NCBI GenBank assembly: GCA_020832135.1 | Contig: JAFIFG010000015.1 | Span: 62,001 to 126,000 of the forward strand | Source of the DNA: Clostridiaceae bacterium | GTDB lineage: Bacteria > Bacillota > Clostridia > Peptostreptococcales > Natronincolaceae | Direction of reading: 5' to 3' | DNA: 64,000 nt | Shown here: positions 1 to 64,000 of the stretch, piece after piece | Position numbering within the stretch: position 1 is the stretch's first letter | Layout of the letters: each line of letters begins with the position of its first letter | Notes under the pieces: model-generated | Seen by the model: only the letters and a program-made list of their open reading frames with translations | Told to the model about the DNA's origin: nothing | The model's database searches: none | Position numbers and translations under genes: made by a program

Positions 1-977
1 GGACCAGGTCTTTCCATATTTGTCTTCTCTTTAATAACAACTTCTGTTTTAATGAAGATCTCGCCTTTATCTGGTGCTCCAGGTCTTCCCCACATAATAT
101 TTCTTTCTAGAACACCTTCTGAGGATCCAAACTCTCCAATTTGAACACCAGCTTCATCTGTTCCAGTTACTACTACTACTACACCATCAATCACTCTAGT
201 GATCCCTTGGCCTAATTTACTATCTGGCTCTTTGGTAGCTATAGGCTGAACATCCATGATGGTTTCGCTATATTTATCATAATTATCTGGAGTAATGATA
301 TCTACTTTAATAGCTGTTACAAGCTTACTAATCTTCACAGCATCTTCACATACATTTTCTCTAATGTAAAGAGTTGTTCCATCAAGTTTTGTTTCAGGAC
401 CAAATTCTACCTTGTCAATTTTAAAGTACTTTTTAACAAGTCTTCTCATTTCTTTTGCTTCTTCTGGTTTTACAACTTCTCCATTAGCCTCATCTGATTT
501 TGCTATAGGCGCATTCGCTTCAGGTACTGCAGCTGGTTGATTGTTCGCAGCCACACCTCCAGCTAATCCAACTGGGATTTCAAGGTTAATGTTCTTACCT
601 TCTCCTATGTGGATTTTCACTACCCCACCAGTTGTCTGTACTACTGGTGCAGGCTGTGTTGCTGCCACAGGTTTTACCTCTTCAACTACTTTTTCTTCTG
701 CCTTTTTTTCGTCTGCTTCTATAGTTTGTATACCTTCTAATAAGTCTGGTGTAAGTGGAGTTAAGGAATCAATAGTTTTTACTAATTTTGCTCCTAACAC
801 CTCTCCTATTTTCAAGCAGTTATCAGGCACTTGTAATAACCCTGAATCTTCTAAGTCTGGGAAAATAGCTGGGTCTTCTAAATTACTAGCTTCTAAAATT
901 GTACCTGCTTCTGTTCTACAACATACAACCGCTATATCATTTTTATGCTCTTGTGCAGTTTCTACAGTTATTGCCAT
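1..977 (-). CDS. prdA: D-proline reductase proprotein PrdA, 5' part (runs off the window)
   Basis: The complement reads from an ATG at 977, preceded by GGAGGCGATTTAC, and stays open to base 1, giving about 325 residues. The N-terminus (MAITVETAQEH, then DPAIFPDLEDSGLL and VVKIHIGEGKNINLEIPVG) matches PrdA of Stickland clostridia from memory. A Pro/Ala/Glu-rich linker lies around residues 95-115. In the family the proprotein is cleaved at an internal cysteine to give the pyruvoyl subunit, which with PrdB reduces D-proline to 5-aminovalerate in the cytoplasm. The cleavage region and prdB lie beyond the window. The gene is 35 bp downstream of prdC on the same strand, so the two are probably cotranscribed. 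Confidence 0.95.
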   Translation of the reverse strand, partial: MAITVETAQEHKNDIAVVCCRTEAGTILEASNLEDPAIFPDLEDSGLLQVPDNCLKIGEVLGAKLVKTIDSLTPLTPDLLEGIQTIEADEKKAEEKVVEEVKPVAATQPAPVVQTTGGVVKIHIGEGKNINLEIPVGLAGGVAANNQPAAVPEANAPIAKSDEANGEVVKPEEAKEMRRLVKKYFKIDKVEFGPETKLDGTTLYIRENVCEDAVKISKLVTAIKVDIITPDNYDKYSETIMDVQPIATKEPDSKLGQGITRVIDGVVVVVTGTDEAGVQIGEFGSSEGVLERNIMWGRPGAPDKGEIFIKTEVVIKEKTNMERPG

Positions 978-1012
978 GTAAATCGCCTCCTATCTATAAT
1001 GTTAAAGCTTTT

Positions 1013-2308
1013 TTAATCCTCTGATCTTCTAACAAGTCTTTCACCTGTTGCTCTTAGTACATGGTCTGTACTGTGATAAGTGGGAACTCCTAACCTAGGA
1101 GCTACATTCATGACTGTGTTCGTTCAGTCTCCACAGGTTCCAGTTAATAATACTTGTATTCCTTTTTTCTTCATGTTTAAAATCTTCTCTGCTTGTCCAG
1201 GACACTCACCTGGTTTGTCACAACGATATCTTCCGTTTACTTCTACCATTCGTTTGCATTTTTCTTCCGCTACGACTTCTGCCCCCATAGCTTTTGCAAT
1301 TTCCTTTAATCTTTCTTCCTGAGCACCACATTCACAAGCTAGTATACCCATCTTTCTTGTTTCTTGTGGAAATGGCATAGAAACTAGGATACCACCTAAG
1401 GTTTTTGTAATAGGAGCATCTTCGCTTCCTGCACTACCTGTAAAGGGTCCCCCTAATGTAATTTCACCATAGGGCTTTACAAAGCCACCACAAAGTTCAA
1501 TATATTTACCTACTGGTTCTCCTAATGGCACATCTAAAAAGACTTTGCCTTTTTTTCCATCCTGCACACGTCCTGCTACAGTTGTATCCTTCGTAATATA
1601 AGGTTTTCTTAACTCTATAGCATTCACTATATGCTTTATGGTCTCTACATTTTGTACTACTGCCCCAGCTTCTAGTGGTAATTTACCAGGCTCTAATTCA
1701 ATACCTAATAGTTCTCTTACAATAACCCTTTCGTCTCCTGAAGGATATATATCAGGTAAGAATTTAACTTCTATATCCTTTTCTATAGCACAGGCTTTTT
1801 TAAGAGATTTAACTGCCTTTTTATATTTTGCTTTAACAGCTATATAACCTTTTGAAGCATTGGTGATTTCTTTAATATATTTAACCCCTCTAACAAGAGA
1901 CTCTGGACTTTCCTCCATAATCTTTAGGTTATGAGCTAAAATAGGTTCACATTCTGCACCATTGACAATAACATAGCCGTCTTTTAGATCAACATTAAGT
2001 TTAACATGGGTGGGGAATCCTGCACCACCAGCCCCTACAATTCCTGCTTCCTCAATGGCCTTCAGTTTGTTGTCGGTTTCTTTAATCTTCACATATCCTT
2101 CAGGCTGCTCTTGGGCTGGGATAATAGTAATAAATTCTTCAGTAATGGTATCAACAGTTCCATATACACTGGCATGTATATTAGCACCTAAACCTTGAGG
2201 TATAGCAATCAACTGGCCTCTTTCTACTTCTTCGCCTGTGTTTACTATTGGTTTACATGGTGCCCCTACATGCTGTTTTAATGGTAAGATGATTTTCATT
2301 TTACTCAC
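1013..2308 (-). CDS. prdC: Proline reductase-associated electron transfer selenoprotein PrdC (in-frame UGA)
   Basis: RnfC-like protein thought to pass electrons towards proline reductase. A conventional reading stops after 394 residues at a TGA (1124-1126). The frame continues for 36 more sense codons to TAA at 1013, with protein-like sequence after the TGA (TNTVMNVAPRLGVPTYHSTD). Reading TGA as selenocysteine gives a C-G-D-U (CxxU) redox motif at residues 392-395 and a 431-residue protein. Members of this family from Stickland clostridia are, as I recall, selenoproteins. An RnfC-type glycine-rich segment GAGGAGFPTH is at 92-101. The ATG at 2308 follows GAAGGAGGTGAG. It is the first gene after the sigma-54 promoter, with prdA next. 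Tools that stop at UGA will truncate it. Confidence 0.9.
1124..1126 (-). other. UGA codon predicted to encode selenocysteine in prdC
   Basis: The complement of these bases is TGA, in frame between Cys-Gly-Asp and a 36-codon open extension. The codons ACCTGTGGAGAC just before it give a CxxU redox pair. A short complementary pair CTGTG/CACAG brackets the codon and could be part of a bacterial SECIS hairpin, but I could not fold the RNA. Confidence 0.85.
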
Positions 2309-2332
2309 CTCCTTCAGTTGCTTATATATATC

Positions 2333-2349
2333 TGCAACTATTATGCCAA
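2333..2349 (-). promoter_or_regulatory. Sigma-54 (-24/-12) promoter of the prd operon
   Basis: The complement reads TTGGCATAATAGTTGCA, with GG and GC exactly 10 bases apart, which is the canonical sigma-54 geometry (consensus TGGCAC-N5-TTGC). Transcription would start about 15 bases before the prdC ATG. PrdR, encoded upstream, is a sigma-54 activator with GAFTGA, so the pair fit. Confidence 0.85.
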
Positions 2350-2489
2350 GTTTTTTAAAACTTAAATATAACTATTAATTTTTTCTATACATATAGTTTA
2401 ACCTATTGAAATTATCTAATTACTTTTTTCTACATTTTTCTGTAATCTATGGAGAAGCCTTTTTTGTTAAGATAATATTTTAACTAACT

Positions 2490-2507
2490 GTGTCAGTTAT
2501 TTGACAC
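2490..2507. promoter_or_regulatory. Candidate PrdR upstream activating site 1
   Basis: Palindrome GTGTCA-GTTATT-TGACAC, about 140 bases upstream of the -24/-12 promoter, a usual distance for an enhancer-binding protein. The same half-sites and 6-base spacing recur at 2601-2618. That PrdR binds here is inference. Confidence 0.6.
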
Positions 2508-2591
2508 TTAATTCTTGTTGCAATTTTAATAATACTGTATACATACGTATAATCCTTGAAATCACTGCTACCCAACCCCAAATATACAAAA

Positions 2592-2645
2592 AATACAAAA
2601 GTGTCAACTCATTGACACATGTCGATGAGTTGACACTTTTGTATT
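2592..2645 (-). terminator. prdR terminator hairpin that also contains candidate PrdR site 2
   Basis: Perfect 21-base inverted repeat (arms 2592-2612 and 2625-2645, 12-base loop). On the prdR strand it is followed by a run of six T, as in an intrinsic terminator just after the prdR stop at 2683. Within it, 2601-2618 reads GTGTCA-ACTCAT-TGACAC, the same architecture as site 1, and a further TGACAC half-site is in the right arm. It may therefore serve both as terminator and as activator site. The rest of 2309-2682 shows no coding sequence. Confidence 0.65.
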
Positions 2646-2682
2646 AACTTTGTTTTTTTATAAACAATCAATAGGTATATCA

Positions 2683-4446
2683 TTACAAGTATTCCTTTAT
2701 ATTATAAAATTTTATCTTATAGTATAATGTGCTTCTAGGAATATTTAATAATTTAGCTGCTTGCTTTTTGTTACCATCGGCAGCCTCCATGGCTTTTCTT
2801 ATTATATCCATCTCTATAGACTTTATATTTTCCTGTAAGTCATAAGTTTGTGTAACATCGGTATTATCTGCATCCTGTACCTTTTCTAATATCTCTTCTG
2901 GTATACTTTCCATTGTTATTTCACGATTTTTAGAAAATACCACCAAATGCTCTACAGTATTTTTTAATTCTCTAATATTCCCCGGCCAATCATAGTTCAT
3001 TAATGCATGAAATACTTCTGCATTAATTTTAGGGAGAGATAAATTATTTTCTTTGCAAAACTCATTCATAAATTGTCTCATAAATATAGGTATGTCTTCT
3101 TTCCTATACTTCAAGCTAGGCAATTGTATGCTTACCACATTCAACCTATAAAACAAGTCTTCCCTGAAGCTTCCTTGTGCCACCATTGTCTTTAAATTTC
3201 TATGGGTTGCAGAAATAATTCTTATATCTATGTCAATAGGATCCTCTCCACCAACCCTTACCACCTGTCGATCTTGCAGTACTCTTAAAAGCTTTGCCTG
3301 CATATATAATGGCATATCACCTATTTCATCTAGAAATAAAGTTCCCTTATCCGCTAGCTCTACCTTTCCAACTTTCCCTTTATTTAAGGCACCTGTAAAG
3401 GCTCCACCTTCATAGCCAAACATTTCACTTTCAAAAAGACTCTCTGGTATAGCACTGCAATTTATTGCTACAAAGGGCCCTTTTCTGCCACTGGCCTGAT
3501 GGATAGCCCTAGCAAACACTTCTTTTCCTGTTCCACTTTCTCCTCCAATTAACACACTACTATTGGTAGAAGCCACCTGTGTGGCTTTATCTATTTTTTC
3601 TTTTATAATTTCACTTTTACCAAAAACTTTATCAAAGGAGTATTGGGCTTCATTTATTTTATTTACCTCCATCTGTAGGTAATCAAGTTTTTCCTTTGTG
3701 GTTTCTAATTCAATAGATAGATTAGCAGTTTCTGTTATGTCTCTATCAGTTGATACAGCTGCCACAAGTTCATCCCCAATAAATATAGGGATAGCACTTA
3801 TAATGGCATAGCTTCCTTTTCTAGGGCTATGATAAACATTTTCTATTGGCTTGTTTTCCTGTAATGCCCTAAGCAACAATGCAGTGGGAAAAAACTCTTC
3901 TAATTGCCTCCCTACAATTTCCTCTGATTTTACCCTATACAGTTTTTCAGCTTGTTTAGACCATAATATAACAATTTTATTTTTATCAATAACACAAACC
4001 CCCTCATGAAGGTTGTGTAAAATATGCCCTAATGCTTCATGCATTTCATCTATTTTAGAATATACTTTATTTAAAATATCATGTATTCTAACTATTCCTA
4101 CTACCTTATTTTCTTTTATAACCGGCACCCGACCTATGCTTTTCTTTCTCATTAAATTTCTTGCTTCAATTGCCTTTGCACCTTCATCTATACTCACCAC
4201 ATCCTGTGTCCCATGGATAGCTACTGCTTTTTCTAGGTTCTCTTCTGTCTCTACACTTCTTATAATATCCTTGAAGGTAAGCACCGCCATAATTTGATCT
4301 TCATCGTTATATACAACTATATCTTCTACCTTATGATCCAGCATCTTTTTGATAGCTTCTTTTCTAGAGGACTTATAGTGAATTTTTAAAACATTGGTGC
4401 TCATAATATCTAAAACAGTATAGTTATCCAATTTATCTAAAAACAT
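2683..4446 (-). CDS. prdR: Sigma-54-dependent transcriptional activator PrdR
   Basis: 587 residues. Two CBS domains (about 10-65 and 80-130), a PAS domain (about 140-245), a sigma-54 AAA+ domain (about 275-510) with Walker A GESGTGKE at 302-309, the sigma-54 contact loop GAFTGA at 348-353 and Walker B FLDEIGD at 371-377, and a Fis-type helix-turn-helix at the C-terminus ([19 protein letters not shown]). CBS plus PAS is the layout I recall for the proline-responsive activator PrdR. The ATG follows AAGGAGAGGTTTC. It lies directly upstream of the prdC promoter on the same strand with candidate binding palindromes between, so it most likely activates prd genes in response to proline. The sensing domain for proline is not known from sequence. 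Confidence 0.9.
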
Positions 4447-4574
4447 GAAACCTCTCCTTACTTAAAGTAAAGTTATTATGCTTCAAAATCAATGATCTTA
4501 CTTAGATTATAAACAATGCCTTGTAATTTTTCAAAGAAAATTTTTTTGGGTGTTTAGCATGGTATTTTATGGGG

Positions 4575-4580
4575 TATAAT
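4575..4580 (+). promoter_or_regulatory. Likely -10 box for rubredoxin
   Basis: TATAAT about 64 bases upstream of the rubredoxin ATG. No good -35 was found at 17 bases, so support is modest. Confidence 0.4.
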
Positions 4581-4643
4581 CTTAACGTCATTACATAAAA
4601 ATAATAATAGATAAAACTTGATTAGAGAAAGGAGTTATTAATT

Positions 4644-4808
4644 ATGCAAAAATATTTATGTACACCATGTGGTTATGTTTATGATCCAGAGGTAGGAGAT
4701 CCAGATTCAGGTATCGCTCCAGGAACATCTTTTGATGACATCCCTGATGACTGGGTATGTCCTGTTTGTGGTGTAGGCAAGGATATGTTCGAACCTACAG
4801 AAGACTAA
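4644..4808 (+). CDS. Rubredoxin
   Basis: 54-residue protein starting at an ATG after GAAAGGAGTTATTAATT. It has the two classic iron-binding knuckles, CTPCGY (C6, C9) and CPVCGVGK (C39, C42), with [14 protein letters not shown] between them, so it should hold one Fe(SCys)4 centre. Rubredoxins carry single electrons in the cytoplasm of anaerobes, often in oxygen or peroxide detoxification with rubrerythrin or flavodiiron proteins. Full family length, monocistronic, divergent from prdR and followed by a strong terminator. Its redox partner cannot be told from the neighbourhood. Confidence 0.97.
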
Positions 4809-4827
4809 TATGCAATAAACTATAAGT

Positions 4828-4865
4828 AACTGCTTTGATTTTTAAATCAAAGCAGTTTTATTTTT
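4828..4865 (+). terminator. Intrinsic terminator after rubredoxin
   Basis: Perfect 14-base arms AACTGCTTTGATTT / AAATCAAAGCAGTT (4828-4841, 4844-4857) followed by a T-rich tract. Confidence 0.8.
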
Positions 4866-4871
4866 AGGCTA

Positions 4872-4911
4872 CTAAAAAGAAGCTTCAAAGTATTTAATAC
4901 TTTGGAGCTTC
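4872..4911 (-). terminator. Intrinsic terminator of the lon-engB unit
   Basis: Inverted repeat with arms 4879-4894 and 4896-4911 (one mismatch), followed on the complement by TTTTT. The repeat includes the last codons of engB. Confidence 0.75.
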
Positions 4912-5520
4912 TTCTATTGTAACAGGCAATCCTGCATTAATGAACAGGGTTGAAATGTTAGTCCACAAATTTTCAACACCTTCTTTTTTCAATGAGGATA
5001 TAGGTACTACCTTGTCTTCTTTAGTCATACCTAGCTTTTCTTTTATAATTTTAATATTTTTTTGATATTGAGACCTCTTGATTTTATCAAGTTTTGTTGC
5101 CACTACTATAGAGCCATATCCATAGTGTTTAATCCAGTCATACATCAATTTATCATCAGCACTAGGTTCATGTCTTATATCTACTAATAAAAGAACTTCT
5201 AATAAATTTTCTCTAGTAGCTAGGTAGGTTTCAATAGTTTTTCCCCAAGAAGCCCTTTCACTCTTAGAAACTCTAGCATATCCGTATCCCGGAAGATCCA
5301 CAAAATGAAATTCTTCATTAATAACAAAAAAGTTTATGGTTCTGGTTTTTCCCGGAGTTGAACTGACCTTTACAAGTTTTTTTCTATTTAATAATGTGTT
5401 AATAGTAGAGGATTTGCCTACATTAGAGCGTCCTACAAAGGCAATCTCCGGTAGCATTTCTTCTGGATATTGATCAGGATATACAGCACTCGTGACAAAC
5501 TCAGATGTTTTAATTTTCAT
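4894..5520 (-). CDS. engB: Ribosome biogenesis GTPase YsxC/EngB
   Basis: 208 residues, normal for the family. GTPase motifs are clear: G1 GRSNVGKS at 30-37, G3 DLPG at 75-78, G4 TKLDK near 142. EngB helps late assembly of the 50S subunit in the cytoplasm and is usually essential. The ATG overlaps the end of lon by 11 bases, so translation is probably coupled. Position after lon is the common Firmicute arrangement. A terminator overlaps its stop. Confidence 0.97.
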
Positions 5521-7861
5521 TGTTTTCTCCCCTTTTCAGAGCATGTTCCAGCACTTCATCCATATGCTCTACAAACACAAACTCCATTTTTTTCTTTACG
5601 TTTTGTGGTATCTCTTCTATATCTCTTTTATTATCCATTGGCAAGAGTACTTTATTAATTCCAGCTCTATTGGCCGCCAGTACCTTTTCCTTAATACCTC
5701 CTACAGGAAGAACCCTTCCTCTTAAGGTTATTTCACCCGTCATGGCTACATCCTTATATACGGGAATCTCTGTTAAGGCTGAAATAACTGCAGTGGCCAT
5801 AGTAATTCCTGCTGAAGGACCGTCCTTAGGAGTTGCACCTTCTGGTATATGTATATGTATATCCTTCTTATTGTGAAATTCAGGATCTATTTTCAGCTCC
5901 TCCACCTTAGATCGGATATAGCTAATACCCGCTCTGGCGGATTCCTTCATAACATCCCCCAACTGGCCAGTTAATACTTGTTTACCATTCCCCTGCATCG
6001 GTGTCACTTCTATAGATAATGTATCTCCTCCTACCATGGTCCAAGCTAATCCTCTCACAATACCTACTTCATCTTTAAGATTTGCCATTTCATATCTATA
6101 GATAGGATTTCCTAAGTATTTCTTTAAATTATTTGGAGCGATTCTTATAAGCTTCACTTCCTCTTCCACCATTCTCTTTGCAGCCTTTCTACAAAGATTA
6201 GCCATTTGCCTTTCAAGATTTCTGACACCAGACTCCCTTGTATAATAGTTTATGGTATCTATTAAGGCATTCTCTGATACCTGCAATGTTTCAGAAGTTA
6301 ACCCATGTTCTTTAATTTGCTTAGGTAGTAAGTACTTCTTAGCTATATTTAATTTTTCTTCTTCCGTATAACCGGCTATCCTAATAACCTCCATACGATC
6401 TAGTAAAGGTCTTGGTATAGTATCTAATGTATTTGCAGTTGTAATAAACATTACTTTAGATAGGTTAAATGGTGCTTCCAGGAAATGATCTGTAAAGTCA
6501 TGATTTTGCTCTGGATCCAATACTTCCAACAGTGCAGATGCAGGATCCCCTCTAAAATCGCTAGCTAATTTATCTATCTCATCCAGTAAAAACAACGGGT
6601 TTTTTGTGCCCACTTGACGTATAGAAGAAATAATTCTTCCAGGAATAGCACCTACATAGGTTCTCCTATGTCCTCTTATTTCCGCTTCATCTCGAACTCC
6701 ACCCAAGGACATTCTTACAAATTTACGATTCAATGACCTAGCAATGGATTTAGCAATAGAAGTTTTACCTACACCAGGTGGTCCTACAAGGCACAAAATA
6801 GGTCCCTTCATAGATTTAGATAACTGCCTTATAGCTAAATATTCTAATATTCTCTCCTTTACCTTTTTTAATCCATAATGATCTTCATCTAAAATATCAG
6901 CTGATTTTTTTATATCAAGACTATCCTTCGTTTCCTTTTTCCAAGGAAGATTTAATATCCAATCTATGTAATTTCTAATTACTCCCGTCTCAGCTGAAGC
7001 TGGAGATAATCTTAATAGTCTATCGATTTCTCTCTCTATTTTTTCATGAATATCTTTAGGTAGCTTTAGTTTTTTAAGTTTTTCCTTGTATTCTGCCACT
7101 TCCTCTACAAGACCTTCATCTTCACCTAATTCTTTTTGTATGGCCTTTAATTGCTCTCTTAAATAATATTCTTTTTGTACTTTGTTAATCTGCTTTTTCA
7201 CTCTACTATTTATCTTTTTCTCTATCTCTAATATTTGTATTTCTTCCAATAAAATTTTATAAAGAACTTCTAGTCGTTCTACTGGATCAAAAGCTTCCAG
7301 GATTTCCTGCTTTTGTAGGGGCTTTATAAATATATTAGAAGCAATTGTATCTGCTAATCTACCTGGCATCTCAATCTCTGCAACAGTTAATAAAATCTCT
7401 GGCGAAATTTTATTACTTATATCAACATACTCTTCAAAAGTATCCAACACACTACGCATCAATGCCTCTGTTTCTTCTCCCATCTCCACCTCTTGGCTAT
7501 AACTTCTTTCCTCTACTTCTACTTTGAAGTAAGGTGTTTCTTGTAGTACTTCTACAATTTTAGCTCTTGAAATACCTTCAACCAATACCCTGATGGTGTC
7601 TCCAGGTAGCTTTAACATTTGCTTTATCTTTCCTATCGTTCCAACCTCATAAATATCCTCTAATGTAGGAGCATTTACCTCTGCCTCTTTTTGGGAAGCT
7701 AAAAAAATCAATTGATCATATACCATAGCCTCCTCTAAAGCATTAATAGATCGTTCTCTTCCCACATCAAAATGTATAACCATATATGGAAAAACAGTTA
7801 AACCCCTTAATGGAATTAAAGGAATTGTACGGGTTTTAGTAGTTGTTTCTTTTTCTTCCAT
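5510..7861 (-). CDS. lon: ATP-dependent protease Lon
   Basis: 783 residues. An N-terminal LON substrate-binding domain (about 10-205), a coiled helical linker, an AAA+ module with Walker A GPPGVGKT and Walker [10 protein letters not shown], and a C-terminal serine-lysine protease domain with KDGPSAG (catalytic Ser) and [10 protein letters not shown] (catalytic Lys). It degrades misfolded and some regulatory proteins in the cytosol. The ATG follows AAGGAGTCGATACT. It lies between lonB (163 bases upstream, with a terminator between) and engB (overlapping), so it probably has its own promoter in 7862-8000. No HrcA or CtsR operator was recognised there. Confidence 0.98.
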
Positions 7862-7999
7862 AGTATCGACTCCTTATTTTTATCTTTGCTGTGTCACTAG
7901 GTCTCATTTATATCATGCAATTGATTACTATTATATCTTTTCATACTACTTTTTTCAATATTTTACCCTAATTTCCATCATCCTATCAATACATTTAGA

Positions 8000-8033
8000 A
8001 AAAAGTAGTCTTAAAAGCTAAGACTACCTTTTT
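8000..8033 (-). terminator. Terminator at the end of lonB
   Basis: Arms GTAGTCTT (8005-8012) and AAGACTAC (8020-8027), flanked by A and T runs. It overlaps the lonB stop codon. Confidence 0.65.
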
Positions 8034-9709
8034 TCTTTATTACTTAAAGCTGCAGCAAAATCTATAGTTTCATTGCTTCTGCTAATTGTTTTAGTTTTTG
8101 ATTCCACATTAATTGCTAATTCTATTACCTCTTCTACATTTTCTACTGGAATTACTTTTATTGTAAATTCTTTAAATCTTTCTTGATAATTATCTTTGGG
8201 AATAATGACACGCTTACACCCAGCTTTTTTCGCTGCTTCTATCTTAGATTTAATACCCCCTACCGGCTTCACCTTTCCTCTGATGGAGACTTCTCCTGTC
8301 ATGGCTAAAAGGCTGTCTACTGGTCGCTTAGTAATAGCAGAATAAATAGCAGTTACCATTGTCACTCCAGCTGAAGGTCCATCTATAGGTATCCCCCCAG
8401 GAAAGTTTACATGTATATCGTAGTCTTTAGGATCCACATGTAAAATTTCTTTTATCACTGTCAATACATTATCTACTGAATCCGAAGCTGTGCTGCGTCG
8501 TTTAAATGTCTTACCTGGTGAGTTTGTTTCTTCCGTTTCTATAATACCGGTTACAATGATTCTCCCATGACCCTTTTGAGGTAATTGTATAGCTGACACC
8601 TCTATATCTATGAGCATCCCCATATTAGGCCCATAGACCGCCAATCCATTTACCAACCCTACAGTAGCTTCGTTTATTACCTTTTTGTTAGGTCTAGGAT
8701 TATATTGACCATTTTCCACTACCCACTGAACATCTTCTAATGTTATTTTTTTTCTACCTTCTGTCAATGCTAGCCCACCGGTTATTTGAATGATGTTCAC
8801 TGCTTCCCTGCCATTTGATGCGTATTTTTTTATTTCTTCAATTGCCCTTTCTTCTATTTGAAACTCACTTTTCTTGCAGGCTTTATTTGCTATTATGCCT
8901 ATTTCCTCTTCTGATAATGGCTTGAAGTAAATCTCTACACAACGAGATCTCAAAGCTGGTGGTAGGTCTCCTGGGGTTCTCGTAGTCGCTCCTACCAACC
9001 TAAAATCAGCAGGCAAACCATTTTTAAATATTTCATGTATATGCTGTGGTACATTTTGATCTTCATTATTATAATAGGCACTTTCTAAGTATACCTTTCT
9101 ATCTTCTAGCACTTTTAATAATTTATTCATTTGCACTCCATGCAGTTCTCCAATTTCATCTAAAAACAACATCCCTCCATGGGCTTTTGTTACAGCTCCT
9201 GGTTTAGGCTGTGGAACCCCCGCCTGCCCCAATGGTCCAGCACCTTGATATATAGGATCATGTACTGAGCCCATTAGGGGATCTGCTATTCCTCTATCAT
9301 CAAACCTCAATGTTGTGGCATCCATTTCAATGAACTTTGATTTATCATTAAATGGAGATGCATTGGTTTTTTTTGCTTCCTCTAGTATTACTCTAGCCGC
9401 TGCTGTTTTACCTACACCTGGTGGTCCATATATAATAACATGCTGAGGATTAGGGCTACAAAGGGCCGCCTTTAGAGCCTTTAATCCATCTTCTTGTCCT
9501 ACGATATCTTCAAAGGTGGCAGGTCTTGTATGTTCTGCTAAAGGTATCGTCAATGCCTGTTCCCTTAATTCCTTTAATTTTTCCAATTCTTTTTTTGATT
9601 CTTTTTCTATTGCCGATTTATTTCCCTGTTGATTTTTTAATAGGCCTAAAAAATACATTCCAATTACTACCGCGAAAAAAAACTGTATCAAAAAAAAGAT
9701 ATTCGGCAA
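8024..9709 (-). CDS. lonB: Membrane-anchored ATP-dependent protease LonB, TTG start
   Basis: 561 residues from a TTG at 9709. I prefer this to the upstream GTG at 9727 because AGGGAGG ends seven bases before the TTG and lies downstream of the GTG. The N-terminus is a hydrophobic anchor (IFFLIQFFFAVVIGMYFLGLL). An AAA+ domain follows with Walker A GPPGVGKT and GGMLFLDEIGEL. The C-terminal Lon protease domain has the Ser motif DGPSAG and the Lys in GGIKSKIEAAKKAG. It lacks the LAN domain of Lon, as expected for the Bacillus LonB group, which in spore formers is linked to forespore proteolysis. It is divergent from the chromate-transporter genes. Confidence 0.93.
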   Translation of the reverse strand: MPNIFFLIQFFFAVVIGMYFLGLLKNQQGNKSAIEKESKKELEKLKELREQALTIPLAEHTRPATFEDIVGQEDGLKALKAALCSPNPQHVIIYGPPGVGKTAAARVILEEAKKTNASPFNDKSKFIEMDATTLRFDDRGIADPLMGSVHDPIYQGAGPLGQAGVPQPKPGAVTKAHGGMLFLDEIGELHGVQMNKLLKVLEDRKVYLESAYYNNEDQNVPQHIHEIFKNGLPADFRLVGATTRTPGDLPPALRSRCVEIYFKPLSEEEIGIIANKACKKSEFQIEERAIEEIKKYASNGREAVNIIQITGGLALTEGRKKITLEDVQWVVENGQYNPRPNKKVINEATVGLVNGLAVYGPNMGMLIDIEVSAIQLPQKGHGRIIVTGIIETEETNSPGKTFKRRSTASDSVDNVLTVIKEILHVDPKDYDIHVNFPGGIPIDGPSAGVTMVTAIYSAITKRPVDSLLAMTGEVSIRGKVKPVGGIKSKIEAAKKAGCKRVIIPKDNYQERFKEFTIKVIPVENVEEVIELAINVESKTKTISRSNETIDFAAALSNKEKR

Positions 9710-9844
9710 ATTCTCGCCTCCCTTCACAATTTACCATTACTGTATTGTTGAACCTTATTTTATAATTTTAGTATGTACATCATAACTGTAATTATCCTGT
9801 ATCAAAACCTGCTATAATAAGCAACAATAGGAAACAAGATATTT

Positions 9845-9872
9845 TTGTTGAATTTTCAAATTATGTTATACT
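9845..9872 (+). promoter_or_regulatory. Promoter for the chromate-transporter pair
   Basis: TTGTTG, 16-base spacer, TATACT, ending 34 bases before the first gene's ATG. Confidence 0.5.
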
Positions 9873-9906
9873 AATATAGAATTTAAAATTACTTGGAGGT
9901 TTTTTT

Positions 9907-10455
9907 ATGAAAGAATATTTCCACTTGTTCAATATTTTCTTCAGGGTAGGTGCCTTTACATTTGGTGGTGGTTATGCAATGCTACCTATTATACAAAAAG
10001 AAATTGTAGAAGATGGTAAGCTATTAAGTGAACATGACTTCTTAGACATTATTGCGGTAGCACAAAGTTTACCTGGTCCTGTAGCCGTTAACACATCAGT
10101 TTTTACTGGCTATAAGTTAAAGGGAATCTTAGGTGCTGTGGCAGCTCTATTAGGAACGGTTTTACCTTCTCTTGTGATTATAATGATCTTGGCTGTTTTT
10201 TACAGACAAATTATAAACATCAATGCTATACAATTATTCTTTAAAGGTGTGAGACCTGCAATTGTCTCCTTGATCTTTATGGCTGCAATAAAACTTTCAA
10301 AGGCAATTCCTAAGATTCCTTTTAATATCATTATTATGGTCATCGCATTCGCTGCTATAGCAATATTACAATTACATCCTATTACAGTGATTATTCTTTG
10401 TTCTATAGCAGGCCTAATCTATAATAAAAAGGAGAGAGAACATGGAGTTGATTAG
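9907..10455 (+). CDS. Chromate transporter family protein, first half-size subunit
   Basis: 182 residues, one CHR domain with the signature FTFGGGYAMLPIIQKE near the N-terminus and about five or six hydrophobic segments. The ATG follows CTTGGAGGTTTTTTT. Short CHR proteins normally come as adjacent pairs that together resemble the two-domain ChrA carrier, and that is the arrangement here: the next gene overlaps by 14 bases. The family is known for chromate efflux, but in anaerobes the natural substrate is uncertain. The pair sits between clpX and lonB, which are usually neighbours, so it may be an insertion into that cluster. Confidence 0.9.
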   Translation: MKEYFHLFNIFFRVGAFTFGGGYAMLPIIQKEIVEDGKLLSEHDFLDIIAVAQSLPGPVAVNTSVFTGYKLKGILGAVAALLGTVLPSLVIIMILAVFYRQIININAIQLFFKGVRPAIVSLIFMAAIKLSKAIPKIPFNIIIMVIAFAAIAILQLHPITVIILCSIAGLIYNKKEREHGVD

Positions 10456-10966
10456 ACTATTTTTTACCTTTGTAAAAATTGGAGCCTTTAGTTTTGGGGG
10501 AGGCTATGCAGCTCTTCCTCTAATTGAAGAAGAGGTTGTACATATACATCATTGGTTAAGTCTTTCAGAGTTTGTAGATATTATAGCCATATCTCAAATG
10601 TCCCCAGGGCCAATAGCAATAAATGTAGCTACATTTATTGGTTTTCGTCAGTTTGGAGTATTGGGTTCAATCACTGCTACTTTAGGTGTTGTCTTTATTC
10701 CTTTTTTACTTGTAACTACTTTAGCAAGACTTATTATTAAACATAAAAACTCTACATTTTTAGACGGAATCTTTTCAGGTATTCGTCCTGCGGTTATTGG
10801 TTTAATCGGTGCTGCCTGTGTATCTTTGTTCCAAACTTCTATTATTGATATAAGAAGCTTTTTCATTGGATTGTTAGCTCTTGCTATACTATATAAAACA
10901 AAAATCCATCCAATAGGTATTATATTAACCTCTGGAGTATTAGGCATTATTATCTACTCATTTTAA
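10442..10966 (+). CDS. Chromate transporter family protein, second half-size subunit
   Basis: 174 residues, membrane protein with one CHR domain (signature FSFGGGYAALPLIEEEV near the N-terminus, MSPGPIAIN around residue 56). It overlaps the first subunit by 14 bases and its ribosome site AAAAGGAGAGAGAAC is inside that gene, which suggests coupled translation of a heteromeric carrier. Substrate unproven. A bidirectional terminator follows. Confidence 0.9.
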   Translation: MELIRLFFTFVKIGAFSFGGGYAALPLIEEEVVHIHHWLSLSEFVDIIAISQMSPGPIAINVATFIGFRQFGVLGSITATLGVVFIPFLLVTTLARLIIKHKNSTFLDGIFSGIRPAVIGLIGAACVSLFQTSIIDIRSFFIGLLALAILYKTKIHPIGIILTSGVLGIIIYSF

Positions 10967-10984
10967 TAAAAAAATTAAAAACCT

Positions 10985-11023
10985 AAAAAAAGGTATGTAG
11001 CTAGTAGCTACATACCTTTTTTT
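10985..11023. terminator. Bidirectional terminator between the chromate transporter pair and clpX
   Basis: Arms AGGTATGTAGCT (10991-11002) and AGCTACATACCT (11006-11017) with an A run on the left and a T run on the right, serving convergent genes. Confidence 0.85.
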
Positions 11024-11027
11024 ATAT

Positions 11028-12299
11028 TTACGATGCCGATTCCTTCGGCTTCTTTTTAGGTTTTGAATTTTCACTTCTAAGTACAATGGTTGGATTTCCT
11101 TCATTAGTTGCAGTTTCTTTTGTAATGATAACTTTTTCTATATCATCTCTTGATGGAATTTCGTACATAATCTCCATCATTAATCCTTCCATAATACCTC
11201 TAAGTCCTCTAGCACCTGTTTTTCTTTCAATAGCCTTTTTAGCTATTAATGCTAAAGCTTCCGTTTCAAACTCTAATTCAACATCTTCCATTTCAAATAG
11301 TCGCTTGTATTGCTTAACTAAAGAGTTTTTAGGCTCTGTTAATATTTGAATTAAAGCTTCTTCATCCAATTGGTCTAGAGTTACTACAACTGGTAATCTA
11401 CCTACAAATTCAGGAATTAATCCATACTTTAATAAATCTTCTGGCTGAATTTGTCGTAATAATGCACCTATATCTTGGTTTTGCTTACTGACTATTTCAG
11501 CACCAAATCCCATAGACTTTTTACCGGTTCTTTTTTCAATAACTTTATCTATACCATCAAAAGCTCCACCACAAATAAATAAAATATTTGTTGTATCTAC
11601 TTGTATGAATTCTTGATGAGGATGTTTTCTACCACCTTGTGGAGGAACACTAGCTACAGTTCCTTCCAATATTTTAAGTAGTGCCTGCTGTACACCTTCA
11701 CCACTTACATCACGGGTGATGGAAGGATTTTCAGATTTTTTCGCTATTTTATCTACTTCATCAATGTAGATAATTCCTTTTTCAGCCTTTTCAATATCAT
11801 AGTCAGCAGCTTGAATCAGCTTTAATAAAATATTTTCTACATCTTCTCCTACATAACCTGCTTCTGTTAAAGAAGTAGCATCCGCTATAGCAAAAGGAAC
11901 ATTTAATAGTTTTGCTAGAGTTTGAGCCAATAATGTTTTACCAGATCCTGTAGGTCCCACCATAGCAATATTACTTTTTTGTAGTTCTACATCATCACTT
12001 TTAACTTCAGTGTTAACTCTCTTATAATGATTATATACAGCTACAGCTAAAGTTTTCTTAGCCGGGTCTTGACCTACAACATATTGACTTAATATATCTT
12101 TAATTTCTTGTGGCTTTGGCAAGTCTACTAAGTCAATATCTATATTTTCATCGAATTCCTCTTGTATAATTTCCTGACATAACTCTATACATTCATCACA
12201 AATATATACGTTAGGACCAGCAATTAATCTCCTGACTTGATCTTGAGATTTTCCACAAAAGGAGCACTTCAATTGCTTTTTATCCTCAAATCTAGACAT
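11028..12299 (-). CDS. clpX: ATP-dependent Clp protease ATP-binding subunit ClpX
   Basis: 423 residues, full length. The N-terminal zinc domain has CSFCGK and CDECIELC, followed by an AAA+ domain with Walker A GPTGSGKT and Walker [10 protein letters not shown], and the MGFG loop that docks onto ClpP. It unfolds substrates and threads them into ClpP in the cytosol. It is 24 bases downstream of clpP on the same strand and third in a tig-clpP-clpX run. A terminator lies just after the stop. Confidence 0.98.
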
Positions 12300-12323
12300 C
12301 TTTACACCTCACTTAATCCGCAA

Positions 12324-12908
12324 TTATTTTCTTGCGGTAATCACTTCATCAATGATACCATATTCCTTAGCCTCTTGAGATGACATAAAGAAGTCTCTAT
12401 CGGTATCTTTACTAATACGGTCTAATGGCTGCCCTGTTCTTTCAGCCAGTATTTCATTAAGAGTTTTTCTCATCTTAATAATTCTTTCAGCATGAATACG
12501 GATATCTTCAGCTTGACCTTGGGTTCCACCAAGCGGTTGATGAATCATAACCTCAGCATTGGGCAAAGCAAATCTCTTTCCTTTTGCACCTGCAGCTAAA
12601 AGGAATGCACCCATGCTGGCGGCCATACCAATACATATAGTAGAAACATTAGGTTTAATATAGTTCATTGTATCATATATAGCCATCCCTGCTGTAATGG
12701 ATCCCCCTGGACTATTAATATACAACTGAATATCTTTATCTGGATCTTCCGCTTCCAAAAATATTAATTGAGCAACTATCAATCCTGCTGTTACATCATT
12801 TACTTGATCATTTAATAGGATAATTCTATCTTTTAAGAGTCTTGAATAGATATCGTAGGATCTTTCTCCTCGGTTAGTTTGTTCAACAACTACCGGCACT
12901 AATGCCAT
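12324..12908 (-). CDS. clpP: ATP-dependent Clp protease proteolytic subunit ClpP
   Basis: 194 residues with the catalytic triad visible: Ser98 in GMAASMGAF, His123 in MIHQPLGG and Asp172 in [10 protein letters not shown]. ClpP forms the tetradecameric barrel that works with ClpX, encoded just downstream. The ATG at 12908 follows GGGAGGAGATTTAT. Gaps of 24 and 23 bases to clpX and tig indicate one operon. Confidence 0.98.
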
Positions 12909-12931
12909 ATAAATCTCCTCCCATTATTTCC

Positions 12932-14221
12932 TTAAGCTATTTTAGAATTATTCACTAAGAAATCTATTGTTTTTCTTGTAGCTATATTATCTTTAATATA
13001 ACCCATGTCTTCTTCTCTTAGTGTAGCTTTTAATTTATCTACTTCTTGTTTATATTGTACAGCCATTTTTTCAAGTTCTTCATTTACTTCTTCTTCAGTT
13101 GCTTCGATGTTTTCTAATTCTTTTACTTTATCTAATACCAATTGAGTTTTTACTCTCTTTGCAGCATCTTCTTTCATTTGGGTCCTTAAGTCTTCTTCTT
13201 TTGTACCTGTCATATTATAATAATATTCTAGGTTTAATCCTTGATAACTTAAAGAGTACTCAAAATCTTTTAACATCATGTCAATTTGTCTTTCAATTAA
13301 TGCATTTGGTATATTTAATTCTACCCCATTTGCAACGGCCTCTACCACATTATTTCTTAATTCTTGTTCAGCTTTATTCTTTGCTTCTTCTTCTAATCTA
13401 TTTTTTGTATCTGCTTTTAATTCCTCTAAAGTATCAAATTCAGATACATCTTTAGCAAGCTCATCATCTAATTGTGGTAATTCTTTTTCCTTTATTTCAT
13501 GAAGCTTTACTTCAAATATAGCATCCTTTCCTGCAAGTTCTTCACTATGATACTCTTCAGGAAAAGTTACATTTACCTTTACTTCATCTCCTATGTTAGT
13601 ACCCACTAGTTGCTCTTCAAAACCTGGAATAAATTGCCCAGAACCGATAGTTAAACTTTGTTTTTCTGCAGTTCCACCTTCAAAAGCTTTATCACCTATC
13701 ATACCCTTATAGTCAATGATTACCATATCCCCATCTTTAACAGGTCTATCTTCTACAGCAATCATTCTGGCATTTTTCTCTACCAATGCATCTAATTCTT
13801 TTTGAACATCTTCTTCTTGTACATTATACTCTATTTTCTCTACTTCTATACCTTGATAATTTTCTACTTTTACCTCTGGCATAACTTCTAATTCCACTGT
13901 AATCACTACATCTTTGCCTTTTTCTATCTCTTCTATATCACTGATTTGCGGACGATCTATAGGGTTGATATCATGGTCTTCTAAAGCTCTTTCATAAGCT
14001 TCTGGAAAACAAATATTAATCGCTTCCTCATAGAAAATTTCTACACCATAGTTTAATTCAATAATTTTCTTTGGTGCTTTGCCTTTTCTAAATCCTGGAA
14101 TATTAAATCTAGATCTCATTTTGTTATAAGCTTTATTTGTTCCTTCTTGAAATTCTTCAGCACCTATTACTACCTTTAGTGTGATTTTAACATCTTCTTT
14201 TTTAATAACTTCTGAGTTCAT
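12932..14221 (-). CDS. tig: Trigger factor (ribosome-associated chaperone and prolyl isomerase)
   Basis: 429 residues. The N-terminal ribosome-binding domain carries the signature FRKGKAPK (about 44-51). An FKBP-type PPIase domain follows (about 150-245: GDMVIIDYKGMIGD, FIPGFEEQLVG), then an acidic helical C-terminal arm domain. It binds nascent chains at the 50S exit tunnel. The ATG follows AGAGGAGGATAACTG. It is the first gene of the tig-clpP-clpX unit, so the promoter should lie in 14222-14335. Confidence 0.98.
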   Translation of the reverse strand: MNSEVIKKEDVKITLKVVIGAEEFQEGTNKAYNKMRSRFNIPGFRKGKAPKKIIELNYGVEIFYEEAINICFPEAYERALEDHDINPIDRPQISDIEEIEKGKDVVITVELEVMPEVKVENYQGIEVEKIEYNVQEEDVQKELDALVEKNARMIAVEDRPVKDGDMVIIDYKGMIGDKAFEGGTAEKQSLTIGSGQFIPGFEEQLVGTNIGDEVKVNVTFPEEYHSEELAGKDAIFEVKLHEIKEKELPQLDDELAKDVSEFDTLEELKADTKNRLEEEAKNKAEQELRNNVVEAVANGVELNIPNALIERQIDMMLKDFEYSLSYQGLNLEYYYNMTGTKEEDLRTQMKEDAAKRVKTQLVLDKVKELENIEATEEEVNEELEKMAVQYKQEVDKLKATLREEDMGYIKDNIATRKTIDFLVNNSKIA

Positions 14222-14335
14222 CAGTTATCCTCCTCTGTATTTAATTTTACATTGAAATATGTACATTCTAGTACTATATATGTTATTGAATTTTACCCAT
14301 AAACAAGTAAAGTATTCCAACAAAACCTTTAAAAG

Positions 14336-14369
14336 GAAAAAACATCCATATAGTTTGTAGGATGTTTAA
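14336..14369 (-). terminator. Probable terminator downstream of the MgtC-like gene
   Basis: On the complement, AACATCC and GGATGTT (14341-14347, 14360-14366) are followed by TTTTTT. It lies 130 bases after the MgtC-like stop, just upstream of tig. Confidence 0.5.
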
Positions 14370-14499
14370 AACATAACATGCTCCTTATTATTATAATACT
14401 AACTAATTTAACTATTATTGTCAACATAATTACATCTTTTTTATGTTATATTTCCAATAATTTTTAAATTAGCTTTTTTGATATTTATCCTATGTTTTT

Positions 14500-15246
14500 T
14501 TATCGTTCCATTGTACTTAAATTACTGCTGTATTCCCTTTTATTACCTTGCCACATAACATATTCAACACCTTTAGTGTGTAGAATCTGATCAAAAAATG
14601 ACTTATTAGAAAATTTCGAAGGAATTTTAACTTTGAAATGAACTTCTATTACGTGGCTCTCTTCTTCAAAATCATCATCTTCATATTCATCACTTTCTTC
14701 TTCACTAATTACTTTTATATCTTTTATCACTATATTGTTCCTACCTAATATATGTCCTATATCACCAATCAAACCTGGTCTTTCTTGACATTGTAGTATT
14801 AACAATCTATATTTCTTTTTAAATACTATTTTCTCTATAACTCCTAAGCTCTTTAATGTGAATAATACAATAACGGCAGTGGCTAATCCACCAACATAAT
14901 ATCCATTACCTATAGCCAATCCTATGCCGCCACACACCCAAATGCTGGCTGCAGTTGTCAAACCCCTAATATGGTTTCCTGTCCGCAAAATAGTTCCTGC
15001 ACCTAGAAACCCTATGCCACTAACTACCTGTGCTGCTAACCTGGCAGGATCTCCTCCATTGCCATCAACCCCTAAACCATCAAATCCATACATAGAAATC
15101 AACATAATGAGGGTAGAGCCCAAAGTAACTAGCACATGGGTTCTAAGTCCAGCAGGTCTATTATTAGCTTCTCTCTCCATACCAACAAGACCACCTGTTA
15201 CGGCAGAAAGAATTAGTCTTAAAATAGTTTCACTTGTACTTATCAC
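14500..15246 (-). CDS. MgtC/SapB family membrane protein with C-terminal ACT-like domain
   Basis: 248 residues from a GTG that follows TTAGGAGGGAGAGCGA. The N-terminal 140 residues hold four to five membrane segments with the family signature GGLVGMEREANNRPAGLRTH. The C-terminal part resembles an ACT domain (LLILQCQERPGLIGDIGHIL) interrupted by a very acidic stretch, EEESDEYEDDDFEEES. Relatives are linked to magnesium limitation or intracellular survival, often through regulation of other proteins rather than transport. No magnesium riboswitch was recognised upstream. It is probably monocistronic, between hairpins on both sides. Confidence 0.88.
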   Translation of the reverse strand: MISTSETILRLILSAVTGGLVGMEREANNRPAGLRTHVLVTLGSTLIMLISMYGFDGLGVDGNGGDPARLAAQVVSGIGFLGAGTILRTGNHIRGLTTAASIWVCGGIGLAIGNGYYVGGLATAVIVLFTLKSLGVIEKIVFKKKYRLLILQCQERPGLIGDIGHILGRNNIVIKDIKVISEEESDEYEDDDFEEESHVIEVHFKVKIPSKFSNKSFFDQILHTKGVEYVMWQGNKREYSSNLSTMER

Positions 15247-15283
15247 TCGCTCTCCCTCCTAACTTTGGTATATTATTAAGATT

Positions 15284-15303
15284 CCCGCTTTTATACAAGC
15301 GGG
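15284..15303 (-). terminator. Hairpin after the tctCBA operon
   Basis: CCCGCTT and AAGCGGG with a 6-base loop, 39 bases after the tctA stop. There is no strong T run, so it may be a weak terminator. Confidence 0.5.
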
Positions 15304-15341
15304 AGGTCACACACTATAGCTTTAAAAGAAACTAGGTTTTG

Positions 15342-16850
15342 TTATTTATTTGTTTCAGCCTTTGGTTTAGAAGCTCTTCCTTCTGCCAATTTTTCCATTA
15401 AAATAGGCGAGAACAATGAAACGATACTCATTATAATTAATACCCAGCTAACAGTACTAGTAAAGAAAGGAGCATAACTACCTCTACTTAATATCAATGT
15501 CCTTCTTAATCCAGATTCTCCTATCGGCCCTAATATTAATGCCAGTACAATGGCAGCAGGATTTAGATCAAGTTTCTTTACAAAGTACCCTATAATCCCA
15601 AATATAAACATAACCCATACGTCGAACATTCTATTGTATATAGAAAATGATCCTATTACACTTAATGCAAAAACAATCGGTATCAATATACTATCTTTTA
15701 CAGAGGCTACCTTGGCGAAATATTTTCCAGCGAATAAACCTACGAATAGCATAAATACATTAACTACCGCAAAGCCTGCAAAAAATGTATAGGTTACCCT
15801 AGCATGAGAAGTAAATAACTCAGGACCCGATCTCATTCCTTGTATAATTAGGCCCCCTAATAAAATGGCTGTAACACTGTTTCCGGGAATACCTAATGTC
15901 AACGTTGGAATTAAAGAACCACCGGTTACAGCATTGTTAGCAGCTTCTGCACCCGCCACACCCTCGATACTTCCTTGTCCAAATTCTTCCTTGTGCTTAG
16001 AAAATCGTTTTGCTTCGTTATAACCCATATATGCTGCGATGGTTCCACCGGCACCTGGAAGGATTCCGGTAACCGTACCTATAACTGTTGATCTTAAGCA
16101 AGTTGGAAGAATTCTTTTTATTTCTCCCCAACTTAACATAACTTTATCTTCTAAATCTTTAGCTTTAGCTTTGTCCTTCATCTTACTTTCGGCCATAATT
16201 AAAACTTGTGACATTGAAAATAGACCGATTAACATTGCAGTAAAAGGAACTCCATCTAATAAATATCTCACTCCAAAAGTAAATCGTGGCACTCCAGTAA
16301 TTGGATCCATACCGATAGTGGATATAGCTAATCCTACAACTCCAGATATTAGTCCCTTTAGAATAGATTTGGAGCTAACCCCAGCTATAATGGTTAACCC
16401 AAATATAGATAACCAAAAGTATTCAGCTGGTCCGAAACTTAATGCTAGCTTTGCTAATGGTGGAGATAATAGATACAATGCTATCGTACTTAAAATACCA
16501 CCAATAAAAGAAGATATTGTAGCAGTACCCAGTGCTTTTCCAGCCTTACCCCTAAGTGTAAGCTGATATCCATCAAGTGCAGTAGCAGCAGCTGATGAAG
16601 TTCCAGGGGTATGCAATAGAATAGCTGATATAGACCCACCATAAACAGCACCACAATATACCCCTGCCAAGGAAATCAAAGCTGTATCCGCAGGCATACC
16701 AAAGGTAACGGGAATTAATAAAGCTACCCCCATTGCTGCTGAAAGACCCGGTAAAGCTCCAACTAATATACCAGCCGAAACACTAAATAAAGCTGCTATT
16801 AAATTAATCCAATTAAGAGCATTCATTAAACCATATAATATATCACTCAC
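15342..16850 (-). CDS. tctA: Tripartite tricarboxylate transporter, large membrane subunit TctA
   Basis: 502 residues, about 11-12 hydrophobic segments, with glycine-rich GILVGALPGLSAAMG near the N-terminus and a second such motif GILPGAGGTIAAYMG mid-protein, typical of TctA. Start is GTG at 16850 with AGAGGTGTAAC upstream. TctA is the ion-coupled permease that works with TctB and a periplasmic-type binding protein for citrate or other carboxylates. It is last in a tctC2-tctC1-tctB-tctA order, 20 bases after tctB. The substrate cannot be read from sequence. Confidence 0.93.
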   Translation of the reverse strand: MSDILYGLMNALNWINLIAALFSVSAGILVGALPGLSAAMGVALLIPVTFGMPADTALISLAGVYCGAVYGGSISAILLHTPGTSSAAATALDGYQLTLRGKAGKALGTATISSFIGGILSTIALYLLSPPLAKLALSFGPAEYFWLSIFGLTIIAGVSSKSILKGLISGVVGLAISTIGMDPITGVPRFTFGVRYLLDGVPFTAMLIGLFSMSQVLIMAESKMKDKAKAKDLEDKVMLSWGEIKRILPTCLRSTVIGTVTGILPGAGGTIAAYMGYNEAKRFSKHKEEFGQGSIEGVAGAEAANNAVTGGSLIPTLTLGIPGNSVTAILLGGLIIQGMRSGPELFTSHARVTYTFFAGFAVVNVFMLFVGLFAGKYFAKVASVKDSILIPIVFALSVIGSFSIYNRMFDVWVMFIFGIIGYFVKKLDLNPAAIVLALILGPIGESGLRRTLILSRGSYAPFFTSTVSWVLIIMSIVSLFSPILMEKLAEGRASKPKAETNK

Positions 16851-16870
16851 CTGTTACACCTCTTTCTAAA

Positions 16871-17299
16871 TTAAATGATAAGTCCTTCAGGTAGTCGAAC
16901 CCTTAACAACAGTTTGAATAAAATAAAAATAAATCCACAAAAACCTATGCTTATTATAATTAACTTGTTTCTTTCTACCTTTAATCCAAATAACACCACT
17001 ATAAAATATAAAAATGTTGCTACAAAATATCCCAATACATTAATTAATGCTACATACCCACCGCAGGCAGCTGTAATAAATGCCAACTGCTTTAGTTCTA
17101 ATCCTTTAAATAAAGGCTTTTCTTCAACATTACTATCTTTATAAGCTTTTATTAAAAATAGTATGGATAAAGCAGCTAAAATTATTGTTATAAAAAGCGG
17201 ATAGAATGCTGCATCTTTAGGTAGTTGAGAGGTTAAATAATAGAAACCGCCGGTCATTAACAACAAAATCCAACCCAATTTTTGGTCCATAGTTTTCAT
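16871..17299 (-). CDS. tctB: Tripartite tricarboxylate transporter, small membrane subunit TctB
   Basis: 142 residues with four predicted membrane helices (for example FYPLFITIILAALSILFLI and LAFITAACGGYVALINVLG). Length and topology match TctB, the poorly conserved small subunit. The ATG follows GGAGGTATTCAT. It lies between tctC1 and tctA on the same strand. Confidence 0.88.
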   Translation of the reverse strand: MKTMDQKLGWILLLMTGGFYYLTSQLPKDAAFYPLFITIILAALSILFLIKAYKDSNVEEKPLFKGLELKQLAFITAACGGYVALINVLGYFVATFLYFIVVLFGLKVERNKLIIISIGFCGFIFILFKLLLRVRLPEGLII

Positions 17300-17370
17300 A
17301 TGAATACCTCCATATTTTCAATAATTACATCTCTAAGATACAGACTAAATTAATCTTCAGTCTCATTTGT

Positions 17371-17415
17371 ATGTGAGTAATGGGACAGATCTTAAATCTA
17401 TCCCATTGCTCACAT
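17371..17415 (-). repeat. Intercistronic hairpin between tctC1 and tctB
   Basis: 15-base arms 17371-17385 and 17401-17415 with one mismatch and no T run. Such hairpins after a binding-protein gene usually stabilise or partly terminate the mRNA so that the binding protein is made in excess over the membrane subunits. Confidence 0.6.
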
Positions 17416-17428
17416 CATTAATTACTTA

Positions 17429-18421
17429 TTATAATCCAATCTTAGGCTTAACTTCTTGTAAGTATATAGCCTCATTTTCCATATATCTTTGTAATTCTTC
17501 AGGTCCCATATATCTTATAGGCAAGTTTGCATCCTTTGCTCTGTTCATATGCTCTTCACTTTCAATAGCATTCTTAAATAAGTCATGTAAAATTTCAATA
17601 ATTTCATCAGGTGTATCCTTCGGTGCAACTAAAGCTCTTGCTGAACCAAATAAGATATCAAAACCTTTTTCTTGTAAAGTTGGAACTTCTGGGAATTGGT
17701 CCAATCTTTCCTCAGTATATGAAGCTAAAATTCTTAATTCTCCTGCTTCAACTAAGTCTGCAACTTCACTAATTTTTGCAACTGATGCATCTACGTGACC
17801 ACCTCTAAGAGCCGCCAACATATTTGTAGTACCATCGAAAGGTGCATGAATTAATTCAATACCAGCTTCATATTCAAAATGAGCTGCTCCTATATGGTTA
17901 GAAGCACCTGCTCCGTTGTTAGAAACAGATAGTGTTCCAGGATTAGCCTTAGCATGAGCAATGAAGTCTTCTAACGTTTCCCACTCACTGCTTTCTTGTA
18001 CCATCAGTACTCCTGGATCAAACACATGATTTGCTATTGGTCTTACATCTTCAACAACATATTGTGTATTTCTATCCATTGGTAAACTAACGAAAGTAGG
18101 TAGGTTAATGAAACCAATGGTATACCCATCAGGAGTAGCTTTTGCTAAATCTGTAAAACCGATCTCTCCACCAGCACCCTCAATGTTTTGAATTACAAGT
18201 GGTTGAGAAAAGTTCTTTTCTGCCACCGAAGTTAATATACGTGCACCTACATCAGTTCCCCCACCAGCTCTGTAAGCAACAATAACATTAACAGGCTTTG
18301 AAGGGTATCCCTCTACTGAAACCTCTTTACTTTCTCCAGTAGGATCTGAGCTTTCTTGTGTACATCCTACTAAAGCAAACACCATTAATACAGCTAAAAT
18401 AAGTACTATACCTTTTTTCAT
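17429..18421 (-). CDS. tctC: TctC-family substrate-binding lipoprotein (copy 1)
   Basis: 330 residues. A lipoprotein signal peptide ends in the lipobox LVGC (Cys20). The Bug/TctC fold shows in YPSKPVNVIVAYRAGGGTDVGAR and in VSNNGAGASNHIGAAHFE. The ATG follows AAAAAAGGAGGATAACA. It binds the carboxylate outside the cell and delivers it to TctAB. About two thirds identical by eye to the next upstream gene, so the two arose by tandem duplication. Confidence 0.93.
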   Translation of the reverse strand: MKKGIVLILAVLMVFALVGCTQESSDPTGESKEVSVEGYPSKPVNVIVAYRAGGGTDVGARILTSVAEKNFSQPLVIQNIEGAGGEIGFTDLAKATPDGYTIGFINLPTFVSLPMDRNTQYVVEDVRPIANHVFDPGVLMVQESSEWETLEDFIAHAKANPGTLSVSNNGAGASNHIGAAHFEYEAGIELIHAPFDGTTNMLAALRGGHVDASVAKISEVADLVEAGELRILASYTEERLDQFPEVPTLQEKGFDILFGSARALVAPKDTPDEIIEILHDLFKNAIESEEHMNRAKDANLPIRYMGPEELQRYMENEAIYLQEVKPKIGL

Positions 18422-18550
18422 TGTTATCCTCCTTTTTTTGTTTGGCCAAAATGAATTGACTAGATATTATATTAATATTTCAGCATCTATTCATAGTTCA
18501 TTGACACTGAATATTTAATAACATTGTTTAAGGTAATTTTTTATACAAAG

Positions 18551-19537
18551 CTATAATTTAATCTTAGGTATGATTCTATTAAGATACTCTTCACTATGTT
18601 CTATATATCTTTGTAACTCGGTGGGAGACATATATTTAATCGGTAAATTTGCTTCCTTAGCTTGTCTAATATGTTCTTCATTTTCCACAACTTCTTTAAA
18701 TAGATCTCGTAAGAATTCTATTATTTCCTCTGGGGTATCCTTAGGTGCAGCTAAAGCTCTAGCAGATCCAAATGTGATATCTAATCCCTTTTCCTGTAGC
18801 GTTGGAACATCATAAAAACCATCTATCCTATTTTCCGTAAAAGTTCCTAGTATTGTTAGCTCTCCAGCTTCAACCAAATCCGCTACTTCACTAATCTTTG
18901 CCACTGATGCCTTTACATGCTTATATCTCAAAGCCTCCAACATATCCGCTGTCCCACCAAAGGGAACATGGGTTACTTTTATTCCTGCTTCATACTCGAA
19001 ATATGCTGCTGCAATATGGTTAGAAGCACCTTTACCATTATTAGAAATTGTCATGCTTAATGGATTAGCTTTGCTATACTGAATAAAATCCTCTATTGTT
19101 ACCCATTCACTATCACTTCTTATTACAAGTACCGCTGGATCATATACATAGTTCATAATAAGTACAATATCTTCTTTGTCATATTCCGTCTCCCTTTGCA
19201 TATTTAAACTTAAAAATGTAGGAAGATTTATAAAGCCTATTGTATATCCATTAGGCTTGGATTTACTTAATTCAGCAAACCCAACCTCACCATCTCCACC
19301 TTTAATGTTTTGGATAGTGATGGGAACTTCGGCATATTGCTCAGCTATTGATGCCAAGAGTCGTGCTCCTACGTCAGTGCCTCCACCTTCTTTATATGCC
19401 ACTATGATCTCTATAGGTTTATAAGGGTATTTTGCTATAGCTCTTTTTTCCATATAGTCATTTATATTTTCATATCTGCTAAAGGAAATAGCCAGTACTA
19501 CAAATAACATCATTAAAAGAATATTTTTTTTCTTCAT
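18551..19537 (-). CDS. TctC-family substrate-binding protein (copy 2, without lipobox)
   Basis: 328 residues, paralogue of the downstream tctC across the whole length (YPYKPIEIIVAYKEGGGTDVGAR, ISNNGKGASNHIAAAYFE). It begins with a hydrophobic segment (NILLMMLFVVLAISF), but there is no cysteine after it and I see none in the protein, so it cannot be a classical lipoprotein. It may stay anchored by the uncleaved helix or be released. The ribosome site is weak (GTGAGAGTGTGTT). First gene of the tct run; it could supply a different specificity or act as a sensor partner for the neighbouring two-component system. Confidence 0.88.
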   Translation of the reverse strand: MKKKNILLMMLFVVLAISFSRYENINDYMEKRAIAKYPYKPIEIIVAYKEGGGTDVGARLLASIAEQYAEVPITIQNIKGGDGEVGFAELSKSKPNGYTIGFINLPTFLSLNMQRETEYDKEDIVLIMNYVYDPAVLVIRSDSEWVTIEDFIQYSKANPLSMTISNNGKGASNHIAAAYFEYEAGIKVTHVPFGGTADMLEALRYKHVKASVAKISEVADLVEAGELTILGTFTENRIDGFYDVPTLQEKGLDITFGSARALAAPKDTPEEIIEFLRDLFKEVVENEEHIRQAKEANLPIKYMSPTELQRYIEHSEEYLNRIIPKIKL

Positions 19538-19730
19538 AACACACTCTCACTTTATAATTATTTTAAAACTGCCTACACTGAATTTATTAATACTTAGTTA
19601 ATTTTATATTAATTTTTTATGTGTATTGTATTAAGATTGTGTTAAGATAATTGAATTATAGCATTTAAATCTCTTCATTTCAATATCTTTTCATATGATT
19701 CTTTTGAAATATTAAATTCCTCCAATAGAA

Positions 19731-19769
19731 ATGCCCATACTTTATTGGATATTTACAAAGTATGGGCAT
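19731..19769 (-). terminator. Hairpin overlapping the end of the PhoR-like kinase gene
   Basis: Perfect 13-base arms ATGCCCATACTTT (19731-19743) and AAAGTATGGGCAT (19757-19769). It includes the last codons and stop of the kinase. The T run is weak. Confidence 0.6.
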
Positions 19770-21540
19770 CTTTGATAAAATTTTTAACCGGTAGAAAAAG
19801 TTTAAATTCGCTCCCTTCATTTAACTTGCTAGATACCTGGATTTTCCCTCCAAATTCTGTAACAATATGCTTTACAATTGTCAATCCTAGACCTGTGCCT
19901 CCAATTTCTCTACTTCTAGCTTTATCTACTCTATAAAATCTTTCAAATATTCTTTCTAGATCCTCTTTAGGTATTCCTATGCCGTTATCTTTTACTAAAA
20001 TATATATTCCATTTTCTAAGTTTTTAGCTATGACCTTAACTTCTCCATTTCTTCGAGTATATTTTATGGCATTTTCTAGTAAATTTATTAGCATTTGCTT
20101 AAACCAATCACGGCTACCTTCTAAGGTATATAACCCTGGCTCAATTTCTATATTTAGGGTAATACCTTTCTCTTCTGCAATCCCCTTTACAATATAACCA
20201 ACTTCTCTTATCAACACTTCTATATTCAGCTCTTCGTAGCTAATAAAACTCCTTATATTTTCAATTTCGGATAGTTTTAATATATCATTTATTAGTCGTT
20301 TTAACCTTTCAGTCTCTAGTTCTATAATGCCTAGAGCTGTATTCCTATCTTTTTCCTCTAAGCTTTCCCAAGATTGAAGGGTTTCCACAAAACCGCTTAT
20401 AAGGGTTAGGGGTGTTCTTAACTCATGGGATACATTAGCTATAAACTCACTCCTTAAGTTTTCTAGCTTTCTTATTTCTGTAACATCCTGTATTAACAAA
20501 AATACACCTATGATATTACTATCACTATGTTTGTTTTTCATAAGTGAAGATTTTACTTTAAGAATCTTTTTATCTTCTTTATTTAACTTTATTTCTTCTT
20601 CATAAGACTGTTTATTAAGGATAGTATTTTTGATGATTTTATAAATATCCTTCTTTTCTACTGTAGTGTAGATGTTGCTTCCTATTGCCGATTTTTTAGT
20701 AATATCTAACAATTTTTTTGCTTCATCATTGATTAATATTATTTTCTTATTTAGATCCAGTGCAATCACACCATCTGTCATGCCTGTTAGCATGGAATCC
20801 ATTTTTATGTTTTTGTCCTTTACTTCGTTTATCATTTCTTCTAATTTCATAGCCATTTTATTAAAAGAATTTCCTAGGTCCTGTAATTCATCATTTGTTC
20901 TTACATTAATTCTTTTTTTAAAATTTCCCTTTGAGATAAGCTTAGATGCTTCTTTAAGTTCTTTAACAGGTTTTAATATACTTCCTATATGCCAATAGCC
21001 TATTACCATAGCCACCACTAATCCGATAATAATTGATATAAATATATACTTTAAAAATATAAGGCTAATCTGTAATATATCTTCTATATCATCCGATAAC
21101 CTAATGATTATATTTTCGTCGTTCATATGAATAGGGGGCATAGCTAAATATATATTGTCTTTACCTGTAAATTCATCTTTTTTTTGAACTGATTTTATTT
21201 CTCCACTTCGTGCTAAAATAAATTCAAGTTGATTGCTTTGATTGATAAACATAATGCTATTATCTTCTGAATCCCCTAAAACTCGTCCACTTTCATCTAT
21301 AAAGGTAACCCTAGCATCAATCTGATCAGCAAACTTCTGTGTTAACCAAAAATAGTTTCTCCTGCCTTCCAGTTCTTGTTCTAGCATTAGTGAGTCTATA
21401 ATTAGATTTGCATTACTAATAAGCTTTTCTTCTTTATTTTTTATATAACTATTTCTTATAAAGCTAAAGGAGAATATACCTGTTGTTAATGTTCCAATTA
21501 GTAAAAGACTTATGTAGCTAATGAGTATTTTTTTCTTCAT
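19753..21540 (-). CDS. PhoR-like sensor histidine kinase
   Basis: 595 residues. Two membrane helices (about 5-27 and 165-187) bracket an extracytoplasmic sensor region. A HAMP domain (KPVKELKEASKLISKGNF), a PAS domain (about 250-350), a HisKA with the phospho-acceptor HELRTPLTL and a HATPase_c with DNGIGIPKEDLERIFERFYR and GGTGLGLTIVKH follow. The architecture is that of PhoR/WalK-type kinases. It begins 8 bases after the response regulator and is surely its partner. It could sense phosphate, since a pst operon is in the window, or substrates of the adjacent tct transporter. Sequence alone does not decide. Confidence 0.92.
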   Translation of the reverse strand: MKKKILISYISLLLIGTLTTGIFSFSFIRNSYIKNKEEKLISNANLIIDSLMLEQELEGRRNYFWLTQKFADQIDARVTFIDESGRVLGDSEDNSIMFINQSNQLEFILARSGEIKSVQKKDEFTGKDNIYLAMPPIHMNDENIIIRLSDDIEDILQISLIFLKYIFISIIIGLVVAMVIGYWHIGSILKPVKELKEASKLISKGNFKKRINVRTNDELQDLGNSFNKMAMKLEEMINEVKDKNIKMDSMLTGMTDGVIALDLNKKIILINDEAKKLLDITKKSAIGSNIYTTVEKKDIYKIIKNTILNKQSYEEEIKLNKEDKKILKVKSSLMKNKHSDSNIIGVFLLIQDVTEIRKLENLRSEFIANVSHELRTPLTLISGFVETLQSWESLEEKDRNTALGIIELETERLKRLINDILKLSEIENIRSFISYEELNIEVLIREVGYIVKGIAEEKGITLNIEIEPGLYTLEGSRDWFKQMLINLLENAIKYTRRNGEVKVIAKNLENGIYILVKDNGIGIPKEDLERIFERFYRVDKARSREIGGTGLGLTIVKHIVTEFGGKIQVSSKLNEGSEFKLFLPVKNFIKDAHTL

Positions 21541-21548
21541 TACAACAC

Positions 21549-22256
21549 CTACTTTATTTTATATCCAATCCCTCTAATAGTTTCTATATATTTTGGAGAA
21601 TCATTATTATCCTCTAGCTTTTTTCGGATATTTCTAATGTGAACATCGACAGTTCTTGCATCTGGTGCACTTTTTTCAGTAGCTATATGTTCTAATAACA
21701 TTTTTCTAGGTAACACTCGTTCTCTATTTTCAGCTAATATTTTTAGGATTTTAAATTCACTTAAGGTCAACTCTATGTCTTCCTCTCCCTTTTTCACAAT
21801 ATGTTTATCCACATCTATCATAAGGTCGTGTACTTTAAGTATTCTAGTACTCTCTTCCTCTTTTATCATTATTGATGTATTACTTATTCTTCTTAATACC
21901 GTCCTTATACGTGCTTCCAATTCTCTCATCCCAAAGGGTTTTGTAATATAGTCATCAGCACCTAAGCCTAACCCAATTACTTTGTCTGCTTCTTCACTCT
22001 TAGCGGTTAACATGATCACAGGTGTATCATTCATGTTTTTATCTAGTCTAATTCTTCTACATACCTCTAACCCATCCATGTCGGGAAGCATTAAGTCTAG
22101 TAATATTAAATCAGGTTTTTCGTAATAAGCCTTTTCTAAGGCATCTAATCCGTTATAGCATGGAATAATCTCAAAGCCACTTTTTATTAAATTCATTCTA
22201 ATTAACTCTACAATGTTTTTTTCATCATCCACTACTAACAATCTTATTTTCCCCAT
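21549..22256 (-). CDS. OmpR/PhoB-family response regulator
   Basis: 235 residues. Receiver domain with the phospho-acceptor Asp54 (LILLDLMLPDMDG), conserved Lys in ITKPFGMREL, and a C-terminal winged-helix DNA-binding domain (LTLSEFKILKILAENRERV, VDVHIRNIRKKLE). It pairs with the kinase directly downstream. Its targets are unknown; candidates are the tct genes next door and the pst operon. Confidence 0.95.
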   Translation of the reverse strand: MGKIRLLVVDDEKNIVELIRMNLIKSGFEIIPCYNGLDALEKAYYEKPDLILLDLMLPDMDGLEVCRRIRLDKNMNDTPVIMLTAKSEEADKVIGLGLGADDYITKPFGMRELEARIRTVLRRISNTSIMIKEEESTRILKVHDLMIDVDKHIVKKGEEDIELTLSEFKILKILAENRERVLPRKMLLEHIATEKSAPDARTVDVHIRNIRKKLEDNNDSPKYIETIRGIGYKIK

Positions 22257-22445
22257 AAATTTAATCCTTTCTTAACCATTATATTTAATACAAGTCTCAT
22301 TTTATTTTATCATAGCCACATCTAATTTGTATTTATTCCTTCTGTTAATTTTATATTTTTTTAATACTACTACTTATGCACACATATATTCTAAGATTTT
22401 CAAGGGATCCCTACTGGTTGGGAATATGTAGGTAAATATTAGGCC

Positions 22446-22488
22446 ATTTAAAAAGGGTATTGAAGAAAGCTTTCTTCAATACCCTTTT
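22446..22488 (-). terminator. Terminator after the SLH/BsuPI gene
   Basis: Perfect palindrome with 19-base arms (22451-22469, 22470-22488) followed on the complement by TTTTT. Confidence 0.85.
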
Positions 22489-22512
22489 GGTGTTTATGTA
22501 TTTTAAGTGTCT

Positions 22513-23409
22513 TTATAGTTTAAATTCAATTTCACTAGTAGCTTCCACCCTATCCATCTTTTCATCCATAATAAGAATCTCTATGGTAGCTTTGAAGCTT
22601 CCCTCCGTCAATTGATTGCCTTCTTTATCTGTAAAGTCCCAAGTTTCTTGCCATTGTATACTATCTCCAGCCTCTAAACTTTTTGTTATTAAAGCCATAG
22701 TGAAAAACTTGTCATCTGAGTATCTATAAACCTCTTGGTTATCATCATTTACAATAGTAATTTCATATTGTTGTCCTGATGAAAAGGTAACCTCTTTTGC
22801 CACTTCTTGTTGATTTACAAGCTGAAAATTAAAAAAAATTTCATTCTCTTCTAGTTTATAGGTAGTAATAGTTGCGAAGTTTTTTTCCTTAGTACTGGTA
22901 ATAGCATCATTAACCCTTGTTACTAGAGCAACAGCCTCTGCATAGGTAATTAGCTCCTTAGGATTAAACAGTCTGTCTCCTCTACCTTTAGCTATCTCTT
23001 GAAAATAAGCAGCCATTACATTATGGCGATATCTTGAATTAATTTCAGCGGTATCCCTATACACTAATATTTTAGGCATTGCTATTTTTGTAAGATCTCT
23101 CCCTATTTCCTTAGCCCATAATTCAACTAACTCACTGACTACTTCCTCTCTAGTTAAGGTTTGTAGATTTGTTGCATGCTCACTATCTATTACCTTTTTT
23201 AATAAGGCTTCAAAATCCTCCCTTGAAATAATAGCATTAAGGTCTTTCTCCCTCAATAACTCCTCTACATTATAGGCTTTTTCTAATTTTTCAACATATC
23301 CTTGTGCCCAATGTAAATTTCCTTCATAAGTACTTCCAAAACCAGTTAATACAACGGATGTTAACAAAAGTATCACTAGTACACTAGAAATTAATATTTT
23401 TCTCTTCAT
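22513..23409 (-). CDS. Secreted protein with SLH-like segments and a BsuPI domain
   Basis: 298 residues. An N-terminal signal peptide (ILISSVLVILLLTSVVLTGFGS) is followed by two degenerate S-layer-homology motifs (HWAQGYVEKLEKAYNV at about 35; NVMAAYFQEIAKGRGDRLF at about 130). The C-terminal 115 residues resemble the BsuPI intracellular proteinase inhibitor fold (FNFQLVNQQ, GDSIQWQETWDF). BsuPI domains in secreted clostridial proteins are common and their role is not established; cell-wall attachment is inferred from the SLH segments. The ATG follows GAGAGGGGAGTTTACT. It stands alone between terminators. Confidence 0.8.
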   Translation of the reverse strand: MKRKILISSVLVILLLTSVVLTGFGSTYEGNLHWAQGYVEKLEKAYNVEELLREKDLNAIISREDFEALLKKVIDSEHATNLQTLTREEVVSELVELWAKEIGRDLTKIAMPKILVYRDTAEINSRYRHNVMAAYFQEIAKGRGDRLFNPKELITYAEAVALVTRVNDAITSTKEKNFATITTYKLEENEIFFNFQLVNQQEVAKEVTFSSGQQYEITIVNDDNQEVYRYSDDKFFTMALITKSLEAGDSIQWQETWDFTDKEGNQLTEGSFKATIEILIMDEKMDRVEATSEIEFKL

Positions 23410-23489
23410 AGTAAACTCCCCTCTCTCAATATTTTACGATTAGGTATTTACTATATTAGACGTAGTTTTTTAAAATTTGTTCCATTTCT

Positions 23490-24479
23490 TTAGCTACTTT
23501 CTCTTTCTATAAAACTATAGGATAACACCACTTTTTTACTATCTAGTGTTTCGTCATGTAATATTTTGGTTAGTACCCTCATACCTATTGCCCCCATCTC
23601 ATACATAGGTTGTCCTATTGTTGATAGAGCAGGATACACCTTCCCCGCCATATGTATGTTATCAAAACCTACTATAGCCAATTCTTCCGGTATAGCTATG
23701 CCTCTTTCTAATGCTGCCCTCATGGCACCTATGGCCATTTCATCACTGGCAACAAAAATTGCTGTAGGTTTTTCCTTTATATCTAGTAACTTTTTTGCAC
23801 CTTCATACCCACTTTTAAAACGATATCCACCTTCTGCTACTAATTCTTCATTATAGTCTACACCCGATGCTTCTAATGCTTCCACATACCCTTGTTTTCT
23901 AGCTTGTCCTACTACAGGGTCCTTTTCTTTACCTGTAATCATACCTATTCTTTTATGACCCTTGTTAAGTAAATAATTCACTACATCTTTACTTGCCTGC
24001 ACATTATCAGTAGTAACAGAAGGCATTTCTCCATAGTCAGCACCAATCAAAACAATTGGTATATCGCATATTTTAAAGCGCTTCTCTAATTCCTCAGATA
24101 TAATATTCCCCATGAAAATAATACCATCTACCTGTTTTTCTTCTAAAACATCAAAATACTGTATTTCTTTTTCTTGATCTAAATCTGTATTGCATAAGAA
24201 AATATTGTATTCATACATATTTGCTACGTCTTCTACTCCCCTCACTACTTCAGGGAAAAATTGATTAGATATATCTGGAACCATAATACCTATTGTCTTT
24301 GTGTTTTTTATTTTTAAACTTCTGGCAATAGCATTTGGCTTATACCCTAATTCTTCTATTGCTTTTAATACTTTTTCTTCTGTTTTAGGTCGTACAGCTT
24401 TACTGTTGTTAACTACTCTAGATACTGTAGAAATAGATACCCCAGCTTTTTTAGCTACATCCTTTATATTAAATTTCAT
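23490..24479 (-). CDS. LacI/GalR-family transcriptional regulator
   Basis: 329 residues from the ATG at 24479, chosen because AAGGAGTG lies eight bases before it and the protein then starts directly with the LacI DNA-binding motif (IKDVAKKAGVSISTVSRVVNN). A hinge helix (NAIARSLK) and a periplasmic-binding-protein-like effector domain follow (IGIMVPDISNQFFPEVVRG). The architecture is of the CcpA/RbsR type. No sugar genes are adjacent, so the effector and targets are unknown. It is convergent with nothing and may regulate itself. Confidence 0.92.
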   Translation of the reverse strand: MKFNIKDVAKKAGVSISTVSRVVNNSKAVRPKTEEKVLKAIEELGYKPNAIARSLKIKNTKTIGIMVPDISNQFFPEVVRGVEDVANMYEYNIFLCNTDLDQEKEIQYFDVLEEKQVDGIIFMGNIISEELEKRFKICDIPIVLIGADYGEMPSVTTDNVQASKDVVNYLLNKGHKRIGMITGKEKDPVVGQARKQGYVEALEASGVDYNEELVAEGGYRFKSGYEGAKKLLDIKEKPTAIFVASDEMAIGAMRAALERGIAIPEELAIVGFDNIHMAGKVYPALSTIGQPMYEMGAIGMRVLTKILHDETLDSKKVVLSYSFIERESS

Positions 24480-24632
24480 ATCCGATTCACTCCTTGTCAA
24501 TGCTTTTACCTTAGTTTAATCATTTTTATGATTTTTAGTAAATATTCATTCATTATACTATAAAAGATACTTCCATAGTATAGATTTTGAGATTTTATTT
24601 GCAATAGTCTCACCCAACAGCTTCTGTAAGCT

Positions 24633-26492
24633 TTAGCAAGAGTATATATCAGAGAACTCCATATTGATTTTTTCTACTTTGTTATGCTCTAGCCCTTTAT
24701 TTTTTGTGTTTATAAAATTTTTTTCTATAACTTCTGCAGGTAATTTTACGATAAATTCACTGCCCTTTTGAGGTTCGCTTTTCACTGTAATAATTCCTCC
24801 GTGCATTTCTACTAAAGATTTTACCAAAGCTAAACCTATACCACTGCCTTCATGTTTTCTTGTAAGAAGCTCTTGAGCTTGTCTAAAGCTTTCAAAAATA
24901 ATTTTTTGTTTTTCCATAGGAATACCTATGCCCGTATCCCTTATAGATATAATAATACTTTCATAAGCATCATCTATATTAACATAGATTCTATCGCCAG
25001 ATTTTGTGGATTTTATTGCATTAGAAAGAAGATTTAAAATAACTCTTTCTATCTTATCAGAATCACAAGCTATGACCTTTTCCTCTACATTCGTATCAAA
25101 TACTAACTCTATATTATAATCCTCTATATACTTTGATACAGATAAGACAATACCCTCTACGACATCAACTATATTATGATTTTCCTTATTCAGCTGTAAA
25201 AGTCCTGCATCTACTCTTTTTATATCTATTAAATTATTAGCTAGTCTAAGTAGACGGTAGCAGTTTTGCTTCATTATTTTTAAGTGTTTCTTTATATTTT
25301 TACTATCTTTTTCATCAGACATGGTTGCTTCTAATAGCTGTAGAGATGAAAAAATAACATTTAAGGGTGTTCTCAACTCGTGGGAAACATTTGCCACAAA
25401 TTCGTTTTTCAACTTGTCATATTCTATTTTTTCACGTAGATCTTCATTTGCTTTTCTATGTATTTCCGTGTTCCTTACCATATTATTAAATGCATCTGCT
25501 AGGTCCATGATCTCCATTACACCCTTTGCATGAATGAAGTTTAATTCATTACTCTTTGTCATTTTTTTTATATCTTTGGAGATTTTTCTAATGGGATTCA
25601 TAATACTATTTTTAAAATAATGAGATAATAAGAGCATGATAATAATAGATACTATTAAAGCTCTTAAAGCATTTATATGTGCCCATTTCATAGTATTTAA
25701 GTGAGCACTTCTAGACTCAATTATCATTAAGGATGTTATCTTTCTATTAAAGATATCCATTATAGGAACATGTACTATGCTACTTTTGTTCTCTAACTTC
25801 GAGTTAATTTCTTCAATTAGCTCTCTATTAATTTCTCCAACAATAAGATGATTCTTTTCATCAATAACCATAGTAAGCTGAAATAAACTTTCAATCTCTG
25901 CTAGAAACTTCTCATTTACTTGCCTTGCCAGAATCATTACACCTGGATGAGCTATATTTTCACTACCCCTTATAAGAGGTGCTGCTGCCATAATATATAA
26001 CTTCCCATCATATTCCAAAAAACCATAGGTCCCTTCTCTATCATACATGGCTTCTATCTTATTGGTTATATCATATATCTCTGATGTCTTCATTAAATTT
26101 GGAGTGTCACCCTCTGCTATCCCATAGTGGTGTACAATCTCTCCAATTTCATTTACTATTGCCGCTAATGCCACATTATGATTGATTGCAAATTGTTGTA
26201 GCCGTTCTGCGTCGCCCGTTTGATACTCCCCACCGTTCAAAAAACTATGGAAATTTTCTCTGGAGGAAAGATGTTTTGTAAATTGTAATAGAGACTCTCC
26301 TTTAAAACGAAACACCTCTACGACACGTTCTGTTTTTTGTATGGTTTTTTCCTGCCCCACATCTGCAAAATGCTTAGTTATAACCAAATGATTTAATATT
26401 AAATATATACTTAAAGGTATAATTGCTATTATAATCAAAGCAACTTTAACCTTAAATTCCATGGTATTAAAAACAGATTTCATATTTTCCAT
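24633..26492 (-). CDS. Orphan sensor histidine kinase with CHASE4-like sensor
   Basis: 619 residues. Two membrane helices (about 15-35 and 275-297) enclose an extracytoplasmic CHASE4-like region with FADVGQEKTIQKTERVVEVF. HAMP (about 300-350), HisKA with the phospho-acceptor HELRTPLNV, and HATPase_c with RDTGIGIPMEKQKIIFESF and GSGIGLALVKSLVEMHGG follow. There is no response regulator next to it on either side. In spore formers such orphan kinases often feed phosphate to Spo0A, a plausible but untested role. The ribosome site is modest (AGGGGTATGAGTA). Confidence 0.9.
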   Translation of the reverse strand: MENMKSVFNTMEFKVKVALIIIAIIPLSIYLILNHLVITKHFADVGQEKTIQKTERVVEVFRFKGESLLQFTKHLSSRENFHSFLNGGEYQTGDAERLQQFAINHNVALAAIVNEIGEIVHHYGIAEGDTPNLMKTSEIYDITNKIEAMYDREGTYGFLEYDGKLYIMAAAPLIRGSENIAHPGVMILARQVNEKFLAEIESLFQLTMVIDEKNHLIVGEINRELIEEINSKLENKSSIVHVPIMDIFNRKITSLMIIESRSAHLNTMKWAHINALRALIVSIIIMLLLSHYFKNSIMNPIRKISKDIKKMTKSNELNFIHAKGVMEIMDLADAFNNMVRNTEIHRKANEDLREKIEYDKLKNEFVANVSHELRTPLNVIFSSLQLLEATMSDEKDSKNIKKHLKIMKQNCYRLLRLANNLIDIKRVDAGLLQLNKENHNIVDVVEGIVLSVSKYIEDYNIELVFDTNVEEKVIACDSDKIERVILNLLSNAIKSTKSGDRIYVNIDDAYESIIISIRDTGIGIPMEKQKIIFESFRQAQELLTRKHEGSGIGLALVKSLVEMHGGIITVKSEPQKGSEFIVKLPAEVIEKNFINTKNKGLEHNKVEKINMEFSDIYSC

Positions 26493-26636
26493 ACATTACT
26501 CATACCCCTTATTCTTTAGTGTAGTAATATGTCATCAAATCTAGTCCTTCATACCTACTATACTGTAAACAACATGTCGAAGTAAGCAGTAATTTGTATA
26601 GACATTGAAAAATCAGTAAATTTTTTAAAAACAACG

Positions 26637-26656
26637 ACACCTCATATATTAGGTGT
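26637..26656 (-). terminator. Terminator left behind by the ferritin-like pseudogene
   Basis: ACACCT and AGGTGT around an 8-base loop, followed on the complement by GTTGTTTTT. It lies 16 bases after the stop of the remnant reading frame. Confidence 0.45.
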
Positions 26657-26671
26657 ATTCCTAATTGTATG

Positions 26672-26764
26672 TTATTCACTTTTGTGTCTGTTTAAAATAC
26701 CCTCCAGCATTCTTGCATGTCGTCCTTCATCTTTAATGGCATCCAGTATAATTTCATTATCCTA
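26672..26764 (-). pseudogene. Remnant of a ferritin-like/rubrerythrin-family gene (3' end)
   Basis: The complement reads DNEIILDAIKDEGRHARML then EGILNRHKSE and a TAA at 26672. The acidic-xx-His pattern DEGRHARML is that of a metal-binding helix in ferritin-like proteins. The frame is closed by TAG at 26762-26764, and further upstream similar-looking fragments (FKKDLLGYT) are in other frames with stops, so the gene is broken by nonsense and frameshift changes. No start codon and ribosome site fit it. The rest of 26493-26889 shows nothing else coding. Confidence 0.7.
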
Positions 26765-26889
26765 CACTATTTTACCACTTTTCTTTCCGTCATTATGTAT
26801 ATCCTAGTAAATCCTTCTTAAACATATCACATATATCTTTTTCCTACATAAACTGATAGGAAGAATATTATTTAGGTAGGTGATAAAGA

Positions 26890-28230
26890 ATGGAGTACAT
26901 AAAGTACCCCGAGGAGTTCAGAAAGCTAATTGCAGGTATTGATACAAAGGTTCCCCTCATAAACGGTAAATACAGTACTGCCATCAATTTTGATAATGCT
27001 GCTACTACCCCACCTTTTCTTTCTGTTTTAGAGGCGCTCATGAATTTCTCGCCTTGGTATGCATCTGTTCATAGAGGTGCAGGCTATAAGTCTCAGCTTT
27101 CTTCCTCCTGTTATGAAGACTGTCGAGAAATTGTTGGTGATTTTGTAGGTGCTGATATGCAAAAGCACACGGTGATCTTTGTAAAAAATACTACAGAAGC
27201 TATTAATAAGCTTTCCTACAGATTGCTTAATAAATATAAAAAAGATGCCGTTGTTTTATCTAGCTTTATGGAGCATCATTCCAATGATTTGCCTTGGCGA
27301 GATAAATACTCCGTTGATTATGTTGATATAGATTGTACTGGAAGACTTTCTTTAAAGGACTTAAAAGAAAAGTTAATTCAATACAAAGGAAAAGTGAAGC
27401 TAGTAACGATTGCTGGTGCTTCTAATGTAACTGGATATATAAATCCCATCCATGAGATTGCCTCCTTAGCCCATGAATATGGAGCTGAAATTTTAGTAGA
27501 TGGCGCACAATTAGTACCCCATGCCCCTATTTCCATGAAAACCTCTAATCCTTCAGAGGCTATAGATTATTTGGTGTTTTCAGGACATAAGATGTATGCA
27601 CCCTTTGGTACAGGTGTTTTAATCGGTCCAAGAGAAACTTTTCAAGAAGGTGTAGCTGAATATGTGGGGGGAGGGACAGTAGAATTAGTTACCCATAATT
27701 ATATAAGGTGGTTTGATCCTCCATTAAAGGAAGAAGCAGGTTCTCCCAATATGATGGGAGTAATTGCTTTGGTGGAATCTATCAAGAGTTTGCAAAAACT
27801 AGATATGTATTTGATTGATAACTATGAAAAAGCTTTAACCACCTATACCATTAATAGATTGAAGTGTATTCCAGATATTATACTATACGGCAATACAATA
27901 GATAGCAGAGATCGCTTAGGTATTGTTCCCTTTAATATGGAAGGTATAGATCACAACATGTTAGCCTATATGCTTTCTTATGAAGGGGGTATTTCCGTTA
28001 GAAATGGTTGTTTCTGTGCTCAACCCTACGTGCAAAGGCTATTAAATATACCCGATGAAGAAATTCAAAGAAGAATAGGTGACCCAACCCTTTCACACCC
28101 TGGAGTAGTTCGTATAAGCTTTGGTCTATATAATACCCATAGAGAAGTTGATACCTTAATAAGTCTCTTGAAAAAAATATCTTTGAATAAAAAAGATTAT
28201 ATTAAAAAATATAAAGAGATTTTATCCTAA
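26890..28230 (+). CDS. Class V aminotransferase, cysteine-desulfurase-like
   Basis: 446 residues, PLP fold type I. N-terminal INFDNAATTPP, the PLP-binding lysine in SGHKMYAPFGTG, and a cysteine-rich active-site loop RNGCFCAQPYV that corresponds to the persulfide-forming cysteine of SufS/CsdA (RxGxxCAQP). It probably releases sulfur from cysteine or a related compound. The ATG follows TTAGGTAGGTGATAAAGA. There is no iron-sulfur scaffold (SufU, NifU) beside it; instead a DsrE-like protein follows 128 bases later, which suggests sulfur handling outside the main cluster-assembly route. A selenocysteine lyase role is an alternative. Confidence 0.87.
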   Translation: MEYIKYPEEFRKLIAGIDTKVPLINGKYSTAINFDNAATTPPFLSVLEALMNFSPWYASVHRGAGYKSQLSSSCYEDCREIVGDFVGADMQKHTVIFVKNTTEAINKLSYRLLNKYKKDAVVLSSFMEHHSNDLPWRDKYSVDYVDIDCTGRLSLKDLKEKLIQYKGKVKLVTIAGASNVTGYINPIHEIASLAHEYGAEILVDGAQLVPHAPISMKTSNPSEAIDYLVFSGHKMYAPFGTGVLIGPRETFQEGVAEYVGGGTVELVTHNYIRWFDPPLKEEAGSPNMMGVIALVESIKSLQKLDMYLIDNYEKALTTYTINRLKCIPDIILYGNTIDSRDRLGIVPFNMEGIDHNMLAYMLSYEGGISVRNGCFCAQPYVQRLLNIPDEEIQRRIGDPTLSHPGVVRISFGLYNTHREVDTLISLLKKISLNKKDYIKKYKEILS

Positions 28231-28288
28231 ATAACCTTCTTTTACTTTTTAAAAATATATCTTTTGGTTAAACTAAGCTCAAGAGATT

Positions 28289-28316
28289 AGGAGAGAATAC
28301 AAATTCTCTCCTCTAT
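28289..28316 (+). terminator. Terminator after the cysteine-desulfurase-like gene
   Basis: AGGAGAGAAT and ATTCTCTCCT around a 4-base loop, followed by an AT-rich tract. Confidence 0.65.
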
Positions 28317-28358
28317 ATTATTTAGAACCTTTACAAAAGCCAAAGGAGGTTAAGGAAT

Positions 28359-28835
28359 TTGGGTAAAAAAATAAATCTTCTGATGTTCAGTGGTGAATAC
28401 GATAAAGCACTGGCAGCCCTTATCATAGCTAACTCCGCTAGAGAAATGGAGGTAGATGTAACAATATTTTTTGCTTTTTGGGGTTTATTCCTTTTAAGAA
28501 GCCCTGAAACTATGACGTTAGAGGACAAAACTACCTATGAAAAAATGTTTGGCATGATGACTCCAAAGGGTCCCGGAGAACTACCCTTGTCAAAAATGAA
28601 TTTTAGCGGCTTAGGAAAGGAAATGCTTCTAGAAATGATGGAGGACGACGAAGCTCCTAAGTTAAAAGATTTTCTAAATGGAGCTATTAAAAAAGGTGTT
28701 CGTTTTTATGGCTGTAAATTATCCATGGAAATTATGGGAATTAAAAAGGAAGAGCTTATTCCTGAGCTGGAGGTAGTGGATGCCAAAACCTATTTAAAGG
28801 ATGCTATGGAATCAGATATGCAATTATTTATATAA
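28359..28835 (+). CDS. DsrE/DsrF-like (COG2210 type) protein, TTG start
   Basis: 158 residues from a TTG nine bases after AAAGGAGG. The N-terminus KINLLMFSGEYDKALAALIIA and EVDVTIFFAFWGLFLLR match the DsrE/peroxiredoxin-like family that includes sulfur-relay and membrane-associated reductase-like proteins. A single cysteine is visible (YGCKLSMEIMG, about residue 115), placed as in family members where it can carry persulfide. Its position after a cysteine-desulfurase-like gene suggests that it accepts sulfur, which is inference. Confidence 0.82.
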   Translation: MGKKINLLMFSGEYDKALAALIIANSAREMEVDVTIFFAFWGLFLLRSPETMTLEDKTTYEKMFGMMTPKGPGELPLSKMNFSGLGKEMLLEMMEDDEAPKLKDFLNGAIKKGVRFYGCKLSMEIMGIKKEELIPELEVVDAKTYLKDAMESDMQLFI

Positions 28836-28871
28836 AACAAAATCTCCAGCATAATCTGGAGATTTTGTTTT
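28834..28871. terminator. Bidirectional terminator between the DsrE-like gene and ileS
   Basis: Perfect 16-base arms (28834-28849, 28856-28871) with A run and T run on opposite sides, serving convergent genes. Confidence 0.85.
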
Positions 28872-28892
28872 ATCTTATTTGTCTTATTTGTC

Positions 28893-31800
28893 TTATTCTG
28901 TTATTCTCTCTACTGTAATACCTGTATCGTGGTCATTTAGATTTTGTTTTTCTAATTCAGGATTCTGTACTCTTTCAATATTCACAGCTAAGGTTTCCTG
29001 CATAATGTATTCTTTATGAATATTTACTGCATTGGCTATTTCATCGTCACCATCAAAATAAACTTTAATATTGTCTGTTACTTGGAAATCTTTATTCTTT
29101 CTCATCTGTTGTACTTTAGATATAAACTCACGAGCAAATCCCTCATTGATTAGTTCCTCTGTTAATGTAGCATCTAAAATAACAAATAAGTTGTTTTCCA
29201 TTTCTACCGTAAAGCCTTCCTTCGCAGAAATAGTAATCATAACATCTTCCTTTGTTAATTCAAGAGTTTCTCCTTCTAGCTCTACAGTGATACTATTACC
29301 TGCCTCTAAACTAGGAACCACCTCTGATGCATCCAACTGTGCCAATGCCTTTCCTAATAGCTTTATTTTACTTCCTAACTTAGGTCCAGCTACCTTGAAG
29401 TTTGGTTTTAAATTGAAGTTCATAAACTCCTTTAAATCCTTTTCAAATTGAACTTCTTTAACATTTAATTCCTCTTGGATCAAAGGCATTAAATCAGAAA
29501 TCAATGCTTCGTATTTTCCGTCTATCAGGATTTTTTGTAGTGGTTGACGTACCTTTATTTTGGTTTCAGCCCTAGCAGCTCTACCTAATTTTACAAGATC
29601 TCTAACTAAGTCCATTTTTTCTTCTACAGCAGAATCTATCAATTTATCATCAGCTTCAGGATAGTCAGCTAAATGAACAGATACTTCTTCTGTTAGCTTT
29701 TGATACATTTCATCTGCTAGGAATGGTGCAAATGGTGCTACTAATTTAGAAACTCCTATTAATATTTCATAGGTTGTGTTATACACAGCTTTTTTATCAT
29801 TTGTTAATTCAGTAGCCCAGAAACGTCTTCTTGCTCTTCTTATATACCAGTTAGATAAATCTTCATTTACAAACTCCTGAATTTTTCTAACGGCTCTTGT
29901 TAAATCATAGCTTGTCATATCATTTTTAACTTCTTTAATTAAGTTATTGTATTTAGAAAGTATCCATCTGTCTAGTTCAGGTCGCTCATTGTAATTTATG
30001 AAGAAATCCTTCGGATTAATTTCATCTGTATTAGCATACATCGTAAAGAAGCTATATACATTTTGTATAGTAGTAAAGAACTTACTTTGTACTTCTTTTA
30101 ATCCCTCAATGTCAAATTTAGTAGGTGTCCATGCTGGCGATACGTGTAGCAGGTACCATCTTAAGGCATCAGCACCATATTGATCAAATAATTCAAATGG
30201 ATTTACTGTATTTCCTTTTGATTTAGACATTTTTTGTCCGTTTTTATCTAGAATTAAGTCATTTACAAGGACATTTTTATAAGGAGATACTCCTTTGACA
30301 AAGGTGGAAATAGCCAGTAGTGAATAGAACCATCCTCTAGTTTGATCAATTCCTTCACAGATAAAATCTGCTGGGAATAGCTTATCAAATCCTTCTTTAT
30401 TTTCAAAAGGATAATGATGCTGAGCAAATGGCATAGCACCACTGTCAAACCAACAGTCAATAACCTCTGTTACCCTTGTCATACTGCCTTCACATTTATC
30501 ACATTTTAAGTGTATATCATCTACATGTGGTCTATGCAGCTCTATAGATTCATCAATGTCTTCTATAGCTTTTTCTATTAATTCTTTTCTAGACCCTACA
30601 GATGTAGTATGTCCACATTCACAACGCCATATATTTAAAGGTGTTCCCCAGTATCTATTTCTTGATAGGGCCCAATCATTTAAGTTTTCTAACCAGTTTC
30701 CAAAGCGTTTTTCCCCTACATAATCTGGATACCAATTAACAGAGTTGTTATTTGCGATTAATTGATCCTTAAGCTTGGTCATTTCAATATACCAGCTTGG
30801 TTTTCCATAATACAATAACTCTGTTGAACAACGCCAGCAATGGGGATAATTATGATCAATTTTTTCCTTTTTGAAAAGCTTTTCTTCTCCATGAAGCCAT
30901 TTAATGATATCTACGTCACACTCCATAACAAAACGACCTTCCCATGGAGTTCCAATGTATTTTCCTGCTTCATCCACCGGCTGTAATACTGGTAAGTCAT
31001 ATCTTCTTCCTACTTGGTAGTCATCCTCACCAAAGGCAGGTGCAATATGAACAATACCTGTACCGTCTTCTGTTGTTACATAATCAGCAAGAGTAACGAA
31101 AAAAGCTTTTTTATCTGGTGTAACAAATGGCATCAATTGCTCATATTCTAGATGTTCTAGATCAGTACCTTTTACCTTTTCTAATACCTGATACTCACCT
31201 TCTATAACTTTGCCTGCCAATGCTTCCGCTACATAGTAGACTTTTCCTTCATAGCTTACTTTAAGGTAGGTGACTTCTGGGTGTACTGCTAATGCTACGT
31301 TTGCAGCTAATGTCCATGGTGTTGTTGTCCATACTAGGAAGTATTCGTCTACATCTTTTCTTTTCATAGGAACAATTACTGTATTAGACTTTATTTCTTT
31401 ATACCCCTGAGATACCTCATGGGAGGCTAGTCCCGTTCCACAACGTGGACAATAAGGTAAAATCTTATGTCCTTCATAAATCATATTCTCTTTAAAGAAT
31501 TTGTCTAGAATCCACCATACAGATTCGATATAATTATTGTCTAATGTAATATAGGGATTATCTAAATCAATAGAGTAACCCATTCTTTCTGTCATTTCTC
31601 TCCATTGTTTTTCATAGGTAAATACAGATTCGCGACATTTTTCATTAAAATCTGCAAGACCATAGTTTTCAATTTCCGTTTTACTAGATAGATTTAATTG
31701 CTTCTCCACTTCAATTTCCACCGGTAGACCATGGGTATCCCAACCAGCCTTTCTCTTTACCTGATAGCCCAACATGGTGTGGTATCTACATACGGAGTCC

Positions 31801-31997
31801 TTTAGAGTTCTAGAAATAACATGATGAATTCCCGGTCTTCCATTGGCGGTAGGTGGTCCTTCAAAGAATACAAAGGATTCCTTACCTTCACGATTTTCAA
31901 TGCTTTTTTCAAGAATATTATTCTTATTCCACAGATCAGTTACGGCCTGTTCTCTATCGGCTACAGGCCCATTAGATAGTGCTTTAAATCCCTTCAT
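28893..31997 (-). CDS. ileS: Isoleucyl-tRNA synthetase, eukaryote-like (IleS2) type
   Basis: 1034 residues. The class I signatures are a HIGH-type PTANGRPGIHH near residue 51 and KMSKSKGN near 600. CP1 editing domain and anticodon-binding region are present, and the C-terminal extension is the long form of the eukaryote-like clade rather than the zinc-finger tail of the usual Firmicute enzyme. Members of this clade (IleS2, MupA relatives) tend to be insensitive to mupirocin; that is family knowledge and not tested here. The ATG follows AAAGAAAGGATATC. It is regulated by the T-box leader immediately upstream. Confidence 0.97.
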   Translation of the reverse strand: MKGFKALSNGPVADREQAVTDLWNKNNILEKSIENREGKESFVFFEGPPTANGRPGIHHVISRTLKDSVCRYHTMLGYQVKRKAGWDTHGLPVEIEVEKQLNLSSKTEIENYGLADFNEKCRESVFTYEKQWREMTERMGYSIDLDNPYITLDNNYIESVWWILDKFFKENMIYEGHKILPYCPRCGTGLASHEVSQGYKEIKSNTVIVPMKRKDVDEYFLVWTTTPWTLAANVALAVHPEVTYLKVSYEGKVYYVAEALAGKVIEGEYQVLEKVKGTDLEHLEYEQLMPFVTPDKKAFFVTLADYVTTEDGTGIVHIAPAFGEDDYQVGRRYDLPVLQPVDEAGKYIGTPWEGRFVMECDVDIIKWLHGEEKLFKKEKIDHNYPHCWRCSTELLYYGKPSWYIEMTKLKDQLIANNNSVNWYPDYVGEKRFGNWLENLNDWALSRNRYWGTPLNIWRCECGHTTSVGSRKELIEKAIEDIDESIELHRPHVDDIHLKCDKCEGSMTRVTEVIDCWFDSGAMPFAQHHYPFENKEGFDKLFPADFICEGIDQTRGWFYSLLAISTFVKGVSPYKNVLVNDLILDKNGQKMSKSKGNTVNPFELFDQYGADALRWYLLHVSPAWTPTKFDIEGLKEVQSKFFTTIQNVYSFFTMYANTDEINPKDFFINYNERPELDRWILSKYNNLIKEVKNDMTSYDLTRAVRKIQEFVNEDLSNWYIRRARRRFWATELTNDKKAVYNTTYEILIGVSKLVAPFAPFLADEMYQKLTEEVSVHLADYPEADDKLIDSAVEEKMDLVRDLVKLGRAARAETKIKVRQPLQKILIDGKYEALISDLMPLIQEELNVKEVQFEKDLKEFMNFNLKPNFKVAGPKLGSKIKLLGKALAQLDASEVVPSLEAGNSITVELEGETLELTKEDVMITISAKEGFTVEMENNLFVILDATLTEELINEGFAREFISKVQQMRKNKDFQVTDNIKVYFDGDDEIANAVNIHKEYIMQETLAVNIERVQNPELEKQNLNDHDTGITVERITE

Positions 31998-32064
31998 GAT
32001 ATCCTTCCTTTCTTAACTTTCTAATAGTAGATTTTTACCTATATCTTATAAAATATCCAAAAAA

Positions 32065-32322
32065 TATAAAAAGCCCCTAAAAGTAGGGACGAATTCACCG
32101 CGGTACCACCCTGGTTACAAGGCAAATAATAGCCTCATCACTCACACATGTTAACGTATGTCTACGAAAGCCCCTACTGTTTCTTCAGGACCTTTGCTCA
32201 AAGGTGATCTTCATAAAAAGTGCCCATAATAATCTTTCAGCCAAGGATTATCTCTCTGTAACCGCTTGCTTTCTATTACTGTCCTCATCATTGCATTTGT
32301 GGAAAAAAATATAAAACTGTCA
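32065..32322 (-). ncRNA. T-box leader riboswitch of ileS (isoleucine, AUC specifier)
   Basis: On the complement the T-box signature AGGGTGGTACCGCGGTG is at 32096-32112, followed by a terminator hairpin (GTCCCTACTTTTAGGGGC then TTTTT, about 32068-32090). Stem I is closed by AGGAC near 32283 and GTCCT near 32190. Upstream of its 3' strand lies GAAGATCACC, where ATC fits an isoleucine specifier followed by A. Uncharged tRNA-Ile would stabilise the antiterminator and allow ileS transcription. Confidence 0.93.
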
Positions 32323-32328
32323 AAATAT

Positions 32329-32358
32329 ATTATACAATTAGTTTTAGATTTAAGTCAA
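32329..32358 (-). promoter_or_regulatory. Promoter of the T-box/ileS transcript
   Basis: TTGACT, 18-base spacer, TATAAT on the complement, placing the start near 32322, right at the base of the T-box leader. Confidence 0.75.
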
Positions 32359-32436
32359 GGGGTTTTGGTATTTTATAGTTACCCATATGTTCAATCTCGA
32401 CATATTTCCAAGGAAATATACATTTTAAGTGACTTC

Positions 32437-32554
32437 GGGGCCAGGCTTGAATTATTCAATCAATCCCCTAGCTACATTAAGGATAAAGTCTTGAACATTT
32501 GTAACAAGTGTTTTCACTTCTAGTGTTCCTCTATCGGATAATTTGTCTGACCCC
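32437..32554 (-). pseudogene. Duplicated 3' fragment of the cyclodeaminase-like gene, flanked by short inverted GGGG(C/T)CAG
   Basis: Bases 32450-32546 match 33965-34061, the last 31 codons and stop of the second cyclodeaminase-like gene, with only three differences in 97 bases. All three are C/T or G/A changes. The copy has no upstream coding sequence. It is bounded by GGGGCCAG (32437-32444) and CTGACCCC (32547-32554), an imperfect inverted pair. This is either the relic of a third paralogue or a fragment carried by a small mobile element. Confidence 0.8.
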
Positions 32555-32567
32555 TTTTCATGCATCC

Positions 32568-32724
32568 CATGTTATGGTTCAGTATAGAAACCTTCGTAAA
32601 TACTTATGCTTTTAATTGATTTAATTTCACACTCTTGTTATCACATCACATGTTGTGGTTAAAAAAATAGTTGTACAATAATTTTCATATTTACTACATT
32701 TAAATACATCTAATGTTATGGTTC
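32568..32724. repeat. Three direct copies of ATGTTRTGGTT in intergenic DNA
   Basis: CATGTTATGGTTC at 32568-32580, ACATGTTGTGGTT at 32648-32660 and AATGTTATGGTTC at 32712-32724, spaced 80 and 64 bases. The gap 32555-32855 holds no open frame that looks coding. Function unknown; they could be protein-binding sites or decayed repeats. Confidence 0.45.
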
Positions 32725-32855
32725 AAGCAATTGTCTTTAATGGAACTACAGTATAACGTAAACTTTTTAGAATACTGTATGTTATTATTAACTTTAATAA
32801 TATTATTATAACATAATCCTTGATCAAAATTAAAAGTCTATACATATATGATAAC

Positions 32856-32885
32856 AAGTGGACGGCATTGGTCTGCCGTCCACTT
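32856..32885 (-). terminator. Hairpin after cheV
   Basis: Perfect 12-base GC-rich arms AAGTGGACGGCA and TGCCGTCCACTT with a 6-base loop, eleven bases after the cheV stop. The T run is short. Confidence 0.7.
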
Positions 32886-32895
32886 GATTTAAATA

Positions 32896-33780
32896 CTAAA
32901 GCCTTTTATTGTTACCAATATTTACTACTAAATTAACCAATTGATCTATTTCTGGCTTTGTAATCTGTGCATCAGCACCTACACTGACTCCCTTATGTTT
33001 TAGATCTTCACTGACAATAGATGAAAACAACACAACAGGAATATCCTTTAATTTTTCATTGCTTTTAATATGCTTCGTAAAGGTTAAACCATCCATAACA
33101 GGCATTTCTATGTCAGTAATAACACAATATATTTCATCCTTAGGAACTGATTCAAGGTAATCTAGTGCCTCTTTTCCATTGCTGAACTTTTCCACTATTG
33201 CACCTGCCTTAACAAAAGATGCATTTACTGCCTTTATTAAAAAAGTAGAATCCTCCGCCACCACCAGTTTTTTACCCTCTAGACCGTCCACCCTCTTAGA
33301 TTCCTTTAATGCTAAGGAAGGATCTATATCAGAAAGTATTTTCTCAAAATCTAGTATTAGGGCGATTTCATCTTCATTGACTTTGACAATCCCTGTGGTA
33401 GGTGTTTGATTTTCACTTACTAAAATAGAAGAAGGAATTTCAATATCCTGCCATGAAAGTCTTTTAATGCCTATAACAGAACTGACTTCAATAGCAAAAT
33501 CACTATTATTGATATGTATTAAAATAAAAAGCCTTTCCTTCTCAGCTTTAGGACAATTTTTATTCAAAGCTTTAATTAAATCAATGACAGGTATCACTCT
33601 TCCTCTGTAGTTGATGACCCCCTTCACATTTTTGTGAGCATTGGGTATGCTAGTAAAAGGCTGAAAAGTAATAATACACTCCACCTTAGCAACATTTGCC
33701 CCTAGTAGACTTTCTCCTACTTTAAACATAACAATTTCTAATTCATTGGTACCACTTTCTAGTAAAATATTTCGGCTCAT
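32896..33780 (-). CDS. cheV: Chemotaxis coupling protein CheV
   Basis: 294 residues. An N-terminal CheW-like domain (about 12-155; VKGVINYRGRVIPVIDL) is fused to a receiver domain (about 168-290) with the phospho-acceptor in VITDIEMPVMDG and the conserved Lys in QITKPEIDQL. CheV couples receptors to CheA and helps adaptation through phosphorylation. The ATG follows AAGGAGGATTTAT. It stands alone; another CheW is at 60.8 kb, and the main chemotaxis cluster is outside the window. Confidence 0.95.
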   Translation of the reverse strand: MSRNILLESGTNELEIVMFKVGESLLGANVAKVECIITFQPFTSIPNAHKNVKGVINYRGRVIPVIDLIKALNKNCPKAEKERLFILIHINNSDFAIEVSSVIGIKRLSWQDIEIPSSILVSENQTPTTGIVKVNEDEIALILDFEKILSDIDPSLALKESKRVDGLEGKKLVVAEDSTFLIKAVNASFVKAGAIVEKFSNGKEALDYLESVPKDEIYCVITDIEMPVMDGLTFTKHIKSNEKLKDIPVVLFSSIVSEDLKHKGVSVGADAQITKPEIDQLVNLVVNIGNNKRL

Positions 33781-33843
33781 ATAAATCCTCCTTCTTAATT
33801 CAATTGTATATAGTAATTAGCTCCATTATACCCTTATCTGCTT

Positions 33844-33890
33844 AAAAAAAACAGCAATTAGGACCTCATCTACTATGCTCCTAATTGCTG
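33844..33890 (-). terminator. Terminator after the second cyclodeaminase-like gene
   Basis: Arms CAGCAATTAGGA (33852-33863) and TCCTAATTGCTG (33879-33890), one A/C clash inside the loop side, then TTTTTTTT on the complement. Confidence 0.85.
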
Positions 33891-33966
33891 TAAAAATCCC
33901 TTTGAAAAGGAAACCAATCCTTCCATTCTCCACTCAATACTTTCTAATTGAAGAAGATCAGAAAAA

Positions 33967-35052
33967 TTATTCAATCAATCCCCTAGCTACATTAAGGATA
34001 AAGTCTTGAATATTTGTAACAAGTGTTTTCACTTCTAATGTTCCTCTATCGAATAATTTGTTAACAGAAAACTCCTGTATATCTATAGAATATATATATA
34101 CTGGTCTAACAACACCATTTTTTACTGTATAGGATGGTGTCATATTTCCTGAAGCAATGGTATGAAGTACAGTTGATAAACATATCAGCATGGTTGCTTT
34201 TCTAGTGTGCTTTCTCATAGCATCTTGGGCTTCATAGACATTATCATAGACATTTGGTAATGCATATCGATCCCTTATACTTCCAGCTAGTACTACTGGA
34301 ACATCTTTTTCTACACAGGCTTTTAATATGCCATCTTTCACTTTTCCTGAATGAATAAGTTCATCTATAGAACCCGCTCTTCTGGCTTCATTGATGGTAG
34401 CCATATAATTATAGTGAGCATTTCCACGGGACTCAAATACCTCCTGCCCTGAAACTGTTTTAAACATTGCCTTCTCTAAATCATAGGTGCCAAAGGTATT
34501 ACCAGAAAAAATAGCCTGTACATAGCCATGCTCTACTAGAGAGGCAAATGCAGCCCTTGACCCATCATCTAATGCAATGGATGGTCCTAAAACCCAGACA
34601 ATCTTCCCATCATTCTCCTTCTCATGCTTCATAATCTCATATAATTCATCATAATCTTTAGAATAGGCAGTCTCTCTTGATCTACCACTTCTAAAGGCAA
34701 AGGTATCGGTAACCACCTCTTCAGTAAGAAATCCTTCTGTATACATATATATACCTTCACTACCGTCTTCTGTTCTCCCTACCACCACTTTATCGCCAAC
34801 TTTTAGATTTCTAAATTCTAAAATATCTATACCATCATCTGGTGTAACAACAGCAACGGTGTCCATACGGCTTTCATTAGCTATTACCCATTTCCCTTTA
34901 ATTTTAAAATACTCAGGATAAATGGAAAGAGCATGATAATTTCTAGGGGCAACTCCTTCTTTAACTACTTCTTCTATTTTACAATCTGGTGCATTCACAA
35001 AAAAATCCTGTGTGAAATCTGGTGGTCTAAACTTTGGTAATTCAAAACTCAT
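33967..35052 (-). CDS. Ornithine cyclodeaminase-like protein, TIGR00300 (LOR/SDH) family, copy 2
   Basis: 361 residues from the ATG at 35052, which follows AGGAGGAGATTTTAAA; an upstream in-frame ATG at 35166 has no ribosome site. It contains the family's N-terminal pattern (YFKIKGKWV, then KVGDKVVVG) and the C-terminal NAD-binding region (WVLGPSIALDDGSRAA; HYNYMATINEARRAGSIDEL; VLAGSIRD; LSTVLHTIASGN). Archaeal members cyclise ornithine to proline with release of ammonia. Compared with the consensus I remember (SIRDDGPLP), this copy reads SIRDRYALP, while it keeps the later DRG motif. It is 70 bases downstream of copy 1, and a terminator follows. Product assignment is by family; catalysis is not proven. 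Confidence 0.78.
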   Translation of the reverse strand: MSFELPKFRPPDFTQDFFVNAPDCKIEEVVKEGVAPRNYHALSIYPEYFKIKGKWVIANESRMDTVAVVTPDDGIDILEFRNLKVGDKVVVGRTEDGSEGIYMYTEGFLTEEVVTDTFAFRSGRSRETAYSKDYDELYEIMKHEKENDGKIVWVLGPSIALDDGSRAAFASLVEHGYVQAIFSGNTFGTYDLEKAMFKTVSGQEVFESRGNAHYNYMATINEARRAGSIDELIHSGKVKDGILKACVEKDVPVVLAGSIRDRYALPNVYDNVYEAQDAMRKHTRKATMLICLSTVLHTIASGNMTPSYTVKNGVVRPVYIYSIDIQEFSVNKLFDRGTLEVKTLVTNIQDFILNVARGLIE

Positions 35053-35122
35053 TTTAAAATCTCCTCCTGATAATAGCTTCCAAATAACATTAGTACTTTT
35101 CCTCATTGGTTTAAAAGATATA

Positions 35123-36196
35123 TTAACAAAGGTTTTTTTGAAGATTAACCACAAAGTCCTGTACATTAGTAAGGATTGTTTTAACGCCTACATATTCTCT
35201 AGCAACTGCTACTTGATTCACTGCATATTCAGCAATGTCTACAGCATAACAATATACTGGCCTTACTTCTCCCTCTATCATTCTATAGGATGATGCTAAG
35301 TTTGCAGTTGCTACTGAGTGCAGAACCGTAGCAAGACAAATAACAACTGTTGCTTTGTTGGTTTCTTCTTTCATAGCATCTAGTCCACAAGATACATTAT
35401 GATAAACCGAAGGAAGTGGTCCATCATCCCTTATAGAACCAACAAGAACTATAGGGATACTCTTTTCTATGCAGGTTTTCATAAATCCATCTTTTATATT
35501 TCCTTCATCAATTAGTTCCTCTATAGAGCCAGCTCTTCTAGCCTCATTTAGTAGATCCAAATGGTTATAATGTCCCATAGGAACAGATTCTTGGGTATAT
35601 ATATTTTGACCTAAAGATGTCCCTAACAGTCCACCTTCGAGATCATGGGTTGCCATAGCATTCCCTGCCAGCAGACCATCTACATACCCTTTTTCAGTAA
35701 GCTCTGATAAAGCAGCTCGTGTATCATGATCAAAAACCACAGCCGGACCTAATACCCACACAATATATCCATTATTTTCTTTCTCATGTTCTAGTAATGC
35801 ATATAGTTCCTCATAATCCCTTGAAAAGGACGATTCTACATACCTTCCTACATCTACGCTAGGTAAATTATCAAATCCAGTAGTATGCTTATATATCCCT
35901 TCAGTTCCATCTTTTTCTATTCCTAAAATAACTTTATCGCCAACCTTTAGATTTCTAAATTCCACAATTTCCACAGTATTATTATCCCGAACAACACCAG
36001 GGCATTCTATTGCACCTTGGTTTGGAAGAACCCATTTTCCATTAATTTTAAAGTATTCAGGTGATGCAGAACTCATGAAGAAACCTTTGGGAGCCACGCC
36101 ATCTTTTTTCACTTCCCCCATTTTAGCATCAGGTGCATTCACAAAACTAGCTTTTGTGAAATCTGGTGGAGTAAATTTAGGTAATTGAAAACTCAT
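35123..36196 (-). CDS. Ornithine cyclodeaminase-like protein, TIGR00300 (LOR/SDH) family, copy 1
   Basis: 357 residues, ATG after AAAAAGGAGGAAACTTTAA. Same fold and order as copy 2: N-terminal YFKINGKWVLPN, NAD-region WVLGPAVVFDHDTRAALSEL, GNAMATHDLEGGLLGTSLG, HYNHLDLLNEARRAGSIEEL, LVGSIRDDGPLP and LATVLHSVATAN. It keeps DDGPLP, which copy 2 has lost, but lacks the DRG motif that copy 2 keeps, so the two could form a heteromer with shared active sites. It is divergent from larC, a maturation gene for the nickel-pincer nucleotide. As I recall, database naming of this family also refers to that cofactor. Likely role: ornithine to proline, feeding the proline reductase. Confidence 0.78.
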   Translation of the reverse strand: MSFQLPKFTPPDFTKASFVNAPDAKMGEVKKDGVAPKGFFMSSASPEYFKINGKWVLPNQGAIECPGVVRDNNTVEIVEFRNLKVGDKVILGIEKDGTEGIYKHTTGFDNLPSVDVGRYVESSFSRDYEELYALLEHEKENNGYIVWVLGPAVVFDHDTRAALSELTEKGYVDGLLAGNAMATHDLEGGLLGTSLGQNIYTQESVPMGHYNHLDLLNEARRAGSIEELIDEGNIKDGFMKTCIEKSIPIVLVGSIRDDGPLPSVYHNVSCGLDAMKEETNKATVVICLATVLHSVATANLASSYRMIEGEVRPVYCYAVDIAEYAVNQVAVAREYVGVKTILTNVQDFVVNLQKNLC

Positions 36197-36551
36197 TTAA
36201 AGTTTCCTCCTTTTTTGTAGTTTATTTAACAAATGCTATAAGCCTTATTATACAACACAATTCGTCATTTTTTAATACCGCTACATAAAAATGTAATTTT
36301 CATAAGATTTTTATTTTTATACTCCCTCTTTTGATGCAAAATTAAACCACCATAAATTTTTATGTTAAACCAAGTTTATCCTCTAAAGTAATTGCATCCT
36401 ACATAGTAAAAAGCTTTTGTCTTTAAGGAGATATTTTTTATATTTTACAACTATAGTATAATGAAAGAATATACTACTATAGTTTTTTATATAATAAGGC
36501 AAACTATTTAGATTAAATCATTTTAATTTCAAAATGCAGGAGGTTTACATT
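36197..36551. promoter_or_regulatory. Divergent control region between the cyclodeaminase-like pair and larC
   Basis: 355 bases without a gene. On the complement a TATAAT (36247-36252) precedes copy 1. On the plus strand a TATAAT (36457-36462) precedes larC and overlaps an inverted repeat, ACTATAGTA (36450-36458) and TACTATAGT (36475-36483). Its position over the -10 suggests an operator. No riboswitch consensus was recognised. Confidence 0.5.
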
Positions 36552-37760
36552 ATGAAGATACTTTATTACGATTGCTTTTCAGGCATCAGTGGTGATATGA
36601 ATTTAGGAGCCATGCTTGATTTAGGTATTGAAGAAGCTTATTTAAGGCAGGAGCTAGAAAAGCTTCCTTTACATAAAGAGTATGTATTGGAGGTAACGAG
36701 GGATGAAAGAAAAGGTATTACCGGCACAAAGGTAACGGTAAATTTATTACAGTGTCATGAACATAACCACCATCACGAAGGAGAAGGTCACCGCCACAGA
36801 AATTTAGAAGATATCGAAAATATTATTGAGACCAGTAGCCTTAGCTCCTCTGTCAAGAATTTGAGCTTAGCAATTTTCATGGAGGTAGCTAAAGCTGAAG
36901 CAAAAATCCACGGTAAAACCATCAATGAAGTCCACTTCCATGAAGTAGGTGCAACGGACTCCATTGTTGATATTGTAGGAGCTGCCATATGCTTTGATAG
37001 TCTTAAAGTGGACAAGGTTATCTTCTCACCCTTAGCTGTTGGTGGAGGATTTGTTCATTGTGCTCATGGAAAGTTCCCTGTCCCTGCCCCTGCTACAACA
37101 GAAATCTTAAAGGGAATTCCTATTACTACCGGTGGAGTTGAAAAGGAACTAACTACTCCTACGGGAGCTGCTATTGCTAAAGTATTAGGAGACGAATTTT
37201 CTTCTGAAAAGAATTTCTCTATTACAAAAATTGGCTATGGGATAGGCCATCGAGATAATGTAATTCCCAATGTATTGAGGGTTTTTTTAGCAGAGTTCGA
37301 AACTCAAACTCAAGAAACAGCTAAAATGATAGAATGTAATATCGATGATATGAATCCAGAAATCTATGAGTATGTAATGCAAAAGCTTTTAGATCAAGGG
37401 GCTATGGACGTTTATATGACACCTATTATCATGAAAAAAAACCGCCCCAGTGTAAAACTTAGTGCCCTTTGTTGTCATGCTTTAGCTGAAACCATGACTT
37501 CTATCCTGCTTAAAGAAACTACTACTTTAGGGGTTAGAAGTTATGACGTACATAAAGATATGCTAGATAGAAAGATTATTATCGTCAACACAGAATATGG
37601 TGATGTAAAGGTAAAACTAGGGATCTATAATGGGGAGGTTATTAAATTCAAACCTGAATATGAGGATTGTAGAAAAATTGCTGAAGCCTACAATATACCT
37701 TTGTATAAATTAACAGATATAGTTCAAAGCTATATGAGTTCTTCCCTTTGTCTAAAATAA
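36552..37760 (+). CDS. larC: Nickel-pincer cofactor biosynthesis protein LarC (nickel insertase)
   Basis: 402 residues from the ATG at 36552; GCAGGAGGTTTACATT precedes it, so an upstream in-frame ATG at 36534 lies before the ribosome site and is not used. The N-terminus MKILYYDCFSGISGDMNLGA is the LarC signature. A histidine-rich segment HEHNHHHEGEGHRHR at about 66-80 can bind nickel. Later motifs are NEVHFHEVGATDSIVDI and ECNIDDMNPEIYEYVM. LarC inserts Ni into pyridinium-3,5-bisthiocarboxylic acid mononucleotide in the cytoplasm. LarB is 3 kb downstream; LarE and LarA are not in the window. In some species LarC needs a frameshift, but here it is a single frame. Confidence 0.95.
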   Translation: MKILYYDCFSGISGDMNLGAMLDLGIEEAYLRQELEKLPLHKEYVLEVTRDERKGITGTKVTVNLLQCHEHNHHHEGEGHRHRNLEDIENIIETSSLSSSVKNLSLAIFMEVAKAEAKIHGKTINEVHFHEVGATDSIVDIVGAAICFDSLKVDKVIFSPLAVGGGFVHCAHGKFPVPAPATTEILKGIPITTGGVEKELTTPTGAAIAKVLGDEFSSEKNFSITKIGYGIGHRDNVIPNVLRVFLAEFETQTQETAKMIECNIDDMNPEIYEYVMQKLLDQGAMDVYMTPIIMKKNRPSVKLSALCCHALAETMTSILLKETTTLGVRSYDVHKDMLDRKIIIVNTEYGDVKVKLGIYNGEVIKFKPEYEDCRKIAEAYNIPLYKLTDIVQSYMSSSLCLK

Positions 37761-37808
37761 AGCTGTTACTAAGATTTTAGAAAACAATCTCTACCTTTTA
37801 AGTATAAA

Positions 37809-37852
37809 CTCCCTTCACCAAGAACTTTGAAATTATTTTTAGCTGAAGGGAG
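37809..37852. terminator. Hairpin between convergent larC and methyltransferase genes
   Basis: CTCCCTTCA (37809-37817) and TGAAGGGAG (37844-37852) with a 26-base loop. Weak T tracts on both strands. Confidence 0.5.
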
Positions 37853-37859
37853 CTTTGTA

Positions 37860-38732
37860 TTAAGTTCTTTTCAGGACGGACCAACAAACCATACCAAGTC
37901 TCATTTTAGTGGTTGCTGTAAACAATCCATTTTCTATTTTACTTTCTACATAATTATGAATGTTTTTCTTAACAGAAGGTGTTATATCTGTATATAGCCA
38001 AAAAGAATCACATAAGGATGCTACAGCTTCCTCTGGCTCCTTCTTTCTCACCATGGTTATATCTATATATTCCATCTTAGGTGAATAACCTAACTGATAT
38101 AGGATATAAAAAGGATAAATAACATCGTTGGCCTGCTTACTTTCTAAATTTTTTCCTAATAATAGTTTTTCCAACTCTTTTCTAGTACTATCCTCTACTT
38201 TACCAGAGGTAGATATTAAACAGCAGTATTTTCTAGAGGCTGCATTCATTTTTATTAGTGTCTTCAGGTTTCTTATTCCTGGGTTTAAAGATGAAAAAGC
38301 CACATCAAAGCTTTTGTATAACTTTTCTTTTCTTAATTTAACCTCCTGCCAAGGTGCTATAAGTGTTTGTATATTGCTTAATTTTTTTTCACTTGCCTTT
38401 CCTTCTAATATACCACACATTTCTGAGGAACTATCTAAAGCTATTACTGACTTTACTACCTCTGCCATAGGAATAGTATAGGCCCCCGTACCACTACCAA
38501 TGTCTAGCACTTCTGTATTTTTTGTTAAAATTTTGTGCTGTAGAAAATAATCCATCACCTTCTGGACCCGATCTTCTTCTTGACCCATCATATTACTATC
38601 ATATTTATCGGCTATTTTATCCCAATAGGCTTGTACTTCTTTTTCACTACGGATTCTCATTTTGAAATATGGAGCAGATGTCAATGCATCTGCCCAAGCT
38701 TTGTTTGCATGTAATATTTCTTTTTTTATCAT
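37860..38732 (-). CDS. Class I SAM-dependent methyltransferase linked to the nickel-binding lipoprotein
   Basis: 290 residues. SAM-binding motif I is EVLDIGSGTGAYTIPMA (about residues 78-94), followed by VIALDSSSEMCGIL. The N-terminus (KEVQAYWDKIADKYDS) is typical of UbiE-like methyltransferases. The substrate is unknown. The start overlaps the stop of the upstream binding-protein gene by four bases (ATGA type), which suggests a joint function, for instance modification of a metal chelator or of a nickel-handling molecule. That is inference from the overlap and the flanking lar genes. Confidence 0.82.
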   Translation of the reverse strand: MIKKEILHANKAWADALTSAPYFKMRIRSEKEVQAYWDKIADKYDSNMMGQEEDRVQKVMDYFLQHKILTKNTEVLDIGSGTGAYTIPMAEVVKSVIALDSSSEMCGILEGKASEKKLSNIQTLIAPWQEVKLRKEKLYKSFDVAFSSLNPGIRNLKTLIKMNAASRKYCCLISTSGKVEDSTRKELEKLLLGKNLESKQANDVIYPFYILYQLGYSPKMEYIDITMVRKKEPEEAVASLCDSFWLYTDITPSVKKNIHNYVESKIENGLFTATTKMRLGMVCWSVLKRT

Positions 38733-40300
38733 TTTATTTCAACTCTGCCTAAATGAGGTTTGAAATTTGCGTCTAATTCAAAATTATGCACCTTGTTATT
38801 TACTGCGTATAAAGTAACATCATGGTAAATAGGCACTACTGGACCTTCCTTAGCGGCTACCTCCTGCAATTCTAAGTACATACTATGTCTTTTATCCTGA
38901 TCTCTTTCTCTTGCTGCCTTTGTAATCATGTCATCCACTTTAGGATTATTGTAGCCATAGCTTCTGCTTTTATTTGAATTACCTTCAGAAAACATATGGG
39001 TGCTAAAGAAAACATTAGGTTCCCCTGTCATTAAGGTAAAGGGACCAATGGTAATATCATACTCACCTGCTTCTAATCTTCTGTTCCACTCTCCTGCTTC
39101 TACCATTTCAATATCTATAATGAGATTTAATTCCTTCAACTGATGTTGCATAATTTCAGCTATGGCTTTATATGGCCATCTACTAGAAATACCTGAGTTT
39201 AATAATATCTTTACTTCAACTTCCCCGTCCCCAATAGATTTCTCAACTAAGTCCTTTGCCTTATCTATATCATATTTAGGTGCTACTTCTTTGTTTAACC
39301 ATTTTTCAGCTACTGGTGTAATAACACTTTTAGCTGGAATACCATACCCTTCTAATACGGTATCTACTAGCAATTGACGATCTAAGGCATGGCTAACAGC
39401 TAATAATAAGTTATTGTCTTTAAACAAATTGTTTTGATTAAAAAACAAGTAGTGGGTTGTTCCAACTAATTTTGTTTTTAGAGTTAGATTATCAGCTCCC
39501 TCTATAACACTTGCTTGTTCTGGCATAACCGCTCCTACATCAGATAAAGCATCTACCTCACCACTTTGTAAAGCTGCCAACCTTGTACTAGGATCAGCAA
39601 TAAAGGTGAAAACCACCTCTTCTAGCATTGGTGTTTCTCCCCAGTAATTTTCATTTTTAACTAGAATAATGGATTCATCTGTAATATATTCTTTGAATAC
39701 AAATGGACCAGTTCCTATGGGATTGATAATATCATCATTATCATCAAAAGAGGCTAAACTAAACATAGGACTCTCATGATAAGCCAACATTCTAGGAAAC
39801 TCTGGCATAGGTACAGCATGGGTAATAGCTACTGTATATTCATCCTTTGCTTCCATAGCTGTTATATCCCCATAAGCAAGTTTGGTATTTCCTTTTCTAG
39901 GATGATTTAGTAGTCTTTCTAAATTATATATTGCTACTTCTGCATTTAAAGGAGTTCCATCATGGAAGGTTACCCCTTGTCTCAATTGAAATGTCCATGT
40001 TTTACCATCATCAGATACACTCCAAGATTCTGACAGCTCAGGCATAGGCTCCAGCTGATCATTTAAGTAAGTTAAAGATTCCCATACATTGGTACTCCCA
40101 TGTAAACAGGTAGGATTAGCTGACCCTAGGTAAAAGTCTCTCCCTACACCTATAACTAATTTCTGTTCTAGCTCCTCAACAACAGCATTTTTCACTTCTG
40201 CTTCTTCTGCTGTTTCTTCTACTGGACTTTGTTGGCCTCCACAGGCCGTTAACAGCAATACTGTTACCATAAAAAATATAAAATAGCTTATCCTTCTCAT
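38729..40300 (-). CDS. Nickel/peptide-type ABC transporter substrate-binding lipoprotein (NikA-like)
   Basis: 523 residues from the ATG at 40300; two GTG codons upstream are in frame but the signal peptide begins neatly at MRRISYFIFF. The lipobox LTAC gives an acylated cysteine. The SBP_bac_5 fold shows in WTFQLRQGVTFHDGTPLNAEVA and VALPIYHDVTL-like C-terminal sequence. Such proteins bind nickel chelates, opines or peptides. Location between larC and larB makes nickel the best guess. No permease or ATPase genes are adjacent, so it must use a transporter encoded elsewhere. A structured leader with a terminator lies upstream. Confidence 0.85.
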   Translation of the reverse strand: MRRISYFIFFMVTVLLLTACGGQQSPVEETAEEAEVKNAVVEELEQKLVIGVGRDFYLGSANPTCLHGSTNVWESLTYLNDQLEPMPELSESWSVSDDGKTWTFQLRQGVTFHDGTPLNAEVAIYNLERLLNHPRKGNTKLAYGDITAMEAKDEYTVAITHAVPMPEFPRMLAYHESPMFSLASFDDNDDIINPIGTGPFVFKEYITDESIILVKNENYWGETPMLEEVVFTFIADPSTRLAALQSGEVDALSDVGAVMPEQASVIEGADNLTLKTKLVGTTHYLFFNQNNLFKDNNLLLAVSHALDRQLLVDTVLEGYGIPAKSVITPVAEKWLNKEVAPKYDIDKAKDLVEKSIGDGEVEVKILLNSGISSRWPYKAIAEIMQHQLKELNLIIDIEMVEAGEWNRRLEAGEYDITIGPFTLMTGEPNVFFSTHMFSEGNSNKSRSYGYNNPKVDDMITKAARERDQDKRHSMYLELQEVAAKEGPVVPIYHDVTLYAVNNKVHNFELDANFKPHLGRVEIK

Positions 40301-40420
40301 TACTTTCACCACTCCGTATCTTACATAGTATATTTAGGTTAGTAAAGGCAACCTATAATCCTTTAATGACTAAAAATCTTTACATCTACCTGTACTGTTA
40401 ACATACTTTTACTTCTTTAA

Positions 40421-40500
40421 AAAACAAAAAGCTTGCCCTTTTTATTCAATAAAAAGGTACAAGCCTTCATGACTTTTTCATCAGTTTTCAAACTGATGTT
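40421..40500 (-). promoter_or_regulatory. Structured leader with internal terminator upstream of the NikA-like gene
   Basis: On the complement a first hairpin (40479-40498, arms CATCAGTTT/AAACTGATG) is followed by GAAAAAGTCATGAAG and then a long terminator hairpin (40431-40464) with TTTTTGTTTTTT. The terminator lies inside the 5' leader, 120 bases before the start codon, so it must be conditional. It could be an unrecognised metal or metabolite riboswitch or an attenuator. I could not match it to a known class. Confidence 0.55.
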
Positions 40501-40550
40501 TCTTTTGATTTTTTAAATTTATATTTACAATAAGTTCCATGTTTATGATA

Positions 40551-40580
40551 AATATACCATGTATGACAAACTTTTGTCAA
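40551..40580 (-). promoter_or_regulatory. Promoter and operator-like palindrome of the NikA-like gene
   Basis: TTGACA, 18-base spacer, TATATT on the complement. The -35 is part of TGACAAACTTTTGTCA (40564-40579), perfect 7-base arms with a 2-base centre, a likely repressor site. Transcription would begin near 40544, leaving a leader of about 240 bases. Confidence 0.65.
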
Positions 40581-40751
40581 TTTTTATAATTATTCCCTAT
40601 TATTTGCTTATACTAAATTAAATTCAACAACTTAATACCAAATCTTTTAGATGGAATTCATCACTAGATGTATGATAAAATAAAGTAAATTTTTCTTTGA
40701 TTCTTATTAAGGACAGCATTTCCTAAAGATTTAAATACAGGAGGTTAGAAA

Positions 40752-41498
40752 ATGAAAGTTGAAAATATAAAACAACTGCTTGAAGATGTTAAAAATAATA
40801 AAATTCAAATAGAGGAAGCACTATCCACCTTAAAGGAACTACCTTATCAAGACTTAGGTTTTGCCAAGGTAGATCATCATAGGGAATTAAGACAGGGCTA
40901 TCCTGAAGTCATCTATTGTGAAGGAAAGACAGTAGAACATATCGTTGATATTGTAGGTGTTATGGTGGATAGAGGCAGTAATGTATTGGGAACTAGAGCA
41001 ACAAAAGAAATGTATGATGCTGTAAAGAAAAAACATCCTATAGCCATTTATAATGAGTTAGCAAGGACCATTACCCTTGTTCAACAGGAAATCAAATTAC
41101 AGGCAACTCATATAGCTGTCATAACAGGAGGAACTTCTGATATACCTGTAGCTGAAGAAGCTGCTATTACAGCTGAAATCCTAGGCAATAAGGTGGAACG
41201 AGTTTATGATGTGGGTGTAGCTGGTATCCATCGGTTGTTCTCTAAGCTAGACATCATTCGAGAGGCACAAGTGGTAGTAGCAGTAGCTGGTATGGAGGGA
41301 GCCTTGGGTAGTGTTATTGGAGGCTTAGTAGATAAGCCTGTCATTGCTGTCCCCACCAGTGTTGGTTATGGAGCTAATTTCGGAGGTTTAGCTGCACTAT
41401 TATCTATGTTAAATAGCTGTGCAAGCGGTACCGCTGTTGTAAATATTGATAATGGCTTTGGGGCTGGATATATGGCTAGTATGATTAATAAGTTATAA
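40752..41498 (+). CDS. larB: Nickel-pincer cofactor biosynthesis protein LarB
   Basis: 248 residues, PurE-like fold. Conserved segments are [58 protein letters not shown] and [19 protein letters not shown]. LarB carboxylates nicotinic acid adenine dinucleotide to pyridinium-3,5-biscarboxylic acid mononucleotide, the first step of the cofactor pathway. The ATG follows ACAGGAGGTTAGAAA. It is divergent from the NikA-like gene. LarE, the sulfur-transfer step, must be encoded elsewhere. Confidence 0.95.
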
Positions 41499-41538
41499 AG
41501 AATACCTGGCCTCTGAAAGAAGGCCAGGTATTCTTTAT
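41495..41538. terminator. Bidirectional terminator between larB and the Spo0E-like gene
   Basis: Perfect 17-base arms (41495-41511, 41522-41538), including the core ATACCTGGCC/GGCCAGGTAT. It contains the stop codons of both convergent genes. Confidence 0.8.
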
Positions 41539-41720
41539 AATTTACTTTTTTCTTGATTTGATATGATGTTTAGCAACCTTCTCTTTTGTTCTTTTACAAT
41601 ATGTTTATCTAATTCTTGACTTATTTTAATAATGTTATTTTTACTAAGATTTTTTTCTCTTATATCCCCCATTTCTTGCAATGATTTATTTAAAATCTTT
41701 CTAAATTTTTCTATTCTCAT
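41535..41720 (-). CDS. Spo0E-like aspartyl-phosphate phosphatase
   Basis: 61 residues, ATG after AGAGAGGGAGTTGCGATGA. The second half has the Spo0E signature, with SQELDKHIVKEQ matching the conserved SQxLD motif whose serine and aspartate are needed to remove phosphate from Spo0A-P. Length fits these small helical-hairpin proteins. It would delay sporulation or tune Spo0A. It is divergent from an XRE regulator. Short and weakly conserved, so the call rests mainly on the motif. Confidence 0.75.
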   Translation of the reverse strand: MRIEKFRKILNKSLQEMGDIREKNLSKNNIIKISQELDKHIVKEQKRRLLNIISNQEKSKL

Positions 41721-41911
41721 TCATCGCAACTCCCTCTCTTTTCTCTTTTACTTTTATTCCATTATTCCAATACTCTTTCAATTATAGTCCCTATTAGTAA
41801 CATTTACAACTTATATTGTAATTTTGTTTTATTTTGGGACAACATATTGTAAATAATTTATTTTCACTACATTATAAAGTAAGGTTATCGTCAAAATAGA
41901 GGGGTGTATTT

Positions 41912-42262
41912 ATGAATTTTTCTAAAAGACTAAAACATCTTAGGAAAGAAAATAACTTAACACAAGAAGCTTTAGCAAAAAAACTTAATAAATCTCGCTC
42001 TACTATTGCTGGTTATGAAACCGAAAGAAAAGAACCTGATTATGATACACTAATAAAAATAGCACAAATCTTTAAAGTGTCTATTGACTACCTTTTAACT
42101 TATTCCCCTGATGTGCATAGCCAATATACTTCCAAAACCTGCATTCGCGAAAAAAAAACCTCTTATTATTTAAAGGATAAAGGTTTACCCGATGAAGCTA
42201 TTCAACAAATTGAGGATTACATTGAATTTATTCATCAAAAATACGGTAAAGCATCAAAATAG
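41912..42262 (+). CDS. XRE-family transcriptional regulator
   Basis: 116 residues. Helix-turn-helix in the first 60 residues (LRKENNLTQEALAKKLNKSRSTIAGYE and EPDYDTLIKIAQIFKVSIDYLL), followed by a short helical tail. The ATG follows GAGGGGTGTATTT. Comparable to SinR/Xre repressors, with an unknown target. It may control its divergent neighbour, the Spo0E-like gene, across the 191-base gap. Confidence 0.9.
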   Translation: MNFSKRLKHLRKENNLTQEALAKKLNKSRSTIAGYETERKEPDYDTLIKIAQIFKVSIDYLLTYSPDVHSQYTSKTCIREKKTSYYLKDKGLPDEAIQQIEDYIEFIHQKYGKASK

Positions 42263-42331
42263 AAAAAAACTTAGCTATATTTTCTGTAGATTTAAAGCTT
42301 TATTTCACTTTGAAAACGTCAATATAATGTA

Positions 42332-42360
42332 TTGATAAGAAATTTTCAATAAGGTATAAT
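42332..42360 (+). promoter_or_regulatory. Promoter of ychF
   Basis: TTGATA, 17-base spacer, TATAAT, about 58 bases before the ATG. Confidence 0.75.
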
Positions 42361-42418
42361 AAAACTTATGTGTATATTATAATGCTGAGACTTACGTGAA
42401 GAAAGGAAGATATATTAT

Positions 42419-43513
42419 ATGAAGCTAGGTATTGTTGGATTGCCTAACGTTGGTAAGAGTACGTTATTTAATGCAATCACTCAAGCAGGTGCAGAATCTG
42501 CTAACTATCCATTTTGTACTATTGAACCAAATGTAGGTGTGGTGGCTGTTCCTGATGATAGATTAAAATTTCTAGAGGAGCTATATCAATCAGAAAAAGT
42601 AATCCCTGCTGCTATTGAATTTTATGATATTGCTGGATTAGTAAAAGGTGCCAGTAAAGGAGAAGGCTTAGGCAATAAGTTTTTATCTCATATTCGTGAA
42701 GTAGCCTCTATTGTTCAAGTGGTGCGATGCTTTGAAGATGGTAACATCACCCATGTGGATGGCAGTGTGGATCCTTTAAGAGACATTGAAACTATTAATC
42801 TTGAATTAATTTTTTCAGACCTTGAGATGGTGGAAAAAAGAATCGAGAAAACACAAAAACTAGTGAAATCAGACAAAAGTCTTGTAGCGGAACTAGAACT
42901 ACTAAAGAGACTTCAATCTACATTAGAAGAAGGTTTATCTGCCCGTACATTAGAATACGATAAAAATGAACTGGAACTATTAAAAGGCTTTGGTCTTCTA
43001 TCCATGAAACCGATTATCTATGTTGCTAATGTCGCTGAGGATGAAGTCGCAGAGGAAGGAGCAAATAATCCTCATGTTCAAAAAGTTAAGGAATTCGCTT
43101 CAACAGAGGATGCAGAAGTGGTTGTCATCTGTGCTAAAATAGAAGCTGAAATCTCTGAATTAGATGAAGAAGAAAAAGCAATGTTCCTAGAGGAATTAGG
43201 ATTAACCGAATCCGGGTTAGACCGTTTAGTGCAAGCATCCTATTCTCTACTAGGTTTGATGAGTTATTTAACAGCGGGGCCTAAAGAAGTAAGAGCTTGG
43301 ACCATCAAGAAGGGAACCAAAGCTCCTCAGGCTGCTGGAAAAATCCACACTGATTTTGAAAAAGGTTTTATTCGAGCTGAAATTGTTGCCTATGATGATC
43401 TTGTAGAATATGGAAATTTTAATGCTGCCAAAGAAAAAGGACTCGTCCGTCTTGAGGGTAAAGAGTATATTGTTAAAGATGGAGATGTTATTAACTTTAG
43501 ATTTAATGTGTAG
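42419..43513 (+). CDS. ychF: Redox-regulated ATPase YchF (Obg family)
   Basis: 364 residues, full length. P-loop GLPNVGKS at 7-14, [20 protein letters not shown] as G3 region, a coiled-coil insertion and a C-terminal TGS domain ([34 protein letters not shown]). The family prefers ATP over GTP and binds ribosomes; it affects oxidative-stress responses. The ATG follows GAAAGGAAGATATATT. Single gene with its own promoter and terminator. Confidence 0.97.
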
Positions 43514-43560
43514 ATAAAGTCAGATTTTATAAATTTCATTCTAAAAAAATGTAAAACTAT

Positions 43561-43605
43561 ATAAATATGTTTAGAATCATTGTCTAATGTTCTAAACATA
43601 TTTAT
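43561..43605. terminator. Terminator between ychF and the GGDEF gene
   Basis: Perfect 16-base AT-rich arms (43561-43576, 43590-43605), located between two convergent genes. Confidence 0.65.
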
Positions 43606-43641
43606 CTTTTGTTATGAAGTAAAATAGCATAAAAAGGATGC

Positions 43642-45456
43642 TTATTTCTGTTCATTCTCTTTAACAAGCCTCTCTCGACGTATCGCTATATGTTTTTTAG
43701 TTCTTGTATCATTGTAATTAGACTTTATTTTATCTTTATACATATGATCATCTGCTTCTTTGAAGAGTTGTTTAATAGATTTTTCACTATTTTCTTTCGT
43801 TGCTACACCTATGGCAAATTCAACCATTGAAAGTTTTTTAGACTGAATTTCTTTACATTCTTTCTTAATTCTAGCAGTTATTTTTTCTGCCGCTTCGTAG
43901 GAAGTTTTCGGTAGTAAAATGATAAATTCATCTCCACCCCAGCGAGTTATTATATCGCCTTTCCGACATGCTTTTCTTAAAATTTGGGATGCACTAATTA
44001 AGACTTTGTCTCCTTCGTCATGACCACATGTATCATTCACTAATTTCAGACCATTCACATCTGCTATAATTATACTTATAGGTAGCTGTCTTTTTACATT
44101 AAGACGTGTAAACTCTTCCTCAAAATAATTGCGATTGTGAAGTCCTGTTAATGTGTCATGAAAACTTAAATACTTAATTCTTTCTTCTGCTTGTTTTTGT
44201 TCAGTAATGTCTCTTATAGATTTTACTGCTCCTGTTGGTTTATCATATTCTTTCTCAAATAAAGGATAACTAAAAACTTCTAACCATCTATTTTCTATAA
44301 ACATCTCTTGCCTCCCTATCCTTCCTGTTTTCATAGAACGTAGAGTAGGACAGGGTCTACACGGTGTATTTCTTTTATAGTGTACTTCATAGCATTGCTT
44401 ACCTTCCAAAGGCAATTCTTTTTCATGTCGTTTTTTAAATATTTCATTGGCATAACGTATCGTCAAGTCAGTGTTTAATACGCATATACCATCTTGAATA
44501 CTTCTTAAAATTCCGTCTAACAGAGCATTAGTTTCTTTTAAGGATTTTTCAGTTTCATATCGTATTAAAACCATGGCAATTTGTTGAACATATAATTCAA
44601 TATTTCTAGAACTAACAATAGTTTTGTTAGATGGCATTATAAAGATAATATCGCCAATGGTTTGTTTTTTATTAAACATTACAATTTCGTAAATATTTCC
44701 TAAGTCTAGCTTTTTTTTAAGTAATTGAGATAGAGACTTCGAAATACCGCCAAAGCTTACATCATGTAGACTATCATATTGAATAAGTTTACACCCTTCA
44801 CTTGTACTTTTTAGTCTTTCAGGATTGTTGATCCATTCTTTTCCTGTAAAATCATATCCTACTATTTTTGATGCTTTTTCTATTTCTTCTGCTTCTCCAG
44901 AAATAACTTTGCCTATACTTTTTATGTTATTATCTTTATATGTGTTTATCACCACAAACTTAGCTCCAGATAATTTAAGAAGTTCATCTGATATAAACTG
45001 ATAATCAATTGCATCATTTGAAAAATTATAATTCTTGTTGGTAAGATCAGATAATCTACTTAAAAGTATGTTTTCATTCTTGGTTTCGTTGATATTACGG
45101 AAAATTACAGCAAGATAACCTGGTTTGTCACTATAAGCTGTTATTTCATACCATGTTTCCAAAGACTCTAAATAAAATTCAAATCTATTACTTTTTCCTT
45201 TAGTCCATAGATCTTCAATACTACCACTGTCTTGAAACTTACTTAATCGAAGCTGTGGAAATATATCCGTACCCTTTCTGTTTATTATCTCCTCTTTATT
45301 CTTTTCCACCATAGTTTCAAAAGCTTTATTGACTTTAAGAAAAGTATAATCTACAGGATTATTTTGTTCATCAGTAGTTATCTTATAATAAGCGACGGCA
45401 TCAGGAAAACTATAAATTAATTGATTATCATTTTGAATTTCATTCATCTTAAACAT
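43642..45456 (-). CDS. PAS-PAS-GGDEF diguanylate cyclase
   Basis: 604 residues, no membrane segment. An N-terminal PAS (about 8-125), a GAF-like middle region, a second PAS (about 310-430) with a CRPC pair in its extension, and a GGDEF domain. The active-site motif GGDEF is at 507-511 and the inhibitory site RKGD (RxxD) precedes it by five residues, so it should make c-di-GMP and be product-inhibited. The input signal is unknown; the cysteine pair could sense redox or metal. The ATG may be the first or the fourth codon (MFKMNEIQ). Confidence 0.93.
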   Translation of the reverse strand: MFKMNEIQNDNQLIYSFPDAVAYYKITTDEQNNPVDYTFLKVNKAFETMVEKNKEEIINRKGTDIFPQLRLSKFQDSGSIEDLWTKGKSNRFEFYLESLETWYEITAYSDKPGYLAVIFRNINETKNENILLSRLSDLTNKNYNFSNDAIDYQFISDELLKLSGAKFVVINTYKDNNIKSIGKVISGEAEEIEKASKIVGYDFTGKEWINNPERLKSTSEGCKLIQYDSLHDVSFGGISKSLSQLLKKKLDLGNIYEIVMFNKKQTIGDIIFIMPSNKTIVSSRNIELYVQQIAMVLIRYETEKSLKETNALLDGILRSIQDGICVLNTDLTIRYANEIFKKRHEKELPLEGKQCYEVHYKRNTPCRPCPTLRSMKTGRIGRQEMFIENRWLEVFSYPLFEKEYDKPTGAVKSIRDITEQKQAEERIKYLSFHDTLTGLHNRNYFEEEFTRLNVKRQLPISIIIADVNGLKLVNDTCGHDEGDKVLISASQILRKACRKGDIITRWGGDEFIILLPKTSYEAAEKITARIKKECKEIQSKKLSMVEFAIGVATKENSEKSIKQLFKEADDHMYKDKIKSNYNDTRTKKHIAIRRERLVKENEQK

Positions 45457-45646
45457 CCTTTTTATAATTTAATAGAAAAACCTGCACTCTCATAATTTTC
45501 TGGTCTTTACCATTTGCAAATATCAGACCAATTAACATAGTGCTAAAGTCCTACATTTCTATGCTATACCTAATTATATCTAATAGATTATAAAATTTCT
45601 ATATAAATTAAGATTTATTTACATTGTAGCTTTATAAGGTTGTCCA

Positions 45647-45683
45647 TAAAAAAACAACCCTTTATAAGGTGAAAGGATTGTTT
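45647..45683 (-). terminator. Terminator of the pst operon
   Basis: Arms around 45653-45663 and 45672-45683 with one mismatch, followed on the complement by TTTTTTT. Confidence 0.75.
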
Positions 45684-45688
45684 ATATT

Positions 45689-46159
45689 TTAATTTCTCAA
45701 AGTTGCCTTAATTCTATTAGGTTTTAAAAGCATTTGGAACACATCATCAATAGATTTCACCACAATGTCTGCAGCAGCTATAAGCTTTCCACTGCATCCT
45801 TCCTTTTCCATAACCGCTATGGATATAGTACTTTCTTTAAACATATCTATATCATTAAATCCATTACCTACAGTAATAGTTTGATTTCCACCCAATGACT
45901 TAACAATATCCTTTTTGCATCTTCCTGCATTTTCTCGCGGGAAGGTTTTTATAGTAATCCCTAAGTTACCACAAATTTTTTCAACTGTTCCATAGGTGTC
46001 TGCTGTTAGTATGTATATATTAACATGCTCTTTAAGTTTCTGAATCATGTCTTTAGTAGTATCAGCTATATCCCCATCTACGGCTAATGTCCCGTTATAA
46101 TCAAATACGATATTTTCTATTTGGATTTCTCCTCTGCCCGGTATATTTATCTGTAGCAT
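45689..46159 (-). CDS. HAD-family hydrolase (soluble P-type-ATPase-like)
   Basis: 156 residues. HAD motif I is DYNGTLAVDG (nucleophile Asp near residue 20), motif II ILTADT, and motif III/IV VGNGFNDIDMF, close to the COG4087 soluble P-type-ATPase-like group. It is a small HAD domain without cap or membrane part. It lies 27 bases after pstB and before the operon terminator. It is therefore cotranscribed with phosphate-uptake genes and may be a phosphatase used under phosphate limitation; that is inference. Confidence 0.8.
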   Translation of the reverse strand: MLQINIPGRGEIQIENIVFDYNGTLAVDGDIADTTKDMIQKLKEHVNIYILTADTYGTVEKICGNLGITIKTFPRENAGRCKKDIVKSLGGNQTITVGNGFNDIDMFKESTISIAVMEKEGCSGKLIAAADIVVKSIDDVFQMLLKPNRIKATLRN

Positions 46160-46186
46160 AATTTTGTTTACTCCTTTACAAATTTT

Positions 46187-46933
46187 TTATCCGTATATTC
46201 CTTCTATATATTCCCTAGTTCTTTTATCTTTAGGATTAGAAAACAAGGTTTCTGTATCACTGTATTCAACCAATTCACCGTTTAAAATAAAAGCGGTATA
46301 ATCTGCAATTCTTTTAGCTTGAGAAAGATTGTGAGTAACTATAATAATCGTATAGTCTTGGGAAAGCTTGCTCAACATTTCTTCTATATTTTTGGTGTTT
46401 TTTACATCTAGAGCCGAACAGGGCTCATCAAGGAGAATAACTTGAGGATCTACAGTTAAGGCTCTGGCAATGCAAAGTCTTTGTTGCTGACCCCCTGATA
46501 GTTTCAATGCAGATTTATTTAAATCATTAGAAACCTCATCATATAGCCCAGCAATTTTCAGTTTTTCCTCTACCATATGCTTTAATTTCTTTTTATCTGT
46601 ATTGCCATAGTATTTCTGTGCATAGACCATGTTCTTATAGATAGAAAAAGGGAAACAAGTTGGATTTTGAAACACTAGTCCAATTTCTTTTCTAATATCT
46701 TCTTTAGTCATTTCTTTAATATTATTATCTTTAAATAAAATTTCTCCCTCTACACGGGAAAGAGTTTCCTCTTCAACCATACAATTTATTGTTTTTAGTA
46801 AGGTTGATTTACCACATCCTGAAGGACCTATAATGGCAGTAATCTTTCTTTCATTAATCTCCATATTGATATTCTTTAATATTTTTATGTTCCCGTAGGA
46901 AACCGATAAGTTTTTTATACTAATTATACCCAT
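46187..46933 (-). CDS. pstB: Phosphate ABC transporter ATP-binding protein PstB
   Basis: 248 residues. Walker A GPSGCGKS at 36-43, ABC signature LSGGQQQR, Walker B VILLDEPCSALD, and H-loop IVTHNLSQAKR. The sequence fits the PstB group, although it is somewhat divergent and other anion importers (tungstate type) are possible. It follows pstA with a 2-base gap. Confidence 0.9.
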   Translation of the reverse strand: MGIISIKNLSVSYGNIKILKNINMEINERKITAIIGPSGCGKSTLLKTINCMVEEETLSRVEGEILFKDNNIKEMTKEDIRKEIGLVFQNPTCFPFSIYKNMVYAQKYYGNTDKKKLKHMVEEKLKIAGLYDEVSNDLNKSALKLSGGQQQRLCIARALTVDPQVILLDEPCSALDVKNTKNIEEMLSKLSQDYTIIIVTHNLSQAKRIADYTAFILNGELVEYSDTETLFSNPKDKRTREYIEGIYG

Positions 46934-46935
46934 AG

Positions 46936-47769
46936 CTATTCACCACCTCTACTTAAGGAGTTTAAAATTGGTAATATGTTCATAGTAAGTAATAAAACAA
47001 TTAAAACAAAGGCTGTGCCATAGGCATTTTCTACCGATATGCCTTCTCCAATAAGGATATATAGGTGATAGGGTAATGCCATAACTGGTGCTAAAACCGT
47101 TCTAGGAACAGGTGCATACATTACAGCCGCTGTTAAGATAATCGGTGCTGCAGCTCCTATAGCAAACCCACCTGCCAATAAAACAGTAGAAATTATATCT
47201 CTCTTATAGATAGGTAGTAGTAACTTTAAAAAAGTATAAGATTTTGGTAAGCCTAAAGCATAGGAAGCATACACTATATTTTTATCCATCTCATTTAATA
47301 TTTTTTCTACTCTTATTTCAATAAAGGGAAAAATCATAATACCAAGGGTAATCCCCCCTGCCATAAGAGAACGTCCTAAACCTAGTCGTAATACTAAAAA
47401 AGTATATCCAAACATACCTAGTATAATAGAGGGTATACCTGCAGTGCAGTGGATCACTAGATGCATTATCTTTAATAATTTTTCATTTTTACAGTAAAGC
47501 TCTAGATATACCGCCGTTGAAATAGCTAATACAGTAGCAAAGACACATGCTATGATCATAAGATATACACTACCAATAATAGCTGGATATATACCCCCTT
47601 CGCTACCTATAGGTACTCCCTTAGGTGCACCTATAATAAAATCTAGATTGATACTAGAAAAACCTTTCATAAAAATATATATAATAATAAAAGAAAGTGT
47701 TGATAACACCATTATACCACTGATACCACACCATAATTTTAATAATAAGTCCTTTACATAACGGTTCAT
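46936..47769 (-). CDS. pstA: Phosphate ABC transporter permease PstA
   Basis: 277 residues with six membrane helices and the inner-membrane permease EAA-type loop (ALGLPKSYTFLKLLLP). The IYPAIIGSVYLMI and GIPSIILGMFGY segments are typical of PstA. The ATG follows AGAAGAGGTGTACT. It forms the channel with PstC. Confidence 0.92.
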   Translation of the reverse strand: MNRYVKDLLLKLWCGISGIMVLSTLSFIIIYIFMKGFSSINLDFIIGAPKGVPIGSEGGIYPAIIGSVYLMIIACVFATVLAISTAVYLELYCKNEKLLKIMHLVIHCTAGIPSIILGMFGYTFLVLRLGLGRSLMAGGITLGIMIFPFIEIRVEKILNEMDKNIVYASYALGLPKSYTFLKLLLPIYKRDIISTVLLAGGFAIGAAAPIILTAAVMYAPVPRTVLAPVMALPYHLYILIGEGISVENAYGTAFVLIVLLLTMNILPILNSLSRGGE

Positions 47770-47783
47770 AGTACACCTCTTCT

Positions 47784-48647
47784 CTAATAGCTAATATTCC
47801 TTCTAATATAGTATAAAATAATATTAATTAAAAGAAGTAAAATCATTAGAACAAAACCTGCAGCAAAAAGTCCATGATAATGAAGGCTCCCTACATAAGC
47901 AGCACCCATCTCTAATGCGATTAAGGATGGTATGGTTTGAGCTTTCCCAAGGAGCTTAGGCATAATAGGTGCATTCCCTATAACCATCATAACCGCCATT
48001 GTCTCCCCCATAGCCCTGCCTAAGGCAAGAACAGTACTGGCAATAATTGCTTTAGAAACTGCTGGTAGCACAAGATGAGAAATCATATACAGCTTAGAAA
48101 CCCCTAACACATCAGAAGTAGCCATATACTTTTTCTTGATTTCAATCATAGATTCGCTACAGGTATTAATAATATAGGGTAAAATCATAATAGCTAACAA
48201 TATCCCTCCTGCTAAAACTGATTCTCCAGCAACAAGTGAAAAACGAACTTCAAAATACTTTACAATAACCAAAAGACCTATTAATCCATAAACAACCGAT
48301 GGTATTCCTGCTAGAATATTGATAATAGATTTCAAAACTTCTCTACTGACATCTCCTATGAAAAATGATATGAACATAGCACATCCAATTCCAATAGGTA
48401 ATGCAATAACGATAGCAGTAACAGATACATACATGCTGGCCAAAATAATTGGCAGGATAGAAAAGGTAGGTGTATTAGATACTGGCCTCCAAGACCTCCC
48501 TAGCAAGAACTGCAGTATAGGTACTTCCTTAAAAATAACCAAGCTTTCTTTTAATATAAATGCAATAATTAAGAATAAGATCAATACACTACATAAAGCC
48601 AGTAACCTAATAATAGGTGAAAATATTTTCTCTATTATTTTATACAT
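47784..48647 (-). CDS. pstC: Phosphate ABC transporter permease PstC
   Basis: 287 residues, six helices. SWRPVSNTPTFSILPIILASMYVS is the N-terminal PstC pattern and the coupling loop is VLGVSKLYMISHLVLPAVSK. GIPSVVYGLIGL resembles the equivalent segment of PstA. The ATG follows AGGGGGACATTCT. It lies between pstS and pstA, 14 bases before the latter. Confidence 0.92.
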   Translation of the reverse strand: MYKIIEKIFSPIIRLLALCSVLILFLIIAFILKESLVIFKEVPILQFLLGRSWRPVSNTPTFSILPIILASMYVSVTAIVIALPIGIGCAMFISFFIGDVSREVLKSIINILAGIPSVVYGLIGLLVIVKYFEVRFSLVAGESVLAGGILLAIMILPYIINTCSESMIEIKKKYMATSDVLGVSKLYMISHLVLPAVSKAIIASTVLALGRAMGETMAVMMVIGNAPIMPKLLGKAQTIPSLIALEMGAAYVGSLHYHGLFAAGFVLMILLLLINIILYYIRRNISY

Positions 48648-48721
48648 AGAATGTCCCCCTAAAGAACAAAGTCCCTCTTTGAAAAATACAACAATTAATT
48701 TTATTGCAATAGAATGAATAA

Positions 48722-48763
48722 GAGGAATTATAACTTTTATAATTTTAAAGTTTATAATTCCTC
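48722..48763 (-). repeat. Intercistronic hairpin between pstS and pstC
   Basis: Arms GAGGAATTATAA and TTATAATTCCTC (48722-48733, 48752-48763). As in other binding-protein operons, it may protect pstS mRNA or attenuate the downstream genes. Confidence 0.6.
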
Positions 48764-48798
48764 AATAATCATAAATTTTAGATGACAGGATTTATCTT

Positions 48799-49713
48799 TT
48801 ATTTTACTGGTACAAAACCTAGTTCTTCTACTATATTCGTTGCTGCATCAGAGAAAAAATAATCTATTAGGGCTTCTTCTTGAGGTGTTAACTCACCTTT
48901 TTTTACCATAATTAATGGCCTGCTTATTTTATAGCTTCCATTTATGATGTTTTCTGCTGTAGCTTCAATTCCATCTACCTTTAAAGCAATTAATTTACCT
49001 TCATTACTATTAACACCACCATAGGATGCATAACCTATAGTATTTTTATTTTCTATAATTCTTGTTACTAATGCACCCATAGAAGGTGATTGAATGGCAT
49101 CCGCCTTAACATCCATATCACCCATAACATTTTGTTGGAATACTTTATGAGCTCCACCACCAATATCTCTTATAACAACAACTATCTCTTCCTCTGGAAG
49201 TCTTTCATCTACTTCATTCCAATACTTGTATTCTCCTGAAAAAATCTTTCTAATTTCTTCTGTAGAAATACTCTCTTTAATTTGATGGATTGGATTCTGT
49301 GGATTAACAGCTATAGTGAGTGCATCTATTCCTATTAAAAAATCTTGATATGCCTCAATTTGATCCTTTTCTTCTTGAGAAGCTTCTCTTGCCGCCATTC
49401 CAAAATCACTTGTCCCCTCAATAACAGAGCGTATACCTGCTCCTGATCCTCCTGAAGAAACAAATATGTTTATTTCTTCAGCTGGGAAAGCTGCATCTAC
49501 CTTATCCCAAGTTTGATATTCTTCAATAAACATATTCCCTATATTGGATACCACTGGTGCAAGAGTGGAGGAACCATCAAAGACAATGTTAGCCTGAAAC
49601 TCATTATTCCCTTCCTCACCACTTATAACTTCACTATTATCAGAACAACCAACCATTAACAACATAGTAAAAATTAAAAGTATGCTCATTAAAATACTTG
49701 TTCTTTTTTTCAA
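48799..49713 (-). CDS. pstS: Phosphate-binding lipoprotein PstS
   Basis: 304 residues. Lipoprotein signal with lipobox MVGC (Cys23). Phosphate-binding loops are recognisable in FDGSSTLAPVVSNIG, SSGGSGAGIRSVIEGTSDFGMA and VVVIRDIGGGAHKVFQQ. It captures phosphate outside the cell for PstCAB. First gene of the operon; a palindrome and a TATAAT lie upstream. Confidence 0.93.
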   Translation of the reverse strand: MKKRTSILMSILLIFTMLLMVGCSDNSEVISGEEGNNEFQANIVFDGSSTLAPVVSNIGNMFIEEYQTWDKVDAAFPAEEINIFVSSGGSGAGIRSVIEGTSDFGMAAREASQEEKDQIEAYQDFLIGIDALTIAVNPQNPIHQIKESISTEEIRKIFSGEYKYWNEVDERLPEEEIVVVIRDIGGGAHKVFQQNVMGDMDVKADAIQSPSMGALVTRIIENKNTIGYASYGGVNSNEGKLIALKVDGIEATAENIINGSYKISRPLIMVKKGELTPQEEALIDYFFSDAATNIVEELGFVPVK

Positions 49714-49763
49714 CTCAATTCCTCCCTAACATTTTAATAAAATATATAGTTCCAATAAATTAT

Positions 49764-49793
49764 ATTATAGAATTCGTTAATTTGAAAATTAAC
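49764..49793 (-). promoter_or_regulatory. pst promoter with candidate PhoP/PhoB site
   Basis: On the complement TATAAT is at 49764-49769 and just upstream lies a perfect palindrome GTTAATTTTCAAATTAAC (49776-49793), in the -17 to -35 zone where PhoP-type activators bind. TTAA-rich half-sites resemble Pho boxes. The regulator is probably a PhoP-like protein, perhaps the one at 21.5-22.3 kb. Confidence 0.5.
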
Positions 49794-49986
49794 ATTTTCT
49801 ATAGGTTTGTGGAAACATATAGAATAATTTAATGCTTCTTTTTTAGTCGTATGGGGATAGCTATTCCATATATTAACAATCTCAAATATCTATGCAATAT
49901 AAGTTCATGAAAATTCAAATTTATGTTATTATTTATTATAGATGTATATATTATTTTCTGCACAGATTACTGAAGGGAGTGTTGGT

Positions 49987-50478
49987 ATGTTATGTTGTAA
50001 AGAAAATGGAGATAAAATTGAAGCAATAATTGAAAAACATCGTAATAACCCAGGTAGTATTATTACTATATTGCAAGAAGTCCAAGAGGTTTTTAATTAC
50101 TTACCGAAGGATGTATTGGCTATCATTGCTGAAAAGACAAAAATTAAACCTGCTAAAATCTATGGTGTGGCTACATTCTATAAGCAATTCCGTCTAAATC
50201 CTATAGGAAAATATCTAATATTACTGTGCCAAGGAACTGCATGTCATGTAAATGGCTCAAAAAAAATAGAAGAAACTTTATATGATGAATTAAAAATCAA
50301 AGATGGAGAAACCACAGAAGATGGGTTGTTTACATTAAACAATGTTGCCTGTCTTGGATGCTGTAGTTTATCACCTGTTATGATGATTAATGAAGAAACC
50401 TATGGGAGCCTTACTCCAGAGCATGTAGCAGAAATTATCAGAGAATTGAAAAATAAAGAAAATAGACAGGTGGTGTAG
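49987..50478 (+). CDS. NuoE-like [2Fe-2S] subunit of an NADH-dependent (Stn-like) complex
   Basis: 163 residues from the ATG at 49987, preceded by GAAGGGAGTGTTGGT; an earlier in-frame ATG at 49942 has no ribosome site. It has the thioredoxin-like NuoE fold with four [2Fe-2S] cysteines in CQGTACHVNGS and ACLGCCSLSP, and the helical N-terminal region (GSIITILQEVQEVFNYLP). It passes electrons between flavin and iron-sulfur centres in soluble complexes of the Hyd, Nuo or Stn type. First of three genes; the next begins three bases after its stop. Confidence 0.93.
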   Translation: MLCCKENGDKIEAIIEKHRNNPGSIITILQEVQEVFNYLPKDVLAIIAEKTKIKPAKIYGVATFYKQFRLNPIGKYLILLCQGTACHVNGSKKIEETLYDELKIKDGETTEDGLFTLNNVACLGCCSLSPVMMINEETYGSLTPEHVAEIIRELKNKENRQVV

Positions 50479-50481
50479 AGG

Positions 50482-52230
50482 ATGAAAATTGTTGTTGGAC
50501 TTGGTAGTTGTGGCATTGCCGCAGGTGCCCAAAAAGTTTATGACAAAATCAAAAGACAATTGGACGTCCGAGGTGCGAACAATCAATTGGAGCCTGTAGG
50601 ATGTATCGGCATGTGTTATTTAGAGCCCATTGTTGAATTTATAGAGGAGGATGGTAACAAACATACCTATACAAAGGTTACTCCTGACATAGTGGATGAA
50701 ATCCTTGAGGGTATATTTGAAGATAACCCTTGTAAAAAACACCTCATAAATCCTATTGAGTGGGATAAATTGCAAAAACAAAAGAGAATTGCATTAAAGA
50801 ATTGTGGTGTAATCGACCCAGAAAATATCCATCAATATATAGAACATGACGGTTATGAAGCAGTCAAAAAATGTATACAGAAAATGACACCCAAGGAAGT
50901 CATAGAAGAAATAAAAGTTTCCAATATTCGTGGAAGAGGTGGAGCTGGTTTTCCTACATGGTTTAAATGGAATGCCGCCATGAATAACAATGGAAATACA
51001 AAATATATTGTTTGTAATGCTGATGAAGGAGATCCAGGTGCCTTTATGGACCGAAGTATCTTAGAGGGGGACCCCCATGCGGTTATTGAGGGAATGATGA
51101 TTGCTGGATATGCCATTGGCGCTCAAGAAGGTGTTATCTATGTAAGAGCTGAATATCCACTAGCTATTGTTCGACTGCAAAAAGCGATTCTTCAGGCCAA
51201 AGAGTTAAATTTATTAGGTAGTAATATTTTTGATAGCACCTTCCAATTTGATCTGAAAATTAAAGCAGGTGCAGGTGCCTTTGTATGTGGAGAAGAAACA
51301 GCCCTAATTGCTTCCCTTGAGGGAGAGAGGGGTATGCCTCGACTTAAGCCCCCCTTCCCTGCTGAAAAAGGTTTGTGGCAACAGTCTACCAACATCAATA
51401 ATGTAGAAACCTTCGCCAATATTCCTTGGATTATCAATCAAGGGGGAAAATCCTTTGCTGACATAGGTGTGGACAATAGTAAAGGAACCAAGGTGTTTGC
51501 CCTCACAGGAAAGATCAAGGATGGTGGCTTAGTGGAGGTACCGATGGGCACCTCTCTTCGTGAGATTATTTTTGATATTGGTGGCGGTATTATTAATGAT
51601 AAAGAATTCAAGGCAGTGCAACTGGGTGGTCCCTCTGGAGGTTGCATACCAAAGGAATTACTGGACACCTCTGTAGATTATGAGTCCATCAACCAAACTG
51701 GGGCAATCATGGGGTCTGGAGGAATGGTGGTTATGGATGATACCACCTGTATGGTGGATATGGCAAAGTTTTTTTTGGATTTCACCTGTAAGGAGTCTTG
51801 TGGCAAATGTATTCACTGTCGTTTAGGAACAAAAAGAATGTTGGAAATCCTTACCCGTATTACAGATGGCAAGGGGCAGGATGGAGATATAGAGCTATTA
51901 GAGGACTTAGGTACTGGTATTAAAGAAGGTTCTCTATGCGGTCTAGGTCAAACAGCACCTAACCCAGTTTTAAGTACCATCAAATACTTTAGAGAAGAAT
52001 ATGAAAGGCATATTATAGACAAAACTTGTCCCGCAAAGCAATGTAAGGCCCTCCTTACCCATAAAATCCTGGAGAAAAAATGTATTAATTGTGGTTTATG
52101 CCTTAGAAATTGTAGTGTAGAGGCCATTACAGGGAGCAAGAAGGAAGCCCATAGGATTCACTCTGAAAAATGTATTCAATGTGGTATATGCTTTGAAGTT
52201 TGCCCTGTTGGGGCCGTATCAGTCTATTAA
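50482..52230 (+). CDS. NuoF-like NADH-binding FMN subunit of a Stn-like complex
   Basis: 582 residues. An N-terminal thioredoxin-like [2Fe-2S] domain (GSCGIAAGAQK, GCIGMCYLEP), the NADH/FMN domain (GRGGAGFPTWFKW, NADEGDPGAFMDRSILEGDPH, GAGAFVCGEETALIASLEG), the SLBB region, a [4Fe-4S] motif ESCGKCIHCRLGTKRM, and two C-terminal ferredoxin [4Fe-4S] motifs (CINCGLCLRNC, CIQCGICFEVC). This is the full bifurcating-type subunit seen in HydB and StnB. The electron path runs between NADH and ferredoxin-like centres. It lies between the NuoE-like and the large third subunit. Confidence 0.95.
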   Translation: MKIVVGLGSCGIAAGAQKVYDKIKRQLDVRGANNQLEPVGCIGMCYLEPIVEFIEEDGNKHTYTKVTPDIVDEILEGIFEDNPCKKHLINPIEWDKLQKQKRIALKNCGVIDPENIHQYIEHDGYEAVKKCIQKMTPKEVIEEIKVSNIRGRGGAGFPTWFKWNAAMNNNGNTKYIVCNADEGDPGAFMDRSILEGDPHAVIEGMMIAGYAIGAQEGVIYVRAEYPLAIVRLQKAILQAKELNLLGSNIFDSTFQFDLKIKAGAGAFVCGEETALIASLEGERGMPRLKPPFPAEKGLWQQSTNINNVETFANIPWIINQGGKSFADIGVDNSKGTKVFALTGKIKDGGLVEVPMGTSLREIIFDIGGGIINDKEFKAVQLGGPSGGCIPKELLDTSVDYESINQTGAIMGSGGMVVMDDTTCMVDMAKFFLDFTCKESCGKCIHCRLGTKRMLEILTRITDGKGQDGDIELLEDLGTGIKEGSLCGLGQTAPNPVLSTIKYFREEYERHIIDKTCPAKQCKALLTHKILEKKCINCGLCLRNCSVEAITGSKKEAHRIHSEKCIQCGICFEVCPVGAVSVY

Positions 52231-52272
52231 TCTTAACACTTTACTTTAAATTTTATTTTGAGGGGAATGCTT

Positions 52273-55200
52273 ATGATGGATATTAGAATGAATATAAATG
52301 GCAAAGAAATAACAGCACAAAACGGTATGACTATCCTAGAAGCTGCTATTGCCAATAACATAGATATACCTACCCTTTGTCATGATAAAAAATTACAAAC
52401 CTACGGCTCATGTGGTCTTTGTGTAGTTGAGGTGGATGGGGTTCCAAAGCTACTGAGGGCCTGTGCTACGGAAGCCCGCAGTGGTATGATTATTAGAACA
52501 AAAACAGATAGAGTAAAAAAGTCAAGAAAGTTAGCATTGGAATTATTGCTATCTGACCACTCCGGTGACTGTCGTCCCCCCTGTATCACAGCCTGTCCAG
52601 GAAATACAGATTGCCAAGGCTACGTGGGTCTTATTGCCAATGGTAAACATAAGGAAGCTTTAGAACTTATTAAAGAACAGTTGCCGCTTCCCGCCAGTAT
52701 AGGGAGGGTTTGCCCTCATCCCTGCGAAGATGCTTGTAGGAGGAGCCTATTAGATGAACCTATCTCCATTGCCTGGTTAAAGCGATTTGTAGGAGACATT
52801 GATTTGAAGGGTGAAGAAGCTTTCATGCCGGAAATCAAACCTTCAACCGGTAAACGAGTAGCAATTATTGGGGGAGGTCCCGGGGGATTAACTGCAGCAT
52901 ATTATCTGGCTCAAGAGGGACATAAGGTAGTAATTTATGAAGCGATGCCTCAAATGGGTGGTATGTTGCGTTATGGTATTCCACAATATAGATTACCAAA
53001 AGAGATTTTAAACAAAGAGATTGGTATTATAGAAAAAATGGGTGTGAAAATGCTTACTAACATGAAGGTAGGTCAGGATGTTGAATTCAACTATATCCAA
53101 ACCCATTTTGATGCCGTATATATATCTATTGGTGCATGGATTAGTCCTGGTATGAATTGCCCTGGTGAGGATTTAGAGGGTGTTATTGGAGGAATTAATT
53201 TCTTAACCAAATTTGCCATGAATGAACCTATAAGAACTGGAAATCGCATTGCTGTTATCGGTGGTGGTAATACCGCTATGGATGCCTGCCGAACCAGTGT
53301 TAGGCTGGGGGCAAAGGAGGTAACTGCCCTTTACAGAAGAACACGGGAAGAAATGCCAGCAGAGGATATAGAGATTGTGGAGGCTGAAGAAGAGGGAATT
53401 ACTTTCAAATATTTAGTAAATCCCATTGAAATCCTTGAAAAAGATGGCAGAGTCTCTGGTGTACGTCTACAAAAAATGAAATTAGGAGAACCCGATAGTT
53501 CAGGACGTAGAAGGCCTATCCCTATTGAAGGAGAAGAAGAAACTATTGAGGTGGATTCAGTAATTATATCCATCGGTCAAGGAGTCGATGCTACAGGATT
53601 AAATGGTATTTCTCTTACAAAAAGAGGGATGATTGAAATTGATCCTAACTCCTATCAGACCAATCTGCCTGGAGTCTTTGCAGGAGGAGATGCCGTCACC
53701 ACCAGTGATCGTATTGCTATTAAATCTATTGGAGATGCAAAAAAAGCTACCAACGTAATTAATGCTTATCTTAAAGGTGAAGACATCCCTTATAAAAAGC
53801 CTATTTACTCAGAGCAGGAAAAGACAGAAGAAGATTTTCTTCATATGGACAAAGTAAATAGACCTTCTATGCCCCACTTAGGTGCTAAGTCTAGAAAAAG
53901 ATCCTTTGAAGAAGTGGTCATTGGCTATAGTGAGGAAGATGCTAAAGCAGATGCCATGAGATGTCTTGAATGTGGCTGTCATGATGTGTTTGAGTGTAAG
54001 CTTGTGGATTATGCCAATGATTATGATGTCTCTCCAAAAAGTTTTTCCGGAGAAGTACACAATCGTAAATGCCAGGATGAACATCCATTTATTATTCGAG
54101 ATGCTGATAAATGTATTCTATGTGGTTTATGTGTTAGAACCTGTGACGAGGTCATGGGTGTGGGAGCATTAGGCTTAGTAGAAAGAGGTTTTGATACTAT
54201 CGTAAAGCCTGGTTTAGATTTACCTTTAAAGAAAACCGATTGTGTTTCCTGTGGACAATGTGTTAGTGTTTGTCCTACTGGAGCATTACAGGAAAGGCTT
54301 ATGATTGATAAATCAGTTCCGGTGAAGGCAAAGGAAACAATAACCGTTTGTCCCTATTGTAGTGTAGGGTGCAAAACCAATTTAAATAGTGTTGGTTCTC
54401 TACTAATGAAATCACTTCCTGTTAAAACACAAGCATTAAAGGACGGTCTACTTTGTGTCAAAGGTCGATTTGGTTTCAATATCGCACAAAGTACCGAAAG
54501 ATTAACAAGCCCCTTAATTAGAAAGGATGGTGTCTTAAGGGAGGTTTCTTGGGAGGAAGCATTACTATACACTGCTAAAAAATCCCAGAGTTTAGCTCTA
54601 TTATATGGTAGTAGGTCCTTGGCATTGTCTTTATCTGACCGTTATACAAATGAGGAAATCTTCTTGGCAACACAATTCGGTAAGAAAGTATTAAAAACCG
54701 ACAATATTACTTCCTTTAATAGTAAAACAGGTGGGATTGTAGATGTCCTTGGCTATGATGCCTCCAGTAATACCTTTGAAGAATTAATGTCCACAGAAAC
54801 CATTATTGTTATAGGAACAGATTTCATGAAGGACCATACCATTGTTGGTCTTAAAATCAAAGAAGCCATCAAGGCTGGAGCCAAATTAATTATTATAAAT
54901 CCATCTCCATGCCTTCTAGATCAATGGGCCCATCTTACAGTAGACAGCAAGAATGACATCAACTTCCTAAAGGAAATGGAAAAATCATTGATTGATTTAG
55001 GATGTAACCCTACTAATACCCATGGGTTCGAAGCATTGAGACAAGAGCTTGAAGCCATTACTCCAAGTGAAGCTGCTATGGAGGTAGCATCTATTTATAA
55101 AAATTCAAAGAAGGCTATGATTGTATTTGGTCAAAATGATATTACAGAGGATGCGGCTAGAAGTATTGCCAACCTAAGTGTTCTATCTGGACATATTGGG

Positions 55201-55839
55201 AAACCCCACAGTGGTATTATTCAGCTAAAACCTCAAAGTAACAGTCAAGGACTAAGAGATATTGGTATAAAGAAGGATATTGATACTATTAAAAAAGAAA
55301 TAAAAGACCAAACCATTAAGGGACTATTGGTATTTGGTGAAGATGTGAGGAATTTTGATCTAAGTAGTCTTGATTTTCTAATGGTACAGGATGTCTTTTT
55401 AACGGAAACTGCTAAAATGGCAGATGTGGTATTCCCAGGAGCTGCCCCATTGGAGTCAAGAGGTACCTACACCAATGCCGAAAGAAAAATTCAGGAATGT
55501 CATCAAGTCATTCAACCTAATCATGGCTTCGAAAACTGGCAATTAATTGTCAAGCTTGCTAATACCCTTAGTACAAATATGCTTTATCAAGATCCTAAAG
55601 CTATACTATCGGAAATCGCTGCAACGCATCCAGAGTATTTTAAGAGGGATACAGAGCATGCCTCAAAATTCTGGCCGGTTACAGCTTCACCCGTTTTATA
55701 TGAAGATGGCTTCCATTTTCCAGATAGGAAGGCTTGTCTAAAAACAGTAGGAAATGGATTTATTTTCACAAAAAAACAAACTACAGATGATTTAACTAAT
55801 CGCTTTGTAGAAAAATTAATAGCAGAGGATCTACTATAA
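52273..55839 (+). CDS. Large iron-sulfur flavoprotein, GltD/Nfn-type domain fused to a FdhF-like domain (StnA-like)
   Basis: 1188 residues from the ATG at 52273, seven bases after AGGGG. In order: NuoG-type [2Fe-2S] domain (Cys at about 36, 47, 50, 64), a CxxxC-rich linker, a GltD/NfnB-like NAD(P)H-FAD domain (GGGPGGLTAAYYLAQEGH; GGGNTAMDACRTSVRLGA), two [4Fe-4S] motifs (CILCGLCVRTC, CVSCGQCVSVC) and a FdhF-like domain starting CPYCSVGC. The segment where formate dehydrogenases carry the catalytic Sec/Cys-His reads SFNSKTGGIVDVLG here, so it should not oxidise formate. With the two upstream genes it resembles the Stn transhydrogenase of Sporomusa (NADH, NADP and ferredoxin). Annotators often mislabel such proteins formate dehydrogenase alpha. 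Confidence 0.82.
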   Translation: MMDIRMNINGKEITAQNGMTILEAAIANNIDIPTLCHDKKLQTYGSCGLCVVEVDGVPKLLRACATEARSGMIIRTKTDRVKKSRKLALELLLSDHSGDCRPPCITACPGNTDCQGYVGLIANGKHKEALELIKEQLPLPASIGRVCPHPCEDACRRSLLDEPISIAWLKRFVGDIDLKGEEAFMPEIKPSTGKRVAIIGGGPGGLTAAYYLAQEGHKVVIYEAMPQMGGMLRYGIPQYRLPKEILNKEIGIIEKMGVKMLTNMKVGQDVEFNYIQTHFDAVYISIGAWISPGMNCPGEDLEGVIGGINFLTKFAMNEPIRTGNRIAVIGGGNTAMDACRTSVRLGAKEVTALYRRTREEMPAEDIEIVEAEEEGITFKYLVNPIEILEKDGRVSGVRLQKMKLGEPDSSGRRRPIPIEGEEETIEVDSVIISIGQGVDATGLNGISLTKRGMIEIDPNSYQTNLPGVFAGGDAVTTSDRIAIKSIGDAKKATNVINAYLKGEDIPYKKPIYSEQEKTEEDFLHMDKVNRPSMPHLGAKSRKRSFEEVVIGYSEEDAKADAMRCLECGCHDVFECKLVDYANDYDVSPKSFSGEVHNRKCQDEHPFIIRDADKCILCGLCVRTCDEVMGVGALGLVERGFDTIVKPGLDLPLKKTDCVSCGQCVSVCPTGALQERLMIDKSVPVKAKETITVCPYCSVGCKTNLNSVGSLLMKSLPVKTQALKDGLLCVKGRFGFNIAQSTERLTSPLIRKDGVLREVSWEEALLYTAKKSQSLALLYGSRSLALSLSDRYTNEEIFLATQFGKKVLKTDNITSFNSKTGGIVDVLGYDASSNTFEELMSTETIIVIGTDFMKDHTIVGLKIKEAIKAGAKLIIINPSPCLLDQWAHLTVDSKNDINFLKEMEKSLIDLGCNPTNTHGFEALRQELEAITPSEAAMEVASIYKNSKKAMIVFGQNDITEDAARSIANLSVLSGHIGKPHSGIIQLKPQSNSQGLRDIGIKKDIDTIKKEIKDQTIKGLLVFGEDVRNFDLSSLDFLMVQDVFLTETAKMADVVFPGAAPLESRGTYTNAERKIQECHQVIQPNHGFENWQLIVKLANTLSTNMLYQDPKAILSEIAATHPEYFKRDTEHASKFWPVTASPVLYEDGFHFPDRKACLKTVGNGFIFTKKQTTDDLTNRFVEKLIAEDLL

Positions 55840-55858
55840 TAATCCTCTAGAATAAAAA

Positions 55859-55911
55859 TGCCCTTTCTGGTGTAAATGAACTTATCATTTTCTCCAGAAG
55901 GGCACTTTTTT
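55859..55911. terminator. Terminator between the Stn-like operon and the YhaN-like gene
   Basis: TGCCCTTTCTGG (55859-55870) and CCAGAAGGGCA (55894-55904) with one bulge, followed by TTTTTT on the plus strand. Shared by convergent genes. Confidence 0.75.
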
Positions 55912-55913
55912 AA

Positions 55914-58900
55914 TTATAAATCTATTATTTGTATACCATTGCTGTTTAGTTCTCTATTAATGTCAGCAACAACTTCCTTTATTTTTGCATGGTGGGTGAA
56001 ATAAATAATCTGTATTTCTTCCCCGATTTCTAGGAAAACCTTTAAGGTCTCCTTCGTTCTCTTATCATCAAATTTCATTAAAATATCATCTAAGACCAAA
56101 GGCATAGGCTCAATTTTGTTGCTATAGTTTATAATGCTGGCAATTCTCAGAGCAAGATACAGTTGATCTGCAGTTCCTTCACTCATGCAATCCACCGTTA
56201 CTAAGCTATCATCTTCTCTTATCCCTACTAAGATTCTATTATCACTCTTATCCTCATAGTCAACCTTAATCCCCTTAAAAGAACCTAATGTAAGCTTTTT
56301 AAAGATTTCCGAGGTTTTTTCTACTAAGGATTTTTCATTTTTTGTTCTATAGACCTCTATTGCCTTTTTCAATATTTTATGGGCTACAATATTTTTACTA
56401 TACTCCTTCGTTAAGGTCTCTATTTCCACCATTACATCTTCCTGTTGCTGCTTTATTTCCAGAAATTTTAGGTTAGCACCATTTATTTTTTCTATATACT
56501 CATCTTCTGTTACACCAAACTCTTTTGCTTTTTCATACTTCTCACCATCTAAATCCTGTAGTTGTCCATCTATTATCTTCATATTTTCTTGTATTGCTTC
56601 TATATCTACTTCTTTTATTTCCTCTTCTAATTCTTCTAAGGTTCGTCCGTCTCCATGCTCTATTATATCTTTTATTAATGTGTCTATCTCCTCCATTAAT
56701 TTTTGCTTTTTAACGGATGCATCCTCTATTATTTCTATATCCGTTTCCTCTTCACAGTTATATTTCTTTTTTATATCCTCCAACTTAGCTAAATCTAATG
56801 CAAGCTTGCTTTTTTTGTTTTTTAGGTTTAGTTGACTATCTTTTAATTGTTTTTCTTTTTCTTTTCTTAGAGTAGCCTTATCCTTTTCTTCTTGTAGCAG
56901 ATTATATAACTCCTCTGATATGGTATTTACTGACTTATTGGCTGTATTGTATTGCAATGCCGTGCTTAGGTCTTTTGTCTTTTCTTTATAATCCTGTATA
57001 TAAACCTTTGTTTTTCGTAATTTTTCTTTCTGCTCTTTATAGTCATTAATCTTCTTGTACAGATTTCCTGCAAATTCTATATATCTTAATGCTGTCCTAC
57101 AAGCTGTATCCTCTTGGAGGCTTATCTTTTTCATTAAATCCTTCCAACTGATCTCCCATTCCTCTAGCTTTTCTCCTACTTCTTCATAATTTCTTTTATA
57201 GTAATCTATCTTATCTAGAATTTTCCCTTGATTTTGCATCAAATTTTGTCGCTGACTATTTTTCTCCCTATATTCACCAATGATTTCTTTAATATCCTCT
57301 ATCATCTCTTCTAGGCTTTGAAAGTCACCTAGCTCAATAGATAGTACTTCTCTACAGCTTTCCCTTAGTCTATCTTTAAATATTTCTGTATCTTTATTTA
57401 TTTTTTTTAAGGACTTATCTAGCTTTAAAAATTTCGTCATGCTTTCCTTTATAACCTCAACATTTTCCACCCATTCCTTCATTTCCTTCGGTGTAAGAGG
57501 TTCAACTTCCAAAATTCCTTTCCATTCTCTATGCCATACTTTACCTATTTCTTGTTTTTCTTCCTTTAGCTTATCTATTTCTCCTTCATATTGCTGAATA
57601 TCCTCTTGTAATTTTTTCATACTTTCTTTTTTTATTACAAGATCTTGAAACCTTCTCATTTGATCAGATTTTTCATCGGCTGTTTTAACTGCATCTGGAT
57701 ATTGATGTACTACCTTCTCATCTATACATTGTAAATCTTTTGCTACGGTGATATTATGGTGAATTTCTAACCATAATGCATCTCTATTTGCCCTCTTTAG
57801 GATCAATTCCTCTTCTGTAGGAATCTCTTGATATTGTCCCGCTACTGCTAAAGATCCCCTTAGCTGCTCTAGCTCTTTCAATTTACCTTGCCATTGAATT
57901 TTTACTTTATTTATAGCTTCCTCTATCTTACTTAGTTCCAATTCATATTTTTTAATTGTCTCCATTAATGGCAACTCTAGTTTAGCTATTTCAGCACCTT
58001 TAGCCTGGATTAGCTGAAGAGATTGTATTTTATTTGAAGTTTCTCTAAGTAAACCTTCATGCTCCTGCTGTATATTTTCTATATAATCTTTACTTTTTTT
58101 GTTTTTTTCTATGAATTTAATTAGTTTTTCAACTTCTTCATAGTTTGGAAGCTTATCAAACTTTTCTAAGGCCTTGTTTTTTTCCACTAATTCTTCATCA
58201 AAGTGCTTTAAATTATTTTCTATCTCCTTAAGCTCTGTTCTTAAAGCTTCACAATTCTCTGCAGCATACTTTATTTCCTCCATTAGAAACATATCTATAT
58301 TCAATCCATGAACTTCTTTACTTTCTAAGGAGTCAATATTGATTTTATATAAATCTCCTTCTATCTCTCTCTTTGTCTTGGCGATTTCATCTTCTAATGA
58401 TGCTTCTACTTTTTGCTGTGCTAAAAATACTTCTAGCCTATTCCGGAGATCTGTTATTTCATGCTGTTTTTTAATAATTTCATCATTAAATTCTAGCTCC
58501 CGCATTTCAATAATCATAGCTTCAATTATATTGTTTAAAGTGATTATTTCTTCCTCCATAAGCTTTATAGTTTTATCTATTTCTTTTCTTTCTTGAATTT
58601 TCTCTATGCTAATGATAGGTGTATCCTTAAAGTCTTCTAGCCTATTCCTTCTATCCCTCAACCTCACCATTTTAGGCCCAACAACTTTAATTCTATTTAA
58701 CTTAGTTTTTTGTGCCCCTAAATCATTTGCTTTTTTATTCAATACCTCTATAGTTGTCTTTAACCTTTGGTACTTTTCTTCCAGTTCATTATATTCATGA
58801 GCATGGTAGGTAAAGTTTTTTTCTTCTTTTTTTATTGTAAAATAGGCTTCTATTTTTTTGTTTAAGTCTTTAGTTTTAGCAGTTTTGGTAAATAGCTCCG

Positions 58901-59399
58901 TAGCCCTTTTATCAAATTCATTACAAGCTTCATTAATACTATTTAATCCAGATGCTGAACGAACGATGCTATTATCAATTTTATCACTATTTTTTATTAA
59001 ATCTTCGCCACCCTCTACCAATTGCTGATAGTCCATACCAAACATATTTCTATAGGTGTGCCTATCAATGCTACCAATGAAATTATCCAATGCATTCTCC
59101 TGTATTGGCTGATCATCACAGTTCAACAAAGTCGCCTTTCTACCCTTTCTTCTTCTAAAGGAAATAGACTCGCCCTTTTTATTTTCTAACTTCCCTTCTA
59201 TTTTGACCTTAGAAAACTTAAATGTATATTGACTTCGTTCTAATACACTGAAGAGCAAATCCTCCATAGAGGCATGAATGGTTGATTTTCCTTTTTCATT
59301 TTCTCCATAGATAATATGAAGGTTTGTATCCTTGCAAAACTGTACTTCCTTATCTTCAAATTTACCGTAAGGCATTAATCTAATATGGCTAAATTTCAT
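55914..59399 (-). CDS. SMC-like ATPase, YhaN/SbcC family
   Basis: 1161 residues. N-terminal Walker A GENEKGKS (about 34-41), long coiled-coil arms rich in Glu and Lys (about 170-1000), and a C-terminal ABC half with signature-like MSEGTADQLYLALR and Walker B PLVLDDILMKFDD. The domain layout matches Rad50-like YhaN, the partner of the YhaO nuclease. It overlaps the upstream nuclease gene by 11 bases. The pair probably processes DNA ends or unusual DNA structures; the family's exact role is poorly known. Confidence 0.88.
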   Translation of the reverse strand: MKFSHIRLMPYGKFEDKEVQFCKDTNLHIIYGENEKGKSTIHASMEDLLFSVLERSQYTFKFSKVKIEGKLENKKGESISFRRRKGRKATLLNCDDQPIQENALDNFIGSIDRHTYRNMFGMDYQQLVEGGEDLIKNSDKIDNSIVRSASGLNSINEACNEFDKRATELFTKTAKTKDLNKKIEAYFTIKKEEKNFTYHAHEYNELEEKYQRLKTTIEVLNKKANDLGAQKTKLNRIKVVGPKMVRLRDRRNRLEDFKDTPIISIEKIQERKEIDKTIKLMEEEIITLNNIIEAMIIEMRELEFNDEIIKKQHEITDLRNRLEVFLAQQKVEASLEDEIAKTKREIEGDLYKINIDSLESKEVHGLNIDMFLMEEIKYAAENCEALRTELKEIENNLKHFDEELVEKNKALEKFDKLPNYEEVEKLIKFIEKNKKSKDYIENIQQEHEGLLRETSNKIQSLQLIQAKGAEIAKLELPLMETIKKYELELSKIEEAINKVKIQWQGKLKELEQLRGSLAVAGQYQEIPTEEELILKRANRDALWLEIHHNITVAKDLQCIDEKVVHQYPDAVKTADEKSDQMRRFQDLVIKKESMKKLQEDIQQYEGEIDKLKEEKQEIGKVWHREWKGILEVEPLTPKEMKEWVENVEVIKESMTKFLKLDKSLKKINKDTEIFKDRLRESCREVLSIELGDFQSLEEMIEDIKEIIGEYREKNSQRQNLMQNQGKILDKIDYYKRNYEEVGEKLEEWEISWKDLMKKISLQEDTACRTALRYIEFAGNLYKKINDYKEQKEKLRKTKVYIQDYKEKTKDLSTALQYNTANKSVNTISEELYNLLQEEKDKATLRKEKEKQLKDSQLNLKNKKSKLALDLAKLEDIKKKYNCEEETDIEIIEDASVKKQKLMEEIDTLIKDIIEHGDGRTLEELEEEIKEVDIEAIQENMKIIDGQLQDLDGEKYEKAKEFGVTEDEYIEKINGANLKFLEIKQQQEDVMVEIETLTKEYSKNIVAHKILKKAIEVYRTKNEKSLVEKTSEIFKKLTLGSFKGIKVDYEDKSDNRILVGIREDDSLVTVDCMSEGTADQLYLALRIASIINYSNKIEPMPLVLDDILMKFDDKRTKETLKVFLEIGEEIQIIYFTHHAKIKEVVADINRELNSNGIQIIDL

Positions 59400-60669
59400 C
59401 TATTTCACCTACCTTCGCTTGAATCTCGAATAAAATATCCTCCTTCACTTCATCAATCAAGGAATGGATATATTGCTGAGAATCAAATGCTACCCCTTGT
59501 TCTAATTGAAAATAGTCGGGGGGTAATTTAGTTTTTAAATCTCCTAAAGTATCGGCTATATCCTTTATGGTTTCTTCCTCTTCCTTTAATAGATCCATCA
59601 TTTGAAATATATCGTGAATAACGGGATTTCTTTTTACTAACTCCTCTACTGAAGTAATTTTTTCTGTATCTATTTTAATTTTTTCAACACATATTTGCCC
59701 GTAGGCTACTTGATTTCCTATATTTCTTATTTCATTCAATAGGAAAGGAAGATTCTTTTCAAGTTCATTATGAAGCTCTGTTCTTCCCTTTAGTACAATT
59801 CTAACTATAAGTGATTTTTCATTGCATTTATCGATTTCTTCTTCAAGAGCAGTTTTGGCTTTATCATATAGTACATTCCTGTCGGTAACCTTGTCCAAAT
59901 TTATTTCACAAATGTTCCATCGTAATACATCTAGGCTACGAAAGTTTAATTCAGTTATTTTCCCACCCTTTACTGTCACTAGAAAACAACCCTTTTCTCC
60001 AGTTTCTTTAATATTTCGACCTTGAATATTTCCTGGGTAAACGATGGCAGGATCCTGAGTCTGTACAACTTGTCTCTTATGAATATGACCTAAAGCCCAG
60101 TAATCGTAACCCTTTGATATGAGGTCCTGTTCTCTACAAGGGGCATAATTTTCATGTTCTTCTCTACCTGTTAAGCTTGTATGTAGCATACCTATGTTAA
60201 AGTACCCCTTCTCCCCTAAAGGATATTCAAGTGCTAGGTTTCTAGTTTCCGAACGACTTTCAAAGCTAATCCCATGTATGGCCACCTGTAGTTCCTCTAT
60301 AAACTCCGTTCCTACCTTATCGGTGAAAAACTCCACCACGCCTTCAGGTAGTTTTATCTGCTTTGTGATGACACTGGCAGCATCATGGTTTCCTCTGATG
60401 ATAAAAACTTTTATATGCTTCTCCGTCAATCTTTTTATTTGATGATTAAAAAATAATCTAGCATTAGCATCCTGAAGGTCACCATCAAATACATCCCCCG
60501 CCAGAAGCAAAAATTTCACTTCTTCTATTAAACAGAGATCTATTAAGTTTTCAAAAGCCTTCCTAGTAGCTACTTTAATTTGTTCAATTGGTGCTCCTTC
60601 ATATTTATTCAATCCCTTCATAGGACTATCAATGTGTAAATCCGCCGCATGTATAAATTTAAAATCCAT
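59389..60669 (-). CDS. Mre11-like DNA exonuclease, YhaO/SbcD family
   Basis: 426 residues. The calcineurin-type phosphoesterase motifs are all present: HAADLHIDSP (7-16), LAGDVFDGD, IRGNHDAA and YWALGHIHKRQ, coordinating two metal ions. C-terminal 170 residues form the capping region that contacts the ATPase. The ATG follows AAGGGGGGATTAG. It is the first gene of the pair; its stop overlaps the start of the YhaN-like gene. Confidence 0.92.
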   Translation of the reverse strand: MDFKFIHAADLHIDSPMKGLNKYEGAPIEQIKVATRKAFENLIDLCLIEEVKFLLLAGDVFDGDLQDANARLFFNHQIKRLTEKHIKVFIIRGNHDAASVITKQIKLPEGVVEFFTDKVGTEFIEELQVAIHGISFESRSETRNLALEYPLGEKGYFNIGMLHTSLTGREEHENYAPCREQDLISKGYDYWALGHIHKRQVVQTQDPAIVYPGNIQGRNIKETGEKGCFLVTVKGGKITELNFRSLDVLRWNICEINLDKVTDRNVLYDKAKTALEEEIDKCNEKSLIVRIVLKGRTELHNELEKNLPFLLNEIRNIGNQVAYGQICVEKIKIDTEKITSVEELVKRNPVIHDIFQMMDLLKEEEETIKDIADTLGDLKTKLPPDYFQLEQGVAFDSQQYIHSLIDEVKEDILFEIQAKVGEIDEI

Positions 60670-60787
60670 CTAATCCCCCCTTAGTACTTTCTATTAAATC
60701 AATTTTATCATATTTAACATTTTCTGTTAATTGCATTCTACTTCTCTATTTTTAAAAGTTTTAGTTATTTCTATTATAATGAAAAAA

Positions 60788-60811
60788 AGATACACCTTAA
60801 ATGGTGTATCT
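60788..60811 (-). terminator. Terminator after cheW
   Basis: GATACACC and GGTGTATC around a 6-base loop, followed on the complement by a run of seven T. It overlaps the cheW stop. Confidence 0.8.
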
Positions 60812-61259
60812 ACATATTTTGTATTTCTTGTTTTTCCTTTTCTGTCAATATTTTCTCTAAATCCAAAAGAATAATAATCTTTTCTTCCACTTTCCCAATA
60901 CCTGTTATATATTGTCTATCAATCCCCGCTATAATTTCTGGCGGATTTTCTATTTGTTCTTCCTTCATGGTAAGTACTTGAGATGCATCATCTACGATGA
61001 AGCCTATTTGTTTATTTTTGATATGGATAATAATAATTCTGTTGTTTTCATTAATTTCTTCGTCATCAAGGCTAAATCTCTTTTTAAGGCTTATAATTGG
61101 TGTAATATTACCCCTGAGATTAATAATACCTTCTACAAAGTTAGGTACATTAGGAACCTTAGTAGGGTTTTTATACTCTGTAATTTCTTGAACATGATCG
61201 ATTTCCACACCATATTCTTCTCCACATAATTTAAATATAACGTATTGCTTTTCTGCCAT
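60810..61259 (-). CDS. cheW: Chemotaxis protein CheW
   Basis: 149 residues, one CheW domain with YVIFKLCGEEYGVEIDHVQEI, FVEGIINLRGNITPIISL and IGFIVDDASQVL. It links chemoreceptors with CheA. The ATG follows GGGGGGCTATCAAA. Solitary gene; with CheV it shows that the organism is motile or has a chemosensory pathway. Confidence 0.95.
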   Translation of the reverse strand: MAEKQYVIFKLCGEEYGVEIDHVQEITEYKNPTKVPNVPNFVEGIINLRGNITPIISLKKRFSLDDEEINENNRIIIIHIKNKQIGFIVDDASQVLTMKEEQIENPPEIIAGIDRQYITGIGKVEEKIIILLDLEKILTEKEKQEIQNM

Positions 61260-61368
61260 TTTGATAGCCCCCCTATAGCTTGTATCTTACTCTTTTACAG
61301 CAATTATATCATAAATTTTCTATTGTAACAGAATTAAAATAGAAAATAATTCAAATTTTGACATTTGT

Positions 61369-62232
61369 CTATATAAAACCCTTCATCAAATGGTTAAAAT
61401 CCTCTTGTGATATAGTTAAGTCTTGATTAACTAGAGCTTTTGTATCTACATCTACTATTAAATCGTTTGTATTTTCCTCATTTTGTTGATAAATCAATCC
61501 CGTACAAAGTCCATCAGTCTCCATTAACTTCATCATAGCCATCTGAGAATTAGAAGAATCATAGTCTTTATCTTCACTTACATCGACTAAATTTTCTCTA
61601 TACCATTGATAGGTATTAGTCTTGTTAAAGGTGATACAAGGGCTAAATACATTGATAAGAGAAAATCCCTCATGCTCTATACCTTTTACTATGAGATCAA
61701 TCATTTGCTGTTGAAATCCTGAAAAACTTTGAGCTAAAAAGGTAGCTCCTGCTGATAGAGAAAGCACCCCTGGTCTCAAAGGAATATCTTCAGCTCCTTC
61801 TGGTGTGCTTTTGGTTACAAATCCCTGATCACTTAGGGGGGAAGTATGGCCCTTCGTAAGTCCATAGATCTGATTATTAAGTACTATATAGGTGATATTT
61901 AGGTTTCTTCTGAGAGCATGAAGTGTATGATTTGTTCCAATAGCAAAACCATCACCATCTCCCCCAGCAGCAATAACAGTAAGTTCTTTGTTGGCCAGCT
62001 TTATTCCTTGAGCCAGAGGCATTACTCTTCCATGAATACCATGAAAGCTATAGGAGTTTACATACCCTGATAAACGCCCAGAGCATCCTATTCCTGTTGT
62101 AACTACTAAATTTTCATTAGGAATTTTTAGTTTGTCCGCCGCTACTTGAATTCCCCTTAATATAGAGTAATGACCACATCCAGGACACCAGGATGGACTT
62201 ATATCGTTGCTATATTTTTTAAAAGAGGTCAT
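61369..62232 (-). CDS. 2-oxoacid:ferredoxin oxidoreductase, beta (TPP-binding) subunit
   Basis: 287 residues. TPP and iron-sulfur motifs: SWCPGCGHYSIL (12-23), GIGCSGRLSGYVNSYSFHGI, and the metal-TPP signature GGDGDGFAIGTNH. It matches KorB-type beta subunits (2-oxoglutarate or other 2-oxoacids). The ATG is two bases after the alpha-subunit stop, so translation is coupled. The enzyme oxidatively decarboxylates a keto acid to acyl-CoA and reduces ferredoxin. The substrate is uncertain; a separate ferredoxin (KorD) subunit is not encoded next to it within the window. Confidence 0.92.
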   Translation of the reverse strand: MTSFKKYSNDISPSWCPGCGHYSILRGIQVAADKLKIPNENLVVTTGIGCSGRLSGYVNSYSFHGIHGRVMPLAQGIKLANKELTVIAAGGDGDGFAIGTNHTLHALRRNLNITYIVLNNQIYGLTKGHTSPLSDQGFVTKSTPEGAEDIPLRPGVLSLSAGATFLAQSFSGFQQQMIDLIVKGIEHEGFSLINVFSPCITFNKTNTYQWYRENLVDVSEDKDYDSSNSQMAMMKLMETDGLCTGLIYQQNEENTNDLIVDVDTKALVNQDLTISQEDFNHLMKGFI

Positions 62233-62233
62233 A

Positions 62234-63952
62234 TTATATCTCTCCCATCTTTTTAGTTATTTCACCTATGCTAAAGGATGTACCATCATATTTGGTAACA
62301 CTATGGATTTTGTCATGATAACCTAATGCTTCTGTAATAATTGCATACAGCTGTTTTCTGTAGTTGTTTTCAAATACTACGATATCTTTATATTTTTTTA
62401 AAAGATTTGCTAATTGTTTGATAGGAAGAGGTCTTAACATTCTTATAGCAGCTATATCTACTTTTGGACTTTCTACTAAATTAACTGCTTCACTAATAAC
62501 ACCGAAGGTAGAACCTAAAGCTAAAAATAAAGTGTCACTTCCATTTTCTATAACCTTTATATGCTCTTGTTGTTGTAAGGGTTCTATCTTTCTAAATCTC
62601 TTTTCAATCATCCTTTTACGAACGGTTGTATCCTCCGTCGGTAATCCCTTCTCATTATGTTCTACTGCTGTCACATGATGAAAACCATTCACTCCTCCAG
62701 GTATGCTTCTAGGAGAAATACCTGTCTCATTATCTATAAATCTTTTAAATTCCTTAGAATCAATATTTCTAAGTTCATCATTTGTTAATAACTCGCCACG
62801 TTCTATTTTTATTTTGCAGTAATCTAAGGAATCTATCGTTTGAATAGATAATCCTAAGTCAAGATCTAGAACTAAAATAACAGGACATTGATATTTCTCC
62901 GCTAAATTAAAGGCTTCAATAGCATCCTCAAAGCATTCCTCCACTGTGGAAGGTGTTAAAATAATAGTTGGATAATCACCATGACCCCCATAGTATAGGG
63001 TAAATAAGTCACTTTGCTCATGTTTTGTAGGCATGCCAGTACTGGGGCCTACTCTTTGAGTGTCCACTATGACCACCGGCACCTCTGTTATAGATGCCAT
63101 GCCTATAGCCTCCGTCATTAAAGAAATCCCAGGGCCTGAAGTGGCGGTCATGCTTCTAACTCCAGCATATCCTCCACCTATAGCCATAGTAACGGCTGCT
63201 ATTTCATCCTCCACCTGTAGCATAATGCCTCCATATTGAGGAAGAACTTTTCCCATATACTCCATCACCTCAGAAGCGGGTGTAATAGGATAAGCTGGCA
63301 TTAATCTGCACCCCGCCATTAATGCTCCTAATGCTACAGCCTCATTGCCTATCATGACGGGTCTTCCTTTAGTTTCTTTAGGAACTGAAAGTTGCTTCTT
63401 ATACTTATCATCAAGCTCTATATCATATTCAAAAGCTGTTTCCCATGCTGTTTTATTGCTTTGAAGTAATTTGTCACTTTTATGAGAGAATCTTTCCTCG
63501 AAATACTTTATGATCATCTCCTTAGGTATATCTAGGATTCTACTTAAAAAAGTTATGATTGCTGTAGTTTTTGTAATGGATGCCCCTGACTCTTTAGCAA
63601 TTTTGGTTAGAGGTAGGGGCTTTATCTTTAGACCGTTACCTTCCACAACATCCATTTCTATACCTTCATCATGTAAGATAAGTCCTCCTTCCTCTAACTT
63701 ATCTCTATATATACTTATGGTTTCTTGGTCCAGTGCTACAATAATATCCAACTTATCCTCTACTGCAATTACTCTTTCTGTACCTACTGTTATGATAATA
63801 GCTGTGTTACCACCCTTTATTCGTGAAGAAAATTTTCTAGCACTATAAGCATAATATCCTAGTCTAGATAGTATTTTTATTATACTCTCGCCAGCACTTA
63901 CAATACCTTCTCCTTGAATCCCCCCAATAACAAAGCTTAATTTGTTTTTCAA
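62234..63952 (-). CDS. 2-oxoacid:ferredoxin oxidoreductase, fused gamma-alpha subunit
   Basis: 572 residues from TTG at 63952 (GGGGGTAGGGATA upstream). The N-terminal 180 residues are the gamma domain (GGIQGEGIVSAGESI, FSSRIKGGNTAIII) and the rest the alpha domain (PAYPITPASEVMEYMG, ATSGPGISLMTEAIGMA, VDTQRVGPSTGMPTKHEQSDL). This gamma-alpha fusion is the KorA/OorA layout of two-subunit enzymes. In amino-acid fermenters such enzymes oxidise keto acids from deaminated amino acids. It is the first gene of the pair; upstream sequence to the window end is non-coding. Confidence 0.93.
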   Translation of the reverse strand: MKNKLSFVIGGIQGEGIVSAGESIIKILSRLGYYAYSARKFSSRIKGGNTAIIITVGTERVIAVEDKLDIIVALDQETISIYRDKLEEGGLILHDEGIEMDVVEGNGLKIKPLPLTKIAKESGASITKTTAIITFLSRILDIPKEMIIKYFEERFSHKSDKLLQSNKTAWETAFEYDIELDDKYKKQLSVPKETKGRPVMIGNEAVALGALMAGCRLMPAYPITPASEVMEYMGKVLPQYGGIMLQVEDEIAAVTMAIGGGYAGVRSMTATSGPGISLMTEAIGMASITEVPVVIVDTQRVGPSTGMPTKHEQSDLFTLYYGGHGDYPTIILTPSTVEECFEDAIEAFNLAEKYQCPVILVLDLDLGLSIQTIDSLDYCKIKIERGELLTNDELRNIDSKEFKRFIDNETGISPRSIPGGVNGFHHVTAVEHNEKGLPTEDTTVRKRMIEKRFRKIEPLQQQEHIKVIENGSDTLFLALGSTFGVISEAVNLVESPKVDIAAIRMLRPLPIKQLANLLKKYKDIVVFENNYRKQLYAIITEALGYHDKIHSVTKYDGTSFSIGEITKKMGEI

Positions 63953-64000
63953 TATCCCTACCCCCTATATTCTGAATGTTTTTACACTTCTTTATATATT

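Follow-up and report, generated by a model that had tools for sequence, protein, structure and literature searches.

Genes at the locus

The window, by which we mean the whole 64,000-nucleotide stretch of DNA that was analysed, comes from a Clostridiaceae bacterium and carries two related genes, A and B. They lie head to tail on the minus strand, A and then B, with 70 bases between them, and their products are 50% identical over the whole length. The start of B is best placed at 35052, just after AGGAGG, an assignment inferred from sequence alone; an alternative B reading frame starting at 35166 would encode 399 aa and would overlap the end of A. The genes and motifs referred to below are:

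35123..36196, minus strand: gene A, 357 aa, NF052526 score 477.4 bits; the subunit in which the Rossmann-domain (cofactor-edge) half survives and the N-domain and DRG half is lost (column comparison, AF2 model)
33967..35052, minus strand: gene B, 361 aa, NF052526 score 526 bits; the subunit with the opposite pattern, N-domain and DRG half surviving and Rossmann cofactor-edge half lost (column comparison)
36534..37760, plus strand: larC (nickel insertion, NPN cofactor synthesis), divergent from A; TIGR00299 229.4 bits (cut-off 90), NF052512 158.5 bits (cut-off 50)
40752..41498, plus strand: larB (NPN cofactor synthesis); NF033503 304.2 bits (cut-off 175)
35411..35437, minus strand: SIRDDGPLP, intact in A, residues 254-262; D, G and P 100% in A, 0-2% in B
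34255..34281, minus strand: SIRDRYALP in B, residues 258-266, DGP lost (sequence and clade frequencies)
35642..35662, minus strand: NAMATHD in A, residues 179-185, with conserved His184; NTFGTYD in B; His 100% in A, 0% in B
35561..35575, minus strand: GHYNH in A, residues 208-212, with conserved His209 and His212; lost in most B; a low-pLDDT loop of the A model
35318..35320, minus strand: His293 of A; 100% in A, 22% in B; the window's B retains His
35195..35203, minus strand: A-R-E replacing D-R-G in A, residues 332-334; D and G 0% in A, R 100%
34042..34059, minus strand: KLFDRG, intact in B, residues 332-337 (sequence and clade frequencies)
34861..34872, minus strand: SRMD, intact in B, residues 61-64, lost in A (clade frequencies)
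34675..34701, minus strand: FAFRSGRSR loop, intact in B, residues 118-126; F118, F120 and R126 lost in A
34135..34149, minus strand: GNMTP, intact in B, residues 302-306; G and P lost in A (clade frequencies)

At the DRG site A reads VAREYV where its relatives have DRG, and B reads FDRGT. The window's B has AHYNY at the GHYNH position, so that the first His is kept. The second D of SIRDD is R in 39/40 B proteins, and the R126 position is V in 39/40 A proteins.

A search of the window with Rfam at gathering thresholds found no RNA for the A-B pair, promoter-like sites for the pair were no more frequent than in shuffles, and a terminator-like site was sought for it and not found. The sole Rfam match was a T-box leader, which sits upstream of an isoleucyl-tRNA synthetase-like ORF.

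Family membership

Both proteins pass the cut-off (440 bits) of NF052526, 'putative NPN-dependent ornithine cyclodeaminase', but neither has the complete conserved set in one chain that is seen in the NF052526 singles, that is, the products of genes standing without an adjacent family member. The TIGR00300 cut-off of 410.8 bits was not reached (211.1 and 205.4 bits for the two proteins); on this profile of 407 positions the alignment begins at position 80 for B and 78 for A, and the N-terminal positions 1-77 are absent. PF21570, the Rossmann C-terminal domain of ArgZ-like proteins, was passed with 181.1 and 177.9 bits against a gathering threshold of 27. With PF21571, the ArgZ first-region model, B scored 25 bits, below the gathering threshold of 27, and A had no listed match. 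FTR_C (PF02741) was considered as the family and rejected, there being no match to it in the window's own genome. Among solved structures, 3c2q (Methanococcus maripaludis) and those of cyanobacterial ArgZ and AgrE gave significant sequence scores, and identity of A and B to the single-gene relatives is roughly 50-62%.

The family is already known by name, and so are complementing paralogues as a kind. What is new is the paired form, a variant among such paralogues that is bacterial and reciprocal and whose intact form is extant. In the literature searched, which left out most subscription papers, no paper was found on a paired or heteromeric ornithine cyclodeaminase, nor one treating nickel-pincer nucleotide and ornithine cyclodeaminase together.

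Single and paired forms across genomes

A single similarity scan against A was run on a collection of 84,980 genomes and the best 80 of 237 loci were kept, a sample that leans to pairs. Two adjacent family genes were present in 39 of these loci and one in 41; adding the window and locus L084 gave 40 pairs and 42 singles. After further surveys a non-redundant set was assembled of 92 singles, 55 A, 55 B and 23 TIGR00300-type proteins, leaving out loci L001-L003, single-locus proteins shorter than 320 aa, and loci repeating the last 250 residues of an earlier row. SxRDDGP and DRG are both present in every single (92/92) and every TIGR00300-type protein (23/23). The A clade has SxRDDGP without DRG (55/55), the B clade has DRG without SxRDDGP (55/55), and A lies upstream of B on the same strand in all 55 pairs. 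Chance or an alignment artefact was rejected as the source of this pattern, given complementary motifs in 55/55 non-redundant pairs read as sequence. The singles L204 and L205 were considered as exceptions and also rejected, as they read SIRDDGPLLP with the DGP intact.

An adjacent pair was found in 66 genomes, each counted once; four of these were present under two handles and were merged by identical coordinates. NF052526 searches of whole genomes, with 66 pair genomes among them, found no genome having full-length A or B alone, relics and contig-end pieces being left unassigned. At single-gene loci, every sequence that was read was of the intact form and had both motifs. When 50 of the 80 locus genomes were searched whole, 11 had a single match; the other 39, the pair genomes, had exactly two matches and no third, intact copy.

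The profile surveys of orders, families and phyla, unlike the similarity scan, carry no bias towards pairs. Where sequences were not read in these surveys, forms were called by adjacency and score, full-length singles scoring at least 544 bits and A and B at most 531. NF052526 matched 134/393 genomes in the window's order, 6 of them with an adjacent pair, and 42/398 in a phylum sample, where 7 were above the cut-off and the others were mostly weaker TIGR00300-type matches. The family of genome G056 had matches in 5/11 genomes, 4 with pairs, and that of G790 in 32/206, 13 with pairs. In the family of genome G811 43/130 matched: 39 genomes had exactly two genes, side by side, and the remaining 4 a lone low-scoring gene. 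One of these four is L129 by coordinates and has both motifs, and the other three were unread. The order around a Treponema record gave 4/390 matches, three pairs and a single. Pair-bearing taxa are Bacillota, two Spirochaetota records and one Synergistota record.

Reciprocal loss of conserved residues

A column was taken as conserved if it reached at least 95% in the singles, which gave 107 columns, and as lost in a clade if it fell below 50% there. A has lost 32 of these columns and B 23, and none is lost in both, where 6.9 would be expected (hypergeometric p 8e-5, assuming independent columns). Stricter definitions of loss weaken the non-overlap (p 0.03 at <20% and 0.17 at <10%), as the counts drop, and with the looser column threshold of 90% one of 131 columns is lost in both. 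The partner is constrained where the other copy is not: B is at 95% or above in 27/32 columns lost by A, and A in 21/23 lost by B (rank tests, p 1.4e-4 and 9e-7). Per genome, A or B together supply a median of 98% (minimum 93%) of the 55 lost residues, whereas the median share is 47% for A and 58% for B alone. The window's genes supply 96% jointly, and 56% (A) and 73% (B) alone.

Of the conserved columns, 56 are also common to the TIGR00300-type relatives. Among them A has lost 11 and B 9 at the <20% level, with none in both (p 0.12). In B numbering the deep losses of A are M63, D64, F118, F120, Q276, R280, G302, P306, L333, D335 and G337, and those of B are A186, H190, L201, G212, H213, H216, D262, G263 and P264. 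Each deep residue lost by one copy is kept by its partner at 98-100% (11 by B, 9 by A). Losses fall in blocks along the chain (runs permutation p 6e-5), in the N-domain and C-terminal parts for A and in the mid-Rossmann region for B.

The first-pass annotation of the two genes had described copy 1 as keeping SIRDDGPLP and having lost DRG, and copy 2 as reading SIRDRYALP and keeping DRG. Both descriptions held, with the precision that in copy 1 D and G are lost and R is retained. These two motifs are only a small part of the pattern, as 55/107 conserved columns are lost in one copy or the other and none in both. Its proposed alignment of each clade, to see whether the two versions always occur as a pair, gave a positive answer in 55/55 read pairs, and genomes with only one version, which would have refuted it, were looked for and none was seen among the genomes found, 66 of them with the pair. 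Its remark that both copies are shorter than archaeal members of about 400 residues held against TIGR00300 (22/23 relatives of this type fetched are 396-464 aa long). The single-gene relatives have a median length of 364 aa, and the shortness of A and B is therefore unrelated to pairing.

Phylogeny and selection

A quick tree was built from 76 rows (20/55 A, 20/55 B, 28/92 singles and 8/23 TIGR00300-type proteins as outgroup). A forms one clade (SH-aLRT 100) and B another (SH-aLRT 99), and both are nested among the singles via branches of 89-93, unstarred. A and B are not sisters in the free tree, where A joins singles L016 and L116 (SH-aLRT 82, unstarred); constraining them together was not rejected (p-AU 0.40). 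One duplication of a self-sufficient gene, most simply in tandem, is the simplest history that can be inferred, and it is unproven. Distances among A and among B proteins in 55 genomes are strongly correlated (Mantel r 0.89, 0/2000 permutations as high), as expected if both genes move together. The dN/dS values were 0.015-0.22 in 12 comparisons per gene, with dS saturated in one. Both A and B are under purifying selection.

Structure models

The AF2 model of A has a pLDDT of 88.3, and that of a single-gene relative, L039 from Clostridium carboxidivorans, 84.4. Both models matched, in this order, 3c2q, ArgZ/AgrE and deoxyhypusine synthases. The A model matched 3c2q with Z 35.4 over 308 residues and the single-gene model with Z 36.2 over 325 residues. 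Deoxyhypusine synthases followed with Z 14.5-17.7 over about 195-225 residues at 8-13% identity, the Trypanosoma brucei structure 6dft being first or tied first among them (Z 17.7 with the single-gene model); by sequence profile no deoxyhypusine synthase was found with E up to 10.

In the secondary structure of the single-gene model most residues lost by B lie just past the C-terminal ends of strands 150-153, 179-183, 254-257 and 289-293, and the remaining ones in segment 199-217 and within strand 254-257. The C-terminal strand ends are the usual cofactor edge of such a sheet. Of the Rossmann residues lost by A, 9/13 are found in the second half of helices 273-284, 296-305 and 328-336 or no more than two residues after, the exceptions being Y274, Q277, R317 and F329. 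Outside the Rossmann part, the losses of A fall in loops of the N-domain and in loop 111-129. From the topology of alternating strands and helices, without a measured distance, it can be inferred that within a single chain the two sets are placed near opposite edges. Confidence in the single-gene model is lowest at 111-130, 331-340 and 201-210, the FAFRSGRSR loop being lowest of all. In the A model, which is without the motifs of 111-130 and 331-340, it is lowest at 198-208, a loop that A retains. Such loops would suit ordering by a partner or a cofactor; this is no more than a possibility, as low confidence has other causes too.

Neighbouring genes, substrate and cofactor

Within the available flanks of the 40 pair loci, ornithine carbamoyltransferase was present in 16, carbamate kinase in 11, an AgcS-type amino acid carrier in 13, a CD0519/CD1768-family membrane protein in 12 and a ClpB-like gene in 21. 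Nine gene types were sought, and of these the 42 single loci yielded just a ClpB and a carbamoyltransferase, one each. The counts cannot be taken as independent, as flank lengths differ and loci are related. A separate ORF-overlap filter masked the family gene in 16/82 loci, and the neighbour counts were made without that filter. Enzymes like this carbamoyltransferase and carbamate kinase are able to convert citrulline, with ornithine and ATP as products, and conversion of such ornithine to proline would be a natural next step. The pair in the window lacks ornithine carbamoyltransferase, carbamate kinase and the other pair-locus neighbours, and has larC and larB nearby. Downstream of the pair larE, larB and larC are present in 4/40 loci, three from Anaerococcus and one from Criibacterium.

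LarB and LarA were surveyed in 80 genomes chosen from a longer list (44 with a pair, 12 with a single, 24 with no match). LarB was above the cut-off in 36/44 pair, 10/12 single and 13/24 no-match genomes. Fifteen of the 36 LarB-positive pair genomes had no LarA-type match above the cut-off, and seven no-match genomes had LarB with neither LarA nor the cyclodeaminase-type family. LarB was absent in 8/44 pair genomes, and these argue against a strict NPN dependence unless the assemblies are incomplete. Three LarA-type genes are present in the genome of the window, whose lar genes therefore need not serve the A-B pair. The neighbours of some pairs, a minority, support ornithine as substrate and NPN as cofactor, the activity itself being inferred. 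NPN dependence of the pair, so named by NCBI as 'putative', is plausible by inference and remains a possibility that is not settled.

A probable composite-site heteromer

We consider it likely, with a probability of roughly 0.8, that A and B form an obligate heteromer with one composite working site, an ornithine cyclodeaminase-type enzyme; the physical heteromer is an inference. What has been shown is that the losses are reciprocal and that A and B co-occur and are under purifying selection, together with the gene context and the folds of A and of one single-gene relative. In the proposed mechanism a self-sufficient single gene would have been duplicated, most simply once and in tandem. The ancestral site would have been formed between two subunits, one contributing its Rossmann cofactor edge (GP, NxxxxH, GHxxH, SIRDDGP and H293) and the other, opposite it, its DRG side, N-domain and FxF loop. 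After duplication A would have kept the Rossmann edge set and lost the N-domain, FxF and DRG set, and B the reverse. If the site is shared between subunits, an A-B dimer would be left by the reciprocal loss with a single working site: A's Rossmann edge with B's cap would make one complete site and the other would be doubly dead, as in trypanosome deoxyhypusine synthase. The reaction would probably be ornithine to proline and ammonia, with NPN as cofactor by the NCBIfam name. The trans geometry, the single duplication, the substrate and the use of NPN are all inferred, and the first rests on secondary-structure topology and the analogy to deoxyhypusine synthase, with no complex prediction or coordinates behind it.

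The first-pass annotation had offered two readings. The obligate heteromer with composite active sites is supported and favoured by the comparative data, its physical association being inferred; two different substrates are disfavoured, as the deep residues lost by one copy are kept by the other at 98-100%.

Three other explanations could be put forward. One copy could be catalytic and the other a regulatory pseudoenzyme acting at a distance, without a shared site. Active and dead paralogue pairs are known, for example the prozyme of trypanosome S-adenosylmethionine decarboxylase, for which structures with the prozyme partner exist (PMC5201418), and A still has the DGP loop and conserved His residues at positions 184, 209, 212 and 293. 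However, a purely regulatory B need not keep exactly the 11 deep residues that A has lost, yet B holds all of them at 98-100%, and we regard this explanation as unlikely. Still less probable is that A and B are separate homomeric enzymes whose substrates or half-reactions have become different. Each clade has fixed residues of its own (the R of 39/40 B and the V of 39/40 A), as after specialisation, and the two are not sisters in the free tree. Against this, neither copy was found alone (66 pair genomes), order and adjacency are fixed, and the loss patterns are complementary, each copy being without residues kept in the singles.

The last of the three, and in our ranking the least probable, is that the site lies within one chain and the pair is non-catalytic. 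It would agree with each copy being without residues conserved in the singles. A site built in one chain would leave both copies dead, which is hard to square with the observed selection: the retained halves are near fully conserved and dN/dS is low. Moreover, the pair stands in for the single gene, as the 39 pair genomes searched whole have no third, intact copy.

The composite-site heteromer can be given a bolder reading, for which we would claim no better than an equal chance. NPN would be held between reciprocally dead paralogues, the pair would repeat independently, within the same broad fold, what happened when trypanosome deoxyhypusine synthase was split, the intact single type would persist in related bacteria, and the pair would cross phyla only as a unit.

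In the pair, nature provides a clean example of complementary degeneration following duplication, in which the self-sufficient and the split forms are both extant and dozens of positions are informative, and with it the origin of obligate heteromers without gain of function becomes directly testable. It also points, in a family that carries NPN dependence in its name and lies outside LarA, to an active site between subunits. For anaerobes such as Anaerococcus and Peptoniphilus it means that a two-subunit ornithine enzyme can be proposed.

Comparison with known systems

LarA, the established NPN-dependent enzyme, would share with A and B the cofactor made by LarB, LarC and LarE; no sequence or fold comparison between them stands behind this likeness. 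About 15% of genomes analysed in a published survey have larB, larE and larC without larA, and non-LarA NPN-binding proteins are expected (PMC11796402); the word cyclodeaminase is absent from that paper.

The TIGR00300 enzymes and the C-terminal domain of cyanobacterial ArgZ/AgrE (3c2q, 6juy, 6lrf-6lrh) are relatives of the pair in sequence and fold, and the title of PDB entry 6lrg is of AgrE with ornithine and NAD+. Unlike A and B, TIGR00300 proteins have about 78 extra N-terminal positions and are encoded by one gene with both motifs intact. The single-gene NF052526 form is like A and B in length and in the solved structures matched (by the A model), but it holds both conserved halves in one chain, whereas A and B have one half each.

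A close parallel to the proposed architecture is found in deoxyhypusine synthase, the active sites of which lie between subunits (PMC7432094). Of the sites in the T. brucei heterodimer one is functional and another a remnant (PMC7432094, PMC7581365), and pairing raises the activity of the trypanosomatid enzyme 3000-fold (PMC3663545). The trypanosomatid subunits, DHSc and DHSp, are paralogues, and their heterodimer combines a working with a remnant site; their Rossmann-type fold resembles that of the modelled proteins (Z 17-18). Co-occurrence is also as in complementing paralogue pairs of this type, since 66/66 genomes with either A or B have both. However, DHSc and DHSp show about 10% identity, catalyse another reaction and are eukaryotic, and the split in A and B is inferred to have arisen independently. 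According to a published abstract one subunit of the trypanosomatid enzyme is inactive and the other impaired, whereas in A and B the loss is reciprocal over 55 columns.

Genes flanking the pair and its relatives

A gene for a ClpB-like protein was found at 21 of the 40 pair loci (adjacent genes A and B), as against 1 of the 42 single loci, where one gene carries both motifs. It lies directly upstream of gene A at loci L024, L026, L027, L028, L031, L032, L034, L036, L037, L050, L059 and L063. The sole example scored, from locus L013, reached 1157.6 against the ClpB cut-off of 1232.1, and since it falls below, the ClpB-like protein could represent a specialised paralogue and might act as a dedicated chaperone, although this rests on the score of that one example.

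Identities to gene A of the window were taken over the best 80 of 237 loci by similarity to that gene. Among L004-L012 they were 78-82% for a group of Clostridium species of which several are cold-adapted, judged by their names, and 74% for Oceanirhabdus, compared with at most 63% for the remaining kept loci. This could point to a transfer between the lineages.

Some loci were atypical. The six pairs of genomes G872-G877 have a gene A scoring just 319-339 bits against NCBIfam NF052526, and this gene A appears to be evolving fast; LarB, tested in three of these genomes, was absent from G872 and G874 and present in G877. Genome G299 has two high-scoring copies on separate contigs (610 and 586 bits), typed as single without reading their sequences. 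Low-scoring, shorter relatives with open frames of 334-348 amino acids were found at L129 (genome G418) and in G892, G897 and G898; only that of L129 was read as sequence, and both motifs are present in it.

Two features lie downstream of the pair:

32082-32300, minus strand: T-box leader (RF00230), 130.9 bits
32450-32546, minus strand: gene B relic, 97 bp, 94 of 97 bases as in the gene B 3' end

The leader is upstream of ORF 28893-31997, which, judged by its sequence, is isoleucyl-tRNA synthetase-like. The relic is situated 1.4 kb downstream of gene B, past a CheW/CheY-like gene, and is bracketed by GGGGCCAGGC and GTCTGACCCC, which by appearance resemble imperfect inverted ends of a small mobile element.

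Nickel-pincer nucleotide and nickel

Seven genomes (G839-G844 and G846) have LarB above its cut-off with neither a LarA-type nor an NF052526 match, and hint at another, unknown user of the nickel-pincer nucleotide cofactor. The window itself has between larC and larB:

37860-40312, minus strand: methyltransferase-like gene and substrate-binding protein gene

A role of these genes in nickel uptake may be considered; the substrate-binding protein is kin to NikA-type nickel binders, with scores below their cut-offs.
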